Positions 1-43,930 of a DNA stretch of 43,930 nucleotides are shown one piece after another. Under the pieces are notes generated by a model. That model made no database searches. It was given only the letters and a program-made list of their open reading frames with translations, and had not been told where the DNA came from. The stretch covers positions 1-43,930 of the forward strand of contig CASEQH010000062.1 in the NCBI GenBank assembly GCA_949290085.1, in the 5' to 3' direction. The first letter of the stretch is position 1. The number at the start of each line of letters is the position of its first letter. A program made the position numbers and the translations under genes. The DNA comes from an uncultured Bacillota bacterium. Its GTDB lineage: Bacteria > Bacillota_I > Bacilli_A > Erysipelotrichales > Erysipelotrichaceae.

Positions 1-803
1 GCTCCAGTGCCAAAACCTATTTCAATATATTCATCACCAATAATAGGCAATATATCACCATTAGCAGGATTAATACACTTTTTACCAATGAGATGATTTA
101 GTTTTTCATCTTTTGGATGTACAACGACACAAACATCTGCAAACATGGTCTCTGGTCTTGTAGTAGCTACCGTAAATTTCTCATCACTATCACTAACATG
201 ATAAATAATATAATACATCTTAGCTTGAACGTCTTGGTGTATTACTTCGACATTACTAAGAGCCGTCTTGGCTTCAGGGTCCCAGTTAATAATACGTTTA
301 CCCTTATAAATTAAACCTTCTTTATAATAAGTTACAAAGACTTTATTAACCGCTCTTGACAGACCTTCATCAAGTGTAAAGCGCTCCTTAGTATAATCGA
401 CAGAAATACCTAACTTCTTCCATTGTTCATGGATTAAGTCAGCATATTCATCCTTCCATTCCCAAGCCTTTTCAAGATATTTCTCTCTTCCTAAATCATA
501 ACGAGAGATGCCTTGTTGGCGAAGCCTTTCATCAACCTTCGCTTGAGTGGCAATACCAGCATGGTCCATGCCTGGAACCCATAAGACATCCTCGCCCTTT
601 AAACGGTGATATCGAGCTAAAGTATCTTGAATAGTATTATCCATCGCATGACCAATATGTAATTTACCAGTTACATTTGGTGGAGGGATGACAATACAAT
701 AAGGACTTTTAGATAAATCACCAGCTTCAAAATAACCATCTTTAATCCACCTATCGTATTTGCCTTCTTCAACTTTTAAATTGTCATACTTGCTTTCTAA
801 CAT
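1..803 (-). CDS. valS: Valyl-tRNA synthetase, N-terminal part (cut by window edge)
   Basis: Class I aminoacyl-tRNA synthetase that charges tRNA-Val in the cytoplasm. Only the first 267 codons are inside the window; the gene runs off the left edge. Residues 41-52 read [12 protein letters not shown], which holds the HIGH ATP-binding signature at 49-52, followed by [13 protein letters not shown] at about 75-87; both are typical of ValRS. Further on, [11 protein letters not shown] marks the start of the CP1 editing domain that removes mischarged threonine. The ATG at 803 follows a GGAGA ribosome site at 7-8 bases. A T-box leader lies directly upstream, so expression should follow the charging state of tRNA-Val. 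The KMSKS motif is not in the window. Confidence 0.96.
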
Positions 804-819
804 ATCTGTCTCCTTAAAA

Positions 820-844
820 TAAAAAAGCGTCACAAAGGACGCTT
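820..844 (-). terminator. Conditional terminator of the valS T-box
   Basis: On the minus strand AAGCGTC, a six-base loop and GACGCTT are followed by a run of T (TTTTTTATTTT). It is the competing partner of the T-box antiterminator and ends about 17 bases before the valS start codon. Confidence 0.9.
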
Positions 845-1034
845 ATGAGCGTGTTACCACCTTATTTCGTAGCATTACTACCTTAATTCCTTAACGCGGA
901 AACACGAATAAATTTACTTGATTCAACTTATCAGCTCCAAGACTACTTTTCTTCCTCAATGCGTATCTTTTGCACCAATCAAGATATCTCTTATGCCTCT
1001 TAAAGAATACTTCCCTTCTCTTCTGAGCTTTATG
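820..1034 (-). promoter_or_regulatory. T-box leader of valS
   Basis: The transcribed strand shows the T-box hallmarks in order. A stem I region has an AGAGA bulge sequence and a distal loop reading TTGGTGCAAAAGATA. A specifier region reads AAAGTAGTCTTGGAGC. The antiterminator core GGTGGTAACACGC is at 849-861. A terminator hairpin then closes the leader. The best specifier is GTA at 944-946, a valine codon followed by a purine as expected; the next triplet, GTC, is also a valine codon. The bulge UGGU would pair with an ACCA tRNA end, as fits a discriminator A. When tRNA-Val is uncharged the antiterminator should form and valS be transcribed. The leader fills the 270 bases between valS and the gene upstream. 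Confidence 0.93.
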
Positions 1035-1039
1035 TTTAC

Positions 1040-1068
1040 ATTATAAAGATAAGAATTTATAAAATCAA
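1040..1068 (-). promoter_or_regulatory. Sigma-A promoter of the valS T-box transcript
   Basis: TTGATT at 1063-1068 and a perfect TATAAT at 1040-1045 are separated by exactly 17 bases. The predicted start is near 1033, just before stem I of the T-box. The promoter lies six bases downstream of the preceding stop codon, so some read-through from lon-engB is also possible. Confidence 0.85.
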
Positions 1069-1073
1069 GATTC

Positions 1074-1349
1074 CTACTCTTTAATTTCGTAATCTTCCTT
1101 GCAATAAGGACATTGCTTAGGATGAGTTAATAAAGAAATAGGTGTAATAGGCATATTGCATCTAGGGCATCTAGCCAAGACAAAGATAGAAGCTAATGCC
1201 AATATCATTAGCACAAACGCAATACCAAATACAGGCCATATCAAATTATTGTCGATAATAAAATCAGGAAATATGATGCATAAGATAATGAAGATAATAG
1301 GTGAAAATGATAATACTAATGAAATAATTCTCTTTATTTTAAAACACAT
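1074..1349 (-). CDS. Small membrane protein with C-terminal zinc ribbon
   Basis: A 91-residue protein whose family I do not recognise. Two hydrophobic segments, about residues 8-27 and 37-58, form a likely helical hairpin in the membrane. They are followed by a soluble tail with two cysteine pairs, CPRC at about 61-64 and CPYC at about 80-83, spaced like a rubredoxin-type zinc ribbon. The tail probably sits in the cytoplasm. It starts two bases after the engB stop, with GGAGC as ribosome site inside the end of engB, so it should be the last gene of the lon-engB transcript. Nothing links it firmly to a function; small zinc-ribbon membrane proteins often accompany membrane or proteostasis genes, but that is only context. 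Confidence 0.8.
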   Translation of the reverse strand: MCFKIKRIISLVLSFSPIIFIILCIIFPDFIIDNNLIWPVFGIAFVLMILALASIFVLARCPRCNMPITPISLLTHPKQCPYCKEDYEIKE

Positions 1350-1350
1350 T

Positions 1351-1923
1351 TTATGCTCCTTGTATCAGAATATCATCGATAGTTTTACGAATATCTTCGA
1401 TATTTTCTTTTTTTAGGGCGCTAGCTTTATAGATACTAGTGCTAGGAATATTGAGAGATTGGCTTATCTCTTTTAGCGCTTTTAATGATTGGGAATATGA
1501 TAATTTATCACTCTTGTTGGCGATGACCATAATCTTTTTGTGATGAGCCTTCAAGAAGTCTATCATTAATAAGTCATCCTTAGTGGGTTTGTGACGAATG
1601 TCGACAATCATGACGACAAGATTAAGATTTTGACGATTAGAGAAATAATTTTCCATCATCTGGCCGAATTCAATTATTTCCTTTTCGCTTCTATTGGCAA
1701 AGCCATAGCCAGGAACATCGACAGCTGTATATTTATCATCAACATTAAAGAAATTGATCAATCTTGTCTTGCCAGCCGTCTTACCTACCTTAGCTATATT
1801 AGCTTTATATAAGGCATTGATAAAGCTTGACTTGCCGACATTACTGCGACCGACAAAGACTACCTCACTATTTGTCAAAGGCCAATCACTATCAAGCTTA
1901 GAACTTTTAATAAAGTTTATCAT
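1351..1923 (-). CDS. engB: Ribosome biogenesis GTPase EngB/YsxC
   Basis: Essential small GTPase of the TrmE-Era-EngA family that assists assembly of the large ribosomal subunit. In 190 residues all GTPase motifs are visible: G1 GRSNVGKS at 25-32, a G2 threonine in the GKTRLINFF stretch near 51, G3 DVPG at 69-72 (followed by YGFA, typical of EngB), G4 NKSDK at 136-140 and G5 SAL at 168-170. The length matches the family (about 190-200). The ATG shares its first base with the TAA stop of lon (TAATG), so translation is probably coupled. The lon-engB pair is also adjacent in Bacillus, which supports the call. Confidence 0.96.
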   Translation of the reverse strand: MINFIKSSKLDSDWPLTNSEVVFVGRSNVGKSSFINALYKANIAKVGKTAGKTRLINFFNVDDKYTAVDVPGYGFANRSEKEIIEFGQMMENYFSNRQNLNLVVMIVDIRHKPTKDDLLMIDFLKAHHKKIMVIANKSDKLSYSQSLKALKEISQSLNIPSTSIYKASALKKENIEDIRKTIDDILIQGA

Positions 1924-4232
1924 TATTTGACAAAAGCCTCTTTAATCACTTGGTCAACACGTTCAACTGGGATGAAATTAATTGCCTCTTTAACTGTTTC
2001 TGGCACTTCATCTAAGTCCTTAATATTACCCTTAGGGAAGACAATAGTATCAATACCCGAACGATGAGCAGCCAGAGATTTTTCTTTTAAGCCACCAATC
2101 GGCAAGACATTACCGCGTAAAGTAACTTCACCAGTCATAGCTAAATCAGAACGTACTGGTACTTTCGTAATAGCGCTGACTAAAGCTGTTGTGAGAGTAA
2201 CACCTGCTGAAGGTCCATCCTTAGGCACAGCTCCTTCTGGCACATGAATATGAATATCATGTTTTTCAAAGAATTCAGGGTCGATATGATATTTAGAAGC
2301 ATTGGCTTTGATGTAGTCTAGAGCTATCTTTGTAGACTCTTGCATGACATCGCCCAATTGTCCGGTGACAATTAAGCGTCCCTTGCCTTCAAAATAATTT
2401 ACTTCAACAGGTAAGATATCCCCACCAAAAGATGTATAAGCCAAGCCAGTTACAACACCTATCTGATCTTTCTTTTCTTTATTGCCATATTCAAAATATT
2501 CATGACCTAACCATTCATTAATCTTTTTCTTAGAAATCTTGATAGTCTTCTTATTATCTTTCAAGATGCCAAGAACAGATTTACGACATAATGAACCAAG
2601 AACTCTCTCCAATTGTCTAACACCAGCTTCTCTAGTGTAATGACGAATTAGATACATGATTAAATCATCAGAGATAGAGAATTGTTGAGCTTTTAAACCA
2701 TTAGCTTCTAATTGTTTAGGCAAAAGATGTTTCTTAGCTATCTCTAATTTTTCAATTTCGGTATATGAGCTTAGATTGATAATCTCTAAGCGATCACGTA
2801 AAGCAGCTGGAATATTTTCGATATAGTTAGCTGTAGCGATGAACAAGACATCAGATAAATCATATGGTTCCTCAATGTAATGGTCTGAGAAAGCGTTATT
2901 TTGTTCAGGGTCCAACACTTCTAGCATAGCACTAGCTGGGTCACCCTTATAATCTGATGCCATCTTATCTATTTCGTCAATTAAGAAGACTGGATTTAAT
3001 ACTTGAGCTTTCTTCATACCTTGAATAATTCGGCCTGGCATAGAACCGATATAAGTACGACGATGGCCTCTAATTTCAGCTTCATCTCTTACACCACCTA
3101 AAGATATCTTTACAAAATGACGGTTTAAAGCTCTAGCGACTGATTTAGCTAAGGATGTCTTACCAACTCCAGGAGGACCTACTAAACAAATAATTGGGCT
3201 TTTTAAGCTATGAGTCATCTGTTTAACAGCTAGATATTCTAATATTCTCTCTTTGACTTTCTTTAGGCCATAATGATCTTCATCAAGAATATTACTAGCT
3301 TCATTTAAATCCTCGTTATCAACTGAACGCTCATACCAAGGGATATTTAATAACCAATCGAGATAAGAACGAATGATAGCTGCTTCACTTGAAGCACTTG
3401 GCATCATCTCATAGCGTTTAAATTCCTCTAAAGCCTTCTCTTTGACATTGTCAGGGAATGGCTCATTTAAGACGCGTTCCTTTAAATCATCGATATCACT
3501 ATTGTTACTCCCATCATTCAATTCATCTTTAATCGCTCTTAATTTTTCTCTTAAGTAATATTCTCTTTGACTTTCTTCAATACGCTCTTTGACTACTGTA
3601 TTGATATGTTCTTCAATCTTATTTAATTCTTTTGAATGATAAATAGAATTTAAAATAATGAGCAATTTTTCTCTTAGATTTCTCTCTTCTAAGATTTTTT
3701 GTTTCTCTTCTTGAGAGACAGTGAGATATTGACCATAAGTAGATACTAAATCGCTAGCTGATATACCATTTTTAAGCTTATCAATCAATCTGAATAAATT
3801 AGGATTAGTATTAGTCAAATTGAAGGAAGTAGAGATTTCGTTAATTATTTTTTTAGTTAGGACTTGGATTTCCTCTGCATTATCAATAACTTCTTCTATC
3901 TCTTCCACTTCGACAAAATTGACATTATCGATAGATAAGTGTCTAATAATACGGCCTACTTGTCTACCTTGAAAGACCACTCTAAAGTGATTTTCTTCTT
4001 TTTTACGAAAACTTTTAATAGTACTTAAAGTACCATATTTATAAATATCATCTTCGCCTGGATGTTCAGTATTGATATCTTTTTGTGAAACAATAAAGAT
4101 TAGGGAATCATCTTGACTAGCTCTTTCTAGAGCATCAATGCTAGCTTGTCTACCAACTTCGACAGTCAAGTCTTGATTAGGAAAGACGACAGCCCCTCGG
4201 GTACATAATAATGGAACGATTTGTGTGTTCAT
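1923..4232 (-). CDS. lon: ATP-dependent protease Lon
   Basis: Cytoplasmic AAA+ serine protease that degrades damaged and regulatory proteins. I prefer the ATG at 4232, which lies eight bases after GGAGG; a TTG two codons earlier is only three bases from it. With this start the protein has 769 residues. An N-terminal substrate-binding domain (about 1-200) and a coiled region (about 200-250) precede the AAA+ module with Walker A GPPGVGKT at 352-359 and Walker [10 protein letters not shown]. The peptidase domain carries the catalytic serine in PKDGPSAG (Ser 675) and the lysine in GGLKEK (Lys 716). Length and motifs are normal for bacterial LonA. It is translated ahead of engB. I saw no CIRCE or CtsR-like site upstream. 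Confidence 0.97.
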
Positions 4233-4260
4233 AAACAAAACCTCCTTTTATATATTTAGA

Positions 4261-4279
4261 AAAGACGCAAAGCGTCTTT
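4261..4279 (-). terminator. Hairpin between tig and lon
   Basis: A perfect eight-base stem AAAGACGC/GCGTCTTT with a three-base loop lies five bases after the tig stop. The U-tract is short (the stem's own TTT plus one T), so it may be a leaky terminator that lets part of the tig transcript continue into lon. I see no clear separate promoter for lon in the 28 bases that follow. Confidence 0.6.
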
Positions 4280-4283
4280 AAAT

Positions 4284-5549
4284 TTAAATACCTTTAATTA
4301 TATCTAAAGCTTTGCGTAAGCTTACATCGTGGCGAGTTTGTTCAGCAGTGATATATTTTTTGATTTCTTCAACTGTCATGCCATATAACTCGGCCATCTT
4401 CTTGTATTCTTCTTCGACTTCTTCATCGCTTACTTCTACTTTTTCAACTTTAGCGATTTCTTCAAGAACTAATGTTAACTTAACTTTCTTTTCAGCATCA
4501 GCTTTAAGTGTTTCTTTGAATTCATCTCTTGTCTGCTTAGCGAATTTTAAGTATTGATCTAAAGTCAAACCTTGGCCCATCAATCTCTGCTCGTAATTTC
4601 TAACCATATCATCAACTTCTTGGTTAATCATTACCTCAGGCACTTTTACTGTAGCATTATCAGATACCTTATTTAATACTTCTTCAGTAGCCTTATTAAC
4701 TAATTCATTTTCTTTGTGGTCGTAATGAGCTTTGCGAATATATTCTTTCAATTCATCTAAAGTCTTCACATCTTTTAACTTTAAGTCAGCGATGAATTCT
4801 TCATCAATCTCAGGTAAAACTTTAAATTTAATTTCATGAACTTTAACTTTGAATGTAACAGCTTGGCCCTTTAAGTCTTCAGCGTGATAATTCTCAGGGA
4901 ATGTCACATTGATTTCTTTTTCTTCTTCAGACTTCATGCCAATCAATTGATCTTCAAAGCCGGGGATGAAGGCACCTGAACCAATAACTAAGTCATAGTT
5001 TTCAGCCTTGCCGCCATCGAATGGAATACCATCTTTAAATCCCTCAAAATCGATGACAACAGTATCGCCATTTTCAACGACACCATCTTCTTTAATTTCT
5101 AAGTCAGCTTTTTGGTCTTGAAGCATTTTTAATTCTTCCTCAATCTCATCATCGCTGATGACGATTTCATCGATGTGATATCCAAGGTCCTTATATTGAC
5201 CTAGCGTAACATCAGGCTTAACTGGACATGTAAACTTTAAGATACAAGTATTTTCATCGATAGTATCAAATCCTAATTCAGGACGATCAATAAGTTCAAC
5301 ATCATGTTCCTTAACAGCATTTACTAGAGCATCTTGGGCAACTAGTTCAACTGCTTCCATTAAAATTTGTTGTTCAGAAACGTGTTGACGAATCATATTC
5401 TTAGGTGCTTGTCCTTTACGGAAACCTTTAATTTCAACTTTTTGAGCTATTTTATTGAAAGCTTTATCTTGAGCCTGCTTCCAAGCCTCATCTTCGATTT
5501 GTACTTTCAATTCTATTTTTCCATCTTCAATTTTATTAATTTCAGCCAT
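4284..5549 (-). CDS. tig: Trigger factor (ribosome-associated chaperone and prolyl isomerase)
   Basis: Chaperone that binds at the ribosomal exit tunnel. The 421-residue chain has the three expected parts. The N-terminal ribosome-binding domain contains GFRKGQAPKNMI (about 41-52), the signature loop that contacts ribosomal protein L23. A central FKBP-type isomerase domain (about 155-245) includes GDTVVIDFEGF and FIPGFEDQLIGM. A long helical C-terminal domain completes it. The ATG follows GGAGA at five to six bases. Length is normal. Its place between a DUF3196-like gene and lon is the arrangement I recall from Mycoplasma genomes. Confidence 0.97.
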   Translation of the reverse strand: MAEINKIEDGKIELKVQIEDEAWKQAQDKAFNKIAQKVEIKGFRKGQAPKNMIRQHVSEQQILMEAVELVAQDALVNAVKEHDVELIDRPELGFDTIDENTCILKFTCPVKPDVTLGQYKDLGYHIDEIVISDDEIEEELKMLQDQKADLEIKEDGVVENGDTVVIDFEGFKDGIPFDGGKAENYDLVIGSGAFIPGFEDQLIGMKSEEEKEINVTFPENYHAEDLKGQAVTFKVKVHEIKFKVLPEIDEEFIADLKLKDVKTLDELKEYIRKAHYDHKENELVNKATEEVLNKVSDNATVKVPEVMINQEVDDMVRNYEQRLMGQGLTLDQYLKFAKQTRDEFKETLKADAEKKVKLTLVLEEIAKVEKVEVSDEEVEEEYKKMAELYGMTVEEIKKYITAEQTRHDVSLRKALDIIKGI

Positions 5550-5573
5550 ATTTTTCTCCTTTATAAGCTTTTG

Positions 5574-5586
5574 AATTATACCAAAA
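5574..5586 (-). promoter_or_regulatory. Extended -10 promoter of tig
   Basis: On the minus strand TTTTTTGGTATAATTC gives a consensus TATAAT with the TGn extension. No convincing -35 is seen at 16-18 bases. The transcript would start about 20 bases before the ribosome site. An imperfect CTAG-AAAATAG-CTAG repeat just upstream was noticed but has no assigned role. Confidence 0.65.
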
Positions 5587-5637
5587 AAGCTAGCTATTTT
5601 CTAGTCATATACTTATATTTAGCACTTTTTAAGCAAA

Positions 5638-6312
5638 TCAATGCAATATTTGTTCACCATCAGTTTCAGTTTTATCTTCCTCAAATAGTCGATAGATGTA
5701 TTTGATTATATTATGAGCCATATCAGCACCCTCTTGTTCCTCGATATTTAATGGCAAATACTTATAGGCTTGACTTGTAAATAGCTCAACTGCCATATTG
5801 TAGTAACTTGGGTTTTTATAAAACTCTTCCTTAAATATCTCTAGAGCCTTAAGATAGCCATCACTATCTTCAACTTTGATGACATAATATGGGATAAATT
5901 TATATTCTACGCCCTCTTTATTCATCTTGATTTCTTCTTTAATCTCTTGATTTATCAAGGTTGATACTAAGGCTACTTTGACATCGTCATAGACTTTATC
6001 GCTTTGTAAATTTTCTTCAATGACATCTAAATAGTCACGGATATTTAAACGATCAAAGTAATTAGCGGCCAAAAATTGATATTTGATATCATCTGATTTC
6101 AAATACATAATGGCTTCATCGACTGTCAATTCATCTTCTTTTCTAGGGCTTAGATAATCTAATTCATCCAAGAAATCCTGTAATTCTTCCATCACATAAC
6201 CTGGTACATAGGGCATCAATAATTCTTCATTGATTCTGTTGCGAGCTTCTTCATACTTTTTAGCTTCAATGAGCTCTTTAATTGAAGCGATCAATTCTTC
6301 ATAAAAATCCAT
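5638..6312 (-). CDS. DUF3196-like protein of unknown function
   Basis: A 224-residue acidic, mostly helical protein without signal peptide or membrane segments. Its start (MDFYEELIASIKELI, then KKYEEARNRINEEL) looks like a TPR-type helical hairpin, and later stretches repeat the pattern, so a helical-repeat fold is likely. By sequence feel and position it matches the DUF3196 family of Mollicutes and Erysipelotrichia, whose Mycoplasma member MG237 also sits before tig and lon (from memory, not searched). The biochemical function is unknown; the neighbourhood hints at protein folding or turnover. I chose the ATG at 6312 because an upstream TTG at 6327 overlaps the promoter's -10 box. There is no ribosome site: the mRNA is probably leaderless. 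Confidence 0.75.
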   Translation of the reverse strand: MDFYEELIASIKELIEAKKYEEARNRINEELLMPYVPGYVMEELQDFLDELDYLSPRKEDELTVDEAIMYLKSDDIKYQFLAANYFDRLNIRDYLDVIEENLQSDKVYDDVKVALVSTLINQEIKEEIKMNKEGVEYKFIPYYVIKVEDSDGYLKALEIFKEEFYKNPSYYNMAVELFTSQAYKYLPLNIEEQEGADMAHNIIKYIYRLFEEDKTETDGEQILH

Positions 6313-6318
6313 AAACGT

Positions 6319-6330
6319 ATTATACAATAG
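6319..6330 (-). promoter_or_regulatory. Promoter giving a probably leaderless mRNA for the DUF3196-like gene
   Basis: TATAAT at 6319-6324 is followed by only six bases (ACGTTT) before the ATG at 6312. Normal spacing from the -10 box puts transcription start on the A of the ATG. The -35 position (TCGCTT-like) is weak and overlaps the U-tract of the hydrogenase terminator. Confidence 0.7.
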
Positions 6331-6334
6331 CCTA

Positions 6335-6361
6335 AAAGAAAAAGCGATTAGTTCGCTTTTT
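6335..6361 (-). terminator. Terminator of the hydrogenase operon
   Basis: On the minus strand a nine-base stem AAAAAGCGA/TCGCTTTTT with a five-base loop is followed by CTTTT. The hydA stop codon (6348-6350) sits in the loop, so the hairpin is partly built from the last codons of the gene. Confidence 0.88.
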
Positions 6362-8114
6362 CATACTTTTCTTTAGGGGCATATGTCGTATGCAAGAGTT
6401 CATGAGCTAGATGACTATTTGGTTTCTCTAAGTAATTCTTATACAATTCTTGAATTTGTGGATTTTCATGTGACTTGCGATATGGTAGATTTTTATCTTC
6501 CTCATATAAGACACTAGCACGTTTTATACGATATACATCTAGACCCTCTTTATTCTTGATAGTACTAGATACAAATGGTTGACCACCACCGTTGATACAA
6601 CCACCAGGACATCCCATGATTTCGATGAAGTGATAAGGAGATAGACCTTTGCGAATCTGTTCAAGCAATGGTTTAGCATTAGCCATGCCTGAGGCTACAG
6701 CTATCTTGACTTCTAGACCATCAATATTGAGAGTCGCTTCTTTGACTCCTTCTAGTCCTCTAACGGCAGTATAATCAACATTTTCTAAAGACTTGCCAGT
6801 AAGAACTTCACTAACTGTTCTTAATGCAGCTTCCATAACTCCACCAGTGGCACCAAAGATAACTGCTGCACCGGTATATTGGCCAAATAAATCTTGGTCA
6901 AATTCTTCATCCTTCAAGTCATTGAAGGAGATACCGAAACGTTTGATCAATTCAGCGCATTCTCTAGTTGTAAGTACATAGTCGACATCTTGTATGCCAT
7001 CGTCATGGAGATTTTCTTTCCTATTGATTTCTACCTTTTTAGCACTACATGGCATGATAGATACAGTTACGATATCTTCTGGCTTTAAATTATTAACTTT
7101 AGAGAAGTAGTGCTTAACGATAGAGCCTAACATCATATGTGGAGACTTACAAGTGCTGAGATTATCTAAGATATCTGGATATTCAAATTCGCAATAGCGT
7201 ACCCAACCCGGTGAACAAGAAGTAATCATTGGTAAAACTTTATGATTTTGAAGGCGGTCAATAAATTCATATCCCTCCTCCATAATAGTTAGGTCGGCAC
7301 CAAAGTTAGTATCATATACACGATTAAAGCCAATAGCTTTTAAAGCGGCAGTCATCTTCTTAGTAACGCCAGTTCCTATCGGTAGGCCAAATTCTTCACC
7401 TAAGGCTGCTCTTACAGCTGGTGCTGTTTGTACAACTACAAATTTATCTGGATCACTTAGTGCGTCAATGACCTTATCGACATCATTTTTAACACTTAAA
7501 GCCGCTGTCGGACAATTGATGACACATTGGCCACATTGCATACAATTGACTTCTGAAAAAGACATGTCCATAACAGGGCCAACCGAGGTCTTAAAGCCAC
7601 GGTCGTGGAAGCCTAAGATGCCAAGACCTTGAACCTTTTTACAAGTTTCAACACATCTTCCACATAATACACATTTAGATGTATCTCTAGTGATAGATAT
7701 TGCATATTCATCAATAGTTCTCGGACTTGTTTCGCCAACGTATTTCACATCTCTAATGCCTAATTCTTCACTTAAGGTCTGTAATTCACACTTTTGATTT
7801 CTACTACAAGATAAACAATCTTTAGAATGATTAGATAATATCAGTTCAACAGTATTCTTGCGTCCTTCAAGCGCCTTTTTAGAATGGGTATATACTTCCA
7901 TGCCATCAAAGATGGGATAGGTACAAGAACTAACTAGAGTACGAGCTCCCTTGACTTCTACCAAACATACACGACATGCACCCGATTTATTTATATCTTT
8001 TAAATAGCACAATGTTGGTATTTTGATATTGAGCAATTGACATACTTCTAAGATAGTTTGACCATCATCTACTTCATAAGCTTTATCATTAATCTTAATA
8101 TTTATTTTCTTCAT
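6348..8114 (-). CDS. hydA: [FeFe] hydrogenase, catalytic subunit HydA (bifurcating type)
   Basis: Makes H2 at the H-cluster and takes part with HydB and HydC in electron bifurcation from NADH and ferredoxin. The ATG at 8114 follows AGAGG at nine bases and gives 588 residues; an upstream TTG would run into hydB. Order of domains: [2Fe-2S] (Cys 36, 47, 50, 64), a His-ligated [4Fe-4S] (His 96, Cys 100, 103, 109), two [4Fe-4S] clusters (Cys 148/151/154/158 and 191/194/197/201), then the H-cluster domain. Its motifs are TSCSPGW at 298-304, MPCSAKK at 354-360 and EIMGCPGGCINGGGQP at 498-513. The second cysteine usual in the first motif is Ser 301 here. The four-cluster layout is that of the clostridial CpI and HndD types. 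Last gene of its operon. Confidence 0.95.
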   Translation of the reverse strand: MKKINIKINDKAYEVDDGQTILEVCQLLNIKIPTLCYLKDINKSGACRVCLVEVKGARTLVSSCTYPIFDGMEVYTHSKKALEGRKNTVELILSNHSKDCLSCSRNQKCELQTLSEELGIRDVKYVGETSPRTIDEYAISITRDTSKCVLCGRCVETCKKVQGLGILGFHDRGFKTSVGPVMDMSFSEVNCMQCGQCVINCPTAALSVKNDVDKVIDALSDPDKFVVVQTAPAVRAALGEEFGLPIGTGVTKKMTAALKAIGFNRVYDTNFGADLTIMEEGYEFIDRLQNHKVLPMITSCSPGWVRYCEFEYPDILDNLSTCKSPHMMLGSIVKHYFSKVNNLKPEDIVTVSIMPCSAKKVEINRKENLHDDGIQDVDYVLTTRECAELIKRFGISFNDLKDEEFDQDLFGQYTGAAVIFGATGGVMEAALRTVSEVLTGKSLENVDYTAVRGLEGVKEATLNIDGLEVKIAVASGMANAKPLLEQIRKGLSPYHFIEIMGCPGGCINGGGQPFVSSTIKNKEGLDVYRIKRASVLYEEDKNLPYRKSHENPQIQELYKNYLEKPNSHLAHELLHTTYAPKEKYEKAN

Positions 8115-8119
8115 AAATT

Positions 8120-9916
8120 CTATCCTCTTGTAATAGCATTGAAACGACAAGTTCCATAACAAGCTCCACACTTAATACATTTCTTAGGGTCGATATAGTA
8201 AGGAACTTGACCTGGGACACCAGAAATAGCTTCGACTGGACATTCGCGTGAACATAGTGAACACTTACGACACTTATCAGGGTCAATAGTGTAATGCAAC
8301 AAGTCTTTGCAGACATGAGCAGGACAACGTTTATCGACAATATGAGCTATATATTCTTCTCTAAAATTCTTTAGGGTAGACAAGACTGGATTGGCAGCTG
8401 ATTGTCCAAGACCACATAAGGAATTATTCTTGATGTGGTAGCAAAGTTCTTCCATCTCATCTAGTAATTCTAGAGTTCCTTCGCCCTTACAAATCTTGGT
8501 GAGCATCTCTAGTAGTCGTTTAGTACCGACACGACATGGCGTACACTTGCCACATGATTCATCGACAATGAAATCAAGATAGAATCTAGCCACATCGACC
8601 ATACAGTTATCTTCATCGAGAACTATCATTCCACCAGAGCCCATCATCGAACCCTTTTCGATGAGATTATCGTAGTCAATCGGCACATCTAAGTCTTTCT
8701 CGGTTAAACAACCGCCTGATGGACCACCAGTTTGTACAGCTTTAAATCTCTTACCATTAGGACAACCACCACCGATATCATATATTACTTGACGTAAAGT
8801 GGTTCCCATTGGGATTTCTACAAGTCCGGTATTGGTAATCTTGCCGCCTAAGGCAAAGACCTTAGTTCCCTTAGATTTCTCGGTACCAATACTTGCGAAC
8901 CAATCGGCTCCATTGAGGATAATCTGCGGAATATTAGCGAATGTTTCGACATTATTGATGATAGTTGGTTTACCCCAAACACCAGACTTGGCAGGAAATG
9001 GTGGTTTAGGAACTGGATTACCTCTTTTTCCTTCAATAGAAGCGATTAAAGCTGTCTCTTCGCCACAGACAAAGGCACCAGCACCCAGACGAATTTCAAT
9101 ATCGAAATTAAAACCTGAGCCTAAGATGTTGTTACCTAATAAACCGAGTTCATGAGCTTGCTTGATGGCGATTTTCAAACGTCCTACTGCAATTGGATAT
9201 TCAGCACGAATATAGATATAACCATATTTAGCACCGATGGCATAAGCAGCAATGGCCATAGCTTCAATAACTGAATGTGGATCACCCTCTAAGATAGAAC
9301 GATCCATGAATGCTCCTGGGTCACCCTCATCAGCATTACAGATGACATATTTTTCATCCGATTCTTCAATTGAAGCAAAATACCACTTTTTACCAGTTGG
9401 GAAGCCTCCTCCACCTCTACCACGCAATCCTGATTTAGTGACGATATCGATAACTTCTTGTGGTGTCTTATGCTCTAAAACTTCACCTAGGGCACGATAA
9501 CCATCTTTAGCTATATATTCATAGATATCTTCTGGATTGATGACACCGCAGTTTTTTAAAGCGATACGAGTTTGACGAGCATAGAATGGAATTTTGCGGA
9601 TATCAATAATCTTTTCTTTTGTTTTTACATCGATATCAGATAATTCAAGCCTTTCAACCACTCTACCCTTGTATAGATGTTCACTGACAATCTCTTCGAC
9701 ATCTTCTACCTTCACATGACTGTAGTAGACAGAATCTGGATAAATGGCTACTATCGGTCCCTTTTGACATAAGCCAAAACAACCAGTCTTAACGATTTTA
9801 ACTTCATCCTTTAGGCCATATTTGATAATCATCTCCTCGAATTTAGAAGCGATTAATGCTGAGTTGGATGAAGAACAACCTGTTCCAGCGCAAATCAGAA
9901 CATTGACTCTCTCCAT
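8120..9916 (-). CDS. hydB: NADH-binding flavoprotein subunit HydB (NuoF-like)
   Basis: Flavoprotein of the hydrogenase complex; it oxidises or reduces NAD at FMN and is the likely bifurcation site. In 598 residues: an N-terminal thioredoxin-like [2Fe-2S] domain (Cys 9, 14, 46, 50), the NuoF core with GLRGRGGGGFPTGKKW (FMN and NADH binding) and GAGAYVCGEETAL-type sequence (here GAGAFVCGEETAL), a SLBB region, a cluster motif ESCGKCTPCRVG with a distal NSLCGLG cysteine, and a C-terminal pair of [4Fe-4S] motifs (CRKCSLCSRECP and CIKCGACYGTC). This layout is that of HydB/HndC in HydABC complexes. The ATG overlaps the previous TAA by one base, with GGAGG nine bases ahead. Confidence 0.95.
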   Translation of the reverse strand: MERVNVLICAGTGCSSSNSALIASKFEEMIIKYGLKDEVKIVKTGCFGLCQKGPIVAIYPDSVYYSHVKVEDVEEIVSEHLYKGRVVERLELSDIDVKTKEKIIDIRKIPFYARQTRIALKNCGVINPEDIYEYIAKDGYRALGEVLEHKTPQEVIDIVTKSGLRGRGGGGFPTGKKWYFASIEESDEKYVICNADEGDPGAFMDRSILEGDPHSVIEAMAIAAYAIGAKYGYIYIRAEYPIAVGRLKIAIKQAHELGLLGNNILGSGFNFDIEIRLGAGAFVCGEETALIASIEGKRGNPVPKPPFPAKSGVWGKPTIINNVETFANIPQIILNGADWFASIGTEKSKGTKVFALGGKITNTGLVEIPMGTTLRQVIYDIGGGCPNGKRFKAVQTGGPSGGCLTEKDLDVPIDYDNLIEKGSMMGSGGMIVLDEDNCMVDVARFYLDFIVDESCGKCTPCRVGTKRLLEMLTKICKGEGTLELLDEMEELCYHIKNNSLCGLGQSAANPVLSTLKNFREEYIAHIVDKRCPAHVCKDLLHYTIDPDKCRKCSLCSRECPVEAISGVPGQVPYYIDPKKCIKCGACYGTCRFNAITRG

Positions 9917-10290
9917 TAGCTCTGTCCTCCTTTTTGACTGTCTAGGGTATATTCATAGACTTTTTCATTCTTCAAGATATGGGATTCAAAGATTTTTCTA
10001 GCTTTATCTTCATCCACATAAACATAAGTAGTCTTATCCCCATTTTTATCATAGACTTCGACTATGGGCTCATACTTACATAAACCTATACAACCGGTTT
10101 GTGATACAACACAAGGATGATTATGTTTGGATGCTTCTTCAACTAGACAATTGAGCACCGGTCTTGCTCCAGCAGCAATACCACAAGTACCCATTCCTAC
10201 CAAAACACGGTAATCCTTGTCAGAATCTCTAAGTTCAATCTTCTTGAGTGATACTTCCTTTAATTTCTTCAGTTCTTCTAAACTTTTCAT
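9916..10290 (-). CDS. Small thioredoxin-like [2Fe-2S] ferredoxin of the hydrogenase operon
   Basis: A 124-residue protein with the thioredoxin-like ferredoxin fold. Cysteines at 36 and 48 and the pair in QTGCIGLC at 67 and 71 are the likely ligands of one [2Fe-2S] cluster; the wider first spacing differs from NuoE (C-x4-C) and resembles stand-alone ferredoxins in hydrogenase operons (HndB-like). It probably carries electrons to or from HydB, which follows directly. Residues 1-20 are a basic helical tail. The start codon overlaps the preceding TGA as ATGA, so translation is coupled. Which step it serves is inferred from position only. Confidence 0.85.
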   Translation of the reverse strand: MKSLEELKKLKEVSLKKIELRDSDKDYRVLVGMGTCGIAAGARPVLNCLVEEASKHNHPCVVSQTGCIGLCKYEPIVEVYDKNGDKTTYVYVDEDKARKIFESHILKNEKVYEYTLDSQKGGQS

Positions 10291-10829
10291 TTGATACTAT
10301 CAATCCCTTCATTAATATATTTCTTAATCCATAGTTGAACTTCTGGATTGTCATATGATAAATCTTCGATTTCTTCATTTAATTTAATAGTGTCAAAATT
10401 AAATGAATCATCATCTGTCTTATATTCAAAGCGTAGAGAAATATCAGGTTTTTTTACAAAGGCAAACATGACCATTTCTCCCATATCTCCTAATGGAGGC
10501 AAATCAATATGGTCTTTTTGTACATCGAATGATATCGATGTCCCCTCATTTAATTTTGATTTGATGTGATAAGAACCATTGGTATAATCACAAAGCGATT
10601 TCATGAAAGCCAATCCCATTCCCACCTTTCGCGTAGTTCTTGTGGTCACAAAAGAATCAACTGCTTTGACACTCATATCTAAAGCCATACCATCGCTATC
10701 ATCGCTAATCTTGAAATAGATGCGATTTTTAGTTTCAGAACTATAAATAAATATTTCTATACGGCTAGCATTGTGCTCTAGTGAATTCATGAGTAGTTCA
10801 AGCATGTGCATAGCCAAATCTTCCATCAT
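10287..10829 (-). CDS. GHKL ATPase domain protein (histidine-kinase-like), hydrogenase operon
   Basis: A 180-residue protein made mainly of an HATPase_c domain. The N-box is in HMLELLMNSLEHNAS, the G1 region reads ISDDSDGMAL instead of the usual DxGxG, and the G2 box is KVGMGLAFMKSL. There is no dimerisation helix with phosphorylatable histidine, so it is not a complete sensor kinase; it may be a protein kinase or ligand-binding ATPase like anti-sigma factors. The C-terminal about 70 residues are specific to this family in clostridial hydrogenase operons. It overlaps the PHP gene and the ferredoxin gene by four bases each (ATGA). Confidence 0.82.
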   Translation of the reverse strand: MMEDLAMHMLELLMNSLEHNASRIEIFIYSSETKNRIYFKISDDSDGMALDMSVKAVDSFVTTRTTRKVGMGLAFMKSLCDYTNGSYHIKSKLNEGTSISFDVQKDHIDLPPLGDMGEMVMFAFVKKPDISLRFEYKTDDDSFNFDTIKLNEEIEDLSYDNPEVQLWIKKYINEGIDSIK

Positions 10830-11503
10830 AAAAATATCTTTTGAACTCCTCTATCAAATTCTATTACCCTTTCTTGAATATCAACTAATCTATGTGCATC
10901 TGAATTATGCAAGAATATTTGACATTCAGGATATTTTAAGCGATATAGTTCAATATTTTCCTTTCTAGGAATTTCTAAACCGTCATATCGAAGATTATCA
11001 GGAATAAAACCTAGATTGTTAATAATGGCATTTTCCCGTCCATCGATATGGGCTAAGACGACGATTCCGTTAATGTCTTTGGTAAAATTTATAATGTCTT
11101 CTATCGATTGGTCTAGCGACATCAAGAGTAAATGGTTATATTCATCTACAATCTCATCATTGATATCTCTTAAATACTGATGGCCGAAGTAGTTTGGCTC
11201 ATTAGCGATTTTAATGAGATATTTATCGATATATTCCTGAAAGTAGATAATTTGTGCATATTTTTTAAAATAACAGAGGATGTGAACATCTTCCTTGCTT
11301 TGAACCTCAACGCCATAGATATATCTTATTCCCTTTTTTAAACATAAATCGTGAATTACTTTTTGTTGCAAAAGAGAATTATGGTCAGTTACAGCTATCA
11401 TTTCTAAACCATTGAGTATGGCCATATTAACAATATTATTAGGAGTCATATCGTCATCGGCGCAAGGTGATAAGCAAGAGTGAATATGCAGGTCGTAATA
11501 CAT
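10826..11503 (-). CDS. PHP-domain metal-dependent phosphoesterase, hydrogenase operon
   Basis: A 225-residue PHP protein. The metal site is visible as HIHS (His 6, His 8) with LSPCADDDMTP after it, then VTDHNS (Asp 40, His 41) and later His residues in VLAHIDG and FLHNSDAHR. The fold is that of YciV/histidinol-phosphatase relatives; the natural substrate cannot be told. Placed between two signalling-like genes it could hydrolyse a nucleotide or phosphoprotein signal (inference). I chose the ATG at 11503, one base after the TAA of the upstream gene; a TTG three codons earlier lies inside that gene. No ribosome site is evident, so expression depends on coupling. Confidence 0.85.
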   Translation of the reverse strand: MYYDLHIHSCLSPCADDDMTPNNIVNMAILNGLEMIAVTDHNSLLQQKVIHDLCLKKGIRYIYGVEVQSKEDVHILCYFKKYAQIIYFQEYIDKYLIKIANEPNYFGHQYLRDINDEIVDEYNHLLLMSLDQSIEDIINFTKDINGIVVLAHIDGRENAIINNLGFIPDNLRYDGLEIPRKENIELYRLKYPECQIFLHNSDAHRLVDIQERVIEFDRGVQKIFL

Positions 11504-11504
11504 A

Positions 11505-11825
11505 TTAAGCAATTAACTTACTAGTCTCATAGATGGGCAAAGATGAAGTAAAAATATTAATGCCTTCTCTATTGGCTAATGATATGAGTTCATCTTCAAC
11601 TTTAGCTCCCTCGCAGATGACAATGGCACTAAATTCGCGAAGTGATGCAACAGCGATGATATTTTGATGGGACAATACTGTTAACCATACGGCTTTCGTC
11701 TTACCTTTGCCCATTACCCAAGATAGTAAATCTCCGATGTAGATATCACTATATTCAACATCAATATTGTTTTCATCAGTAAGTAACTTTAGTTCATCAA
11801 TCTTTAACAAATCTTTAAGTTTCAT
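11505..11825 (-). CDS. DRTGG-domain protein B, hydrogenase operon
   Basis: A 106-residue protein that consists of one DRTGG-type domain: an N-terminal LKDLLKIDELKLL helix, the segment YSDIYIGDLLSWVMG, then alternating strands and helices with WLTVLSHQNIIAVASL. DRTGG domains occur in phosphotransacetylase and CBS-containing proteins and are thought to bind ligands; the ligand is unknown. It is a distant paralogue of the DRTGG gene at 13376-13735, and both show the pattern ...YSD...GDLLS/SDLMS. The ATG at 11825 follows AGAGGTG; it overlaps the end of the upstream iron-sulfur gene by 11 bases. A GTG two codons earlier is less well placed. Confidence 0.8.
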   Translation of the reverse strand: MKLKDLLKIDELKLLTDENNIDVEYSDIYIGDLLSWVMGKGKTKAVWLTVLSHQNIIAVASLREFSAIVICEGAKVEDELISLANREGINIFTSSLPIYETSKLIA

Positions 11826-12966
11826 CTTCACCTCTCAATATTTTGCAATTAGATACTTCAGCCTTATTCTTCACTATTGCTTCAGCTAGAAAGCGACAAG
11901 ATGGGTAACCACAAGCTGCACAATCATAACCTGGTAGTTTTTTAAGCACTTCACCCACCGCTTCATAGAAGGCAATTCTCTCTTTAAAGGTCTCTTTGAT
12001 GACCTCATCTTTTTCAACTCGAGGATTAAATACTTCGACATCTTCAATCTTTATATCTTCGCATTTAATCTTTTGATAATTGTACTTGCAAGAATAAGGA
12101 TTGCCCCACAAGAGATCACCACCAATACATCCGTTAAAACAAGAATAGAAAGAGTAATGCTCAAAATTATTGATGCGATTTATTTCTCTTTTTTCTAAGA
12201 TGTCGATAACTTTCTCAAGACCATCAGCTATTAGATGGCTCGAACACTTATATGCTGATTCGACATTACTGTATGAAAATCCTTTATAAGATAGACGCAC
12301 TTCTTTTCTTTTATCACTAGGATTTAGTTTAATTAATGGAAAGATATCTCTTATTGCTAGAGTGTGATCAGTTTCGTATTGATAGTTATTATACGGATGT
12401 TTTGCTAACAAGAGCTTTGAGCTACACTCGCAGAGCAAGAAGATACCCACATTAGTCTTATCACTATATTTTTTACGATAATAGCGACTAGCAATCTCAC
12501 TTGGATAATCAACCTTGGATAATTGCTCTAATAGAGTAGGATAATCATATTTGATAACTCTTTTACAAACTGGACAAAAGCTCGAGATACATGGCCCTTC
12601 TTCTTTGAAAAAAGCTTCTTCAGCCATCGTTTCAAAGGGTGACAAGTCGAATACTTCATCAAAGCCCAGCTCATGTATGGCATAAAATATCTTTTCAATT
12701 TCCACATTTGATTCAAAATGGTGCATCAAGGCACTAGGAACTAAACAGATAGTGAAGTCATAATCCTTAATTGCCTCTAGACTACTACCTTTGGTACTAA
12801 GAGCGTGGTCTTTACACTTGTTTAGACAGTGTAGACAGTTTATACAACGGTTAGAATCAATTTTGACCCTACCATTTTCGATGATGATGGCATTCATCGG
12901 ACAAGCCTTTAGACAAGCGATACAGCCCTCACAAGATTCTTTATTAATAATAATTGTCGGTTTCAT
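11815..12966 (-). CDS. Hydrogenase-like iron-sulfur sensor protein (HydS/group D-like)
   Basis: A 383-residue protein related to the H-cluster domain but altered. Two [4Fe-4S] motifs come first (Cys 12/15/18/22 and 41/44/47/51). The H-cluster region keeps possible cubane ligands: Cys 131 in SSFCPVC, Cys 181 in LCECSSK, Cys 276 and 280 in SCFNGCIGGD. The proton-transfer cysteine of active enzymes is Phe 130. The C-terminus is a four-cysteine FeS domain (Cys 349, 352, 357, 374; CAACGYPSC). Such proteins are regarded as sensory hydrogenase relatives. Here the PAS or SpoIIE-type output domain found in some relatives is absent. It overlaps its neighbours by ATGA on one side and 11 bases on the other. 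Confidence 0.85.
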   Translation of the reverse strand: MKPTIIINKESCEGCIACLKACPMNAIIIENGRVKIDSNRCINCLHCLNKCKDHALSTKGSSLEAIKDYDFTICLVPSALMHHFESNVEIEKIFYAIHELGFDEVFDLSPFETMAEEAFFKEEGPCISSFCPVCKRVIKYDYPTLLEQLSKVDYPSEIASRYYRKKYSDKTNVGIFLLCECSSKLLLAKHPYNNYQYETDHTLAIRDIFPLIKLNPSDKRKEVRLSYKGFSYSNVESAYKCSSHLIADGLEKVIDILEKREINRINNFEHYSFYSCFNGCIGGDLLWGNPYSCKYNYQKIKCEDIKIEDVEVFNPRVEKDEVIKETFKERIAFYEAVGEVLKKLPGYDCAACGYPSCRFLAEAIVKNKAEVSNCKILRGEDET

Positions 12967-13379
12967 GAATTCACCTTAAATTTAATCGTCAATATAGTCT
13001 TATCAAGATATCTAGAATTTAAATCAAAATAGTCAGCAACTCTTTTAATATTAGATAAGCCCATACCGGCGCCAAAGCCAAATTCTCTAGCCTTATTAGA
13101 TGCCGTCGAATAACCAGGCTTTAAAGCCAGTTCAATATCTTTAATACCAGGCCCCTTATCATCAAAGACAATAGTGATATCCTCATCAGATACTTCTAGT
13201 CTGATTATTCCTCCTTCAGAATGAATAATCATATTTATCTCAGCTTCATATGTCGCTATCGATATCCTTCTAAGCAAATCAGCATCAAGATTTAAACCCT
13301 TCAAGAAATGTTTGATGTCACTTGAGACCATCCCGGCATTTTGAAAGTCTTCCTTATAGACATTATATTTTTTAATCAT
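12963..13379 (-). CDS. Anti-sigma-factor-like serine kinase (RsbW/SpoIIAB type), hydrogenase operon
   Basis: A 138-residue GHKL ATPase of the RsbW/SpoIIAB class. The N-box is in ATYEAEINMIIHS, the G1 box is DDKGPGI and the lid/G2 box GFGAGMGLSNI. In this class the domain binds ATP and phosphorylates an anti-sigma-factor antagonist, or binds a sigma factor. No STAS antagonist, sigma factor or SpoIIE phosphatase is encoded in the window, so its partner is elsewhere or is one of the DRTGG neighbours (inference). Start and stop codons overlap the flanking genes by four bases. Confidence 0.85.
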   Translation of the reverse strand: MIKKYNVYKEDFQNAGMVSSDIKHFLKGLNLDADLLRRISIATYEAEINMIIHSEGGIIRLEVSDEDITIVFDDKGPGIKDIELALKPGYSTASNKAREFGFGAGMGLSNIKRVADYFDLNSRYLDKTILTIKFKVNS

Positions 13380-13735
13380 GAGGCTTCCTTAATGCCATTA
13401 GAATATAGTAGACCACAAGCTTTAAACATCGTATGGCGATATGTAGCTAAAACAATATTTTTGTCCTTAGCTAGTTCTAACATTTCCTCGCTTGGTTTTT
13501 TATCTCGTACATAGATTATGATGGTAATATCTAACATTTCAGCTGTACGTATGGATTGAGAGTTAGCTAAACCGGTAAGTAAAATAGTTGAACCGCTTTC
13601 ATTATTGACTAAATAAAGGGCATCAGACATCAAATCAGAGGCAAAAGCATCGCTGTATTCCTCATCTAAATATGTTTCGTTTGGCAAATATTTGATATCT
13701 AAATCCAGAATATCTCTTATTTGTCTAAGTTTCAT
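13376..13735 (-). CDS. DRTGG-domain protein A, hydrogenase operon
   Basis: A 119-residue single-domain protein of the DRTGG type, second gene of the operon. It begins MKLRQIRDILDLDIKYL, followed by EEYSDAFASDLMSDALY and strands such as STILLTGLANSQSI and IIIYVRDKKPS. No enzyme motif or cysteine cluster is present, so a ligand-binding role is likely. It is translated directly after hydC (ATG adjacent to the TAG stop) and overlaps the RsbW-like ATPase by four bases, the usual neighbour in clostridial hydrogenase operons; the two proteins may form a pair (inference). Confidence 0.8.
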   Translation of the reverse strand: MKLRQIRDILDLDIKYLPNETYLDEEYSDAFASDLMSDALYLVNNESGSTILLTGLANSQSIRTAEMLDITIIIYVRDKKPSEEMLELAKDKNIVLATYRHTMFKACGLLYSNGIKEAS

Positions 13736-14227
13736 CTAAGCCTCTTTCTTCTTTATATCTTCAATTAGTTGAGACAAGAGAGTCTTATCATTTAAATTGC
13801 CATGAACTTCACCATCGATGACAACAACTGGAGCTAAACCACAAGCTCCTAGACATCTAGTGGCATCAACTGAGAATAAACCGTCTTCACTAGTCTTATT
13901 GACTTTACAATTAGTTAAACGTAAAACTTCATCCAAGAGGTCTTGAGCTCCTTTGACATAACAAGCAGTACCCAAACAAATATTGATGATGTGTTTACCT
14001 TTTGGTTCAGTAGTAAATTGCGTATAGAAGGTTACGACACCATAAACATCAGATACTGATACTTTAGCTGCTTCAGCAATCTTCTTCATCGCTTCAAATG
14101 GAATGTAACCTAGCTTTTCCTGAACTTCGTGTAGCATTAATTTAACCGGTCCCCTTTCAAGACGATGTCTTTCAACTATTTCGTCAATGCATTTGGAACT
14201 GGCTTCATTCAATTTTAAATTTTGCAT
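13736..14227 (-). CDS. hydC: NuoE-like [2Fe-2S] subunit HydC of the bifurcating hydrogenase
   Basis: Electron-transfer subunit that works with HydB and HydA. The 163 residues match NuoE/HndA in length: an N-terminal helical bundle with RGPVKLMLHEVQEKLGYIP, then a thioredoxin-like domain with four cluster cysteines, Cys 84 and 89 in CLGTAC and Cys 125 and 129 in RCLGAC. First gene of a ten-gene operon running to hydA. The ATG follows GAGGAT at about seven bases. Separation of hydC from hydB by seven genes is unlike the compact hydABC operons but matches the extended clostridial arrangement. Confidence 0.94.
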   Translation of the reverse strand: MQNLKLNEASSKCIDEIVERHRLERGPVKLMLHEVQEKLGYIPFEAMKKIAEAAKVSVSDVYGVVTFYTQFTTEPKGKHIINICLGTACYVKGAQDLLDEVLRLTNCKVNKTSEDGLFSVDATRCLGACGLAPVVVIDGEVHGNLNDKTLLSQLIEDIKKKEA

Positions 14228-14245
14228 CAGTTATCCTCGCTTTTC

Positions 14246-14281
14246 TATTAATATTATATCGATTATTCAAGATTTTTAAAA
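14246..14281 (-). promoter_or_regulatory. Probable promoter of the hydrogenase operon
   Basis: A perfect TATAAT at 14253-14258 is placed to start transcription near 14246, 19 bases before the hydC ATG. The -35 position (TTTTAA, 14276-14281) is poor; a TTGAAT at 14265-14270 is too close to serve. No clear Rex operator palindrome was found. Upstream lies only the terminator of the ribose operon. Confidence 0.55.
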
Positions 14282-14294
14282 GAAACTGTCTAAA

Positions 14295-14328
14295 TAAAAA
14301 AGGTGAAATAAATAACGTTTATTTCACT
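14295..14328 (-). terminator. Terminator of the ribose/nucleoside operon
   Basis: A ten-base perfect stem GTGAAATAAA/TTTATTTCAC (14303-14312 with 14318-14327) with a five-base loop is followed on the minus strand by CTTTTTTATTT. It lies about 20 bases after the rbsK stop. Confidence 0.9.
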
Positions 14329-14349
14329 CTAAATAACAATATTTTTAGG

Positions 14350-15288
14350 TTATTTTTCAATTTCTTCTAATCGGGGCAAAGAAGAAGATGCACCTAAATG
14401 TGAAACAGTATAAGAAGCTACTCTTGTAGCAAAATGCATCGCTGCCTCAATACTATATTTGTTTGCCAACGCAAAACAAAAACTAGAAACAAAAGAATCC
14501 CCAGCAGCCGTTGTATCAACTGCGATTGTTGGAATAGCGGGAACATAAATACTATTTAACTTATCGATATAATATGACCCTTTATCTCCTAAAGTAATTA
14601 AAAGAGAATTTAAACCTTTTTTCGCTAGCATGTCATAAGCTGCTTCAATTCTGCTTACATCTATCTGTCCTTTATCATCGTGTACGTCAATATTTGTCAT
14701 GGCGTATAATTCATGTTCATTAGGAGAGAGAAAATCAATATTTCTTAATAATTTTTCACTTAATGGAACATAAGGGGCAGGATTTAACATTACTTTAATA
14801 CCGTTTTTGTGTGCTAGTGATGCTACTTTTTCATTGACATCCATATCTATTTCTAGCTGCAACATCACAATATCATATTGCTTAATTTCTGATTCAATAA
14901 AATTAATATCATCATATGTAAAAGCTTTATTTGCTCCAGGAATAACAATGATACGATTTGCACCATTGCCTGCATCATCAACCTCAAGTAAAATAACTGC
15001 AGAACCTGTAGAAGTATTATTTTTAGTAATCACCCCCGAAGTATTAACATTAGCATCTTTTAATGCAGATAACAAAGACTTGCCATTTACGTCATTGCCA
15101 ATAGCACCAATCATTTTTATCTCTGCACCTAACAAGCCTAACTGGCATGCTTGATTCAAACCTTTCCCACCAGGGGCACTGGTTAACTTATCACCAAAAA
15201 CTGTCTCACCCTCATTTGGCAAAATATGAGTAGTAGCGGTCAAATCCATATTTAAGCTTCCAACCACCATTATTTTTGATTTTTCCAT
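14350..15288 (-). CDS. rbsK: Ribokinase
   Basis: PfkB-family kinase that turns ribose into ribose 5-phosphate with ATP. The 312 residues have the N-terminal signature GSLNMDL and GGKGLNQA (about 39-46), NPAP in the middle (MLNPAPY), SPNEHE (the PNE motif) and the anion-hole and catalytic-base motif DTTAAGDS, which is the form found in true ribokinases. Length is normal. It is the last gene of the ABC operon, ten bases after the cupin gene, with AGGAGA as ribosome site. A nucleoside hydrolase in the same operon would supply its substrate. Confidence 0.92.
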   Translation of the reverse strand: MEKSKIMVVGSLNMDLTATTHILPNEGETVFGDKLTSAPGGKGLNQACQLGLLGAEIKMIGAIGNDVNGKSLLSALKDANVNTSGVITKNNTSTGSAVILLEVDDAGNGANRIIVIPGANKAFTYDDINFIESEIKQYDIVMLQLEIDMDVNEKVASLAHKNGIKVMLNPAPYVPLSEKLLRNIDFLSPNEHELYAMTNIDVHDDKGQIDVSRIEAAYDMLAKKGLNSLLITLGDKGSYYIDKLNSIYVPAIPTIAVDTTAAGDSFVSSFCFALANKYSIEAAMHFATRVASYTVSHLGASSSLPRLEEIEK

Positions 15289-15297
15289 AGATTTCTC

Positions 15298-15789
15298 CTA
15301 AAGTTCAATTTCAATCATCTTATCCTGAGGAAATTTGACTACTAAACAATCATTGGCGTATGTTCGCTCAGGTAATATGCAAACAACACTCACATTTTGA
15401 GCATTTATAGGATATTGCGCTTTATGCCACACTCCTGGTCTAAATGTAATCATATATCCTTTAGGAACGATAAAAGCCTCAACCTGATCGTATGGAAAAC
15501 AATCATTTCCTGCTGGTGCAGCAAATATAACAACATCATCATTAAGGGGTATTAATATTTCTGTTGCATTCATATGACGTTCTGCTTCGTCTATGACATA
15601 AGGCCTTTTCTGGCAGACAACAGTAGAGAAGCCTGTCAATAAGGGGGAAGTATATTCTGCTAAAATGTCACGATAAAAAACGACATCTCCTTCACCAATA
15701 CAAGGACCTTCAGGATTGAGTAAATTCGCAAACTCACCATATGTATGAAAATTATCCCAACTTAATGTTTTAGCAGTGATTCGTTTCAT
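15298..15789 (-). CDS. Ureidoglycolate-lyase-like cupin protein
   Basis: A 163-residue beta-rich protein with features of the ureidoglycolate lyase (AllA) fold: RHMNATEILIPLNDD, FIVPKGYMITFRPGVWH and the paired histidines that could bind a metal. No allantoin genes are nearby, so the literal lyase reaction is doubtful. In an operon with a sugar ABC transporter, nucleoside hydrolase and ribokinase it may act on the sugar or released base, or as an epimerase-like cupin (inference). The start overlaps the hydrolase stop as ATGA, with AAGGA upstream. I am fairly sure of the fold and not of the substrate. Confidence 0.65.
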   Translation of the reverse strand: MKRITAKTLSWDNFHTYGEFANLLNPEGPCIGEGDVVFYRDILAEYTSPLLTGFSTVVCQKRPYVIDEAERHMNATEILIPLNDDVVIFAAPAGNDCFPYDQVEAFIVPKGYMITFRPGVWHKAQYPINAQNVSVVCILPERTYANDCLVVKFPQDKMIEIEL

Positions 15790-16733
15790 ATATTTTCCTT
15801 ACCTGAATATTGAATCTGTAATTTGCAGAAAAAGTCTTCAAGAACGACTCTTAGATCCATATTTTTATAGCATTTGACCATTTTGCAATTTTCCTTCGAA
15901 AAATAGTGCATATCATCAGAAATAAAAGGAGCTTGTTCCCATTTTGCATTAAAAGGTTGTTCATCTAGCAGAGCGCCAATAGCTGTTTCGTCACAGATAG
16001 AAAATACTTCACTCATAGGCCATCCGTTCTCATTGGCCATTGTCAAAAAGTTTATTAGTTTATCATATAAATATTTTCCTATCTTTCCATAAGGTTCAAC
16101 TTTTAATTGAAGTTCGGCTAAGGTGACACGAGGCATATCATAAACATCAGTAGGAACATGCCATACCTCCGCTCCAGATTGAAAAACTATATTTGCCGCA
16201 GCTACATCATTCATTAAGTTAAATTCACGACCACCGGCAGGATATGTTGCCCCGCCGTTCCACACAACTACTAATTTCATAGCTATATCCGGTCTTTTAA
16301 TCAAAGCCGAAGCGACGTTAGTTAAAGGCCCCAAAACGCCAATATATAATTTTTCTTTAAGGCAGGCATCGGCTTGTTCGATTATAAAGTCGACTCCTTC
16401 ACTTTCTTGTGCTTTATACCGTTTAAAAAAACTTGGAGAATCATCAACTTCTAGGTTGGTTTTGCATCCTTTTAATAGTCTAACTTTATCAGTTAAATCC
16501 ATTTCTTTTAGTATTCTTGATACCTCATCATAGCTAGCTTGCATTGAATCTTTAATTCGCTGATGACCAAAATGTGTAGCAATAATACCTAATACATCAA
16601 GACTAGGAGACAACAAAGCATGAACAATTGCAAACGGATCATCTGATTCATTGTCTGCATCTGTGTCAATAATTACTTTCTTTATTGCACTAGCAGGGAG
16701 TTTAAAATGATAATTTTTTTCGAATTCTAACAT
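15786..16733 (-). CDS. Inosine-uridine-type nucleoside hydrolase
   Basis: Cleaves the N-glycosidic bond of a ribonucleoside to give a base and ribose. The 315 residues begin with the calcium-binding aspartate cluster DTDADNESDDPFA (usual form DTDPGxDDA), here lengthened by about two residues. GVLGPLTNVA at the middle and WNGGA further on are family motifs. A distal FSICDETAIGAL supplies the aspartate usually found in the PHDPLA region; PHD is replaced by CDE, so substrate choice may differ. Translation begins four bases after the permease gene, whose AAAGGATAG end serves as ribosome site. It fits between import and ribokinase. Confidence 0.85.
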   Translation of the reverse strand: MLEFEKNYHFKLPASAIKKVIIDTDADNESDDPFAIVHALLSPSLDVLGIIATHFGHQRIKDSMQASYDEVSRILKEMDLTDKVRLLKGCKTNLEVDDSPSFFKRYKAQESEGVDFIIEQADACLKEKLYIGVLGPLTNVASALIKRPDIAMKLVVVWNGGATYPAGGREFNLMNDVAAANIVFQSGAEVWHVPTDVYDMPRVTLAELQLKVEPYGKIGKYLYDKLINFLTMANENGWPMSEVFSICDETAIGALLDEQPFNAKWEQAPFISDDMHYFSKENCKMVKCYKNMDLRVVLEDFFCKLQIQYSGKENI

Positions 16734-16737
16734 AACA

Positions 16738-17571
16738 CTATCCTTTCATAGCACCAGCAGATAAACCTTCTACGAATGATTTTTGACAAATAAAATAAAC
16801 GATTATTGCTGGTACGGTAATAATAACAAGAGCGGCAAACAATGAAGTATATTCAATGTTATGTCGACCCATGAAATTTGATGCAGCTACTGGCAATGTT
16901 CTGAGGTTTTCGTCAGTCAATAACAAATTTGCATAGTAATATTCATTCCAAAAACCTAGACCACTAAATATAATTTGGGTCACTATACCAGGCTTAGCAA
17001 GGGGTAATATTATTTTTGTAAAACATTGAAATCTAGTAGCACCATCAATCATTGCTGCCTCTTCTAATCCCTGTGGTAAAGATATAAAAAATGCACGCAT
17101 AATAAACACACCCATCGCTATTGAGCCAGCCACATAAACCAAAATCAATCCGAAGAGAGAATTATTTAATCCTAAAGCCAAGCAAACTTGATAAGTCGGA
17201 ATGCCTAGCACGCCACTAGGAATCATTATGCCTAGCAATAAATAAATATAGATGATTGAACGCATTTTAAATTTTAGACGTCCTATTGCATAGGCAGCAC
17301 AGCAATTTACAGGTATCATCAATATAATCGCACCAGCAGTCACAAGAAAACTGTTTAAAAATTTTTGCCCTAATTCCCCTTGTTGCCAAGCTTTAATATA
17401 ATTATTAAATTCAAAGGTTTCTGGAAGTCCCCAAATATTAGTGTAAAATTCTCCCTCGCCCTTTAGCGAACACAAAACCATCCATATAATGGGATAAGCA
17501 CAAATAATGAAAAATACCATTACAATCAAGATTCCTAAGATTTTTGGTAAAGTTTTTTTAACAGAGGCCAT
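16738..17571 (-). CDS. Carbohydrate ABC transporter permease (MalG/UgpE type)
   Basis: Inner-membrane permease of a CUT1 sugar transporter. The 277 residues contain six hydrophobic segments, and the cytoplasmic EAA loop reads EEAAMIDGATRFQCFTKI, the coupling site for the ATPase. The C-terminus ends KSFVEGLSAGAMKG, typical of MalG-like permeases. It follows the other permease gene directly (stop and start one base apart). With the binding protein and ATPase upstream it forms a complete importer; the substrate is probably a nucleoside or ribosyl compound, judged from the downstream enzymes. Confidence 0.94.
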   Translation of the reverse strand: MASVKKTLPKILGILIVMVFFIICAYPIIWMVLCSLKGEGEFYTNIWGLPETFEFNNYIKAWQQGELGQKFLNSFLVTAGAIILMIPVNCCAAYAIGRLKFKMRSIIYIYLLLGIMIPSGVLGIPTYQVCLALGLNNSLFGLILVYVAGSIAMGVFIMRAFFISLPQGLEEAAMIDGATRFQCFTKIILPLAKPGIVTQIIFSGLGFWNEYYYANLLLTDENLRTLPVAASNFMGRHNIEYTSLFAALVIITVPAIIVYFICQKSFVEGLSAGAMKG

Positions 17572-18465
17572 CTAATTTACCTCACTTTCTTTTCTGGTCA
17601 TGAAATATAATTGAATTAAACCAAAGATAAACGCAATTGCAAAAGTGATTATCGTCATGGCATTGGCTTTTCCCATGTTTCCATAAGTAAATGCGGTTCG
17701 CATGATATATGTTGCTGATACTTCTGTCGCATGGAATGGTCCTCCATCCGTCATGATGTGAACAATGTCATAGTTTGACACCAGACCACCAGTGATTGAC
17801 ATCATCACATTTACAACAATAGTCGGATTTAGCAAAGGAATAGTAATATTTTTAAACTTTTGCCAAGCGCTAGCACCATCAATTTCAGCAGCTTCATAAT
17901 AATCTTGTGAAATTGCTTGAAGACCAGCTATATACAAAACCATGTGATATCCAATCCATTTCCAAACATCAACTGCAATTACTGACCACATCGCACAAGT
18001 AGGATCAGACAACCATCCTTTAATCCAATTGTCTAAACCAATGAGACTCAAAAAGGAATTCAACAATCCAAAAGTGGGATTAAAAATCCACGTCCATAAT
18101 ATTCCGATAACAATATAAGACATCATTACTGGCATATAAATACCAGATCGAAAGAAATTTTTTAAAGGAAATTTTTTAACCAGTATAAAAGCTAAGACAA
18201 GTGCAATTATATTTTTAAATATTGTTACGGCTATAGCATAAATAAAAGTATTGCCGATAGCTGTCTTATATACTTCATCTTCCAAAACAAACAAATAGTT
18301 TTCGCCAGCATTAAACGTCATTGCTCCATAACCATCCCATTTGAAGAAGCTAATAACTAACCCGGTAAGTAAAGGAACGATTATTAATACTGTAAATAGA
18401 ATAAGAGCTGGTGCGCACATTAGATATGGGAAATACTTTTCTTTTAGTTTACTTATTTTTTCCAT
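17572..18465 (-). CDS. Carbohydrate ABC transporter permease (MalF/UgpA type)
   Basis: Partner permease of the importer, 297 residues. Six transmembrane segments are visible, beginning at about residue 15 (YLMCAPALILFTVLIIVPLL). The EAA loop is YEAAEIDGASAWQKFKNI. It forms a heterodimer with the MalG-type protein. The ATG follows AGAGGAT. A strong RNA hairpin lies between the binding-protein gene and this gene and may lower the expression of the permeases. Confidence 0.94.
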   Translation of the reverse strand: MEKISKLKEKYFPYLMCAPALILFTVLIIVPLLTGLVISFFKWDGYGAMTFNAGENYLFVLEDEVYKTAIGNTFIYAIAVTIFKNIIALVLAFILVKKFPLKNFFRSGIYMPVMMSYIVIGILWTWIFNPTFGLLNSFLSLIGLDNWIKGWLSDPTCAMWSVIAVDVWKWIGYHMVLYIAGLQAISQDYYEAAEIDGASAWQKFKNITIPLLNPTIVVNVMMSITGGLVSNYDIVHIMTDGGPFHATEVSATYIMRTAFTYGNMGKANAMTIITFAIAFIFGLIQLYFMTRKESEVN

Positions 18466-18484
18466 ACTTATCCTCTCAGAAGAG

Positions 18485-18513
18485 GTAACGCCATGATTTT
18501 GTCATGACGTTAC
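18485..18513 (-). promoter_or_regulatory. mRNA hairpin between binding-protein and permease genes
   Basis: GTAACGTCATGA and TCATGGCGTTAC form a 12-base stem with a five-base loop in the minus-strand RNA. The only irregular pair is G-U in that strand, but C-A in the opposite strand, so pairing favours the sense mRNA. There is no U-tract, so it looks like a stabiliser of the upstream mRNA or a partial block rather than a terminator. Confidence 0.75.
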
Positions 18514-18517
18514 GACA

Positions 18518-19873
18518 CTAGTTTTGAGGGAAAACCATCTGAGCTTCTTCAGTTGTAAAATTATCCCACCATGCATAAATGTAATCATTTTCTCTTACAA
18601 TTGTTTCATATGCCTCTTGAACCATTTGCACAGCTTGTTCAGAATCAATTGTGCCTGCAGCCAATGCCGGAATCGCTTGGCAGAATGCATCATTGATTTG
18701 TGCTGGCCAAATCCAGTCAAGATATGTAATGGCATGCGGAGTTACAACTTCATTCATTTCTTGAATAAAAGCATCATCTGAATTTTCGACATCTTTCATT
18801 ATCTTAAATTTAGTTGCTCCATTTGCATTTAATACCTTAGTGGCATTTTCTGGTCTTGTCGCAAACTCCAAGAACTGCTTCACCATCTCTAGACGAGAAT
18901 CATCAATAAATGCTGGTACACATAATGAACCATCTCCTATACCATAACCATAATAATAGTCGCTAGCTCCATCCATGATTGGATATGGAAGAACGCCGTA
19001 CTCAAATTCTGGATTAGCACTACGAATGTCCGCTAATGTTGAATCAAGAGTAAAAATCATAGCTACTTTTTCTTGAACAAAAGAAGCGACTAAACCTGTT
19101 GTATCAGTATCGAAAGAATCGGTCTTCATTATTCCTGCTTCAAACAAATCAGCGATCCAATCAAAAGCTTGAATCTCCGCTTCGCCATCAAAAGTTTTAT
19201 CTCCATTTAAAAAACTTTCCACATTAGCAATAGATTCTCCACCCGTAGCTTCGCCATAAGTAGACATGTAAAGTCCAGGCCAAGCCCAAGTATCTTTACC
19301 ATTAATCATTAAAGGGGTTATACCTAATTTATCATTAATGGTATCAGCTACGCTTTCTAACTCAGCAAAAGTGCTAGGTACTTCAAGACCTAATTCATCA
19401 AACATAGTTTTGTTATACATAATGGTCCAAGAACCACCGTCTGCCATTGGCAAGCACCACAAATAATCACCCATATAACAACTATCAAGAACTCCTTCTT
19501 CGTAGCGATCAATTACTTCTTGATCAACCAAATTAGTTAAATCTTTAATCATAGCGCCTGGGCCTAAAGGAGATTGAATCAAGCCTACTCCTTGAATCAA
19601 CACATCTACTGGAGTATTAGATAATTTCATTGAATTAAGTAATTCAGGGGTTTCTGACCAAGTTCCTTGATAGGAAGCCTCTACTTTAATACCTGTTTCT
19701 TCTTCAAAATCTTCGAATATTTCTTCCCATGCTGCAGTTTGCTCATCGGTTAAAACATAAGAGAAGAAATATAAAGTATTTTCATCTGCCTGTGATTCTT
19801 GAACATTAGAACCGCAGCCTGATAAAACAGTTAATAATAAACACGTCAACATCAATGTGATAATTCTTTTCAT
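18518..19873 (-). CDS. Extracellular solute-binding lipoprotein (sugar ABC importer)
   Basis: Substrate-binding protein of the importer, anchored outside the membrane. The signal peptide ends in the lipobox LSGC with the lipidated Cys 20. The mature 430-residue domain resembles cluster-D sugar-binding proteins (SBP_bac_1): YFFSYVLTDEQTAAWEEIFEDFEEETGI, MYNKTMFDELGLEVP and TWAWPGLY are usual elements. Many aromatic residues could line a sugar or nucleoside site. AAGGAGG lies five bases before the ATG, the strongest ribosome site of the operon, as fits a protein needed in excess. Confidence 0.94.
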   Translation of the reverse strand: MKRIITLMLTCLLLTVLSGCGSNVQESQADENTLYFFSYVLTDEQTAAWEEIFEDFEEETGIKVEASYQGTWSETPELLNSMKLSNTPVDVLIQGVGLIQSPLGPGAMIKDLTNLVDQEVIDRYEEGVLDSCYMGDYLWCLPMADGGSWTIMYNKTMFDELGLEVPSTFAELESVADTINDKLGITPLMINGKDTWAWPGLYMSTYGEATGGESIANVESFLNGDKTFDGEAEIQAFDWIADLFEAGIMKTDSFDTDTTGLVASFVQEKVAMIFTLDSTLADIRSANPEFEYGVLPYPIMDGASDYYYGYGIGDGSLCVPAFIDDSRLEMVKQFLEFATRPENATKVLNANGATKFKIMKDVENSDDAFIQEMNEVVTPHAITYLDWIWPAQINDAFCQAIPALAAGTIDSEQAVQMVQEAYETIVRENDYIYAWWDNFTTEEAQMVFPQN

Positions 19874-19888
19874 TTTTACCTCCTTAAA

Positions 19889-21040
19889 TCAATCACAGTA
19901 AAGTATATTTTTTCCAGTCTGAATATCAAATAAATGAATCATCGATAAATTCATATTGAGATTAACAAGTTGCCCACTTGTATAGGTATTGCTGCCTTCC
20001 AAAGGAATTGCTGCAACAATGTCTATATCATTGAGTTTCAAATGGATATGTACTTCTCCGCCCATCATTTCAACAACATCAATTTTTGTTTCAAGACCAT
20101 TTTTGTTTAAAAATAAATGCGATGGTCTTATACCTAATTTAACTTCGCAGTCATCGATATTTCTCGCTTTTAACTGCTCACTCATTTCGTGACTCAAGGA
20201 AAAAGTTTTTCCTCCAATGCTAATCTCGTATCCTCCCTCTTTTTTCTTCAATAAAACATCAGGAATTATATTCATTTGAGGCATTCCGATAAAACCTGCC
20301 ACAAAAAGATTACGGGGTTTATCAAACACTTCTTGAGGAGTTCCAATTTGTTGAATCTCGCCATCTTTCATTACAACAATCCGATCTCCTAAAGTCATGG
20401 CCTCAATTTGATCGTGAGTGACATAAATAAAAGTGGTATTTACCCTTTGGCGAAGTTTAATTATCTCTGCACGCATTTGATTGCGAAGTTTTGCATCGAG
20501 ATTACTTAATGGCTCATCCATCAGAAAGACCTTGGGATTGCGAACGATTGCTCTACCTATTGCAACTCTTTGACGTTGCCCACCCGACAAAGCTTTAGGC
20601 TTTCGATTCAAATAAGTTGTAATATCTAATATTTCTGCAGCTTCTTTAACCTTTTCATCTATAACGTTTTTTGGCATTTTTGCCAACTTCATTGAAAATG
20701 CCATATTTTCATAGACAGTCATATGCGGATACAAAGCATAGTTTTGAAAAACCATTGCTATGTCTCTTTCTTTTGGAGTGAGGTCATTTACTCTTTTACC
20801 ATCAATATACAAATCACCTTCAGTAATAGTTTCTAGTCCAGCAATCATTCTTAAAGTTGTTGACTTGCCACATCCAGAAGGTCCTACTAGAACGATGAAC
20901 TCCTTGTCTTTGATTTCAAGATTGATATTGTCTACACTTGCCGTATTAGATTTCTGAGCATTATTTCGCTTTTTAAAAAAGCCTTTTTTAATAGCTTGAG
21001 GATACACTTTTTTAATATTTTTTAATATAACTTCAGCCAT
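19889..21040 (-). CDS. Sugar ABC transporter ATPase (MsmK/UgpC type)
   Basis: Energises the importer. In 383 residues: Walker A GPSGCGKST at 53-61, Q-loop VFQNYALYPHM, signature LSGGQRQR, Walker B FLMDEPLSN, H-loop YVTHDQ, and a C-terminal TOBE domain. A lysine-rich insertion of about 20 residues (16-36) separates the first strand from the rest; I recall similar inserts in relatives. Having its own ATPase, the system does not need a shared MsmK. It is the first gene of the operon, yet no ribosome site lies within 30 bases of the ATG; the nearest GGAGG is at 21072-21076. Confidence 0.94.
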   Translation of the reverse strand: MAEVILKNIKKVYPQAIKKGFFKKRNNAQKSNTASVDNINLEIKDKEFIVLVGPSGCGKSTTLRMIAGLETITEGDLYIDGKRVNDLTPKERDIAMVFQNYALYPHMTVYENMAFSMKLAKMPKNVIDEKVKEAAEILDITTYLNRKPKALSGGQRQRVAIGRAIVRNPKVFLMDEPLSNLDAKLRNQMRAEIIKLRQRVNTTFIYVTHDQIEAMTLGDRIVVMKDGEIQQIGTPQEVFDKPRNLFVAGFIGMPQMNIIPDVLLKKKEGGYEISIGGKTFSLSHEMSEQLKARNIDDCEVKLGIRPSHLFLNKNGLETKIDVVEMMGGEVHIHLKLNDIDIVAAIPLEGSNTYTSGQLVNLNMNLSMIHLFDIQTGKNILYCD

Positions 21041-21076
21041 TTATTTAAACATGGGATGATATACCCGATTTCCTCC
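21041..21076 (-). promoter_or_regulatory. Displaced ribosome site and three-codon reading frame before the ABC ATPase gene
   Basis: GGAGG at 21072-21076 is 31 bases from the ATPase ATG. In between, ATG-TTT-AAA-TAA (21052-21041) ends exactly at the base before that ATG. Ribosomes could start on the tiny frame and restart, or the GGG/CCC-flanked segment between could fold and shorten the distance. Whether the tiny frame is translated cannot be told. Confidence 0.5.
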
Positions 21077-21113
21077 TTTCAGTAAAACAATTTACTAAAA
21101 TGTTTTACTAAAA
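21077..21113. promoter_or_regulatory. Three phased operator-like palindromes at the ABC operon start
   Basis: Copies of an 11-base palindrome TTTTA(C/G)TAAAA lie at 21077-21087 (TTTCAGTAAAA), 21090-21100 (ATTTACTAAAA) and 21103-21113 (TTTTACTAAAA), each 13 bases from the next. The last covers the predicted transcription start near 21109. A fourth exact copy lies in the leader of the divergent regulator gene (21210-21220). They are the best candidates for the binding sites of that regulator. Confidence 0.65.
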
Positions 21114-21115
21114 GA

Positions 21116-21144
21116 ATCATAGAATATTATTCTTACTATGTCAA
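21116..21144 (-). promoter_or_regulatory. Sigma-A promoter of the ABC/nucleoside operon
   Basis: A perfect TTGACA at 21139-21144 and TATGAT at 21116-21121 with 17 bases between. It is one of the best promoters in the window, which implies a need for repression; operator-like palindromes begin right behind it. Confidence 0.88.
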
Positions 21145-21151
21145 TATAAAA

Positions 21152-21210
21152 ATGTAAGCGTTTAATTTTGCAAAAAATAAAACTTATATGGTAAAATGTA
21201 AGCGAAAGGT
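21152..21210. promoter_or_regulatory. Two cre-like elements sharing ATGTAAGCG
   Basis: ATGTAAGCGTTTAAT at 21152-21166 matches the CcpA cre consensus except at the last two positions. ATGTAAGCGAAAGGT at 21196-21210 matches only its first half. The shared nine bases recur 44 bases apart. The first lies between the two divergent -35 boxes, the second on the start of the regulator transcript. Catabolite control or binding by the LacI-type regulator itself are both possible. Confidence 0.5.
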
Positions 21211-21220
21211 TTTAGTAAAA
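21168..21220 (+). promoter_or_regulatory. Promoter and leader of the regulator-kinase gene
   Basis: TTGCAA at 21168-21173 and TAAAAT at 21192-21197 with a TGn extension are 18 bases apart. The start near 21204 leaves an 18-base leader. AAAGG at 21205-21209 is a weak ribosome site 12 bases from the ATG, and the gap between is filled by the palindrome TTTTAGTAAAA (21210-21220), as expected for autoregulation. Confidence 0.7.
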
Positions 21221-21221
21221 T

Positions 21222-23108
21222 ATGAATATTAAAGATATAGCTAAAATGACCGGTGTATCTATTACCACAGTTTCCAAAATAATTAATAATAAAACAGAAG
21301 ATATTTCACAAGAAACTATCGATAAAGTAATGGCAACAGTCAAAAAATTTAACTACACTCCTTACGGCTCGGCAAGAAAGAATAAAACTAAAAATTTTGT
21401 CATTGCCTTGCTTTTAAAAAAAATGTATAACACAAATCTAATGATTAATTCTTTGGTAGAAAGCTTGGGCAAAGAAGGCTATTCGCTCATGCTGTTTGAT
21501 TCAGATGATTCAATAGAAAAAGAAAAGATAAATTTAGCTAAAATAGCTTCAAAAAATCCCGATGGTTTAATATGGGAAATAGTTGGACAAGAAAGCTATA
21601 ATAATCTAATTTATCTAAACAATTGTACATGTAAAATAATTTATCTTGATCCTAAGTATGAAAAAGAGAATACATATTATATCGACTATACTAAAATGGG
21701 TTATGTGGCCACTTCCGCCCTCATTGAAAAAGGGCACACCAGAATTGCCTGCATATTAAAAGAAAATAGCCATCGAAGCGAAGAATTCTTTAACGGTTTT
21801 AGACAATGTTTATTCGATAATAATATTCCATATCAAAATGAAATGTACGTTCCTTTTGATAAATTTCATCCAGATATTTTAAAAAATGGATCTTTTACAG
21901 GTCTTATATGTTCTCATTTCGCTATTACACAAAAATTAATTATTCAATTTGAAATGTTGGATATCCATTTGCCTCTGGAATTATCACTCATTTCATTGCG
22001 CGATGATGTAAGAGAGGCTATTGATTTAGCTAATATTTCTACAATCAAAATTCCTAATTATGAATTTGGTTCCTTTTTAGCTACGCGCATAATTAATCTT
22101 TGTGAAAATAAAGGAGAACTAAATAGCTCTTTTGAATATAATATTTCCGTTGAATCATATAAAACAATAGACATCCCTTTCAATATGAGATTTCCTAAAA
22201 TTACTGTTGTAGGAAGCATAAATACAGATTATTTCTTTTATTTAGATGATTTTCCCGTTCAAGGAAATACTGTTGTTGCAAGCGAAAATGTTGTAATACC
22301 AGGAGGAAAAGGCCTTAATCAAGCTATTGCCATCTCAAAATTAAATAAAGAAGTAACATTGATTGGAAAAATTGGAAAAGATCAAGAAGCTTCACAAATA
22401 TGCCAAGTATTAAGCAATCATAATGTCGACATTCGCAATTTGATATCAAGTAGCAAATATAGAACAGGTAAAGCTATTATTAATATCAATCATAGTGGTG
22501 AAAGCACAATTGTCGTTACTAAAGGGGCTAATTTTTCATTGTATGCTAAACATATAAGCGATCATATGCGAGCTTTTGAAAATACAGGTATCTGTCTCAT
22601 GCAAAGTGAAATACCTATGAGCGCAATATCTGAAGCAGCACGGATAGCAAAACTTTACCGAGCTACTACCATTTTAAAACCGGCTTCTATTTCACATATG
22701 AACGATGAAGATTATTCTAACATAGATATATTCATCCCCAATCGCAATGAAGCACTAAAATTGAGCGGTAAAAGTAGCATCGAACAAGCAGCATATTACT
22801 TTTTGTCCAAGGGCCCTAAAACAATTATTATCACTCTAGATGCCGATGGTGTGCTCTTGTTAACAAATGATGAATTAACCTATTTTGAAGCACTTAAAAC
22901 TGATGTAATAGATGAAACTGGGGGATCAGATGCTTTCATTTCAGCATTAAGCGTAAAGTTACTTGATGGTTTTAGCATCCATGAAGCAATAAATGCAGGA
23001 ATAATTGCGGCTAGCTTTTGCATCTCTCGTTTTGGAGTATCTAACTCTTTAATCGACTATGAAACTTTGGAAAGACGTTTGGTCCACAATAATATGATCA
23101 AAAAATAA
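21222..23108 (+). CDS. LacI-family repressor fused to a ribokinase-like domain
   Basis: A 628-residue two-part protein in one open frame. Residues 1-55 are a LacI helix-turn-helix (MNIKDIAKMTGVSITTVSKI, then the hinge-side NYTPYGSARKNKT). About 60-320 resemble the periplasmic-binding-like sensor, shortened at its end. From about 322 (ITVVGSINTDYFF) a complete PfkB kinase fold follows with GGKGLNQA, IFIPNRNEA and DETGGSDAF. The usual anion-hole sequence GAGD or AAGD is GGSD, TLGxxG is TLDADG and NPAP is KPAS, so catalysis may be weak or lost while the base aspartate remains. It is divergent from the nucleoside/ribose operon and probably controls it. Base composition is like that of its neighbours. 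A frameshift or stop between the parts is excluded by the reading frame. Confidence 0.88.
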   Translation: MNIKDIAKMTGVSITTVSKIINNKTEDISQETIDKVMATVKKFNYTPYGSARKNKTKNFVIALLLKKMYNTNLMINSLVESLGKEGYSLMLFDSDDSIEKEKINLAKIASKNPDGLIWEIVGQESYNNLIYLNNCTCKIIYLDPKYEKENTYYIDYTKMGYVATSALIEKGHTRIACILKENSHRSEEFFNGFRQCLFDNNIPYQNEMYVPFDKFHPDILKNGSFTGLICSHFAITQKLIIQFEMLDIHLPLELSLISLRDDVREAIDLANISTIKIPNYEFGSFLATRIINLCENKGELNSSFEYNISVESYKTIDIPFNMRFPKITVVGSINTDYFFYLDDFPVQGNTVVASENVVIPGGKGLNQAIAISKLNKEVTLIGKIGKDQEASQICQVLSNHNVDIRNLISSSKYRTGKAIININHSGESTIVVTKGANFSLYAKHISDHMRAFENTGICLMQSEIPMSAISEAARIAKLYRATTILKPASISHMNDEDYSNIDIFIPNRNEALKLSGKSSIEQAAYYFLSKGPKTIIITLDADGVLLLTNDELTYFEALKTDVIDETGGSDAFISALSVKLLDGFSIHEAINAGIIAASFCISRFGVSNSLIDYETLERRLVHNNMIKK

Positions 23109-23184
23109 AAATATGTTAATTATAGTGAAACTAAAAATATTGACGAAATATGTAAATTTTAAAGTAAAGCATAGTCATCTGTAA

Positions 23185-23217
23185 AAGAAGGGGGCTAATC
23201 CCCACCCTTCTTTTTTT
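23185..23217 (+). terminator. Terminator of the regulator-kinase gene
   Basis: AGAAGGG pairs with CCCTTCT around a G/C-rich inner stem and CTAAT loop, followed by seven T. It lies about 80 bases after the stop codon; between the two I see nothing. Confidence 0.9.
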
Positions 23218-23372
23218 GTGTTCAATCTTTAATTATTCATGATACAGAACCTCAATGTTTATATAATTTTGAAGAGTCGCAACATACAAGATATTTTATT
23301 AAAGAAAATAAAAATTATAAATATCATTGTTTAAAGACATGCTATAATTTAAAAGTTATGAAGGGAGATAAT
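23218..23372 (+). promoter_or_regulatory. Spacer with extended -10 promoter of the F420-ligase-like gene
   Basis: TATAAT at 23343-23348 with the TGn extension would start transcription near 23355; the -35 is weak. AAGGGAGA at 23360-23367 is the ribosome site. Upstream, about 45 codons without stop (from near 23227) run in frame into the gene but have no start codon; they may be a gene remnant or chance. Confidence 0.6.
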
Positions 23373-24056
23373 ATGGCTAATAAGAATAAAAACGCATGTA
23401 TTGAGGTCAATAATAAGACCTATGAAAGAATACCTATCAAGACACATGTCGTGACTTTAGAAGATAATATCATTGATGTAGTCAATAAATATACTAAAGA
23501 TCATTTAAAGGACGGTGACATTGTCTTCATCTCAGAAAAGTGTGTTGCCTGCACTCAAAATAGAGCTATTCCCTTAAAAGATATCCATCCTAGCAGATTG
23601 GCTACCTTCTTATCGAAATTTGTTACCAAGACGCCTCATGGCATAGGTCTAGGCATGCCAGAGACTATGCATTATGCAATTAAGGAATGTGGAACTATTA
23701 GAATACTATTTGCAGCCTTTATTGCCGCTATAGGAAAATTATTTCATCAAAAGGGTTGGTTTTATATCATCACTGGTAAAAAAGCAGCATCTATCGATGG
23801 ACCAACACCTAATACACTTCCCCCATATAATGAATATGTAGTATTAGGACCGGAAAATCCTGACGAAGTAGCTGAAAAGATAGCTAAAACCATCAACCAT
23901 CCTGTCTGTATCGTCGACATTAATGACTTAGGCGGCAATATCCTCGGTGCCTATCCCAAAGACTTAGACTTAGATTTAATCTGTCAGATACTGAAAGATA
24001 ATCCTTTAGGTCAAGACCATGAACAGACACCTATCGGTATAATTAGAGCGAGGTAA
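23373..24056 (+). CDS. Coenzyme F420-0:L-glutamate ligase-like protein
   Basis: A 227-residue protein with the CofE/FbiB ligase fold: IPIKTHVVTLEDNIIDVV at the start, LKDGDIVFISEKCVACTQNRAI, SKFVTKTPHGIGLGMPETMHYAI, and VCIVDINDLGGNILG. In methanogens and actinobacteria this family adds glutamates to F420; Firmicutes of this kind are not known to make F420, so the substrate is probably another carboxylate. I chose the ATG at 23373 because AAGGGAG is six bases before it; the ATG five codons earlier is part of that ribosome site. It is followed after two bases by a DUF1846 gene, a pairing that suggests joint function. Confidence 0.75.
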   Translation: MANKNKNACIEVNNKTYERIPIKTHVVTLEDNIIDVVNKYTKDHLKDGDIVFISEKCVACTQNRAIPLKDIHPSRLATFLSKFVTKTPHGIGLGMPETMHYAIKECGTIRILFAAFIAAIGKLFHQKGWFYIITGKKAASIDGPTPNTLPPYNEYVVLGPENPDEVAEKIAKTINHPVCIVDINDLGGNILGAYPKDLDLDLICQILKDNPLGQDHEQTPIGIIRAR

Positions 24057-24058
24057 AT

Positions 24059-25540
24059 ATGCATAAAATCGGATTTGACAATGAAAAATACATTCAATTA
24101 CAATCAGAAAAAATAATCAAACGTATTTCGAAATTCAATAAGCTATACTTGGAGTTTGGCGGCAAGCTCTTTGATGACTTTCATGCCTCACGTGTAATTC
24201 CTGGCTTTGAACCAGACAGTAAGATAAAGATGTTACTGCATATGAAAGACAAGGTAGAGATGATGCTAGTAATCAATGCTGAACATATTCAAAAGAATAA
24301 AGTTCGTGGCGATTTGGGAATCACCTACATCCAAGACCTCTTTCGTCTCATTGATGCCTTTACCGAAGTGGGATTATATGTCGGCAGTGTCATCATCACT
24401 CACTACAATAAGCAACAAGAAGCGCAAAAATTAAAACGCAAATTAGAAAGAGCCAATATCAAAGTGGCCTATCATTATGCCATCCCTAACTATCCTAGCG
24501 ATGTCGACTTAATCTTATCCAAAGATGGTTTTGGCAAAAACGACTACATAGAGACGACACGTGAACTAGTTGTCGTTACAGCTCCAGGGCCAGGAAGCGG
24601 TAAGATGGCTACTTGTCTATCGCAGATGTATCATGATAATCTTCATAATATCAAGGCCGGCTATGCTAAATATGAAACCTTCCCAGTATGGAACTTATCA
24701 TTAAATCATCCTATCAACCTAGCTTATGAAGCGGCTACTATCGACTTAGATGATGTCAATATGATTGATCCCTTCCATTTAGAAAATTATGGTGTAGTAG
24801 CTACTAATTACAATCGTGATGTCGAGGTATTCCCTGTTTTGAATGATTTATTAAATCGCATCTTAGGAAAACAAATATATAAGTCACCTACCGACATGGG
24901 CGTCAATATGATAGGCCAATGTATAACTGATGATAAGGTTTGCCAAGAAGCTTCTAAACAAGAAATTATTCGTCGTTACTACGATACTTTGGTGTCTGTT
25001 CGTAAAGAAGATACAGGTGAAGAATCTTTAAATAAGATAGAGACCATCATGCTTAAAGCTGGAGTCGACAGATACTATCGTAAGGTAGCTATCAGAGCTA
25101 ACGAAGTAGCTGAAAAGACTAAGGAACCAGCTGTAGCTATCGAATTACCTAATGGTAAGATAATCACTGGTAAGACTTCTAAATTGATGGGTGCATCTTC
25201 CGCCGGCATATTAAATTCCTTAAAGGAAATAGCTGGTATAGATGATGTCAAACTCTTATCAAGAGAAATTCTTGAACCCATACAAGAATTAAAGACCATT
25301 CATTTAAAAGGTCATAATCCTCGCCTACATACCGATGAGACCCTCATAGCTCTAGCTATTGAATCCAAGTCCTCAGAATTATGTAAAAAAGCCATGGATG
25401 CCCTTGCCAAACTCAAAGGTTCAGAAGTTCATTCAACTGTTATCTTATCAGCTGTCGACTTAGGAACCTTTAGAAAATTAGGCATGAATGTCACACAAGA
25501 ACCAATATATCAATATAAAAAACTATTCCATAAAAAGTAA
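24059..25540 (+). CDS. DUF1846 family protein
   Basis: A 493-residue soluble protein of the DUF1846 family, common in Firmicutes and of unknown function. The recognisable parts are the start (IGFDNEKYIQLQSEKI), LYLEFGGKLFDDFHASRVIPGFEPDSKI (shown here only by its key residues GGKLFDDFHASRV), and VVVTAPGPGSGKMATCLSQ, which resembles a P-loop (GPGSGKMAT) and suggests nucleotide binding. Structural genomics models of the family exist but do not fix a reaction. It starts two bases after the F420-ligase-like gene in a bicistronic operon; the two products may act on the same metabolite (inference). Length is normal. Confidence 0.85.
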   Translation: MHKIGFDNEKYIQLQSEKIIKRISKFNKLYLEFGGKLFDDFHASRVIPGFEPDSKIKMLLHMKDKVEMMLVINAEHIQKNKVRGDLGITYIQDLFRLIDAFTEVGLYVGSVIITHYNKQQEAQKLKRKLERANIKVAYHYAIPNYPSDVDLILSKDGFGKNDYIETTRELVVVTAPGPGSGKMATCLSQMYHDNLHNIKAGYAKYETFPVWNLSLNHPINLAYEAATIDLDDVNMIDPFHLENYGVVATNYNRDVEVFPVLNDLLNRILGKQIYKSPTDMGVNMIGQCITDDKVCQEASKQEIIRRYYDTLVSVRKEDTGEESLNKIETIMLKAGVDRYYRKVAIRANEVAEKTKEPAVAIELPNGKIITGKTSKLMGASSAGILNSLKEIAGIDDVKLLSREILEPIQELKTIHLKGHNPRLHTDETLIALAIESKSSELCKKAMDALAKLKGSEVHSTVILSAVDLGTFRKLGMNVTQEPIYQYKKLFHKK

Positions 25541-25545
25541 TTAAA

Positions 25546-25582
25546 AAGCTGGATGAGCATATTGCTTAACCAGCTTACTTTT
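25546..25582. terminator. Bidirectional terminator between DUF1846 and nth
   Basis: AAGCTGG (25546-25552) pairs with CCAGCTT (25570-25576), with a further AGCA/TGCT inner pairing. T-rich flanks on both strands (ACTTTT to the right, TTTTTAATT on the minus strand) allow it to end both converging operons. Confidence 0.85.
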
Positions 25583-25592
25583 ATGATGGTTA

Positions 25593-26225
25593 TCACTTTT
25601 CGTATCTATCTTTTTTACATATGCCCTTAAATGGACAGTTATCGCAATGGGGATTTTTAGCTGTGCACATATAACGGCCAAAGAAGATTAATTGATGGTG
25701 TAATTTATTCCAATACTCCTTTTTAATCTTGCGACAAAGCTTTTTTTCAACGGTTAAAACATCATCTTCATACTTGGCAAGACCTAATCTTTTAGCGACT
25801 CTAGAGACATGGGTGTCAACAGCTAAAGCTGGCACATCATAGGCTACTGATAATACTACATTTGCCGTCTTTCTGCCCACACCACTTAGCTTCATCAATT
25901 CTTCACGCTTATTTGGGACAATGCCACCATAATTAATCAAGAGGCTTTGTGATAAAGCGATAATATTTTTAGCTTTGTTATGATATAGGCCAATAGAGTG
26001 AATAATATTTTCGACATCTTCGATATCTGCCATAGCTAGGGCTTTGGCATCAGGATATTTCTTAAATAAATTAGGCGTTACCTCATTGACGCGTCTATCT
26101 GTCGTTTGGGCACTCAAACTAACAGCCACTATTAATTCAAAAGGGTTATTAAAAACTAGTTCACAATGAGCATTAGGATAGAGTTCATTTAATGTTTCAA
26201 TAATCTTTTCAACTTTTGGATTCAT
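25593..26225 (-). CDS. nth: Endonuclease III (DNA glycosylase/AP lyase)
   Basis: Base-excision repair enzyme that removes oxidised pyrimidines and cuts at abasic sites. In 210 residues: the helix-hairpin-helix with the catalytic lysine, LMKLSGVGRKTANVV (Lys in GRKTA), the catalytic aspartate in AVDTHVSR, and the C-terminal [4Fe-4S] cluster CTAKNPHCDNCPFKGIC (spacing C-x6-C-x2-C-x5-C with its first cysteine at CTAK). All key residues are present. Last gene of the eleven-gene parE operon; its start lies inside the dnaD end with a 17-base overlap. The dnaD-nth pair is conserved in Bacilli. Confidence 0.97.
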   Translation of the reverse strand: MNPKVEKIIETLNELYPNAHCELVFNNPFELIVAVSLSAQTTDRRVNEVTPNLFKKYPDAKALAMADIEDVENIIHSIGLYHNKAKNIIALSQSLLINYGGIVPNKREELMKLSGVGRKTANVVLSVAYDVPALAVDTHVSRVAKRLGLAKYEDDVLTVEKKLCRKIKKEYWNKLHHQLIFFGRYMCTAKNPHCDNCPFKGICKKDRYEK

Positions 26226-26715
26226 TTTTATTCTTTAATATCTTTTCAATATAGCTCATATTTAATTTGCGATAGGCATCGGCACTACGCAAGGCTTCTA
26301 AGATATCTTCCTTAGAATAATCAGCGATAAAATCAGACAGTTTAGCTAATTCCATCGGACTTAATGGACGAGTAAAACTATCTTCAAAGGCTTGAAAGAT
26401 ATCGTGGCTGATATCTTCATTATGCTCATCTACTAGTTCAAAGATGTGATGGATGTCATATTGTACGCCCGTCTCTGTCACATATATTTCCAAAAGACCC
26501 CTAGTTACTAAAAGTTGAACTATCTCATCTACCCTATCCTTATCAAGTGATAATTTAGCTCCTAAAATCTCATAATTAATCGTTAGGTCTTGTTCATTTA
26601 AAAAATCAATGAGTAGACATAAAAGTAATTCTTCACTACTTAAAGATAAGTTTTGAGCATTATCCAGTAACCAATTTCGACGATTAAAATAAGGTTTTAA
26701 ATATAAATCGCTCAT
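26209..26715 (-). CDS. dnaD: DnaD-like replication protein
   Basis: A 168-residue protein with an N-terminal winged helix (about 1-95: ELLLCLLIDFLNEQDLTINYEIL, LLVTRGLLEI) and a C-terminal DnaB2/DnaD domain (about 110-165) with FEDSFTRPLSPMELAKLSDF and ILEALRSADAYRKLNMSYIEKIL, which includes the family's YxxxI motif. In Bacillus the protein helps load the replicative helicase at restart or oriC. At 168 residues it is shorter than B. subtilis DnaD (about 230) and lacks much of the basic tail. Coupled to mtnN (ATGA) and nth. Confidence 0.9.
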   Translation of the reverse strand: MSDLYLKPYFNRRNWLLDNAQNLSLSSEELLLCLLIDFLNEQDLTINYEILGAKLSLDKDRVDEIVQLLVTRGLLEIYVTETGVQYDIHHIFELVDEHNEDISHDIFQAFEDSFTRPLSPMELAKLSDFIADYSKEDILEALRSADAYRKLNMSYIEKILKNKNESKS

Positions 26716-27383
26716 ATATCTAATTCCTTAATGATCTTTGCGGTAAAAGAAGCACTATTTTTAGAAGCTGCCACTAAGAAGATATCAAAATCAACTTCAT
26801 TTCCTTCTTTGATGGTAATATCAGAAATAGAACGGAAAATTAAAAAAGGAAGTTTAAAATAGGTAGCTGTCTTAGCGATACTAGCGGCTTCCATCTCAAC
26901 ACATAAAGCCTCAGGGAATTCTTTTAATATCTTTTCTACTTGGTCGTCCTTACATACAAAGGCATCCCCACTGACCATGGGTCCATAGTGACAATTTAAG
27001 TCTGTCTTGATTTCTTTAACTTTAGCTAGTAGGGCTTTATCACAGTGGTAACAAGTTACATCTTGTTCAAAGCCCTTTGGCCAACCAGGAACTTCGACAT
27101 CATGAAAAGCTATATCACTTCCTATTACGACGTCCCCTATCGCAATATTATCCTTTAAAGCTCCAGCACTACCAATATTGATGATTAGACTAAGGTCATA
27201 AAGATAATAGAGTCTAGTCACCGTGATGGCTGCTTCTACCTTGCCCACACCACTTTTAGCGAGTACTACCTCTTTATTTTTAATCTTGCCAAGATATAAA
27301 CCATTATCATCAAGATGACAATCTGTCATTAAATCTTTAAAGGCATTTACTTCTTCATCCATAGCCGCAATTATCGCAATCAT
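26712..27383 (-). CDS. mtnN: 5'-methylthioadenosine/S-adenosylhomocysteine nucleosidase
   Basis: Hydrolyses MTA and SAH, by-products of methyl transfer and polyamine synthesis, to adenine and the thioribose. In 223 residues: start IAIIAAMDEEVNAF (catalytic Glu 12 region), LINIGSAGAL, FVCKDDQV, VEMEAASIAKTA (substrate-binding Met-Glu) and FRSISDI with the catalytic Asp. Normal length. It lies directly after the methyltransferase gene with a four-base overlap, a sensible match since methyltransferases yield SAH. Confidence 0.96.
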   Translation of the reverse strand: MIAIIAAMDEEVNAFKDLMTDCHLDDNGLYLGKIKNKEVVLAKSGVGKVEAAITVTRLYYLYDLSLIINIGSAGALKDNIAIGDVVIGSDIAFHDVEVPGWPKGFEQDVTCYHCDKALLAKVKEIKTDLNCHYGPMVSGDAFVCKDDQVEKILKEFPEALCVEMEAASIAKTATYFKLPFLIFRSISDITIKEGNEVDFDIFLVAASKNSASFTAKIIKELDI

Positions 27384-28084
27384 CTCTTTACCCCCATCAC
27401 TAATACTTTTTCATCTTCAATAAAATCTTCAACAATTTCTACTTCGAATCCTGCTGCTAACATTTTTTCCTTAACCAATTTTATGTCAAAGACATTTTGG
27501 ACATGATGTTCTTGCACAATGCCTTCATCCATATAAAAGATAAAACGTTCTTGTAGTTGTTTTTGATATGTATCAGCTAAGATAGCCCATTGATAATTGG
27601 TATCTAAGACTTGACCCTCTTCTATATATTCATCCTTAAATTCTTCAAGTCGCATCATGCTGTGCATATCAAAAAGAAAGGTTCCACCACTATTTAAATG
27701 CTCATAGACATTTTTAAACATTGGCAGTAATTCATCTTCATTTAAATAATTGATACTATCACAGATACAAAGGATGATATCAAAGCTTCTATCAAGCTTA
27801 AAATCTATCATATTTAAGATTAGATATTCGCCATCAAAGTTTCGTTTAGAAGCTTTTTTCATCGCTTCAGATATATCGCTAGCTACGACATTATAACCTT
27901 CATTTTTTAATATCTTAGCCATGACAGCTGAACCTGAAGCTAATTCCAAAACATCCTTGCCTTTTAATTGATGAATATATTCTAGCCAATATTTTAAACT
28001 CCCCTCATCTTGTAATAAGGCATCATAATACTTAGCTAAGACTTCATAATTATCTACATCTTTAAAGTGCCAAGATCCTTCCAT
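27380..28084 (-). CDS. SAM-dependent methyltransferase (YqeM-like)
   Basis: Class I methyltransferase of 234 residues. The SAM site shows VLELASGSAVMAKIL (motif I, with A in place of the first G), YNVVASDIS (motif II acid) and FDIILCICDSINYL (motif IV), then GGTFLFDMHS. Position after rsfS equals that of yqeM in Bacillus, whose substrate is unknown. GGAGGGACT before the ATG fixes the start, inside the last codons of rsfS (31-base overlap). Confidence 0.9.
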   Translation of the reverse strand: MEGSWHFKDVDNYEVLAKYYDALLQDEGSLKYWLEYIHQLKGKDVLELASGSAVMAKILKNEGYNVVASDISEAMKKASKRNFDGEYLILNMIDFKLDRSFDIILCICDSINYLNEDELLPMFKNVYEHLNSGGTFLFDMHSMMRLEEFKDEYIEEGQVLDTNYQWAILADTYQKQLQERFIFYMDEGIVQEHHVQNVFDIKLVKEKMLAAGFEVEIVEDFIEDEKVLVMGVKR

Positions 28085-28386
28085 AGTCCCTCCAAATCAT
28101 AAAACTCTCGCCTTCCATCATAGAAGATATGTACGACGACATCATTCAAGTCGACAACTAGCCAACCTGATTCTTTAGCATTATCGACACTGATGATATC
28201 TTGATTAAACTTATGAGCCACTTCTACACAGACATCAGCTAAAGAATTGGCATTTCTTTCATTCAAAGCTGAAACTAACATCATATAGTCAAACAGAGGA
28301 CTATGTCCTCTAAAATCAATAGTAACGATATCTTGCCCTAATTTGGCATCTAATTTATCATGTAAATCCTTTAAAAATTCATTCAT
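28054..28386 (-). CDS. rsfS: Ribosomal silencing factor RsfS
   Basis: Binds ribosomal protein L14 and stops subunit joining under starvation. The 110 residues show the family's VTIDFRGHSPLFDYMMLVSALNERNANSLAD (key part DYMMLVSALN for the usual DYFVI.SG.S), and DNAKESGWLVVDLNDVVVHIF with EGLW near the end, as in most members. Slightly shorter than the E. coli protein (105) is not an issue. Overlaps yqeK by eight bases and the methyltransferase by 31. Confidence 0.96.
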   Translation of the reverse strand: MNEFLKDLHDKLDAKLGQDIVTIDFRGHSPLFDYMMLVSALNERNANSLADVCVEVAHKFNQDIISVDNAKESGWLVVDLNDVVVHIFYDGRREFYDLEGLWKDLGTLKM

Positions 28387-29143
28387 GTCTCTTTATATAT
28401 CTTTCTACATCTAATTTTAATTCTTTAAAAGCTCTATGGATATCGATAAAGGCTAAATCTAATATACCATCATCAATATTTCTATTAGGCTCTCTTTTAT
28501 CAGCAATATATAATATCTTCGCCAATAAGCTATTAGATAGCCCATCTGTATGATGATATATAGCATCTAAAATATCGCCATCATAGAGATTTAAATGTTC
28601 CCTTAAATAATACTTAGCTACATAACTATGCTTAATAGGATTTGGGGCTTCTAGCTTTGTAGGATCATAATATTTAAGATATTCATCATAAAATCCTTCA
28701 CGAACCTCTTTTACTATGTCATGAAGTAAACCAGCTAAATAGGCCTTATTTTCATCATAGTGATAAGCCATAGCTAATTTTGAAGCTACATGTGCCACCC
28801 CAATAGTATGTTTAAATCTTTTAGCGCTCATCTTTTTACTAGTTAGATATTTCATTAACTCTATATCTTTAATAAGCAAATCATGCCTATAGTACTTATA
28901 GATATTATCCATATCTAACTCAAGATGAATAGCTAAATCAATATCGACCTTTTCATTATTTGCTAAGTGCAAATATGGATACTTAGCTATAAAACTATTT
29001 AAAGTAGGCAAGAATAAATTATTATCTTCTCGCTTCTTTAAACATATGATGGCATCTCTATTCTTTTGATGAATTTCTTTAATTTTAGAAATTTCCTCAT
29101 AATTTAAGGGGCTAAAATCACTAAGTATAACTAATTCTTTCAT
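28379..29143 (-). CDS. yqeK: YqeK-type HD phosphohydrolase with a shrunken NadD-like N-terminus
   Basis: In 254 residues the C-terminal part (about 95-254) is a full YqeK HD domain: RFKHTIGVAHVA (first His), GLLHDIVKE (the HD pair), HSYVAKYYL and IYHHTDG, then ILYIADKREPNR. YqeK enzymes split diadenosine tetraphosphate. The first about 95 residues are extra. Their start, LVILSDFSPLNYEEI, can be laid on the NadD start GSFDPIHxGHL, and IYKYYRHDLL on its end, but GxFDPxH is lost and half the domain is missing. Since nadD normally stands exactly here, I infer a decayed fusion. Coupled to yhbY (ATGA) and rsfS. Confidence 0.88.
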   Translation of the reverse strand: MKELVILSDFSPLNYEEISKIKEIHQKNRDAIICLKKREDNNLFLPTLNSFIAKYPYLHLANNEKVDIDLAIHLELDMDNIYKYYRHDLLIKDIELMKYLTSKKMSAKRFKHTIGVAHVASKLAMAYHYDENKAYLAGLLHDIVKEVREGFYDEYLKYYDPTKLEAPNPIKHSYVAKYYLREHLNLYDGDILDAIYHHTDGLSNSLLAKILYIADKREPNRNIDDGILDLAFIDIHRAFKELKLDVERYIKRHE

Positions 29144-29427
29144 GGCAAAGTAATGATATGTTCTTTACTAGCTTTATAAAAAACGATACTGCGACCGATG
29201 ATTTGGACGATTTCGCTAGAAGTATTGGCACTTAAATCTATAGCTATTTCACGTACATCTTCATCGCAGGTTTTAAGTATAGATACTTTAACTAATTCTC
29301 TAGCTAATAAGGCCTTCTTTAAAGAATCATAAATATTATATGAAAGACCATCCTTACCAATCTGAACGATGGCTTTTTCTTTTGAAGCTAGAGCACGTAA
29401 ATATCTCTTCTGTTTTCCATTTAACAT
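29140..29427 (-). CDS. yhbY: CRM-domain RNA-binding protein YhbY/YqeI
   Basis: A 95-residue single CRM domain associated with the large ribosomal subunit precursor. The family start LNGKQKRYLRALASKEKAIVQIGKDGLS is clear (key GKQKRYLRALA and the GxxG-like IGKDG), as are ALLARELVKVSIL and VQIIGRSIVFYK. It starts on the last base of the yqeH stop (TAATG). yhbY following yqeH is the Bacillus order without aroE between them. Confidence 0.96.
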   Translation of the reverse strand: MLNGKQKRYLRALASKEKAIVQIGKDGLSYNIYDSLKKALLARELVKVSILKTCDEDVREIAIDLSANTSSEIVQIIGRSIVFYKASKEHIITLP

Positions 29428-30467
29428 TAAAATAATCCTTTCCTAATATTTAGTTCAACACTATCTATCATAAGTATATCTATCTGAGCAATATTTCTAA
29501 AACTGATAAATCCTAAACCATTAATCGTCAAGTCTTGATGACCATTAATATCATAGCTATGTTTAATAAGCTTATATCCCTTATTAAATAATTCAGGATT
29601 TCTAGCAATATAATTATTAGCTCTTTCCTTTTTGACGCGATGAATAGAAATCGATGGATCAAAATAGAAGATTACACTTCCCCTATTCTCTATCTGAATA
29701 TCTAGTTGCATAATACCTTCAATAAAGAATGATTGATCCTCATAAACTTGATATATTAAAGGTTTCATCGTCCTAGATGGAATAAGACTATTGATATCTT
29801 CTTTTTTAAGATGCATCAATATGCTTCCATCATCGACAAGACCTGGCGTATCAATAAAAGTATAATTTTCATATTTAAAGCTATTAAAGTCTAAAGTGGT
29901 GCCAGGATAATTAGAAGTAGTCAATAATTTATCATTTAATAACTTATTTAATATCGTACTTTTACCAGCGTTAGCTAAACCGGCACAGATAAATTTTTTA
30001 GTATCGATAAGTTTTAAATCTTCAAAAAAGAGCTCATTGAAGTGTTTATCCTTCATATAAGTGAGAATGACAGAATAAATCTTATTATCACAAGCAATAT
30101 CTTGTAAGATTTCATTACAATAATTCTCTAATTTAGAGAAATTAATATTGTCTGGCAATAAATCTATCTTATTGATGATGACTATCATTGGATAATCTTT
30201 AAGACTATGAAATATCTTACGATTGACATGTGAATCTAAATGTAAGATGTCGATGATAAAGATGATTCCTATGTCTTTATATGTCCTAATCTCATCTATC
30301 ACCTTTTGAGGCTCAATGGCATCCTTCATATCGATGATTAAATCACCATAGTGAGTAAGACGAAAACAGCGCATGCAATAAGACTGGTCCATTCTTTTGA
30401 CATAGCCTGGCGCTTTTTTATCTTTATCTTGTAGCACAGCTCCGCAACCTTTACACTTTTTTACCAT
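29427..30467 (-). CDS. yqeH: Ribosome biogenesis GTPase YqeH (circularly permuted)
   Basis: GTPase needed for small-subunit assembly. In 346 residues an N-terminal four-cysteine zinc finger (CKGC near 5-8, CMRC near 31-34) is followed by a permuted G domain: the G4 motif NKIDLL comes first, then G1 GLANAGKSTILN, and G3 DTPG after it. The C-terminal domain ends QIDILMIDSVELNIRKGLF. The permutation and the zinc finger together identify YqeH rather than RsgA. Its start overlaps the yqeG stop by seven bases. Confidence 0.96.
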   Translation of the reverse strand: MVKKCKGCGAVLQDKDKKAPGYVKRMDQSYCMRCFRLTHYGDLIIDMKDAIEPQKVIDEIRTYKDIGIIFIIDILHLDSHVNRKIFHSLKDYPMIVIINKIDLLPDNINFSKLENYCNEILQDIACDNKIYSVILTYMKDKHFNELFFEDLKLIDTKKFICAGLANAGKSTILNKLLNDKLLTTSNYPGTTLDFNSFKYENYTFIDTPGLVDDGSILMHLKKEDINSLIPSRTMKPLIYQVYEDQSFFIEGIMQLDIQIENRGSVIFYFDPSISIHRVKKERANNYIARNPELFNKGYKLIKHSYDINGHQDLTINGLGFISFRNIAQIDILMIDSVELNIRKGLF

Positions 30468-30952
30468 TTATAATGCCTCATAATAATTCTTTCTAATTTA
30501 CGATTTATCTTGGTAGAGAAAGAATCCTTTTCTACTAATGGCTTAGAATAATAAACCCTCAGGCCAGCTAGCCTAGCACCGATGACATCAGTCAATACTT
30601 GATCGCCAACGCACAGAACATTTTCTTTTCCTATATGATAATCCTTTAAAAGCTTTAAATAAGTAAAAGGTAGAGGCTTTAAAGAAAAATAGCGATAGTC
30701 TAAACCTAGCGACTTGGCAAAAGTTTCGACCCTCTCTTTTTTATTATTAGAGACTAAAACGACAGTAAAACCTTCTTTCTTTAAGAAGTCTATATAAGTG
30801 ATACAGTCGCTACTGGCCACCTTTTCATAATAGGGAGCTAGAGTATTATCGATATCCATAAAGATATGGGTAATCTTTAAAGATCTTAGCTCATCTAAAT
30901 TTAAACTGTCATACGAATCAATAATTTTGTCTGGTTTTAATAGATTTGTCAT
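30461..30952 (-). CDS. yqeG: HAD-superfamily phosphatase YqeG
   Basis: HAD hydrolase of the YqeG/IIIA family, 163 residues with the chosen ATG at 30952. HAD motif I is FMDIDNTLAPY (nucleophile and acid aspartates), motif II VVLVSNNKKERV, motif III lysine in KPLPFTYLKL and motif IV VGDQVLTDVIGA. The Bacillus member next to yqeH has no proven substrate; mitochondrial relatives act on phosphatidylglycerophosphate, so that is one possibility. A TTG at 30961 would overlap the parC stop; neither start has a clear ribosome site. Confidence 0.92.
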   Translation of the reverse strand: MTNLLKPDKIIDSYDSLNLDELRSLKITHIFMDIDNTLAPYYEKVASSDCITYIDFLKKEGFTVVLVSNNKKERVETFAKSLGLDYRYFSLKPLPFTYLKLLKDYHIGKENVLCVGDQVLTDVIGARLAGLRVYYSKPLVEKDSFSTKINRKLERIIMRHYKW

Positions 30953-30957
30953 AATTT

Positions 30958-33447
30958 TCAAAATAATGTCGTCTGTTTATTACCATCTTCTTCAATAGAG
31001 AAATCCCGAGGGAAATCTACTATCTCTACTTCTTTGATATCTTCATTATTACTATTTAAGATAAAGAATTCATTTTGAAGTTTTAAAGGCGCAGAGAAAG
31101 TGGCATCGCAATCCATAAATGGAATATCCTTAACAGCTAATATCTTTAATTCGCCATCATATACTTTAATATTGTCGTAAGCATTAATAATAGCTACACT
31201 ATGGGCATATTGAGGATTGGTCTTTGTTTGTTTATATAGACGATTCCCCTTTGTGCGTCTTTTAGTATAAGCCAATTCAGAGATATGTATACGTTTAAAA
31301 TTACCCCTTTGGCTTGTCAGCATTATAGCATCACTTGCCTCATTTATGGTAGTAGCGTCAATTAGCTCATCATCATCTTTGAGGTCTATGCCCCAAACAC
31401 CTTGTGCTTTTATGGCTAGAGGTGCTATCTCTTCTTGCTTATAGTAGTTATAATAACCATTCTTGCTGACAAGTAAGATGTTATCGCCATGATATGCGAC
31501 AAATGCCTTTCTCACTTCATCGTCTTTTCTTAGTTTATGAGCTTGCATGACCTTGCTGAATCTTGTCACATTCCATAGTGGCAACAAGGTCTTTTTTATC
31601 ATGCCCTTAGCTGTAACAGTAAAGATATAAGCATAAGAATCAAAGTTTTTAACCACTAGTGCACTGACTATCTTTTCTTCATCATCACTCTTGATGTAAT
31701 GAGAGAGGTGATGACCTAATTCCTTCCACTTACTCTCTTCTAATTTATAGATAGGAAGATAGGCATAATTACCCTTAGATGTAATAAGCAATAAAGTATC
31801 TAAGGTATTACAACCTCTGATTCCCAATAACTTATCATGTTCCTTAAAATAAGGTAAAGTTCCTTCGTTAGATTGATATACTCTACTAGAATAACGTTTG
31901 ATATAACCATCTCTAGATACCGAGATATAGACTTGTTCACTCGTCACCATCGACATCTTATCAATGACAATATCAGTAACTTTATCTTCTATCAGAGTCT
32001 TTCTATCTCTTCCATATTTTGCACTAACATCTTTCAATTCATCGACGATATGGCGATTTAATAAATCATTAGAACTGATGATGGCTTCTAATTGGGAAAT
32101 CTCATCGATCAGGATGGCATATTCTTCTTTAAGTGTCTTGATATCGGTATTAGATAGACGATATAGACGCATCATCACGATGGCTTCAGCTTGTTCATCA
32201 GAGAATAAGAAGGCATCTTTTAATCTATTCTTCGCATCACTTTTATCTGAAGAAGCTCTTATTATTTCAATTACTTCGTCAAGTATAGATATCGCTTTAA
32301 TTAAGCCATCTAAGATATGAATGCGAGCCTTCTTCTTATCTCTTAAATATCTAGAAGCATTTAAGACAACCTCACGACGATGATTGATAAAGGCATCTAT
32401 AGCTGTCGTTAAGGTCATTAAGACTGGCGCATGATTGACAATAGCTATCATATTGTAGTTGTAGTTGATTTGTAAATCGGTATTCTTATATAGATAATTT
32501 AAGACTAGGCTTGCATCGATATCCTTCTTGACATCGATGACTATCTTTAAACCATCTCTGCCAGACTCATCACGCACATCGACAATGCCATCAATCTGTT
32601 TATCTAAGCGAATATCATCAATCTTCTTAACTAAATTCTTCTTGATGACTTCATATGGTATCTCAGTTACTACTATCTGATTGACGGTCTTAGTATTGAT
32701 AATCTCACATTTAGATTTAACAATTACTTTACCCTTACCAGTCGAAAATACTTCTTTAATACTATCAATACCTTGAACTATGCCACCAGTAGGAAAGTCT
32801 GGACCCTTTACAAATACCATCAAATCATCAACGCTACAATCAGGATGAAAGATGCGATATATTGTCGCTTCGATGACTTCTTTTAGATTGTGAGGAGCAA
32901 TATTAGTAGCATAACCTGAAGCTATACCGGTTGCACCATTGACTAATAATAGTGGAAATTTAGCCGGTAAGACAGTTGGTTCTAACTCACTATCATCGTA
33001 GTTATTAGTCATGATGACTGTTTCTTTATCAATATCTTCTAATAATAAAGAAGCATAAGGAGAAAGACGTGCTTCCGTATAACGCATAGCAGCTGCTGGG
33101 TCATCATCAATACCACCATTATTACCATTCATATCAATTAAAGGAAGATTCATCTTCCAATCTTGAGACATTCTAACCATGGCATCATAGACCGATGTAT
33201 CACCATGAGGATGATAGGTACCAATGACGATACCAACAGTCTTAGCACTTTTTCGATGGGGCTTATCATAAGTATTACCAGCCTCATTCATCGCATATAA
33301 TATTCTTCTTTGAACTGGTTTTAAACCATCTCTGGCATCAGGCAAAGCTCTCTCTTGAATAATATATTTTGAATAACGACCAAAGCGATCAGACATTATC
33401 TCATCTAGACTCCAAGTAATATTTGTATTTTTCTTATTATTATTCAT
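30958..33447 (-). CDS. parC: DNA topoisomerase IV subunit A
   Basis: Cuts and rejoins DNA in chromosome decatenation. The 829 residues show the GyrA/ParC start (FGRYSKYIIQERALPDARDG), the region GTYHPHGDTSVYDAMVRM, the catalytic tyrosine in AMRYTEARL and the C-terminal beta-pinwheel without a GyrA box, which with parE next to it says ParC rather than GyrA. At the position of S. aureus GrlA Ser 80 there is Thr, and Asp in place of Glu 84; both are natural variants of the quinolone-resistance region whose effect cannot be read here. Starts inside parE with an eight-base overlap. Confidence 0.95.
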   Translation of the reverse strand: MNNNKKNTNITWSLDEIMSDRFGRYSKYIIQERALPDARDGLKPVQRRILYAMNEAGNTYDKPHRKSAKTVGIVIGTYHPHGDTSVYDAMVRMSQDWKMNLPLIDMNGNNGGIDDDPAAAMRYTEARLSPYASLLLEDIDKETVIMTNNYDDSELEPTVLPAKFPLLLVNGATGIASGYATNIAPHNLKEVIEATIYRIFHPDCSVDDLMVFVKGPDFPTGGIVQGIDSIKEVFSTGKGKVIVKSKCEIINTKTVNQIVVTEIPYEVIKKNLVKKIDDIRLDKQIDGIVDVRDESGRDGLKIVIDVKKDIDASLVLNYLYKNTDLQINYNYNMIAIVNHAPVLMTLTTAIDAFINHRREVVLNASRYLRDKKKARIHILDGLIKAISILDEVIEIIRASSDKSDAKNRLKDAFLFSDEQAEAIVMMRLYRLSNTDIKTLKEEYAILIDEISQLEAIISSNDLLNRHIVDELKDVSAKYGRDRKTLIEDKVTDIVIDKMSMVTSEQVYISVSRDGYIKRYSSRVYQSNEGTLPYFKEHDKLLGIRGCNTLDTLLLITSKGNYAYLPIYKLEESKWKELGHHLSHYIKSDDEEKIVSALVVKNFDSYAYIFTVTAKGMIKKTLLPLWNVTRFSKVMQAHKLRKDDEVRKAFVAYHGDNILLVSKNGYYNYYKQEEIAPLAIKAQGVWGIDLKDDDELIDATTINEASDAIMLTSQRGNFKRIHISELAYTKRRTKGNRLYKQTKTNPQYAHSVAIINAYDNIKVYDGELKILAVKDIPFMDCDATFSAPLKLQNEFFILNSNNEDIKEVEIVDFPRDFSIEEDGNKQTTLF

Positions 33448-35377
33448 GGCTTTCTACCTTAAAATCTTCTTCTAATGTAAAGTCAATATTGTCTTCTATC
33501 CACTTTCTTCTGAGGTCTGCCTTATTACCCATCAAGATGGAAATCTTCCTTTCACATAAGGCAGCATCATCGATAGAGACTTGAATGAGTGTACGCTTTT
33601 CAGGGTCCATAGTCGTATCCCATAATTGGTCAGCATTCATCTCACCTAGACCCTTATATCTTTGAATTTCAATCTTTCCCCACTTGTCACGACAAGATTG
33701 TAATTCTTTTTCACTATGACAATATTTAAATTCCTTGCCCTTGCTCGCTCTATAAAGTGGCGGCATAGCAATATAGACATGACCTTTCTCAATTAATTCA
33801 CGCATAAAGCGGTAAAAGAAGGTCAGTAACAATACTTGAATATGGGCACCATCGGTATCAGCATCGGTCATGATGATGACTTTATCATAATGGATGTCAT
33901 CAACATCAAAATCAGCTCCAACACCAGCTCCTAAGGCATGAACGATAGTATTTAATTCTTCATTTTTTTCTATTTCATTTAATGAAGCCTTCTCAGTATT
34001 CAAAACCTTGCCTCGAAGAGGAAGAATGGCTTGAAATTTAGAATCTCTACCCTTTTTAGCACTACCGCCAGCTGAATCACCTTCGACTAGAAATAATTCT
34101 AACTTGCGATAATCTTTACTTTGGGCATTAGCCAGTTTGCCACTTAAAATCTTTTCGGCCTTATTAGAAGATTTCTTACCCTTACGAGCTTCTTCTTTAG
34201 CCTTTCTAGCTGCTTCTCTAGCTTGTGACGCCCTTTGCATCTTCTTGATGAGCATAGCTGCCGTCTCACTATTTTCTTTTAAGAAATACATGAGATGTTC
34301 AGAAACTATTGTCTCAACTGCATTTTTAGCAGCAGGTGTTCCTAGTTTTGATTTGACCTGTCCTTCAAATTGTAAGAGATGTTCAGGAATAGAAATAGAA
34401 ATGATAGAAGTTAAACCTTCACGGATATCACTACCTTCAAAATTCTTATCCTTATCCTTTAATAGATTGACACTCCTGGCATAATCATTGATGGTCTTGG
34501 TAAAAGCTGTACGATAGCCTACTTCATGTGTACCACCATCTTTAGTTCTCACTAGATTGACAAAAGAAAACATATTTTCTTGATAGCTATCAGTATATTG
34601 AAAAGCTACATCGACATTAATCTCATTGATACTTCCAGAAAAAGTTACAGTCTTATGTAAGACATCTTTATCTTCATGAAGATAGTCCATAAAAGCAGAT
34701 AAGCCATCATGATACTTAAATAAATTCTCTGTTCCATCGACATCTACTACTTTAATGGCGACATCCTTTAATAAAAAGGCTTGCTCCTGAGCACGCGCCA
34801 ATACTGTCTGATAAGAAAATTCTGTCGTTTCAAAAATACGAGAATCAGGTTTAAAAGTAACCTTAGAACCGGTTTTATTACTGGTTCCAATCGTTTTAAG
34901 AGGAATTTTAACCTTACCGCCATCTTCAAAACGCATCATAAATTTCTTGCCATCCCGGCATACTTCTACTTCTAACCACTCACTTAAAGCATTTACAACT
35001 GAAGCACCGACACCATGTAGGCCTCCCGACTTCTTATAACCGGCATTCTCAGAGAATTTTCCTCCTGCATGTAAGACAGTAAAAATAATCTCGAGGGCAC
35101 TTTTGCCACTGGCATGTTTATCAACTGGCATGCCACGTCCATGGTCTATTACCGTAACTGAGCCATCTCTATTTAAAGTGATGACAATCTCATCACCATA
35201 GCCATTTAAAGCTTCATCGATGGAATTATCGACAATTTCCCAGATGAGATGATGTAAACCGCGTGCATCGACAGAACCAATATACATTCCCGGCCTTTTT
35301 CTAACTGCTTCAAGGCCCTCAAGTATCTGTATACTATCAGCACTATAAGTATTATTTTTAGCGAATTTATCTTGCAT
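33440..35377 (-). CDS. parE: DNA topoisomerase IV subunit B
   Basis: ATPase subunit of topoisomerase IV, 645 residues. The GHKL ATPase domain has EIVDNSIDEALNG (N-box), DHGRGMPVD and GGLHGVGASVVNALS; the TOPRIM domain has LVEGDSAGGSA and IMTDADTDGAHI; the tail has QRYKGLGEMNADQLW. Length is typical of ParE. First gene of an operon of eleven overlapping genes ending at nth. GAGGT precedes the ATG. Its promoter overlaps that of plsY. Confidence 0.96.
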   Translation of the reverse strand: MQDKFAKNNTYSADSIQILEGLEAVRKRPGMYIGSVDARGLHHLIWEIVDNSIDEALNGYGDEIVITLNRDGSVTVIDHGRGMPVDKHASGKSALEIIFTVLHAGGKFSENAGYKKSGGLHGVGASVVNALSEWLEVEVCRDGKKFMMRFEDGGKVKIPLKTIGTSNKTGSKVTFKPDSRIFETTEFSYQTVLARAQEQAFLLKDVAIKVVDVDGTENLFKYHDGLSAFMDYLHEDKDVLHKTVTFSGSINEINVDVAFQYTDSYQENMFSFVNLVRTKDGGTHEVGYRTAFTKTINDYARSVNLLKDKDKNFEGSDIREGLTSIISISIPEHLLQFEGQVKSKLGTPAAKNAVETIVSEHLMYFLKENSETAAMLIKKMQRASQAREAARKAKEEARKGKKSSNKAEKILSGKLANAQSKDYRKLELFLVEGDSAGGSAKKGRDSKFQAILPLRGKVLNTEKASLNEIEKNEELNTIVHALGAGVGADFDVDDIHYDKVIIMTDADTDGAHIQVLLLTFFYRFMRELIEKGHVYIAMPPLYRASKGKEFKYCHSEKELQSCRDKWGKIEIQRYKGLGEMNADQLWDTTMDPEKRTLIQVSIDDAALCERKISILMGNKADLRRKWIEDNIDFTLEEDFKVESHE

Positions 35378-35400
35378 TTTTACCTCATTTCAACCAAGTT

Positions 35401-35432
35401 ATTATAGCATATTTTAACATTTATGCTAAAAT
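35401..35432. promoter_or_regulatory. Overlapping divergent promoters of parE and plsY
   Basis: Two extended -10 boxes face away from each other in an imperfect inverted repeat: TGCTATAAT on the minus strand (TATAAT at 35401-35406) for parE, and TGCTAAAAT on the plus strand (TAAAAT at 35427-35432) for plsY. Each lies where the -35 of the other should be, so the two should compete for polymerase. Confidence 0.65.
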
Positions 35433-35449
35433 TAGTTAGAGGTTTGAAT

Positions 35450-36064
35450 ATGGAATTTTTGTTAATTATTTTATGGATAATCATCGGTTATTTAATAGGC
35501 TCTATATCGTGGGCTCTAATCATCGGTAAGGTATTCTTCCATAAAGATATTCGTGAATATGGTTCTGGTAACTTAGGCGGCACCAACGCCGGTAGAGTGC
35601 TTGGCAAACCTATCGGCTTACTAGTGATCGTCTTAGATGCTCTTAAGGCATTAATCTTAATGATTATCTGTAATTATATCTTCCCACCTGCTATCGCCTA
35701 TGCAGGACTAGCAGTCAGTGTTGGACATTGTTTCCCTATCTTCGCTCAATTTAAGGGCGGTAAGGGAGTTGCCTGCGCCTTTGGTTATCTATTAGGACTT
35801 GGCTTATTTGTAACTGGTGATGTAATATTTATCTTCTTATATCCTCTTCTCATCTTCCTATTTGTCTTAGGCTTGAGCAAGATGGTATCTCTATCATCAA
35901 TGATAGCTTTGATAAGTGCAACTATCATTGGCTTTATAACCTTTGATGAAATTATATATGCCTATTTAATTTTAATACTCTGTGCCTTAGTCATCTTTAG
36001 ACATATACCAAATATCATCAGAATTATTAAAGGAAAAGAAAATAAAGTGTCATTTATCAAATAG
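35450..36064 (+). CDS. plsY: Glycerol-3-phosphate acyltransferase PlsY
   Basis: Membrane enzyme that moves an acyl group from acyl-phosphate to glycerol 3-phosphate, the first step of phospholipid synthesis. The ATG at 35450 follows AGAGG at seven bases and gives 204 residues; an ATG nine codons earlier would overlap the -10 box. Five to seven membrane segments are visible. The three conserved loops are GSGNLGGTNAGRVLG, GHCFPIFAQFKGGKGVA and the short C-terminal NIIRIIKGKE. plsY divergent from parE is common in Bacilli. Confidence 0.96.
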   Translation: MEFLLIILWIIIGYLIGSISWALIIGKVFFHKDIREYGSGNLGGTNAGRVLGKPIGLLVIVLDALKALILMIICNYIFPPAIAYAGLAVSVGHCFPIFAQFKGGKGVACAFGYLLGLGLFVTGDVIFIFLYPLLIFLFVLGLSKMVSLSSMIALISATIIGFITFDEIIYAYLILILCALVIFRHIPNIIRIIKGKENKVSFIK

Positions 36065-36079
36065 ATGACACTTTTTTTA
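36044..36079. terminator. Bidirectional terminator between plsY and the GT51 gene
   Basis: AAAGTGTCAT (36044-36053) and ATGACACTTT (36065-36074) form a perfect ten-base stem followed by T on the plus strand and preceded by A. The plsY stop codon lies in the loop. Confidence 0.9.
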
Positions 36080-36081
36080 AA

Positions 36082-36813
36082 CTATTCAGAAGTACGATAA
36101 TCGATTTTAAATGCTTCTTGAAGAGCGATAGTCTCTTCTTTTTCTTCTTCACTTATATAGCCGACTGTCTCCATTCTCTTTAAGACGTGCCCTTGTCTTT
36201 TTAAAGCTAAATCTAAACCCGTCGATAGTTGATAAGCGCTTGGAGCATTAGGAATACCCGCGAGAAGACTGGCTTCAAAAAGAGAAAGCTCGCTAGGCAG
36301 CTTATTAAAATAACCCGTCGTCGCATCATAGATGCCAGTATAACCATCACCATAGTAAATAATATTTAAATACATCTCTAAGATTTCGTCTTTAGTATAG
36401 TTATTTTCGAAATCATATAAGAGATAATACTCAGCCATCTTATTGGCAATATCTAGATGATAATCATAATAGACATTCTGGGTTAACTGTTGAGTAATGG
36501 TCGAGCCACCTTCTTGTATCGACATCGTCAAAATATTTTTAATAAAAGCACGAGATAGAGCGATAAAATCTATACCATAACGATCATAGAAGCGATGGTC
36601 TTCAGTTGCAATAGTCGCTTCAATCAAATAGTCAGAGATATCTTCAAAATAGGTATAATTGTCTATATATTCGATGAGTGTATCTCTGACATCAACTACA
36701 GCTAATTTACTAGTAGCATCTTTATATGATACATAACCCATGCCAAAAAGAACAGCCACTAAAAAGAAAGATAAGAGCGTTATAGTGATAAATATTCGTT
36801 TTAATATCTTCAT
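36082..36813 (-). CDS. Monofunctional peptidoglycan glycosyltransferase (GT51)
   Basis: Polymerises lipid II into glycan strands outside the membrane. In 243 residues an N-terminal membrane anchor (about 8-28) precedes a GT51 domain: motif 1 ATEDHRFYDRYGID (catalytic Glu; the usual His of EDxxFxxHxG is Tyr), motif 2 EGGSTITQQLTQN, motif 3 region KDEILEMYLNIIYYG, then FNKLPSELSLFEASLLAGIPNAPS. No transpeptidase domain follows, so another PBP must do the cross-linking. The ATG comes eight bases after a terminator U-tract, with no ribosome site and no good -10; how it is expressed is unclear. Confidence 0.88.
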   Translation of the reverse strand: MKILKRIFITITLLSFFLVAVLFGMGYVSYKDATSKLAVVDVRDTLIEYIDNYTYFEDISDYLIEATIATEDHRFYDRYGIDFIALSRAFIKNILTMSIQEGGSTITQQLTQNVYYDYHLDIANKMAEYYLLYDFENNYTKDEILEMYLNIIYYGDGYTGIYDATTGYFNKLPSELSLFEASLLAGIPNAPSAYQLSTGLDLALKRQGHVLKRMETVGYISEEEKEETIALQEAFKIDYRTSE

Positions 36814-36816
36814 AAA

Positions 36817-36848
36817 AAGAAAAAAACATTAGATAAACCTAATGTTTT
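36817..36848 (-). terminator. Terminator of yneF
   Basis: On the minus strand AAAACATTAG, a six-base loop and CTAATGTTTT, followed by TTTCTTTTT. The stem begins at the yneF stop codon. Full termination here would leave the GT51 gene without its own promoter, so read-through is likely. Confidence 0.85.
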
Positions 36849-37056
36849 ATTGGCCCATAGATTTCATAATGGAACGAATTTGAGCTTCAGAAGGTTTACG
36901 ACCCATTTGCATAAACATTGCACGAACCATTTTTTCTGTAATAGGCGGATTTTCCTTAATCTGTTTCTCAAAGTAATGCTTAGTAGCGAAGAAACTGATT
37001 ATTGCGCCGATGACGCCTCCACCTAATAAATACAAGATTGATGTCCAAACATCCAT
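36847..37056 (-). CDS. yneF: YneF family membrane protein (UPF0154)
   Basis: A 69-residue protein with one N-terminal membrane helix (about 5-26, LYLLGGGVIGAIISFFATKHY) and a conserved cytoplasmic tail containing NPPITEKMVRAMFMQMGRKPSEAQ (key part MVRAMFMQMGRKPSE), the signature of the family. The function is unknown; the family is found throughout Bacilli and Mollicutes. A ribosome site AGAGGTG lies 8-11 bases before the ATG. Its promoter (TATTAT near 37079) lies just behind the probable 6S RNA. Confidence 0.93.
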   Translation of the reverse strand: MDVWTSILYLLGGGVIGAIISFFATKHYFEKQIKENPPITEKMVRAMFMQMGRKPSEAQIRSIMKSMGQ

Positions 37057-37104
37057 AATTTTTACACCTCTTTCAAATATAATAACTAAATAAATAGTTT
37101 TTGT

Positions 37105-37263
37105 AAATAAAGACCTGATGGGGGTTAAAATTTCCTGGACCTCCCAGGTGGTTCATCTATACATACCTTTAGGATTCCTGCTCATGGCAGGCTTTCGACA
37201 CCAGCATGTAACGCGAATGAGAACCGTAAATAATATGTAGGAATTTTAATGAAACCATCAGGC
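37105..37263 (-). ncRNA. ssrS: Probable 6S RNA
   Basis: A roughly 158-nt non-coding transcript folds end to end. CCTGATGG (37262-37255) at the 5' end pairs with CCATCAGG (37121-37114) at the 3' end; next, TTAAAATT pairs with AATTTTAA. The middle is an open region whose 3' side carries a small hairpin CCTGG-GAGGT-CCAGG, and there is an apical hairpin CCTGC-CATGA-GCAGG. The end (ATCAGGTCTTTATTT) resembles that of B. subtilis 6S-1 as I remember it. 6S RNA binds the housekeeping RNA polymerase. SRP RNA, tmRNA and RNase P signatures are absent. The call rests on shape, length and ends, not on a model search. Confidence 0.62.
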
Positions 37264-37269
37264 ACCTTG

Positions 37270-37275
37270 ATTATA
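37270..37275 (-). promoter_or_regulatory. -10 box of the 6S RNA candidate
   Basis: TATAAT, seven bases before the G that opens the terminal stem (37263). Upstream is a run of A and T with no clear -35. This box fixes the predicted 5' end exactly at the base of the RNA stem. Confidence 0.6.
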
Positions 37276-37319
37276 ATATATTAAATATTAAATAAATAGT
37301 CTTGACATTATAAGAATCT

Positions 37320-37877
37320 TTATTTTGCGAAAGGTTGCATAATTTCGCGATAAATATTCTCTAATTCTTGAATCGATTCTTCGCTAGGATTACCCTCTTG
37401 CCAAGAATTTACAACTGAGATATGCCCACTTTGAGGAACTCCGTTGATGATACTGAAGACATGTGGCGTATAGATAGTCTTGTCACCAGATTCATTAGTT
37501 CTAAGGATATCGTTTAAACTTTCAACCACATTATCATAAGTAGCATCTCTTAAAGGATATTGTTCACTTGTACAATTTAAATAGTAGACAGTGACATCTA
37601 ATTCTTGAGCTACCTCATTGATATATCTAGCGACTTCTTGGCAAACGTGGCAACCAGTATACCCCATAAAGACAATAGCAGATCCACCTTCGTCGATAAC
37701 CTTTATTAATTCATCAGGAGTGATACCGACAAAGTTATGGCCAGTTGAACTGACACCATTATAACCACTCATATCTACGGCATAACCTTCGATATCGACA
37801 TAATTCAATTCTTGATTTTGATTGCCGCAGCCAAATAAGCCAAGCAATAATACTAAAACTAAAAATAATTTTTTCAT
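37320..37877 (-). CDS. Thioredoxin-like lipoprotein
   Basis: A 185-residue exported lipoprotein: signal peptide MKKLFLVLVLLLGLFGC with lipidated Cys 17. The mature part has a thioredoxin-like active site GYTGCHVCQEV (Cys 76 and Cys 79, C-H-V-C), preceded by a strand AIVFMGY and followed by a helix, then VYYLNC and a cis-Pro-like TPHVF. It probably handles thiols or disulfides at the outer membrane face; the partner is unknown. Its ATG overlaps the fruK stop as ATGA, so it is co-translated with a sugar kinase, an odd pairing. Confidence 0.87.
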   Translation of the reverse strand: MKKLFLVLVLLLGLFGCGNQNQELNYVDIEGYAVDMSGYNGVSSTGHNFVGITPDELIKVIDEGGSAIVFMGYTGCHVCQEVARYINEVAQELDVTVYYLNCTSEQYPLRDATYDNVVESLNDILRTNESGDKTIYTPHVFSIINGVPQSGHISVVNSWQEGNPSEESIQELENIYREIMQPFAK

Positions 37878-38776
37878 TTTATAGCCTCCACTTTTAGTAA
37901 GTCAAAATTATCTTCCGTAGCTTTCCTCGATGCCAAGCCATCATTCAAGACTGTCGCAATAGCAGCCGCATTGGCATATTTAAAGGCCTCTAATGAATTA
38001 GCTCCCTTTTGAATGGCATATAGATAACCAGCTACCATACTATCCGACATTCCGGTAGTATTGACTGATTCACTCTCGGAATGCAAACATCTAAAGAAAC
38101 CTTCGTCACATCTGAATAAAGAGCCTCGGTCAACAATAGGCATAATAACATTTTTTGCACCATTTTCATAGATTTTTTCTACAGCTCTCATAGAATCTTC
38201 TTCCTCAGTCAATCTTTTAGCCTCTTCTTCATTAATACGTAAAAGATATGGGCTAGCATCTAGGCATGATCTTATGAAATTGATATCTGTATCCAAGACA
38301 ATCTTTACTTCATTATGTTTAAGCTCATGAATCAAATCTATCATTGGTGCAGCAATTTCCTGTTGGACATTGCCACTCAAGACAAAGATATCGCCAGGAT
38401 AAATACGATATAGGCGCTTTTTAAAACGATCAAATTCTTCACCACTAATATGTGGTCCCTTAGCATTGATATCGATAGATTCACCAGCGAAAATCTTTAA
38501 ATTAATGCGTGTATTATCTTTAATACTGGTAAATAAAGGCTCGATATAGCTATATTTCTTAATAAAAGACAAATAGTAATCCTTAGTAAAACCACCTAAA
38601 AAACCTAGGGCGACATTAGGTATCATCAAATTGTTTAATACGATTGAAACATTAACTCCTTTGCCTCCGGCATCAAAATCTTCCTTGACAGCCCTATTGA
38701 TGACACTACCCTGAATATGGGAATCAAAAGTCAAATAATAATCCAAAGAAGGATTAACCGTACATGTGTATATCAT
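37874..38776 (-). CDS. fruK: 1-phosphofructokinase-type kinase (FruK/LacC)
   Basis: PfkB-family kinase of 300 residues that would turn fructose 1-phosphate (or tagatose 6-phosphate) into the bisphosphate. The start MIYTCTVNPSLDYYL, the motif AGGKGVNVSIVL, LGFLGGFTK and TRINLKI are typical of FruK. The anion hole, normally GAGD, is GMSD at 242-245; Asp 245, the catalytic base, stays, and SMVAGY follows normally. No fructose PTS or FruR gene is near, so the sugar is uncertain. There is no ribosome site: TATAAA/TAAAAT lies 6-9 bases before the ATG, so the mRNA is probably leaderless. Confidence 0.85.
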   Translation of the reverse strand: MIYTCTVNPSLDYYLTFDSHIQGSVINRAVKEDFDAGGKGVNVSIVLNNLMIPNVALGFLGGFTKDYYLSFIKKYSYIEPLFTSIKDNTRINLKIFAGESIDINAKGPHISGEEFDRFKKRLYRIYPGDIFVLSGNVQQEIAAPMIDLIHELKHNEVKIVLDTDINFIRSCLDASPYLLRINEEEAKRLTEEEDSMRAVEKIYENGAKNVIMPIVDRGSLFRCDEGFFRCLHSESESVNTTGMSDSMVAGYLYAIQKGANSLEAFKYANAAAIATVLNDGLASRKATEDNFDLLKVEAIK

Positions 38777-38782
38777 AAATAC

Positions 38783-38833
38783 ATTTTATACTATTTAGAT
38801 TTTTAATAAAAGTTTTTTGTATGATGGTATAAT
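38783..38833. promoter_or_regulatory. Divergent promoters of fruK and the GT39 gene
   Basis: Minus strand: overlapping TATAAA (38785-38790) and TAAAAT (38783-38788), ending 7-9 bases before the fruK ATG. Plus strand: TATAAT at 38828-38833 with a TGn extension, eight bases before the ATG at 38841. Both place transcription start on or within a base or two of the start codon. Confidence 0.7.
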
Positions 38834-38840
38834 CATATTT

Positions 38841-40652
38841 ATGGATAACTTAAGTCTACTTTTATTCGCAAATAAAGAACTATTAAATATCATCATATAC
38901 TCTTTACTAATCATCATAATTTTATATTTTTCCTTAAGAAAGATAGTTAAAAAACATCTCTTCATTATCATATTAACTGTCGTCTATGGCTTTTTGACCT
39001 TTTATAATCTAGGTTCTATGCAAGGAGCTAGTAGCTTCTATGAAGTAACAAAGCCTAATTCGACTGTGATATTAGAAATAGATGATGAAGAGAATTATTT
39101 TGATAAGATATATGCAACTTCTTTAGAAGGCATATCTAATGGCAATAATCGCTATCAGATATACTTTCATGACATCGTCATCGAAGGAAGTAATAATCTA
39201 GAAGATTTTGACTATATCACTACTCTTAGTGATGAAGAATTCGGCAAGTGGTCAGTCTATGAATGTCCGATGAGTTATTCCTATAAATACATAAGACTAA
39301 GCTTCCCTAGCATTAATTCTGTCATCAATGAGATAGGTTTTTATGATTCCATCAATCAAGAGTTTAAAGACTTAAAGGTCATCCAAGCTGATGATACTAC
39401 TTATGATCCCAACAACCTAATCGATGAACAAGATGCCTTAGTGGCTGATTTTGACTATCAAAATGAAACCTACTTCGATGAGATTTATCATGTGCGAAAC
39501 GCCTATGAAATAGCTAATGATTTACCACTCTATACAGCTGTTCATCCGCTTTTAGGAACTAGATTTATCGCCTTGGGCATTGAGTTATTTGGCATGAATC
39601 CTTTTGGCTATCGTTGCTTTGGTGCCTTGGTGTCGACACTACTAGTCCCTCTACTATATATTTTGACCTATAATCTTTTCCATAAAATTAGATGGGCAAA
39701 TATCGCTGCCTTCTTATTCTGTCTTGACTTCATGCACTATACGACCGGTCGCATCGCAACTCTAGAACCATTTTCTCTTCTATGGATAATACTGATGTAT
39801 ATATTCATGGTCAAGTTTATGAATATCAACTATCTAAAGAATCTTAAAAAAGCTATTTTTTATCTATTTTTGTCAGGTCTTACGATGGCCTTTGCCTGGG
39901 CTACTAAATGGACAGGCATCTATGCTTCAATTGGTCTAGCCATCATCTTCTTCTATCAACTATATGTCGTCTTAAGAAATACAAAAGATAAATATAAGAT
40001 TAAAAAGACCATTATTATCTTATTATCCTGTATCATCTTCTTTGTCATAGTTCCTGCCATCGTATACTTTTTAGCTTTCCAAGGTATCTATATTTATGAC
40101 AATTTACCAACCAATATCATGGAAGCCATAAGACAATTATTCGATTATACCGAATATATGTTCACTTATCACAGTGGCTTAGAGAGTACTCATCCATATT
40201 CATCTAAGTGGTATATGTGGCTATTTGATATCCGCCCTATTTGGTATTATGTAAATAATTTAGGCGAAAATATTCAAACGATATCTTGTTTCAACAACCC
40301 TATCATATCTATCATTGGTTTTTTGACCATGCTATATACGATATATAAAGGATTTAAAAATAAGGATAAGGTAGCTATCATCATCAGTATGGGATATCTT
40401 TCATCCTTAATTCCATGGGTATTTATAAGCCGTACAACTTTTGCATATCATTACTATCCATGTATACCTTTCTTGATTTTAGGTATCATCTATTTCTTTG
40501 CAAACCATAAAAAAGAAAAGCTTCTTAAAGCTTTCCTTATTGTCGCAACACTTATCTTTGTAATTTATTTACCAGTTATCAGTGGATTTATGACTTATGA
40601 CTTTTTCGTCTCATATATCTTGAGAATACTGCCTTCTTGGTACTTTGGTTAA
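38841..40652 (+). CDS. GT39-type membrane glycosyltransferase (PMT family)
   Basis: A 603-residue protein O-mannosyltransferase-like enzyme that uses a polyprenyl-phosphate sugar. After two membrane segments comes an outside domain (about 60-190) with an F5/8-type beta-sandwich look (IYFHDIVIEGSNNLEDF, KYIRLSFP). Then YFDEIYHVRNAYEI contains the Asp-Glu pair of the PMT active site, HPLLGTRFIALGIELFGMNPFGYR matches the family core (key HPLLGTRFIA), and about ten more membrane segments follow. The acceptor is unknown. I chose the ATG at 38841; a TTG eight codons upstream overlaps the -10 box. No ribosome site. Its stop overlaps the convergent arginase by four bases. Confidence 0.88.
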   Translation: MDNLSLLLFANKELLNIIIYSLLIIIILYFSLRKIVKKHLFIIILTVVYGFLTFYNLGSMQGASSFYEVTKPNSTVILEIDDEENYFDKIYATSLEGISNGNNRYQIYFHDIVIEGSNNLEDFDYITTLSDEEFGKWSVYECPMSYSYKYIRLSFPSINSVINEIGFYDSINQEFKDLKVIQADDTTYDPNNLIDEQDALVADFDYQNETYFDEIYHVRNAYEIANDLPLYTAVHPLLGTRFIALGIELFGMNPFGYRCFGALVSTLLVPLLYILTYNLFHKIRWANIAAFLFCLDFMHYTTGRIATLEPFSLLWIILMYIFMVKFMNINYLKNLKKAIFYLFLSGLTMAFAWATKWTGIYASIGLAIIFFYQLYVVLRNTKDKYKIKKTIIILLSCIIFFVIVPAIVYFLAFQGIYIYDNLPTNIMEAIRQLFDYTEYMFTYHSGLESTHPYSSKWYMWLFDIRPIWYYVNNLGENIQTISCFNNPIISIIGFLTMLYTIYKGFKNKDKVAIIISMGYLSSLIPWVFISRTTFAYHYYPCIPFLILGIIYFFANHKKEKLLKAFLIVATLIFVIYLPVISGFMTYDFFVSYILRILPSWYFG

Positions 40653-41494
40653 AATTTAGCTTCATCTATAATTCTAAGAGCTAACTTTTTAGTCATCTCA
40701 TCTATATCATTTAAAGGATTATATTCAACCAAATCAAAAGAGACAAACTTTTGACGATTATTAATAATCTCCGCTAATAAGCCTTCATAGATAGACATCG
40801 ATGCACCATTTTCAACGGCAGTCGATACTCCAGGAGCAATCTTAGGATCAAGAAAGTCGAGGTCATAACTCAAATGAATTCCATCAGTTCCATTTAAAGC
40901 TATGCTCAAAGCCTCAGTAAAGACTTCTTTTATTCCTCTTTCATTAACTTCATCAATTAAAAATACTTTAGCCTTAGTCTTGTCAAGATTGATATATTCG
41001 CCATCATCAATGCTATGAGCTCCAATGATAACAGTATTTTGTGGCTTGATAAAATCACCTTGATGGAAGTCAAAAAGATCGTTATCACCATATCCATTGA
41101 TACATGCACATGGTAGACCGTGAAGATTACCAGAAGTAGTTGAAGCCATTGTATGATAATCCGTGTGAGCATCTATCCAGATTAGACCAATGTTGCCATT
41201 ACGATTGACACTAGACAGTCCACTAGATATAGCTAAGCTATGGTCACCGCCAATCAGACTTACAAAATCATCTTTTTGAAAGCCGTTCATATATTTATAG
41301 ATATCTTGAAGATATTGATGTAATTGTTTAAAATTCTTTTTTAAATCTTGAGGATCTAAACTCTTCTTAACTGTTGGCATATCGAAGTATTTGATATTGA
41401 CATCCCTATCTTTAAATAAAGCTCTAGGGCCAAGTGCAGCGCCATCGATATGAACACCTAAGTCTGAGCAAGCTCCGACATAATACTTGTTCAT
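40649..41494 (-). CDS. rocF: Arginase-family ureohydrolase, probably arginase
   Basis: Binuclear manganese enzyme that would split arginine to ornithine and urea. In 281 residues: GGDHS, DAHTDYH and SYDLDFLDP supply the metal ligands. The substrate loop TTSGNLHGLP is the form found in arginases and not in agmatinases, which sets the call. No ornithine or arginine transport gene is next to it. AAGGTGA precedes the ATG; an extended -10 (TGGCATAAT, 41508-41516) lies upstream. It could supply ornithine for polyamines or act in nitrogen release. Confidence 0.85.
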   Translation of the reverse strand: MNKYYVGACSDLGVHIDGAALGPRALFKDRDVNIKYFDMPTVKKSLDPQDLKKNFKQLHQYLQDIYKYMNGFQKDDFVSLIGGDHSLAISSGLSSVNRNGNIGLIWIDAHTDYHTMASTTSGNLHGLPCACINGYGDNDLFDFHQGDFIKPQNTVIIGAHSIDDGEYINLDKTKAKVFLIDEVNERGIKEVFTEALSIALNGTDGIHLSYDLDFLDPKIAPGVSTAVENGASMSIYEGLLAEIINNRQKFVSFDLVEYNPLNDIDEMTKKLALRIIDEAKF

Positions 41495-41533
41495 CTAATC
41501 ACCTTAATAAATATTATGCCATCTTTAGTTTTT

Positions 41534-41562
41534 TTTCAATATTGATGAAAATACTCTATAAT
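41534..41562 (+). promoter_or_regulatory. Promoter giving a probably leaderless murE mRNA
   Basis: TATAAT at 41557-41562 with TTTCAA at 41534-41539 (17-base spacing). The ATG of murE begins eight bases after the -10 box, so transcription should start at or one base before it. The intervening ATAAGTT holds no ribosome site. Confidence 0.72.
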
Positions 41563-41569
41563 ATAAGTT

Positions 41570-43000
41570 ATGAAAAAATTAAGTGAATTATTTAAGGATT
41601 ACCCTTTGGATTTTGATTTAGAAATCAAAGGTATTAAAACATCTTCAAAAGAAGTAGAAGAAGGAGATCTCTTCCTTTGCATAAAGGGACTTAATGTAGA
41701 TAGACATGATTATATTGATGATGCTATTAAGCGTGGTGCTAAAGCTTTAGTGGTATCAAAAGATGTCAATGTAGATATCCCCTATATTAAAGTAGATGAT
41801 ACAAATGCCATAGTCGATGAATTATATCGTCGTTTTTATGATAATCCTCAAGATGAATTAAAGATTATCGGCATTACCGGAACTGATGGCAAAACATCTT
41901 CGGCAACTATCATTCAAACACTAATCGGTGCTGATATCTGTGGCTATATTGGAACTAATGGCTATTCTTGTGCTAAATTTAGAAAAGATACTAATAATAC
42001 GACACCTGATAAGGATAAATTATATGGCTATTTTAGGGAATTTGTCGATGCTGGCTGCAAATATGTAGTGATGGAAGCATCTTCTGAAGCTTTTTTCTAT
42101 CATCGCCTTGACAATATCACCTTTGAAATTGGCGCTATTAGTAATATCACTTCTGAACATCTAAATACCCACAAGACATTAGATAATTATATTGACTGCA
42201 AAAAGGAATTATTTAGAAAGATAAAAGATGGCGGCTATTCTATCTTGAATAAGGATGATAAACACTTTGTAGACTTATTAGATGTCGCTAAAAAACCTTT
42301 GACTTATGGTCGCACAAAAGATAATGATTTATATATTAAAGAAGAAAAATTCTATCCCAACAAGACATTATTAAATCTGATCTATAAAGGTAAAGAATAT
42401 GAAATAGAATCACCACTACTCGGTGCCTTTAACAGCGAAAACTTAGCACTAGCCATACTGACTTCACTTGCTCTAGGATTTAAGATTTCAGATATTATTA
42501 AGAAGATTTCTAATATCAATATCTCTGGTCGCATGGATATCGTCGATGAAGGACAAGATTTCTATTGCCTTGTCGACTATGCTCATACACCAAATGGCAT
42601 TAGTAAACTTTTAGAATTCACTAAGTCGTTAGAAGTTAAGCGTAGCATTGTCGTCATTGGTCAAGCTGGTGAAAGAGATCCTTATAAGCGCAAAGATGTC
42701 GGCCGCATCGTAGCTGATTATGCCGATTTAGCTATCTTTACTTACGAAGATCCACGAAATGAAGATCTCGATAATATCTTTAAGATGATGACCGAAGATA
42801 TTTTAGATAAAGACAATTATATCATCATTAAAGATAGGCATGAAGCTATTGAATATGCCATCAATCAGGCTAATAGAGATGATATGGTCATGATACTTGG
42901 CAAAGGCAATGAAACTTATCAAAAGATAGGAAATGAAAAAATTTATTTTAACGATATCGAAGAAGCCAAAAAGGCTATTAAAAAAAGATTAAACAGATGA
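41570..43000 (+). CDS. murE: UDP-MurNAc-tripeptide synthetase
   Basis: Adds the third amino acid to the peptidoglycan stem peptide with ATP. In 476 residues: an N-terminal UDP-binding domain (IKGIKTSSKEVEEGDLFLCIKG), the ATP loop GITGTDGKTSSA (about 104-115; D in place of the usual N of GTNGKT is normal for MurE), MEASSEA, DYAHTPNG and a C-terminal domain with TYEDPRNED. The last is where DAP enzymes have DNPR and lysine enzymes differ; EDPR keeps the arginine, so DAP is slightly favoured but open. The protein confirms a wall-bearing cell. Confidence 0.94.
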   Translation: MKKLSELFKDYPLDFDLEIKGIKTSSKEVEEGDLFLCIKGLNVDRHDYIDDAIKRGAKALVVSKDVNVDIPYIKVDDTNAIVDELYRRFYDNPQDELKIIGITGTDGKTSSATIIQTLIGADICGYIGTNGYSCAKFRKDTNNTTPDKDKLYGYFREFVDAGCKYVVMEASSEAFFYHRLDNITFEIGAISNITSEHLNTHKTLDNYIDCKKELFRKIKDGGYSILNKDDKHFVDLLDVAKKPLTYGRTKDNDLYIKEEKFYPNKTLLNLIYKGKEYEIESPLLGAFNSENLALAILTSLALGFKISDIIKKISNINISGRMDIVDEGQDFYCLVDYAHTPNGISKLLEFTKSLEVKRSIVVIGQAGERDPYKRKDVGRIVADYADLAIFTYEDPRNEDLDNIFKMMTEDILDKDNYIIIKDRHEAIEYAINQANRDDMVMILGKGNETYQKIGNEKIYFNDIEEAKKAIKKRLNR

Positions 43001-43046
43001 AATAGGGCGAATACTTCTTAAACTCAAAAGTATTCGCCCTATTTTT
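43000..43046. terminator. Bidirectional terminator between murE and the CBS-ACT gene
   Basis: AAATAGGGCGAATACTT (43000-43016) and its exact complement (43028-43044) form a 17-base stem with an 11-base loop and T-runs on both strands. It begins at the murE stop codon and is the strongest hairpin in the window. Confidence 0.95.
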
Positions 43047-43686
43047 AACGCTCATGAATATCGGTGACGTTATAACCTTTTTCTTCTAGATATTCTTTTG
43101 CCATATTATTATTTGGACCAGTAGCGATGACAACTACTTCTATTCCTCTAACTGTATTATAGACAGCTAAATTATTTATATTAATCTTTAAATCTTCAAA
43201 ACATGCAGCGATATCTTTTAATATGCCAGGATGGTCTTCAGGTACATTGATGACATATCTAGTTCCCACAAGATTATAGCCTAATAAATCAATAAAGGCT
43301 TTAAAGATATCATTATGTGTAATAATACCTACTACTTTATTATTTTCTACTACTGGTAGACAACTAATGTCATATAGGCGCATCTTGCTGGCAGCCTCTT
43401 CTAGTAAGGCATCAGGATTAATAGTTTTGACATCCTTTTCCATAATTTCATCAACACTTGTCTTACTCAAGAGATAATTTAATTCATAAATAGAAAGCGA
43501 AGTAGCCTTGCTAGGAGTCTTGTCTGAAATCATACCAGCTGTTATTAGACCTAGCAGATTATAATCGCTATCGACAACTGGCAAACGATGAAAGCTATTG
43601 ACCGACATTATTTCTAAGGCTTTAGATATTGTCGTCTTAGGGCTTATACAATAAGGATTTCTTGTCATTTGATCTTTTACATACAT
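43045..43686 (-). CDS. CBS-CBS-ACT domain protein (AcuB-like)
   Basis: A 213-residue cytoplasmic regulator-type protein. Two CBS domains (about 1-60 with MTRNPYCISPKTTISKAL and FHRLPVVDSDYNLLGLIT; about 75-132 with VKTINPDALLEEAA and ISCLPVVENNKVVGIIT) would bind adenine nucleotides. An ACT domain follows (about 140-213: VINVPEDHPGILKDIAACF), which often binds amino acids. It resembles AcuB. It lies four bases behind livF, so it may sense the amino acid that this transporter imports (inference). GGAGGATAAAGT precedes the ATG. Confidence 0.9.
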   Translation of the reverse strand: MYVKDQMTRNPYCISPKTTISKALEIMSVNSFHRLPVVDSDYNLLGLITAGMISDKTPSKATSLSIYELNYLLSKTSVDEIMEKDVKTINPDALLEEAASKMRLYDISCLPVVENNKVVGIITHNDIFKAFIDLLGYNLVGTRYVINVPEDHPGILKDIAACFEDLKININNLAVYNTVRGIEVVVIATGPNNNMAKEYLEEKGYNVTDIHER

Positions 43687-43689
43687 ACT

Positions 43690-43930
43690 TTATCCTCCTA
43701 AATATGCTTTCTTAATATCTTCAGAATTTAGTAATTCTTTACCACTACCACTAGTAACAATCTTGCCATTTTCTAAGGCATAGGCATGGTCAGAAATAGA
43801 TAATGCCATTTTCGCATTCTGTTCCACTAACAAGACAGTAACACCTTCTTTATTGTTGATATCTAAAATGATATTGAATATCTCTTTGACTAAAAGCGGT
43901 GATAGTCCCATACTTGGTTCATCTAATAGT
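43690..43930 (-). CDS. livF: Branched-chain amino acid ABC transporter ATPase LivF, C-terminal part (cut by window edge)
   Basis: The last 80 codons of an ABC ATPase; the start lies beyond the right edge. The visible part begins within the Walker B region, LLDEPSMGLSPLLVKEIF, the form typical of LivF (MGLSP), followed by the H-loop region where VLLVEQN replaces the usual THD, again typical of LivF, and ends DIKKAYLGG. It couples ATP use to import of leucine, isoleucine and valine or similar amino acids. Followed after four bases by the CBS-ACT gene. Confidence 0.93.
   Translation of the reverse strand, partial: LLDEPSMGLSPLLVKEIFNIILDINNKEGVTVLLVEQNAKMALSISDHAYALENGKIVTSGSGKELLNSEDIKKAYLGG

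Follow-up and report, generated by a model that had tools for sequence, protein, structure and literature searches.

Sugar sensing through a periplasmic-binding-like pocket is classically exemplified by the LacI repressors. In Bifidobacterium, the LacI-family regulator RbsR2 controls rbsK, rihC and nucleoside transporters (PMC4746261). The gene considered here lies in contig CASEQH010000062.1 (assembly GCA_949290085.1) of an uncultured Bacillota bacterium (Erysipelotrichaceae), and the 43,930 nt analyzed are referred to as the window. Like RbsR and RbsR2, its product has an HTH and a periplasmic-binding-like core together with a palindromic candidate operator, and appears to be a local repressor adjoining ribokinase and nucleoside hydrolase genes. 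Unlike them, it carries an extra PfkB domain and is devoid of both the sugar contacts of the LacI pocket and the hinge leucine.

Architecture, relatives and descent of the fusion

The earlier note had read a LacI HTH, a sensor domain and a full PfkB domain in one frame, and all three were recovered by Pfam within a single open reading frame of 628 codons (Table 1). The sensor domain scores weakly (Peripla_BP_3, PF13377, residues 166-296, 31.5 bits, cut-off 26.5), the PF00294 model is covered nearly end to end (positions 3-299 of 302), and the ROK family (PF00480) is not among the Pfam matches of the fusion. Among solved structures the best matches of the PfkB part are ribokinases (PDB 3ry7, E=1.3e-42), and against the ribokinase equivalog TIGR02152 (NCBIfam) the fusion scores 250.1 bits, below the cut-off of 299.65. 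A terminator-like stem is found 3' of the gene (23190-23203), and genes for coenzyme F420 ligase-like and DUF1846 proteins follow directly past it on the same strand (23358-25540).

A whole-protein search revealed full-length fusions in two genomes of the same family, G001 (74% identity) and G011 (58%), the locus of the former being also seen in a MAG labelled uncultured Erysipelotrichaceae. Among 273 family genomes, a profile search identified a further fusion in G584 (49% identity over aligned residues), and tblastn against plasmids one on the Enterococcus raffinosus megaplasmid p1_Er676 (34% identity over the whole length), with the same single-piece match in a second E. raffinosus plasmid record, NZ_CP072889. 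The window gene and these four orthologs are termed type A. As the same frame is open across the domain junction in all five genomes, including the complete plasmid p1_Er676, a sequencing or assembly artefact is ruled out, and the stop or frameshift near codon 320 that the earlier note had considered is not seen. Several other full-length plasmid matches are adjacent separate genes by annotation and were hence not counted as fusions. A contig scan with very specific patterns returned only the 74% ortholog, and no relative was detected in viral contigs. Neither the 43 genomes of a sister family nor the 243 of another gave a scoring fusion, indicating a genuine but rare architecture in this group. 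In four further genomes, PfkB matches lie in frames of 414-439 aa, about 100 aa beyond kinase length, and may represent other HTH-PfkB fusions (G039:C14, G041:C1, G042:C14, G047:C26).

Two fusions from another family, termed type B (G071, L040:9499-11355, 27% identity; G775, L081:11438-13315), have the same domain order as type A, LacI followed by ribokinase, and also lie next to nucleoside hydrolase genes, one of which the fusion gene overlaps. They differ from type A in having canonical kinase loops and no separate ribokinase. Their TIGR02152 scores of 347 (G071) and 327 bits (G775) exceed the cut-off, no other protein in either genome comes near it, and G071 precedes three nucleoside hydrolases and an ECF transporter in an operon without another ribokinase. 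The intact loops, and the fact that it is the sole clear ribokinase of its genome, indicate that the type B protein is probably bifunctional, serving as kinase and repressor. In the kinase tree, type A forms one clade (99/99) and type B another (100/99), neither being nested in the other or among the partner ribokinases, which points to two independent fusion events. That the operon's own ribokinase was recently duplicated is ruled out by an identity of about 30% and a different clade. In G772, rbsR and rbsK form a tandem pair separated by one stop, an arrangement likely to resemble the precursor of a fusion.

Table 1. Positions of the LacI-PfkB fusion gene, its domains and altered loops, the divergent operon and the intervening control elements in the window
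Feature	Positions	Strand	Evidence
LacI-PfkB fusion gene	21222..23108	+	single ORF, ATG start, 628 aa
LacI-type HTH, residues 2-47	21225..21362	+	PF00356 52.5 bits, cut-off 27
LacI-type sensor (periplasmic-binding-like) domain, about residues 58-315	21393..22166	+	PF13377 and alignment
Ribokinase-like PfkB domain, residues 326-610	22197..23051	+	PF00294 164.5 bits
KPAS (residues 486-489) replacing NPAP	22677..22688	+	Lys in 5/5 type A orthologs
Asp540 replacing the TLGxxG glycine (TLDADG, 538-543)	22839..22841	+	4/5 type A orthologs
GGSD (567-570) replacing GXGD	22920..22931	+	Ser569 and base Asp570 in 5/5 orthologs
Possible autoregulatory half site TTTTAGTAAAA beside regulator start codon	21210..21220	+	also in G001
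Operon promoter TTGACA-17-TATGAT, 11/12	21116..21144	-	sequence
Predicted operator TTTACTAAAATGTTTTACTAAA, core CTAAAAYGTTTTAC	21091..21112	.	sequence match in divergent regions
ABC transporter ATPase (MalK/UgpC type)	19889..21040	-	Pfam/NCBIfam
Solute-binding protein, SBP_bac_1	18518..19873	-	Pfam
ABC permease	17572..18465	-	Pfam
ABC permease	16738..17571	-	Pfam
Nucleoside-hydrolase-family protein, divergent, DTDADNESDD motif	15786..16733	-	PF01156 105 bits
Cupin-like protein (ureidoglycolate lyase family, weak)	15298..15789	-	PF04115 45 bits
Separate ribokinase, canonical loops NPAP, TLGDKG, AAGD	14350..15288	-	TIGR02152 295.8 bits

The divergent operon and its candidate operator

Divergent from the fusion gene, an operon runs from 21040 down to 14350 and ends, in agreement with the earlier note, with a ribokinase of its own, which retains canonical loops and also narrowly misses the TIGR02152 cut-off (295.8 versus 299.65 bits). 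The description of this operon as ribose-releasing is plausible. The window hydrolase is a divergent member of its family and may act on a different substrate. In this protein and in another nucleoside-hydrolase-family protein (L061:5225-6319), DxDxxNExDD replaces DxDPGxDD. The cupin-like gene between hydrolase and ribokinase is conserved in G001 and may encode a sugar isomerase or mutarotase. Each of the five type A genes is transcribed divergently from an operon in which a canonical ribokinase and a nucleoside-hydrolase-family gene are combined with a transporter of one of four unrelated types: MalEFGK-like in the window and G001, BMP/PnrA-type in G011, ribose-type ABC in G584 and ECF plus MFS in Enterococcus. 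That the same enzyme pair is kept while the transporter changes suggests that the regulator most likely controls the pathway.

The core AAAAYGTTTT of the predicted operator is present in the divergent regions of all five type A loci; in the 43.9 kb window it occurs once, with 0.8 occurrences expected by chance. Its 14-base form CTAAAAYGTTTTAC has a single occurrence in the 1.1 Mb assembly, at the operon promoter; G001 also has it once, and G011 exactly once, at the corresponding position. The predicted operator lies just downstream of the operon -10 box, the classical position for a repressor. In addition, TGTAAGCGCTGTCA in G011 (L038:13565-13737) fits a CcpA cre site, and with the cre-like TGTAAGCGTTTAAT at 21151-21164 of the window, catabolite repression of the same operon is possible.

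Residue conservation in the two pockets

Kinase residues were numbered on E. coli ribokinase and aligned with 56 comparison PfkB proteins. The alignment supports the altered loops (GGSD, TLDADG, KPAS) and the kept base aspartate (Asp570) noticed earlier. Like the ribokinase RbsK (PfkB, TIGR02152), the fusion possesses the whole domain with sugar residues, base Asp and NXXE; unlike RbsK, the type A kinase is fused to a repressor, scores below the equivalog cut-off in the window, and carries N166K (K486 in the window) and G254S (S569) in all five proteins, Ser, Thr or Ala at Pro169, and Asp at Gly225 in four of the five. Of the 56 comparison proteins, 53 have N and three have D at the position of Asn166, and all but a phosphofructokinase-like protein (55) have G at that of Gly254; the type A Lys and Ser, at the NPAP Asn and the second GXGD Gly, occur in none of 55 free ribokinases. 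NXXE is intact in all five type A proteins (Asn187 and Glu190 equivalents, N507/E510 in the window). So are the equivalents of six sugar and base residues, Asp16, Gly42, Lys43, Asn46, Glu143 and Asp255, the kept residues being those that we take, from the E. coli ribokinase structure, to be ribose contacts. Corresponding positions in mouse adenosine kinase agree with this assignment (PMC6086891). In the GXGD motif the glycines hold the donor phosphates and the Asp is catalytic (PMC5931981), and this anion-hole motif with both glycines is absent from the window fusion. A PPi-dependent kinase is ruled out, as the RXGRGD signature of such ribokinase-family enzymes (PMC5931981) is missing and the window has DETGGSD. 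An AlphaFold model based on a two-row alignment reached a pLDDT of 40.8 and was set aside. Elsewhere in the window (37931-38722, minus strand) a further PfkB protein, phosphofructokinase/tagatose-kinase-like, has a degenerate GXGD (GMSD) and TLGxxG (PIVDRG).

The type A kinase domain is conserved on a par with its catalytic partners in the same genome pairs (73 versus 63% and 58 versus 57% identity), and within type A its identity is always above that of the LacI sensor domain; in type B the LacI part is the more conserved (75 versus 70%). Synonymous sites were saturated and dN/dS values were set aside. The identity levels argue against decay of the type A kinase domain, and a pseudogene or passenger kinase is ruled out.

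The LacI pocket, on which the earlier note did not remark, presents a different picture. The RbsR residues R195, N246, D274 and Q291, which correspond to R141, N190, D215 and Q235 of the ribose-binding protein, are F189, H232, R260 and I277 in the window fusion, and none of the four usual sugar contacts is kept in any of the five type A orthologs, in which the hinge Leu is also replaced. Three of the four RbsR-type contacts survive in type B. Such contacts are common in the LacI/GalR family, though not required for membership; all four are missing in only 4 of 25 background LacI proteins, and those four look like CcpA, the co-repressor of which is a protein (PMC4052901).

A putative kinase-derived sensor and its known parallels

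We consider it fairly probable that the type A fusion, as a LacI-family regulator, locally represses the divergent operon and that it senses its signal through the fused ribokinase-derived domain rather than through the LacI pocket. For the window gene, the fixed donor-site and anion-hole substitutions favor the first suggestion of the earlier note, that of a second sugar-sensing domain, and the kept sugar residues and the separate canonical ribokinase in every type A operon add further weight. We infer repression as the direction of regulation, a loss of catalysis in the kinase domain and, from homology and the neighboring genes, a ribose-type ligand. A repressor dimer would bind the predicted operator TTTACTAAAATGTTTTACTAAA and block transcription; ribose or a close pathway product would enter the kinase-type pocket, perhaps together with a nucleotide; the lid would probably close, and this closure, transmitted through the LacI core, would release the DNA. 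The operon's own ribokinase would perform the phosphorylation, thereby removing the inducer. In the most economical history, a LacI repressor would have gained a ribokinase, which first had a dual role or was directly recruited as sensor; the type A kinase would then have lost donor-site function to become a sugar sensor, and the LacI core its own pocket. A weak or altered kinase activity of the window fusion is possible, since the base Asp and NXXE are intact, and a Ser at G254 retains the backbone amide. The LacI pocket may have a different ligand.

The second suggestion of the earlier note, a kinase with activity tied to DNA binding, is disfavored for the window gene and seems to hold for the independent type B fusion with its intact loops. 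Extended to type A, it would imply a two-in-one trigger enzyme still phosphorylating ribose or a related sugar, with occupancy or turnover setting DNA binding. This is consistent with the retained base Asp, NXXE and sugar residues, with the canonical loops and above-cut-off scores of G071/G775 as the only clear ribokinases of their genomes, and with the nucleoside hydrolases and ECF transporter of the type B operon, but is unlikely given that the NPAP Asn and GXGD Gly are replaced in 5/5 type A proteins, that a canonical ribokinase always adjoins them and that the window fusion, at 250 bits, falls under the cut-off. It is likewise improbable that, instead of free ribose, the domain senses a phosphorylated sugar (ribose 5-phosphate or ribose 1-phosphate), a nucleoside or ATP/ADP, with Lys486 and Ser569 helping to bind phosphate, even though Ser569 lies within the donor-phosphate-binding GXGD, Lys486 by homology in a nearby loop, and the acceptor side is kept. 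That the kinase domain is a mere stable fold for dimer or tetramer contacts while the LacI core, retained in all five proteins of a family with diverse ligands, senses some other compound is very hard to reconcile with six sugar and base residues all kept and a LacI core that diverges faster.

If the kinase-derived domain is the sensor, the LacI pocket has apparently been given up for an enzyme-derived one, and the conversion of an enzyme into a sensor can be probed at a small number of fixed positions (K486, S569). The two independent fusions have met opposite fates, dampened beside a separate kinase and intact without one, and this offers a natural comparison of sensing and bifunctionality. 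No description of a LacI-PfkB fusion of either type was found in the open-access literature searched, an absence that is weak evidence, and no NCBIfam model for the architecture was found.

The ROK repressors NagC and Mlc (PMC4856308) are also HTH proteins with a sugar-kinase-derived sensor part, but their kinase fold is unrelated (PF00480) and they have no LacI core. In yeast, Gal3p/Gal1p (PMC3048525) likewise pairs an inducer protein derived from a sugar kinase with a genuine kinase, and other lineages have a bifunctional form; unlike the fusion, this system is eukaryotic, belongs to an unrelated kinase family and is not itself DNA-binding, and the bifunctional form described here is an independent fusion and not the ancestor. 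That the type A protein is a bacterial counterpart of Gal3, in which a sugar kinase without catalysis senses the inducer inside a LacI repressor with a defunct pocket, while the second, independent fusion combines an active kinase with a repressor, seems to us an evenly balanced proposition. Gal3/Gal1 is the nearest logical parallel and the ROK repressors the nearest bacterial one, neither being homologous to the fusion.
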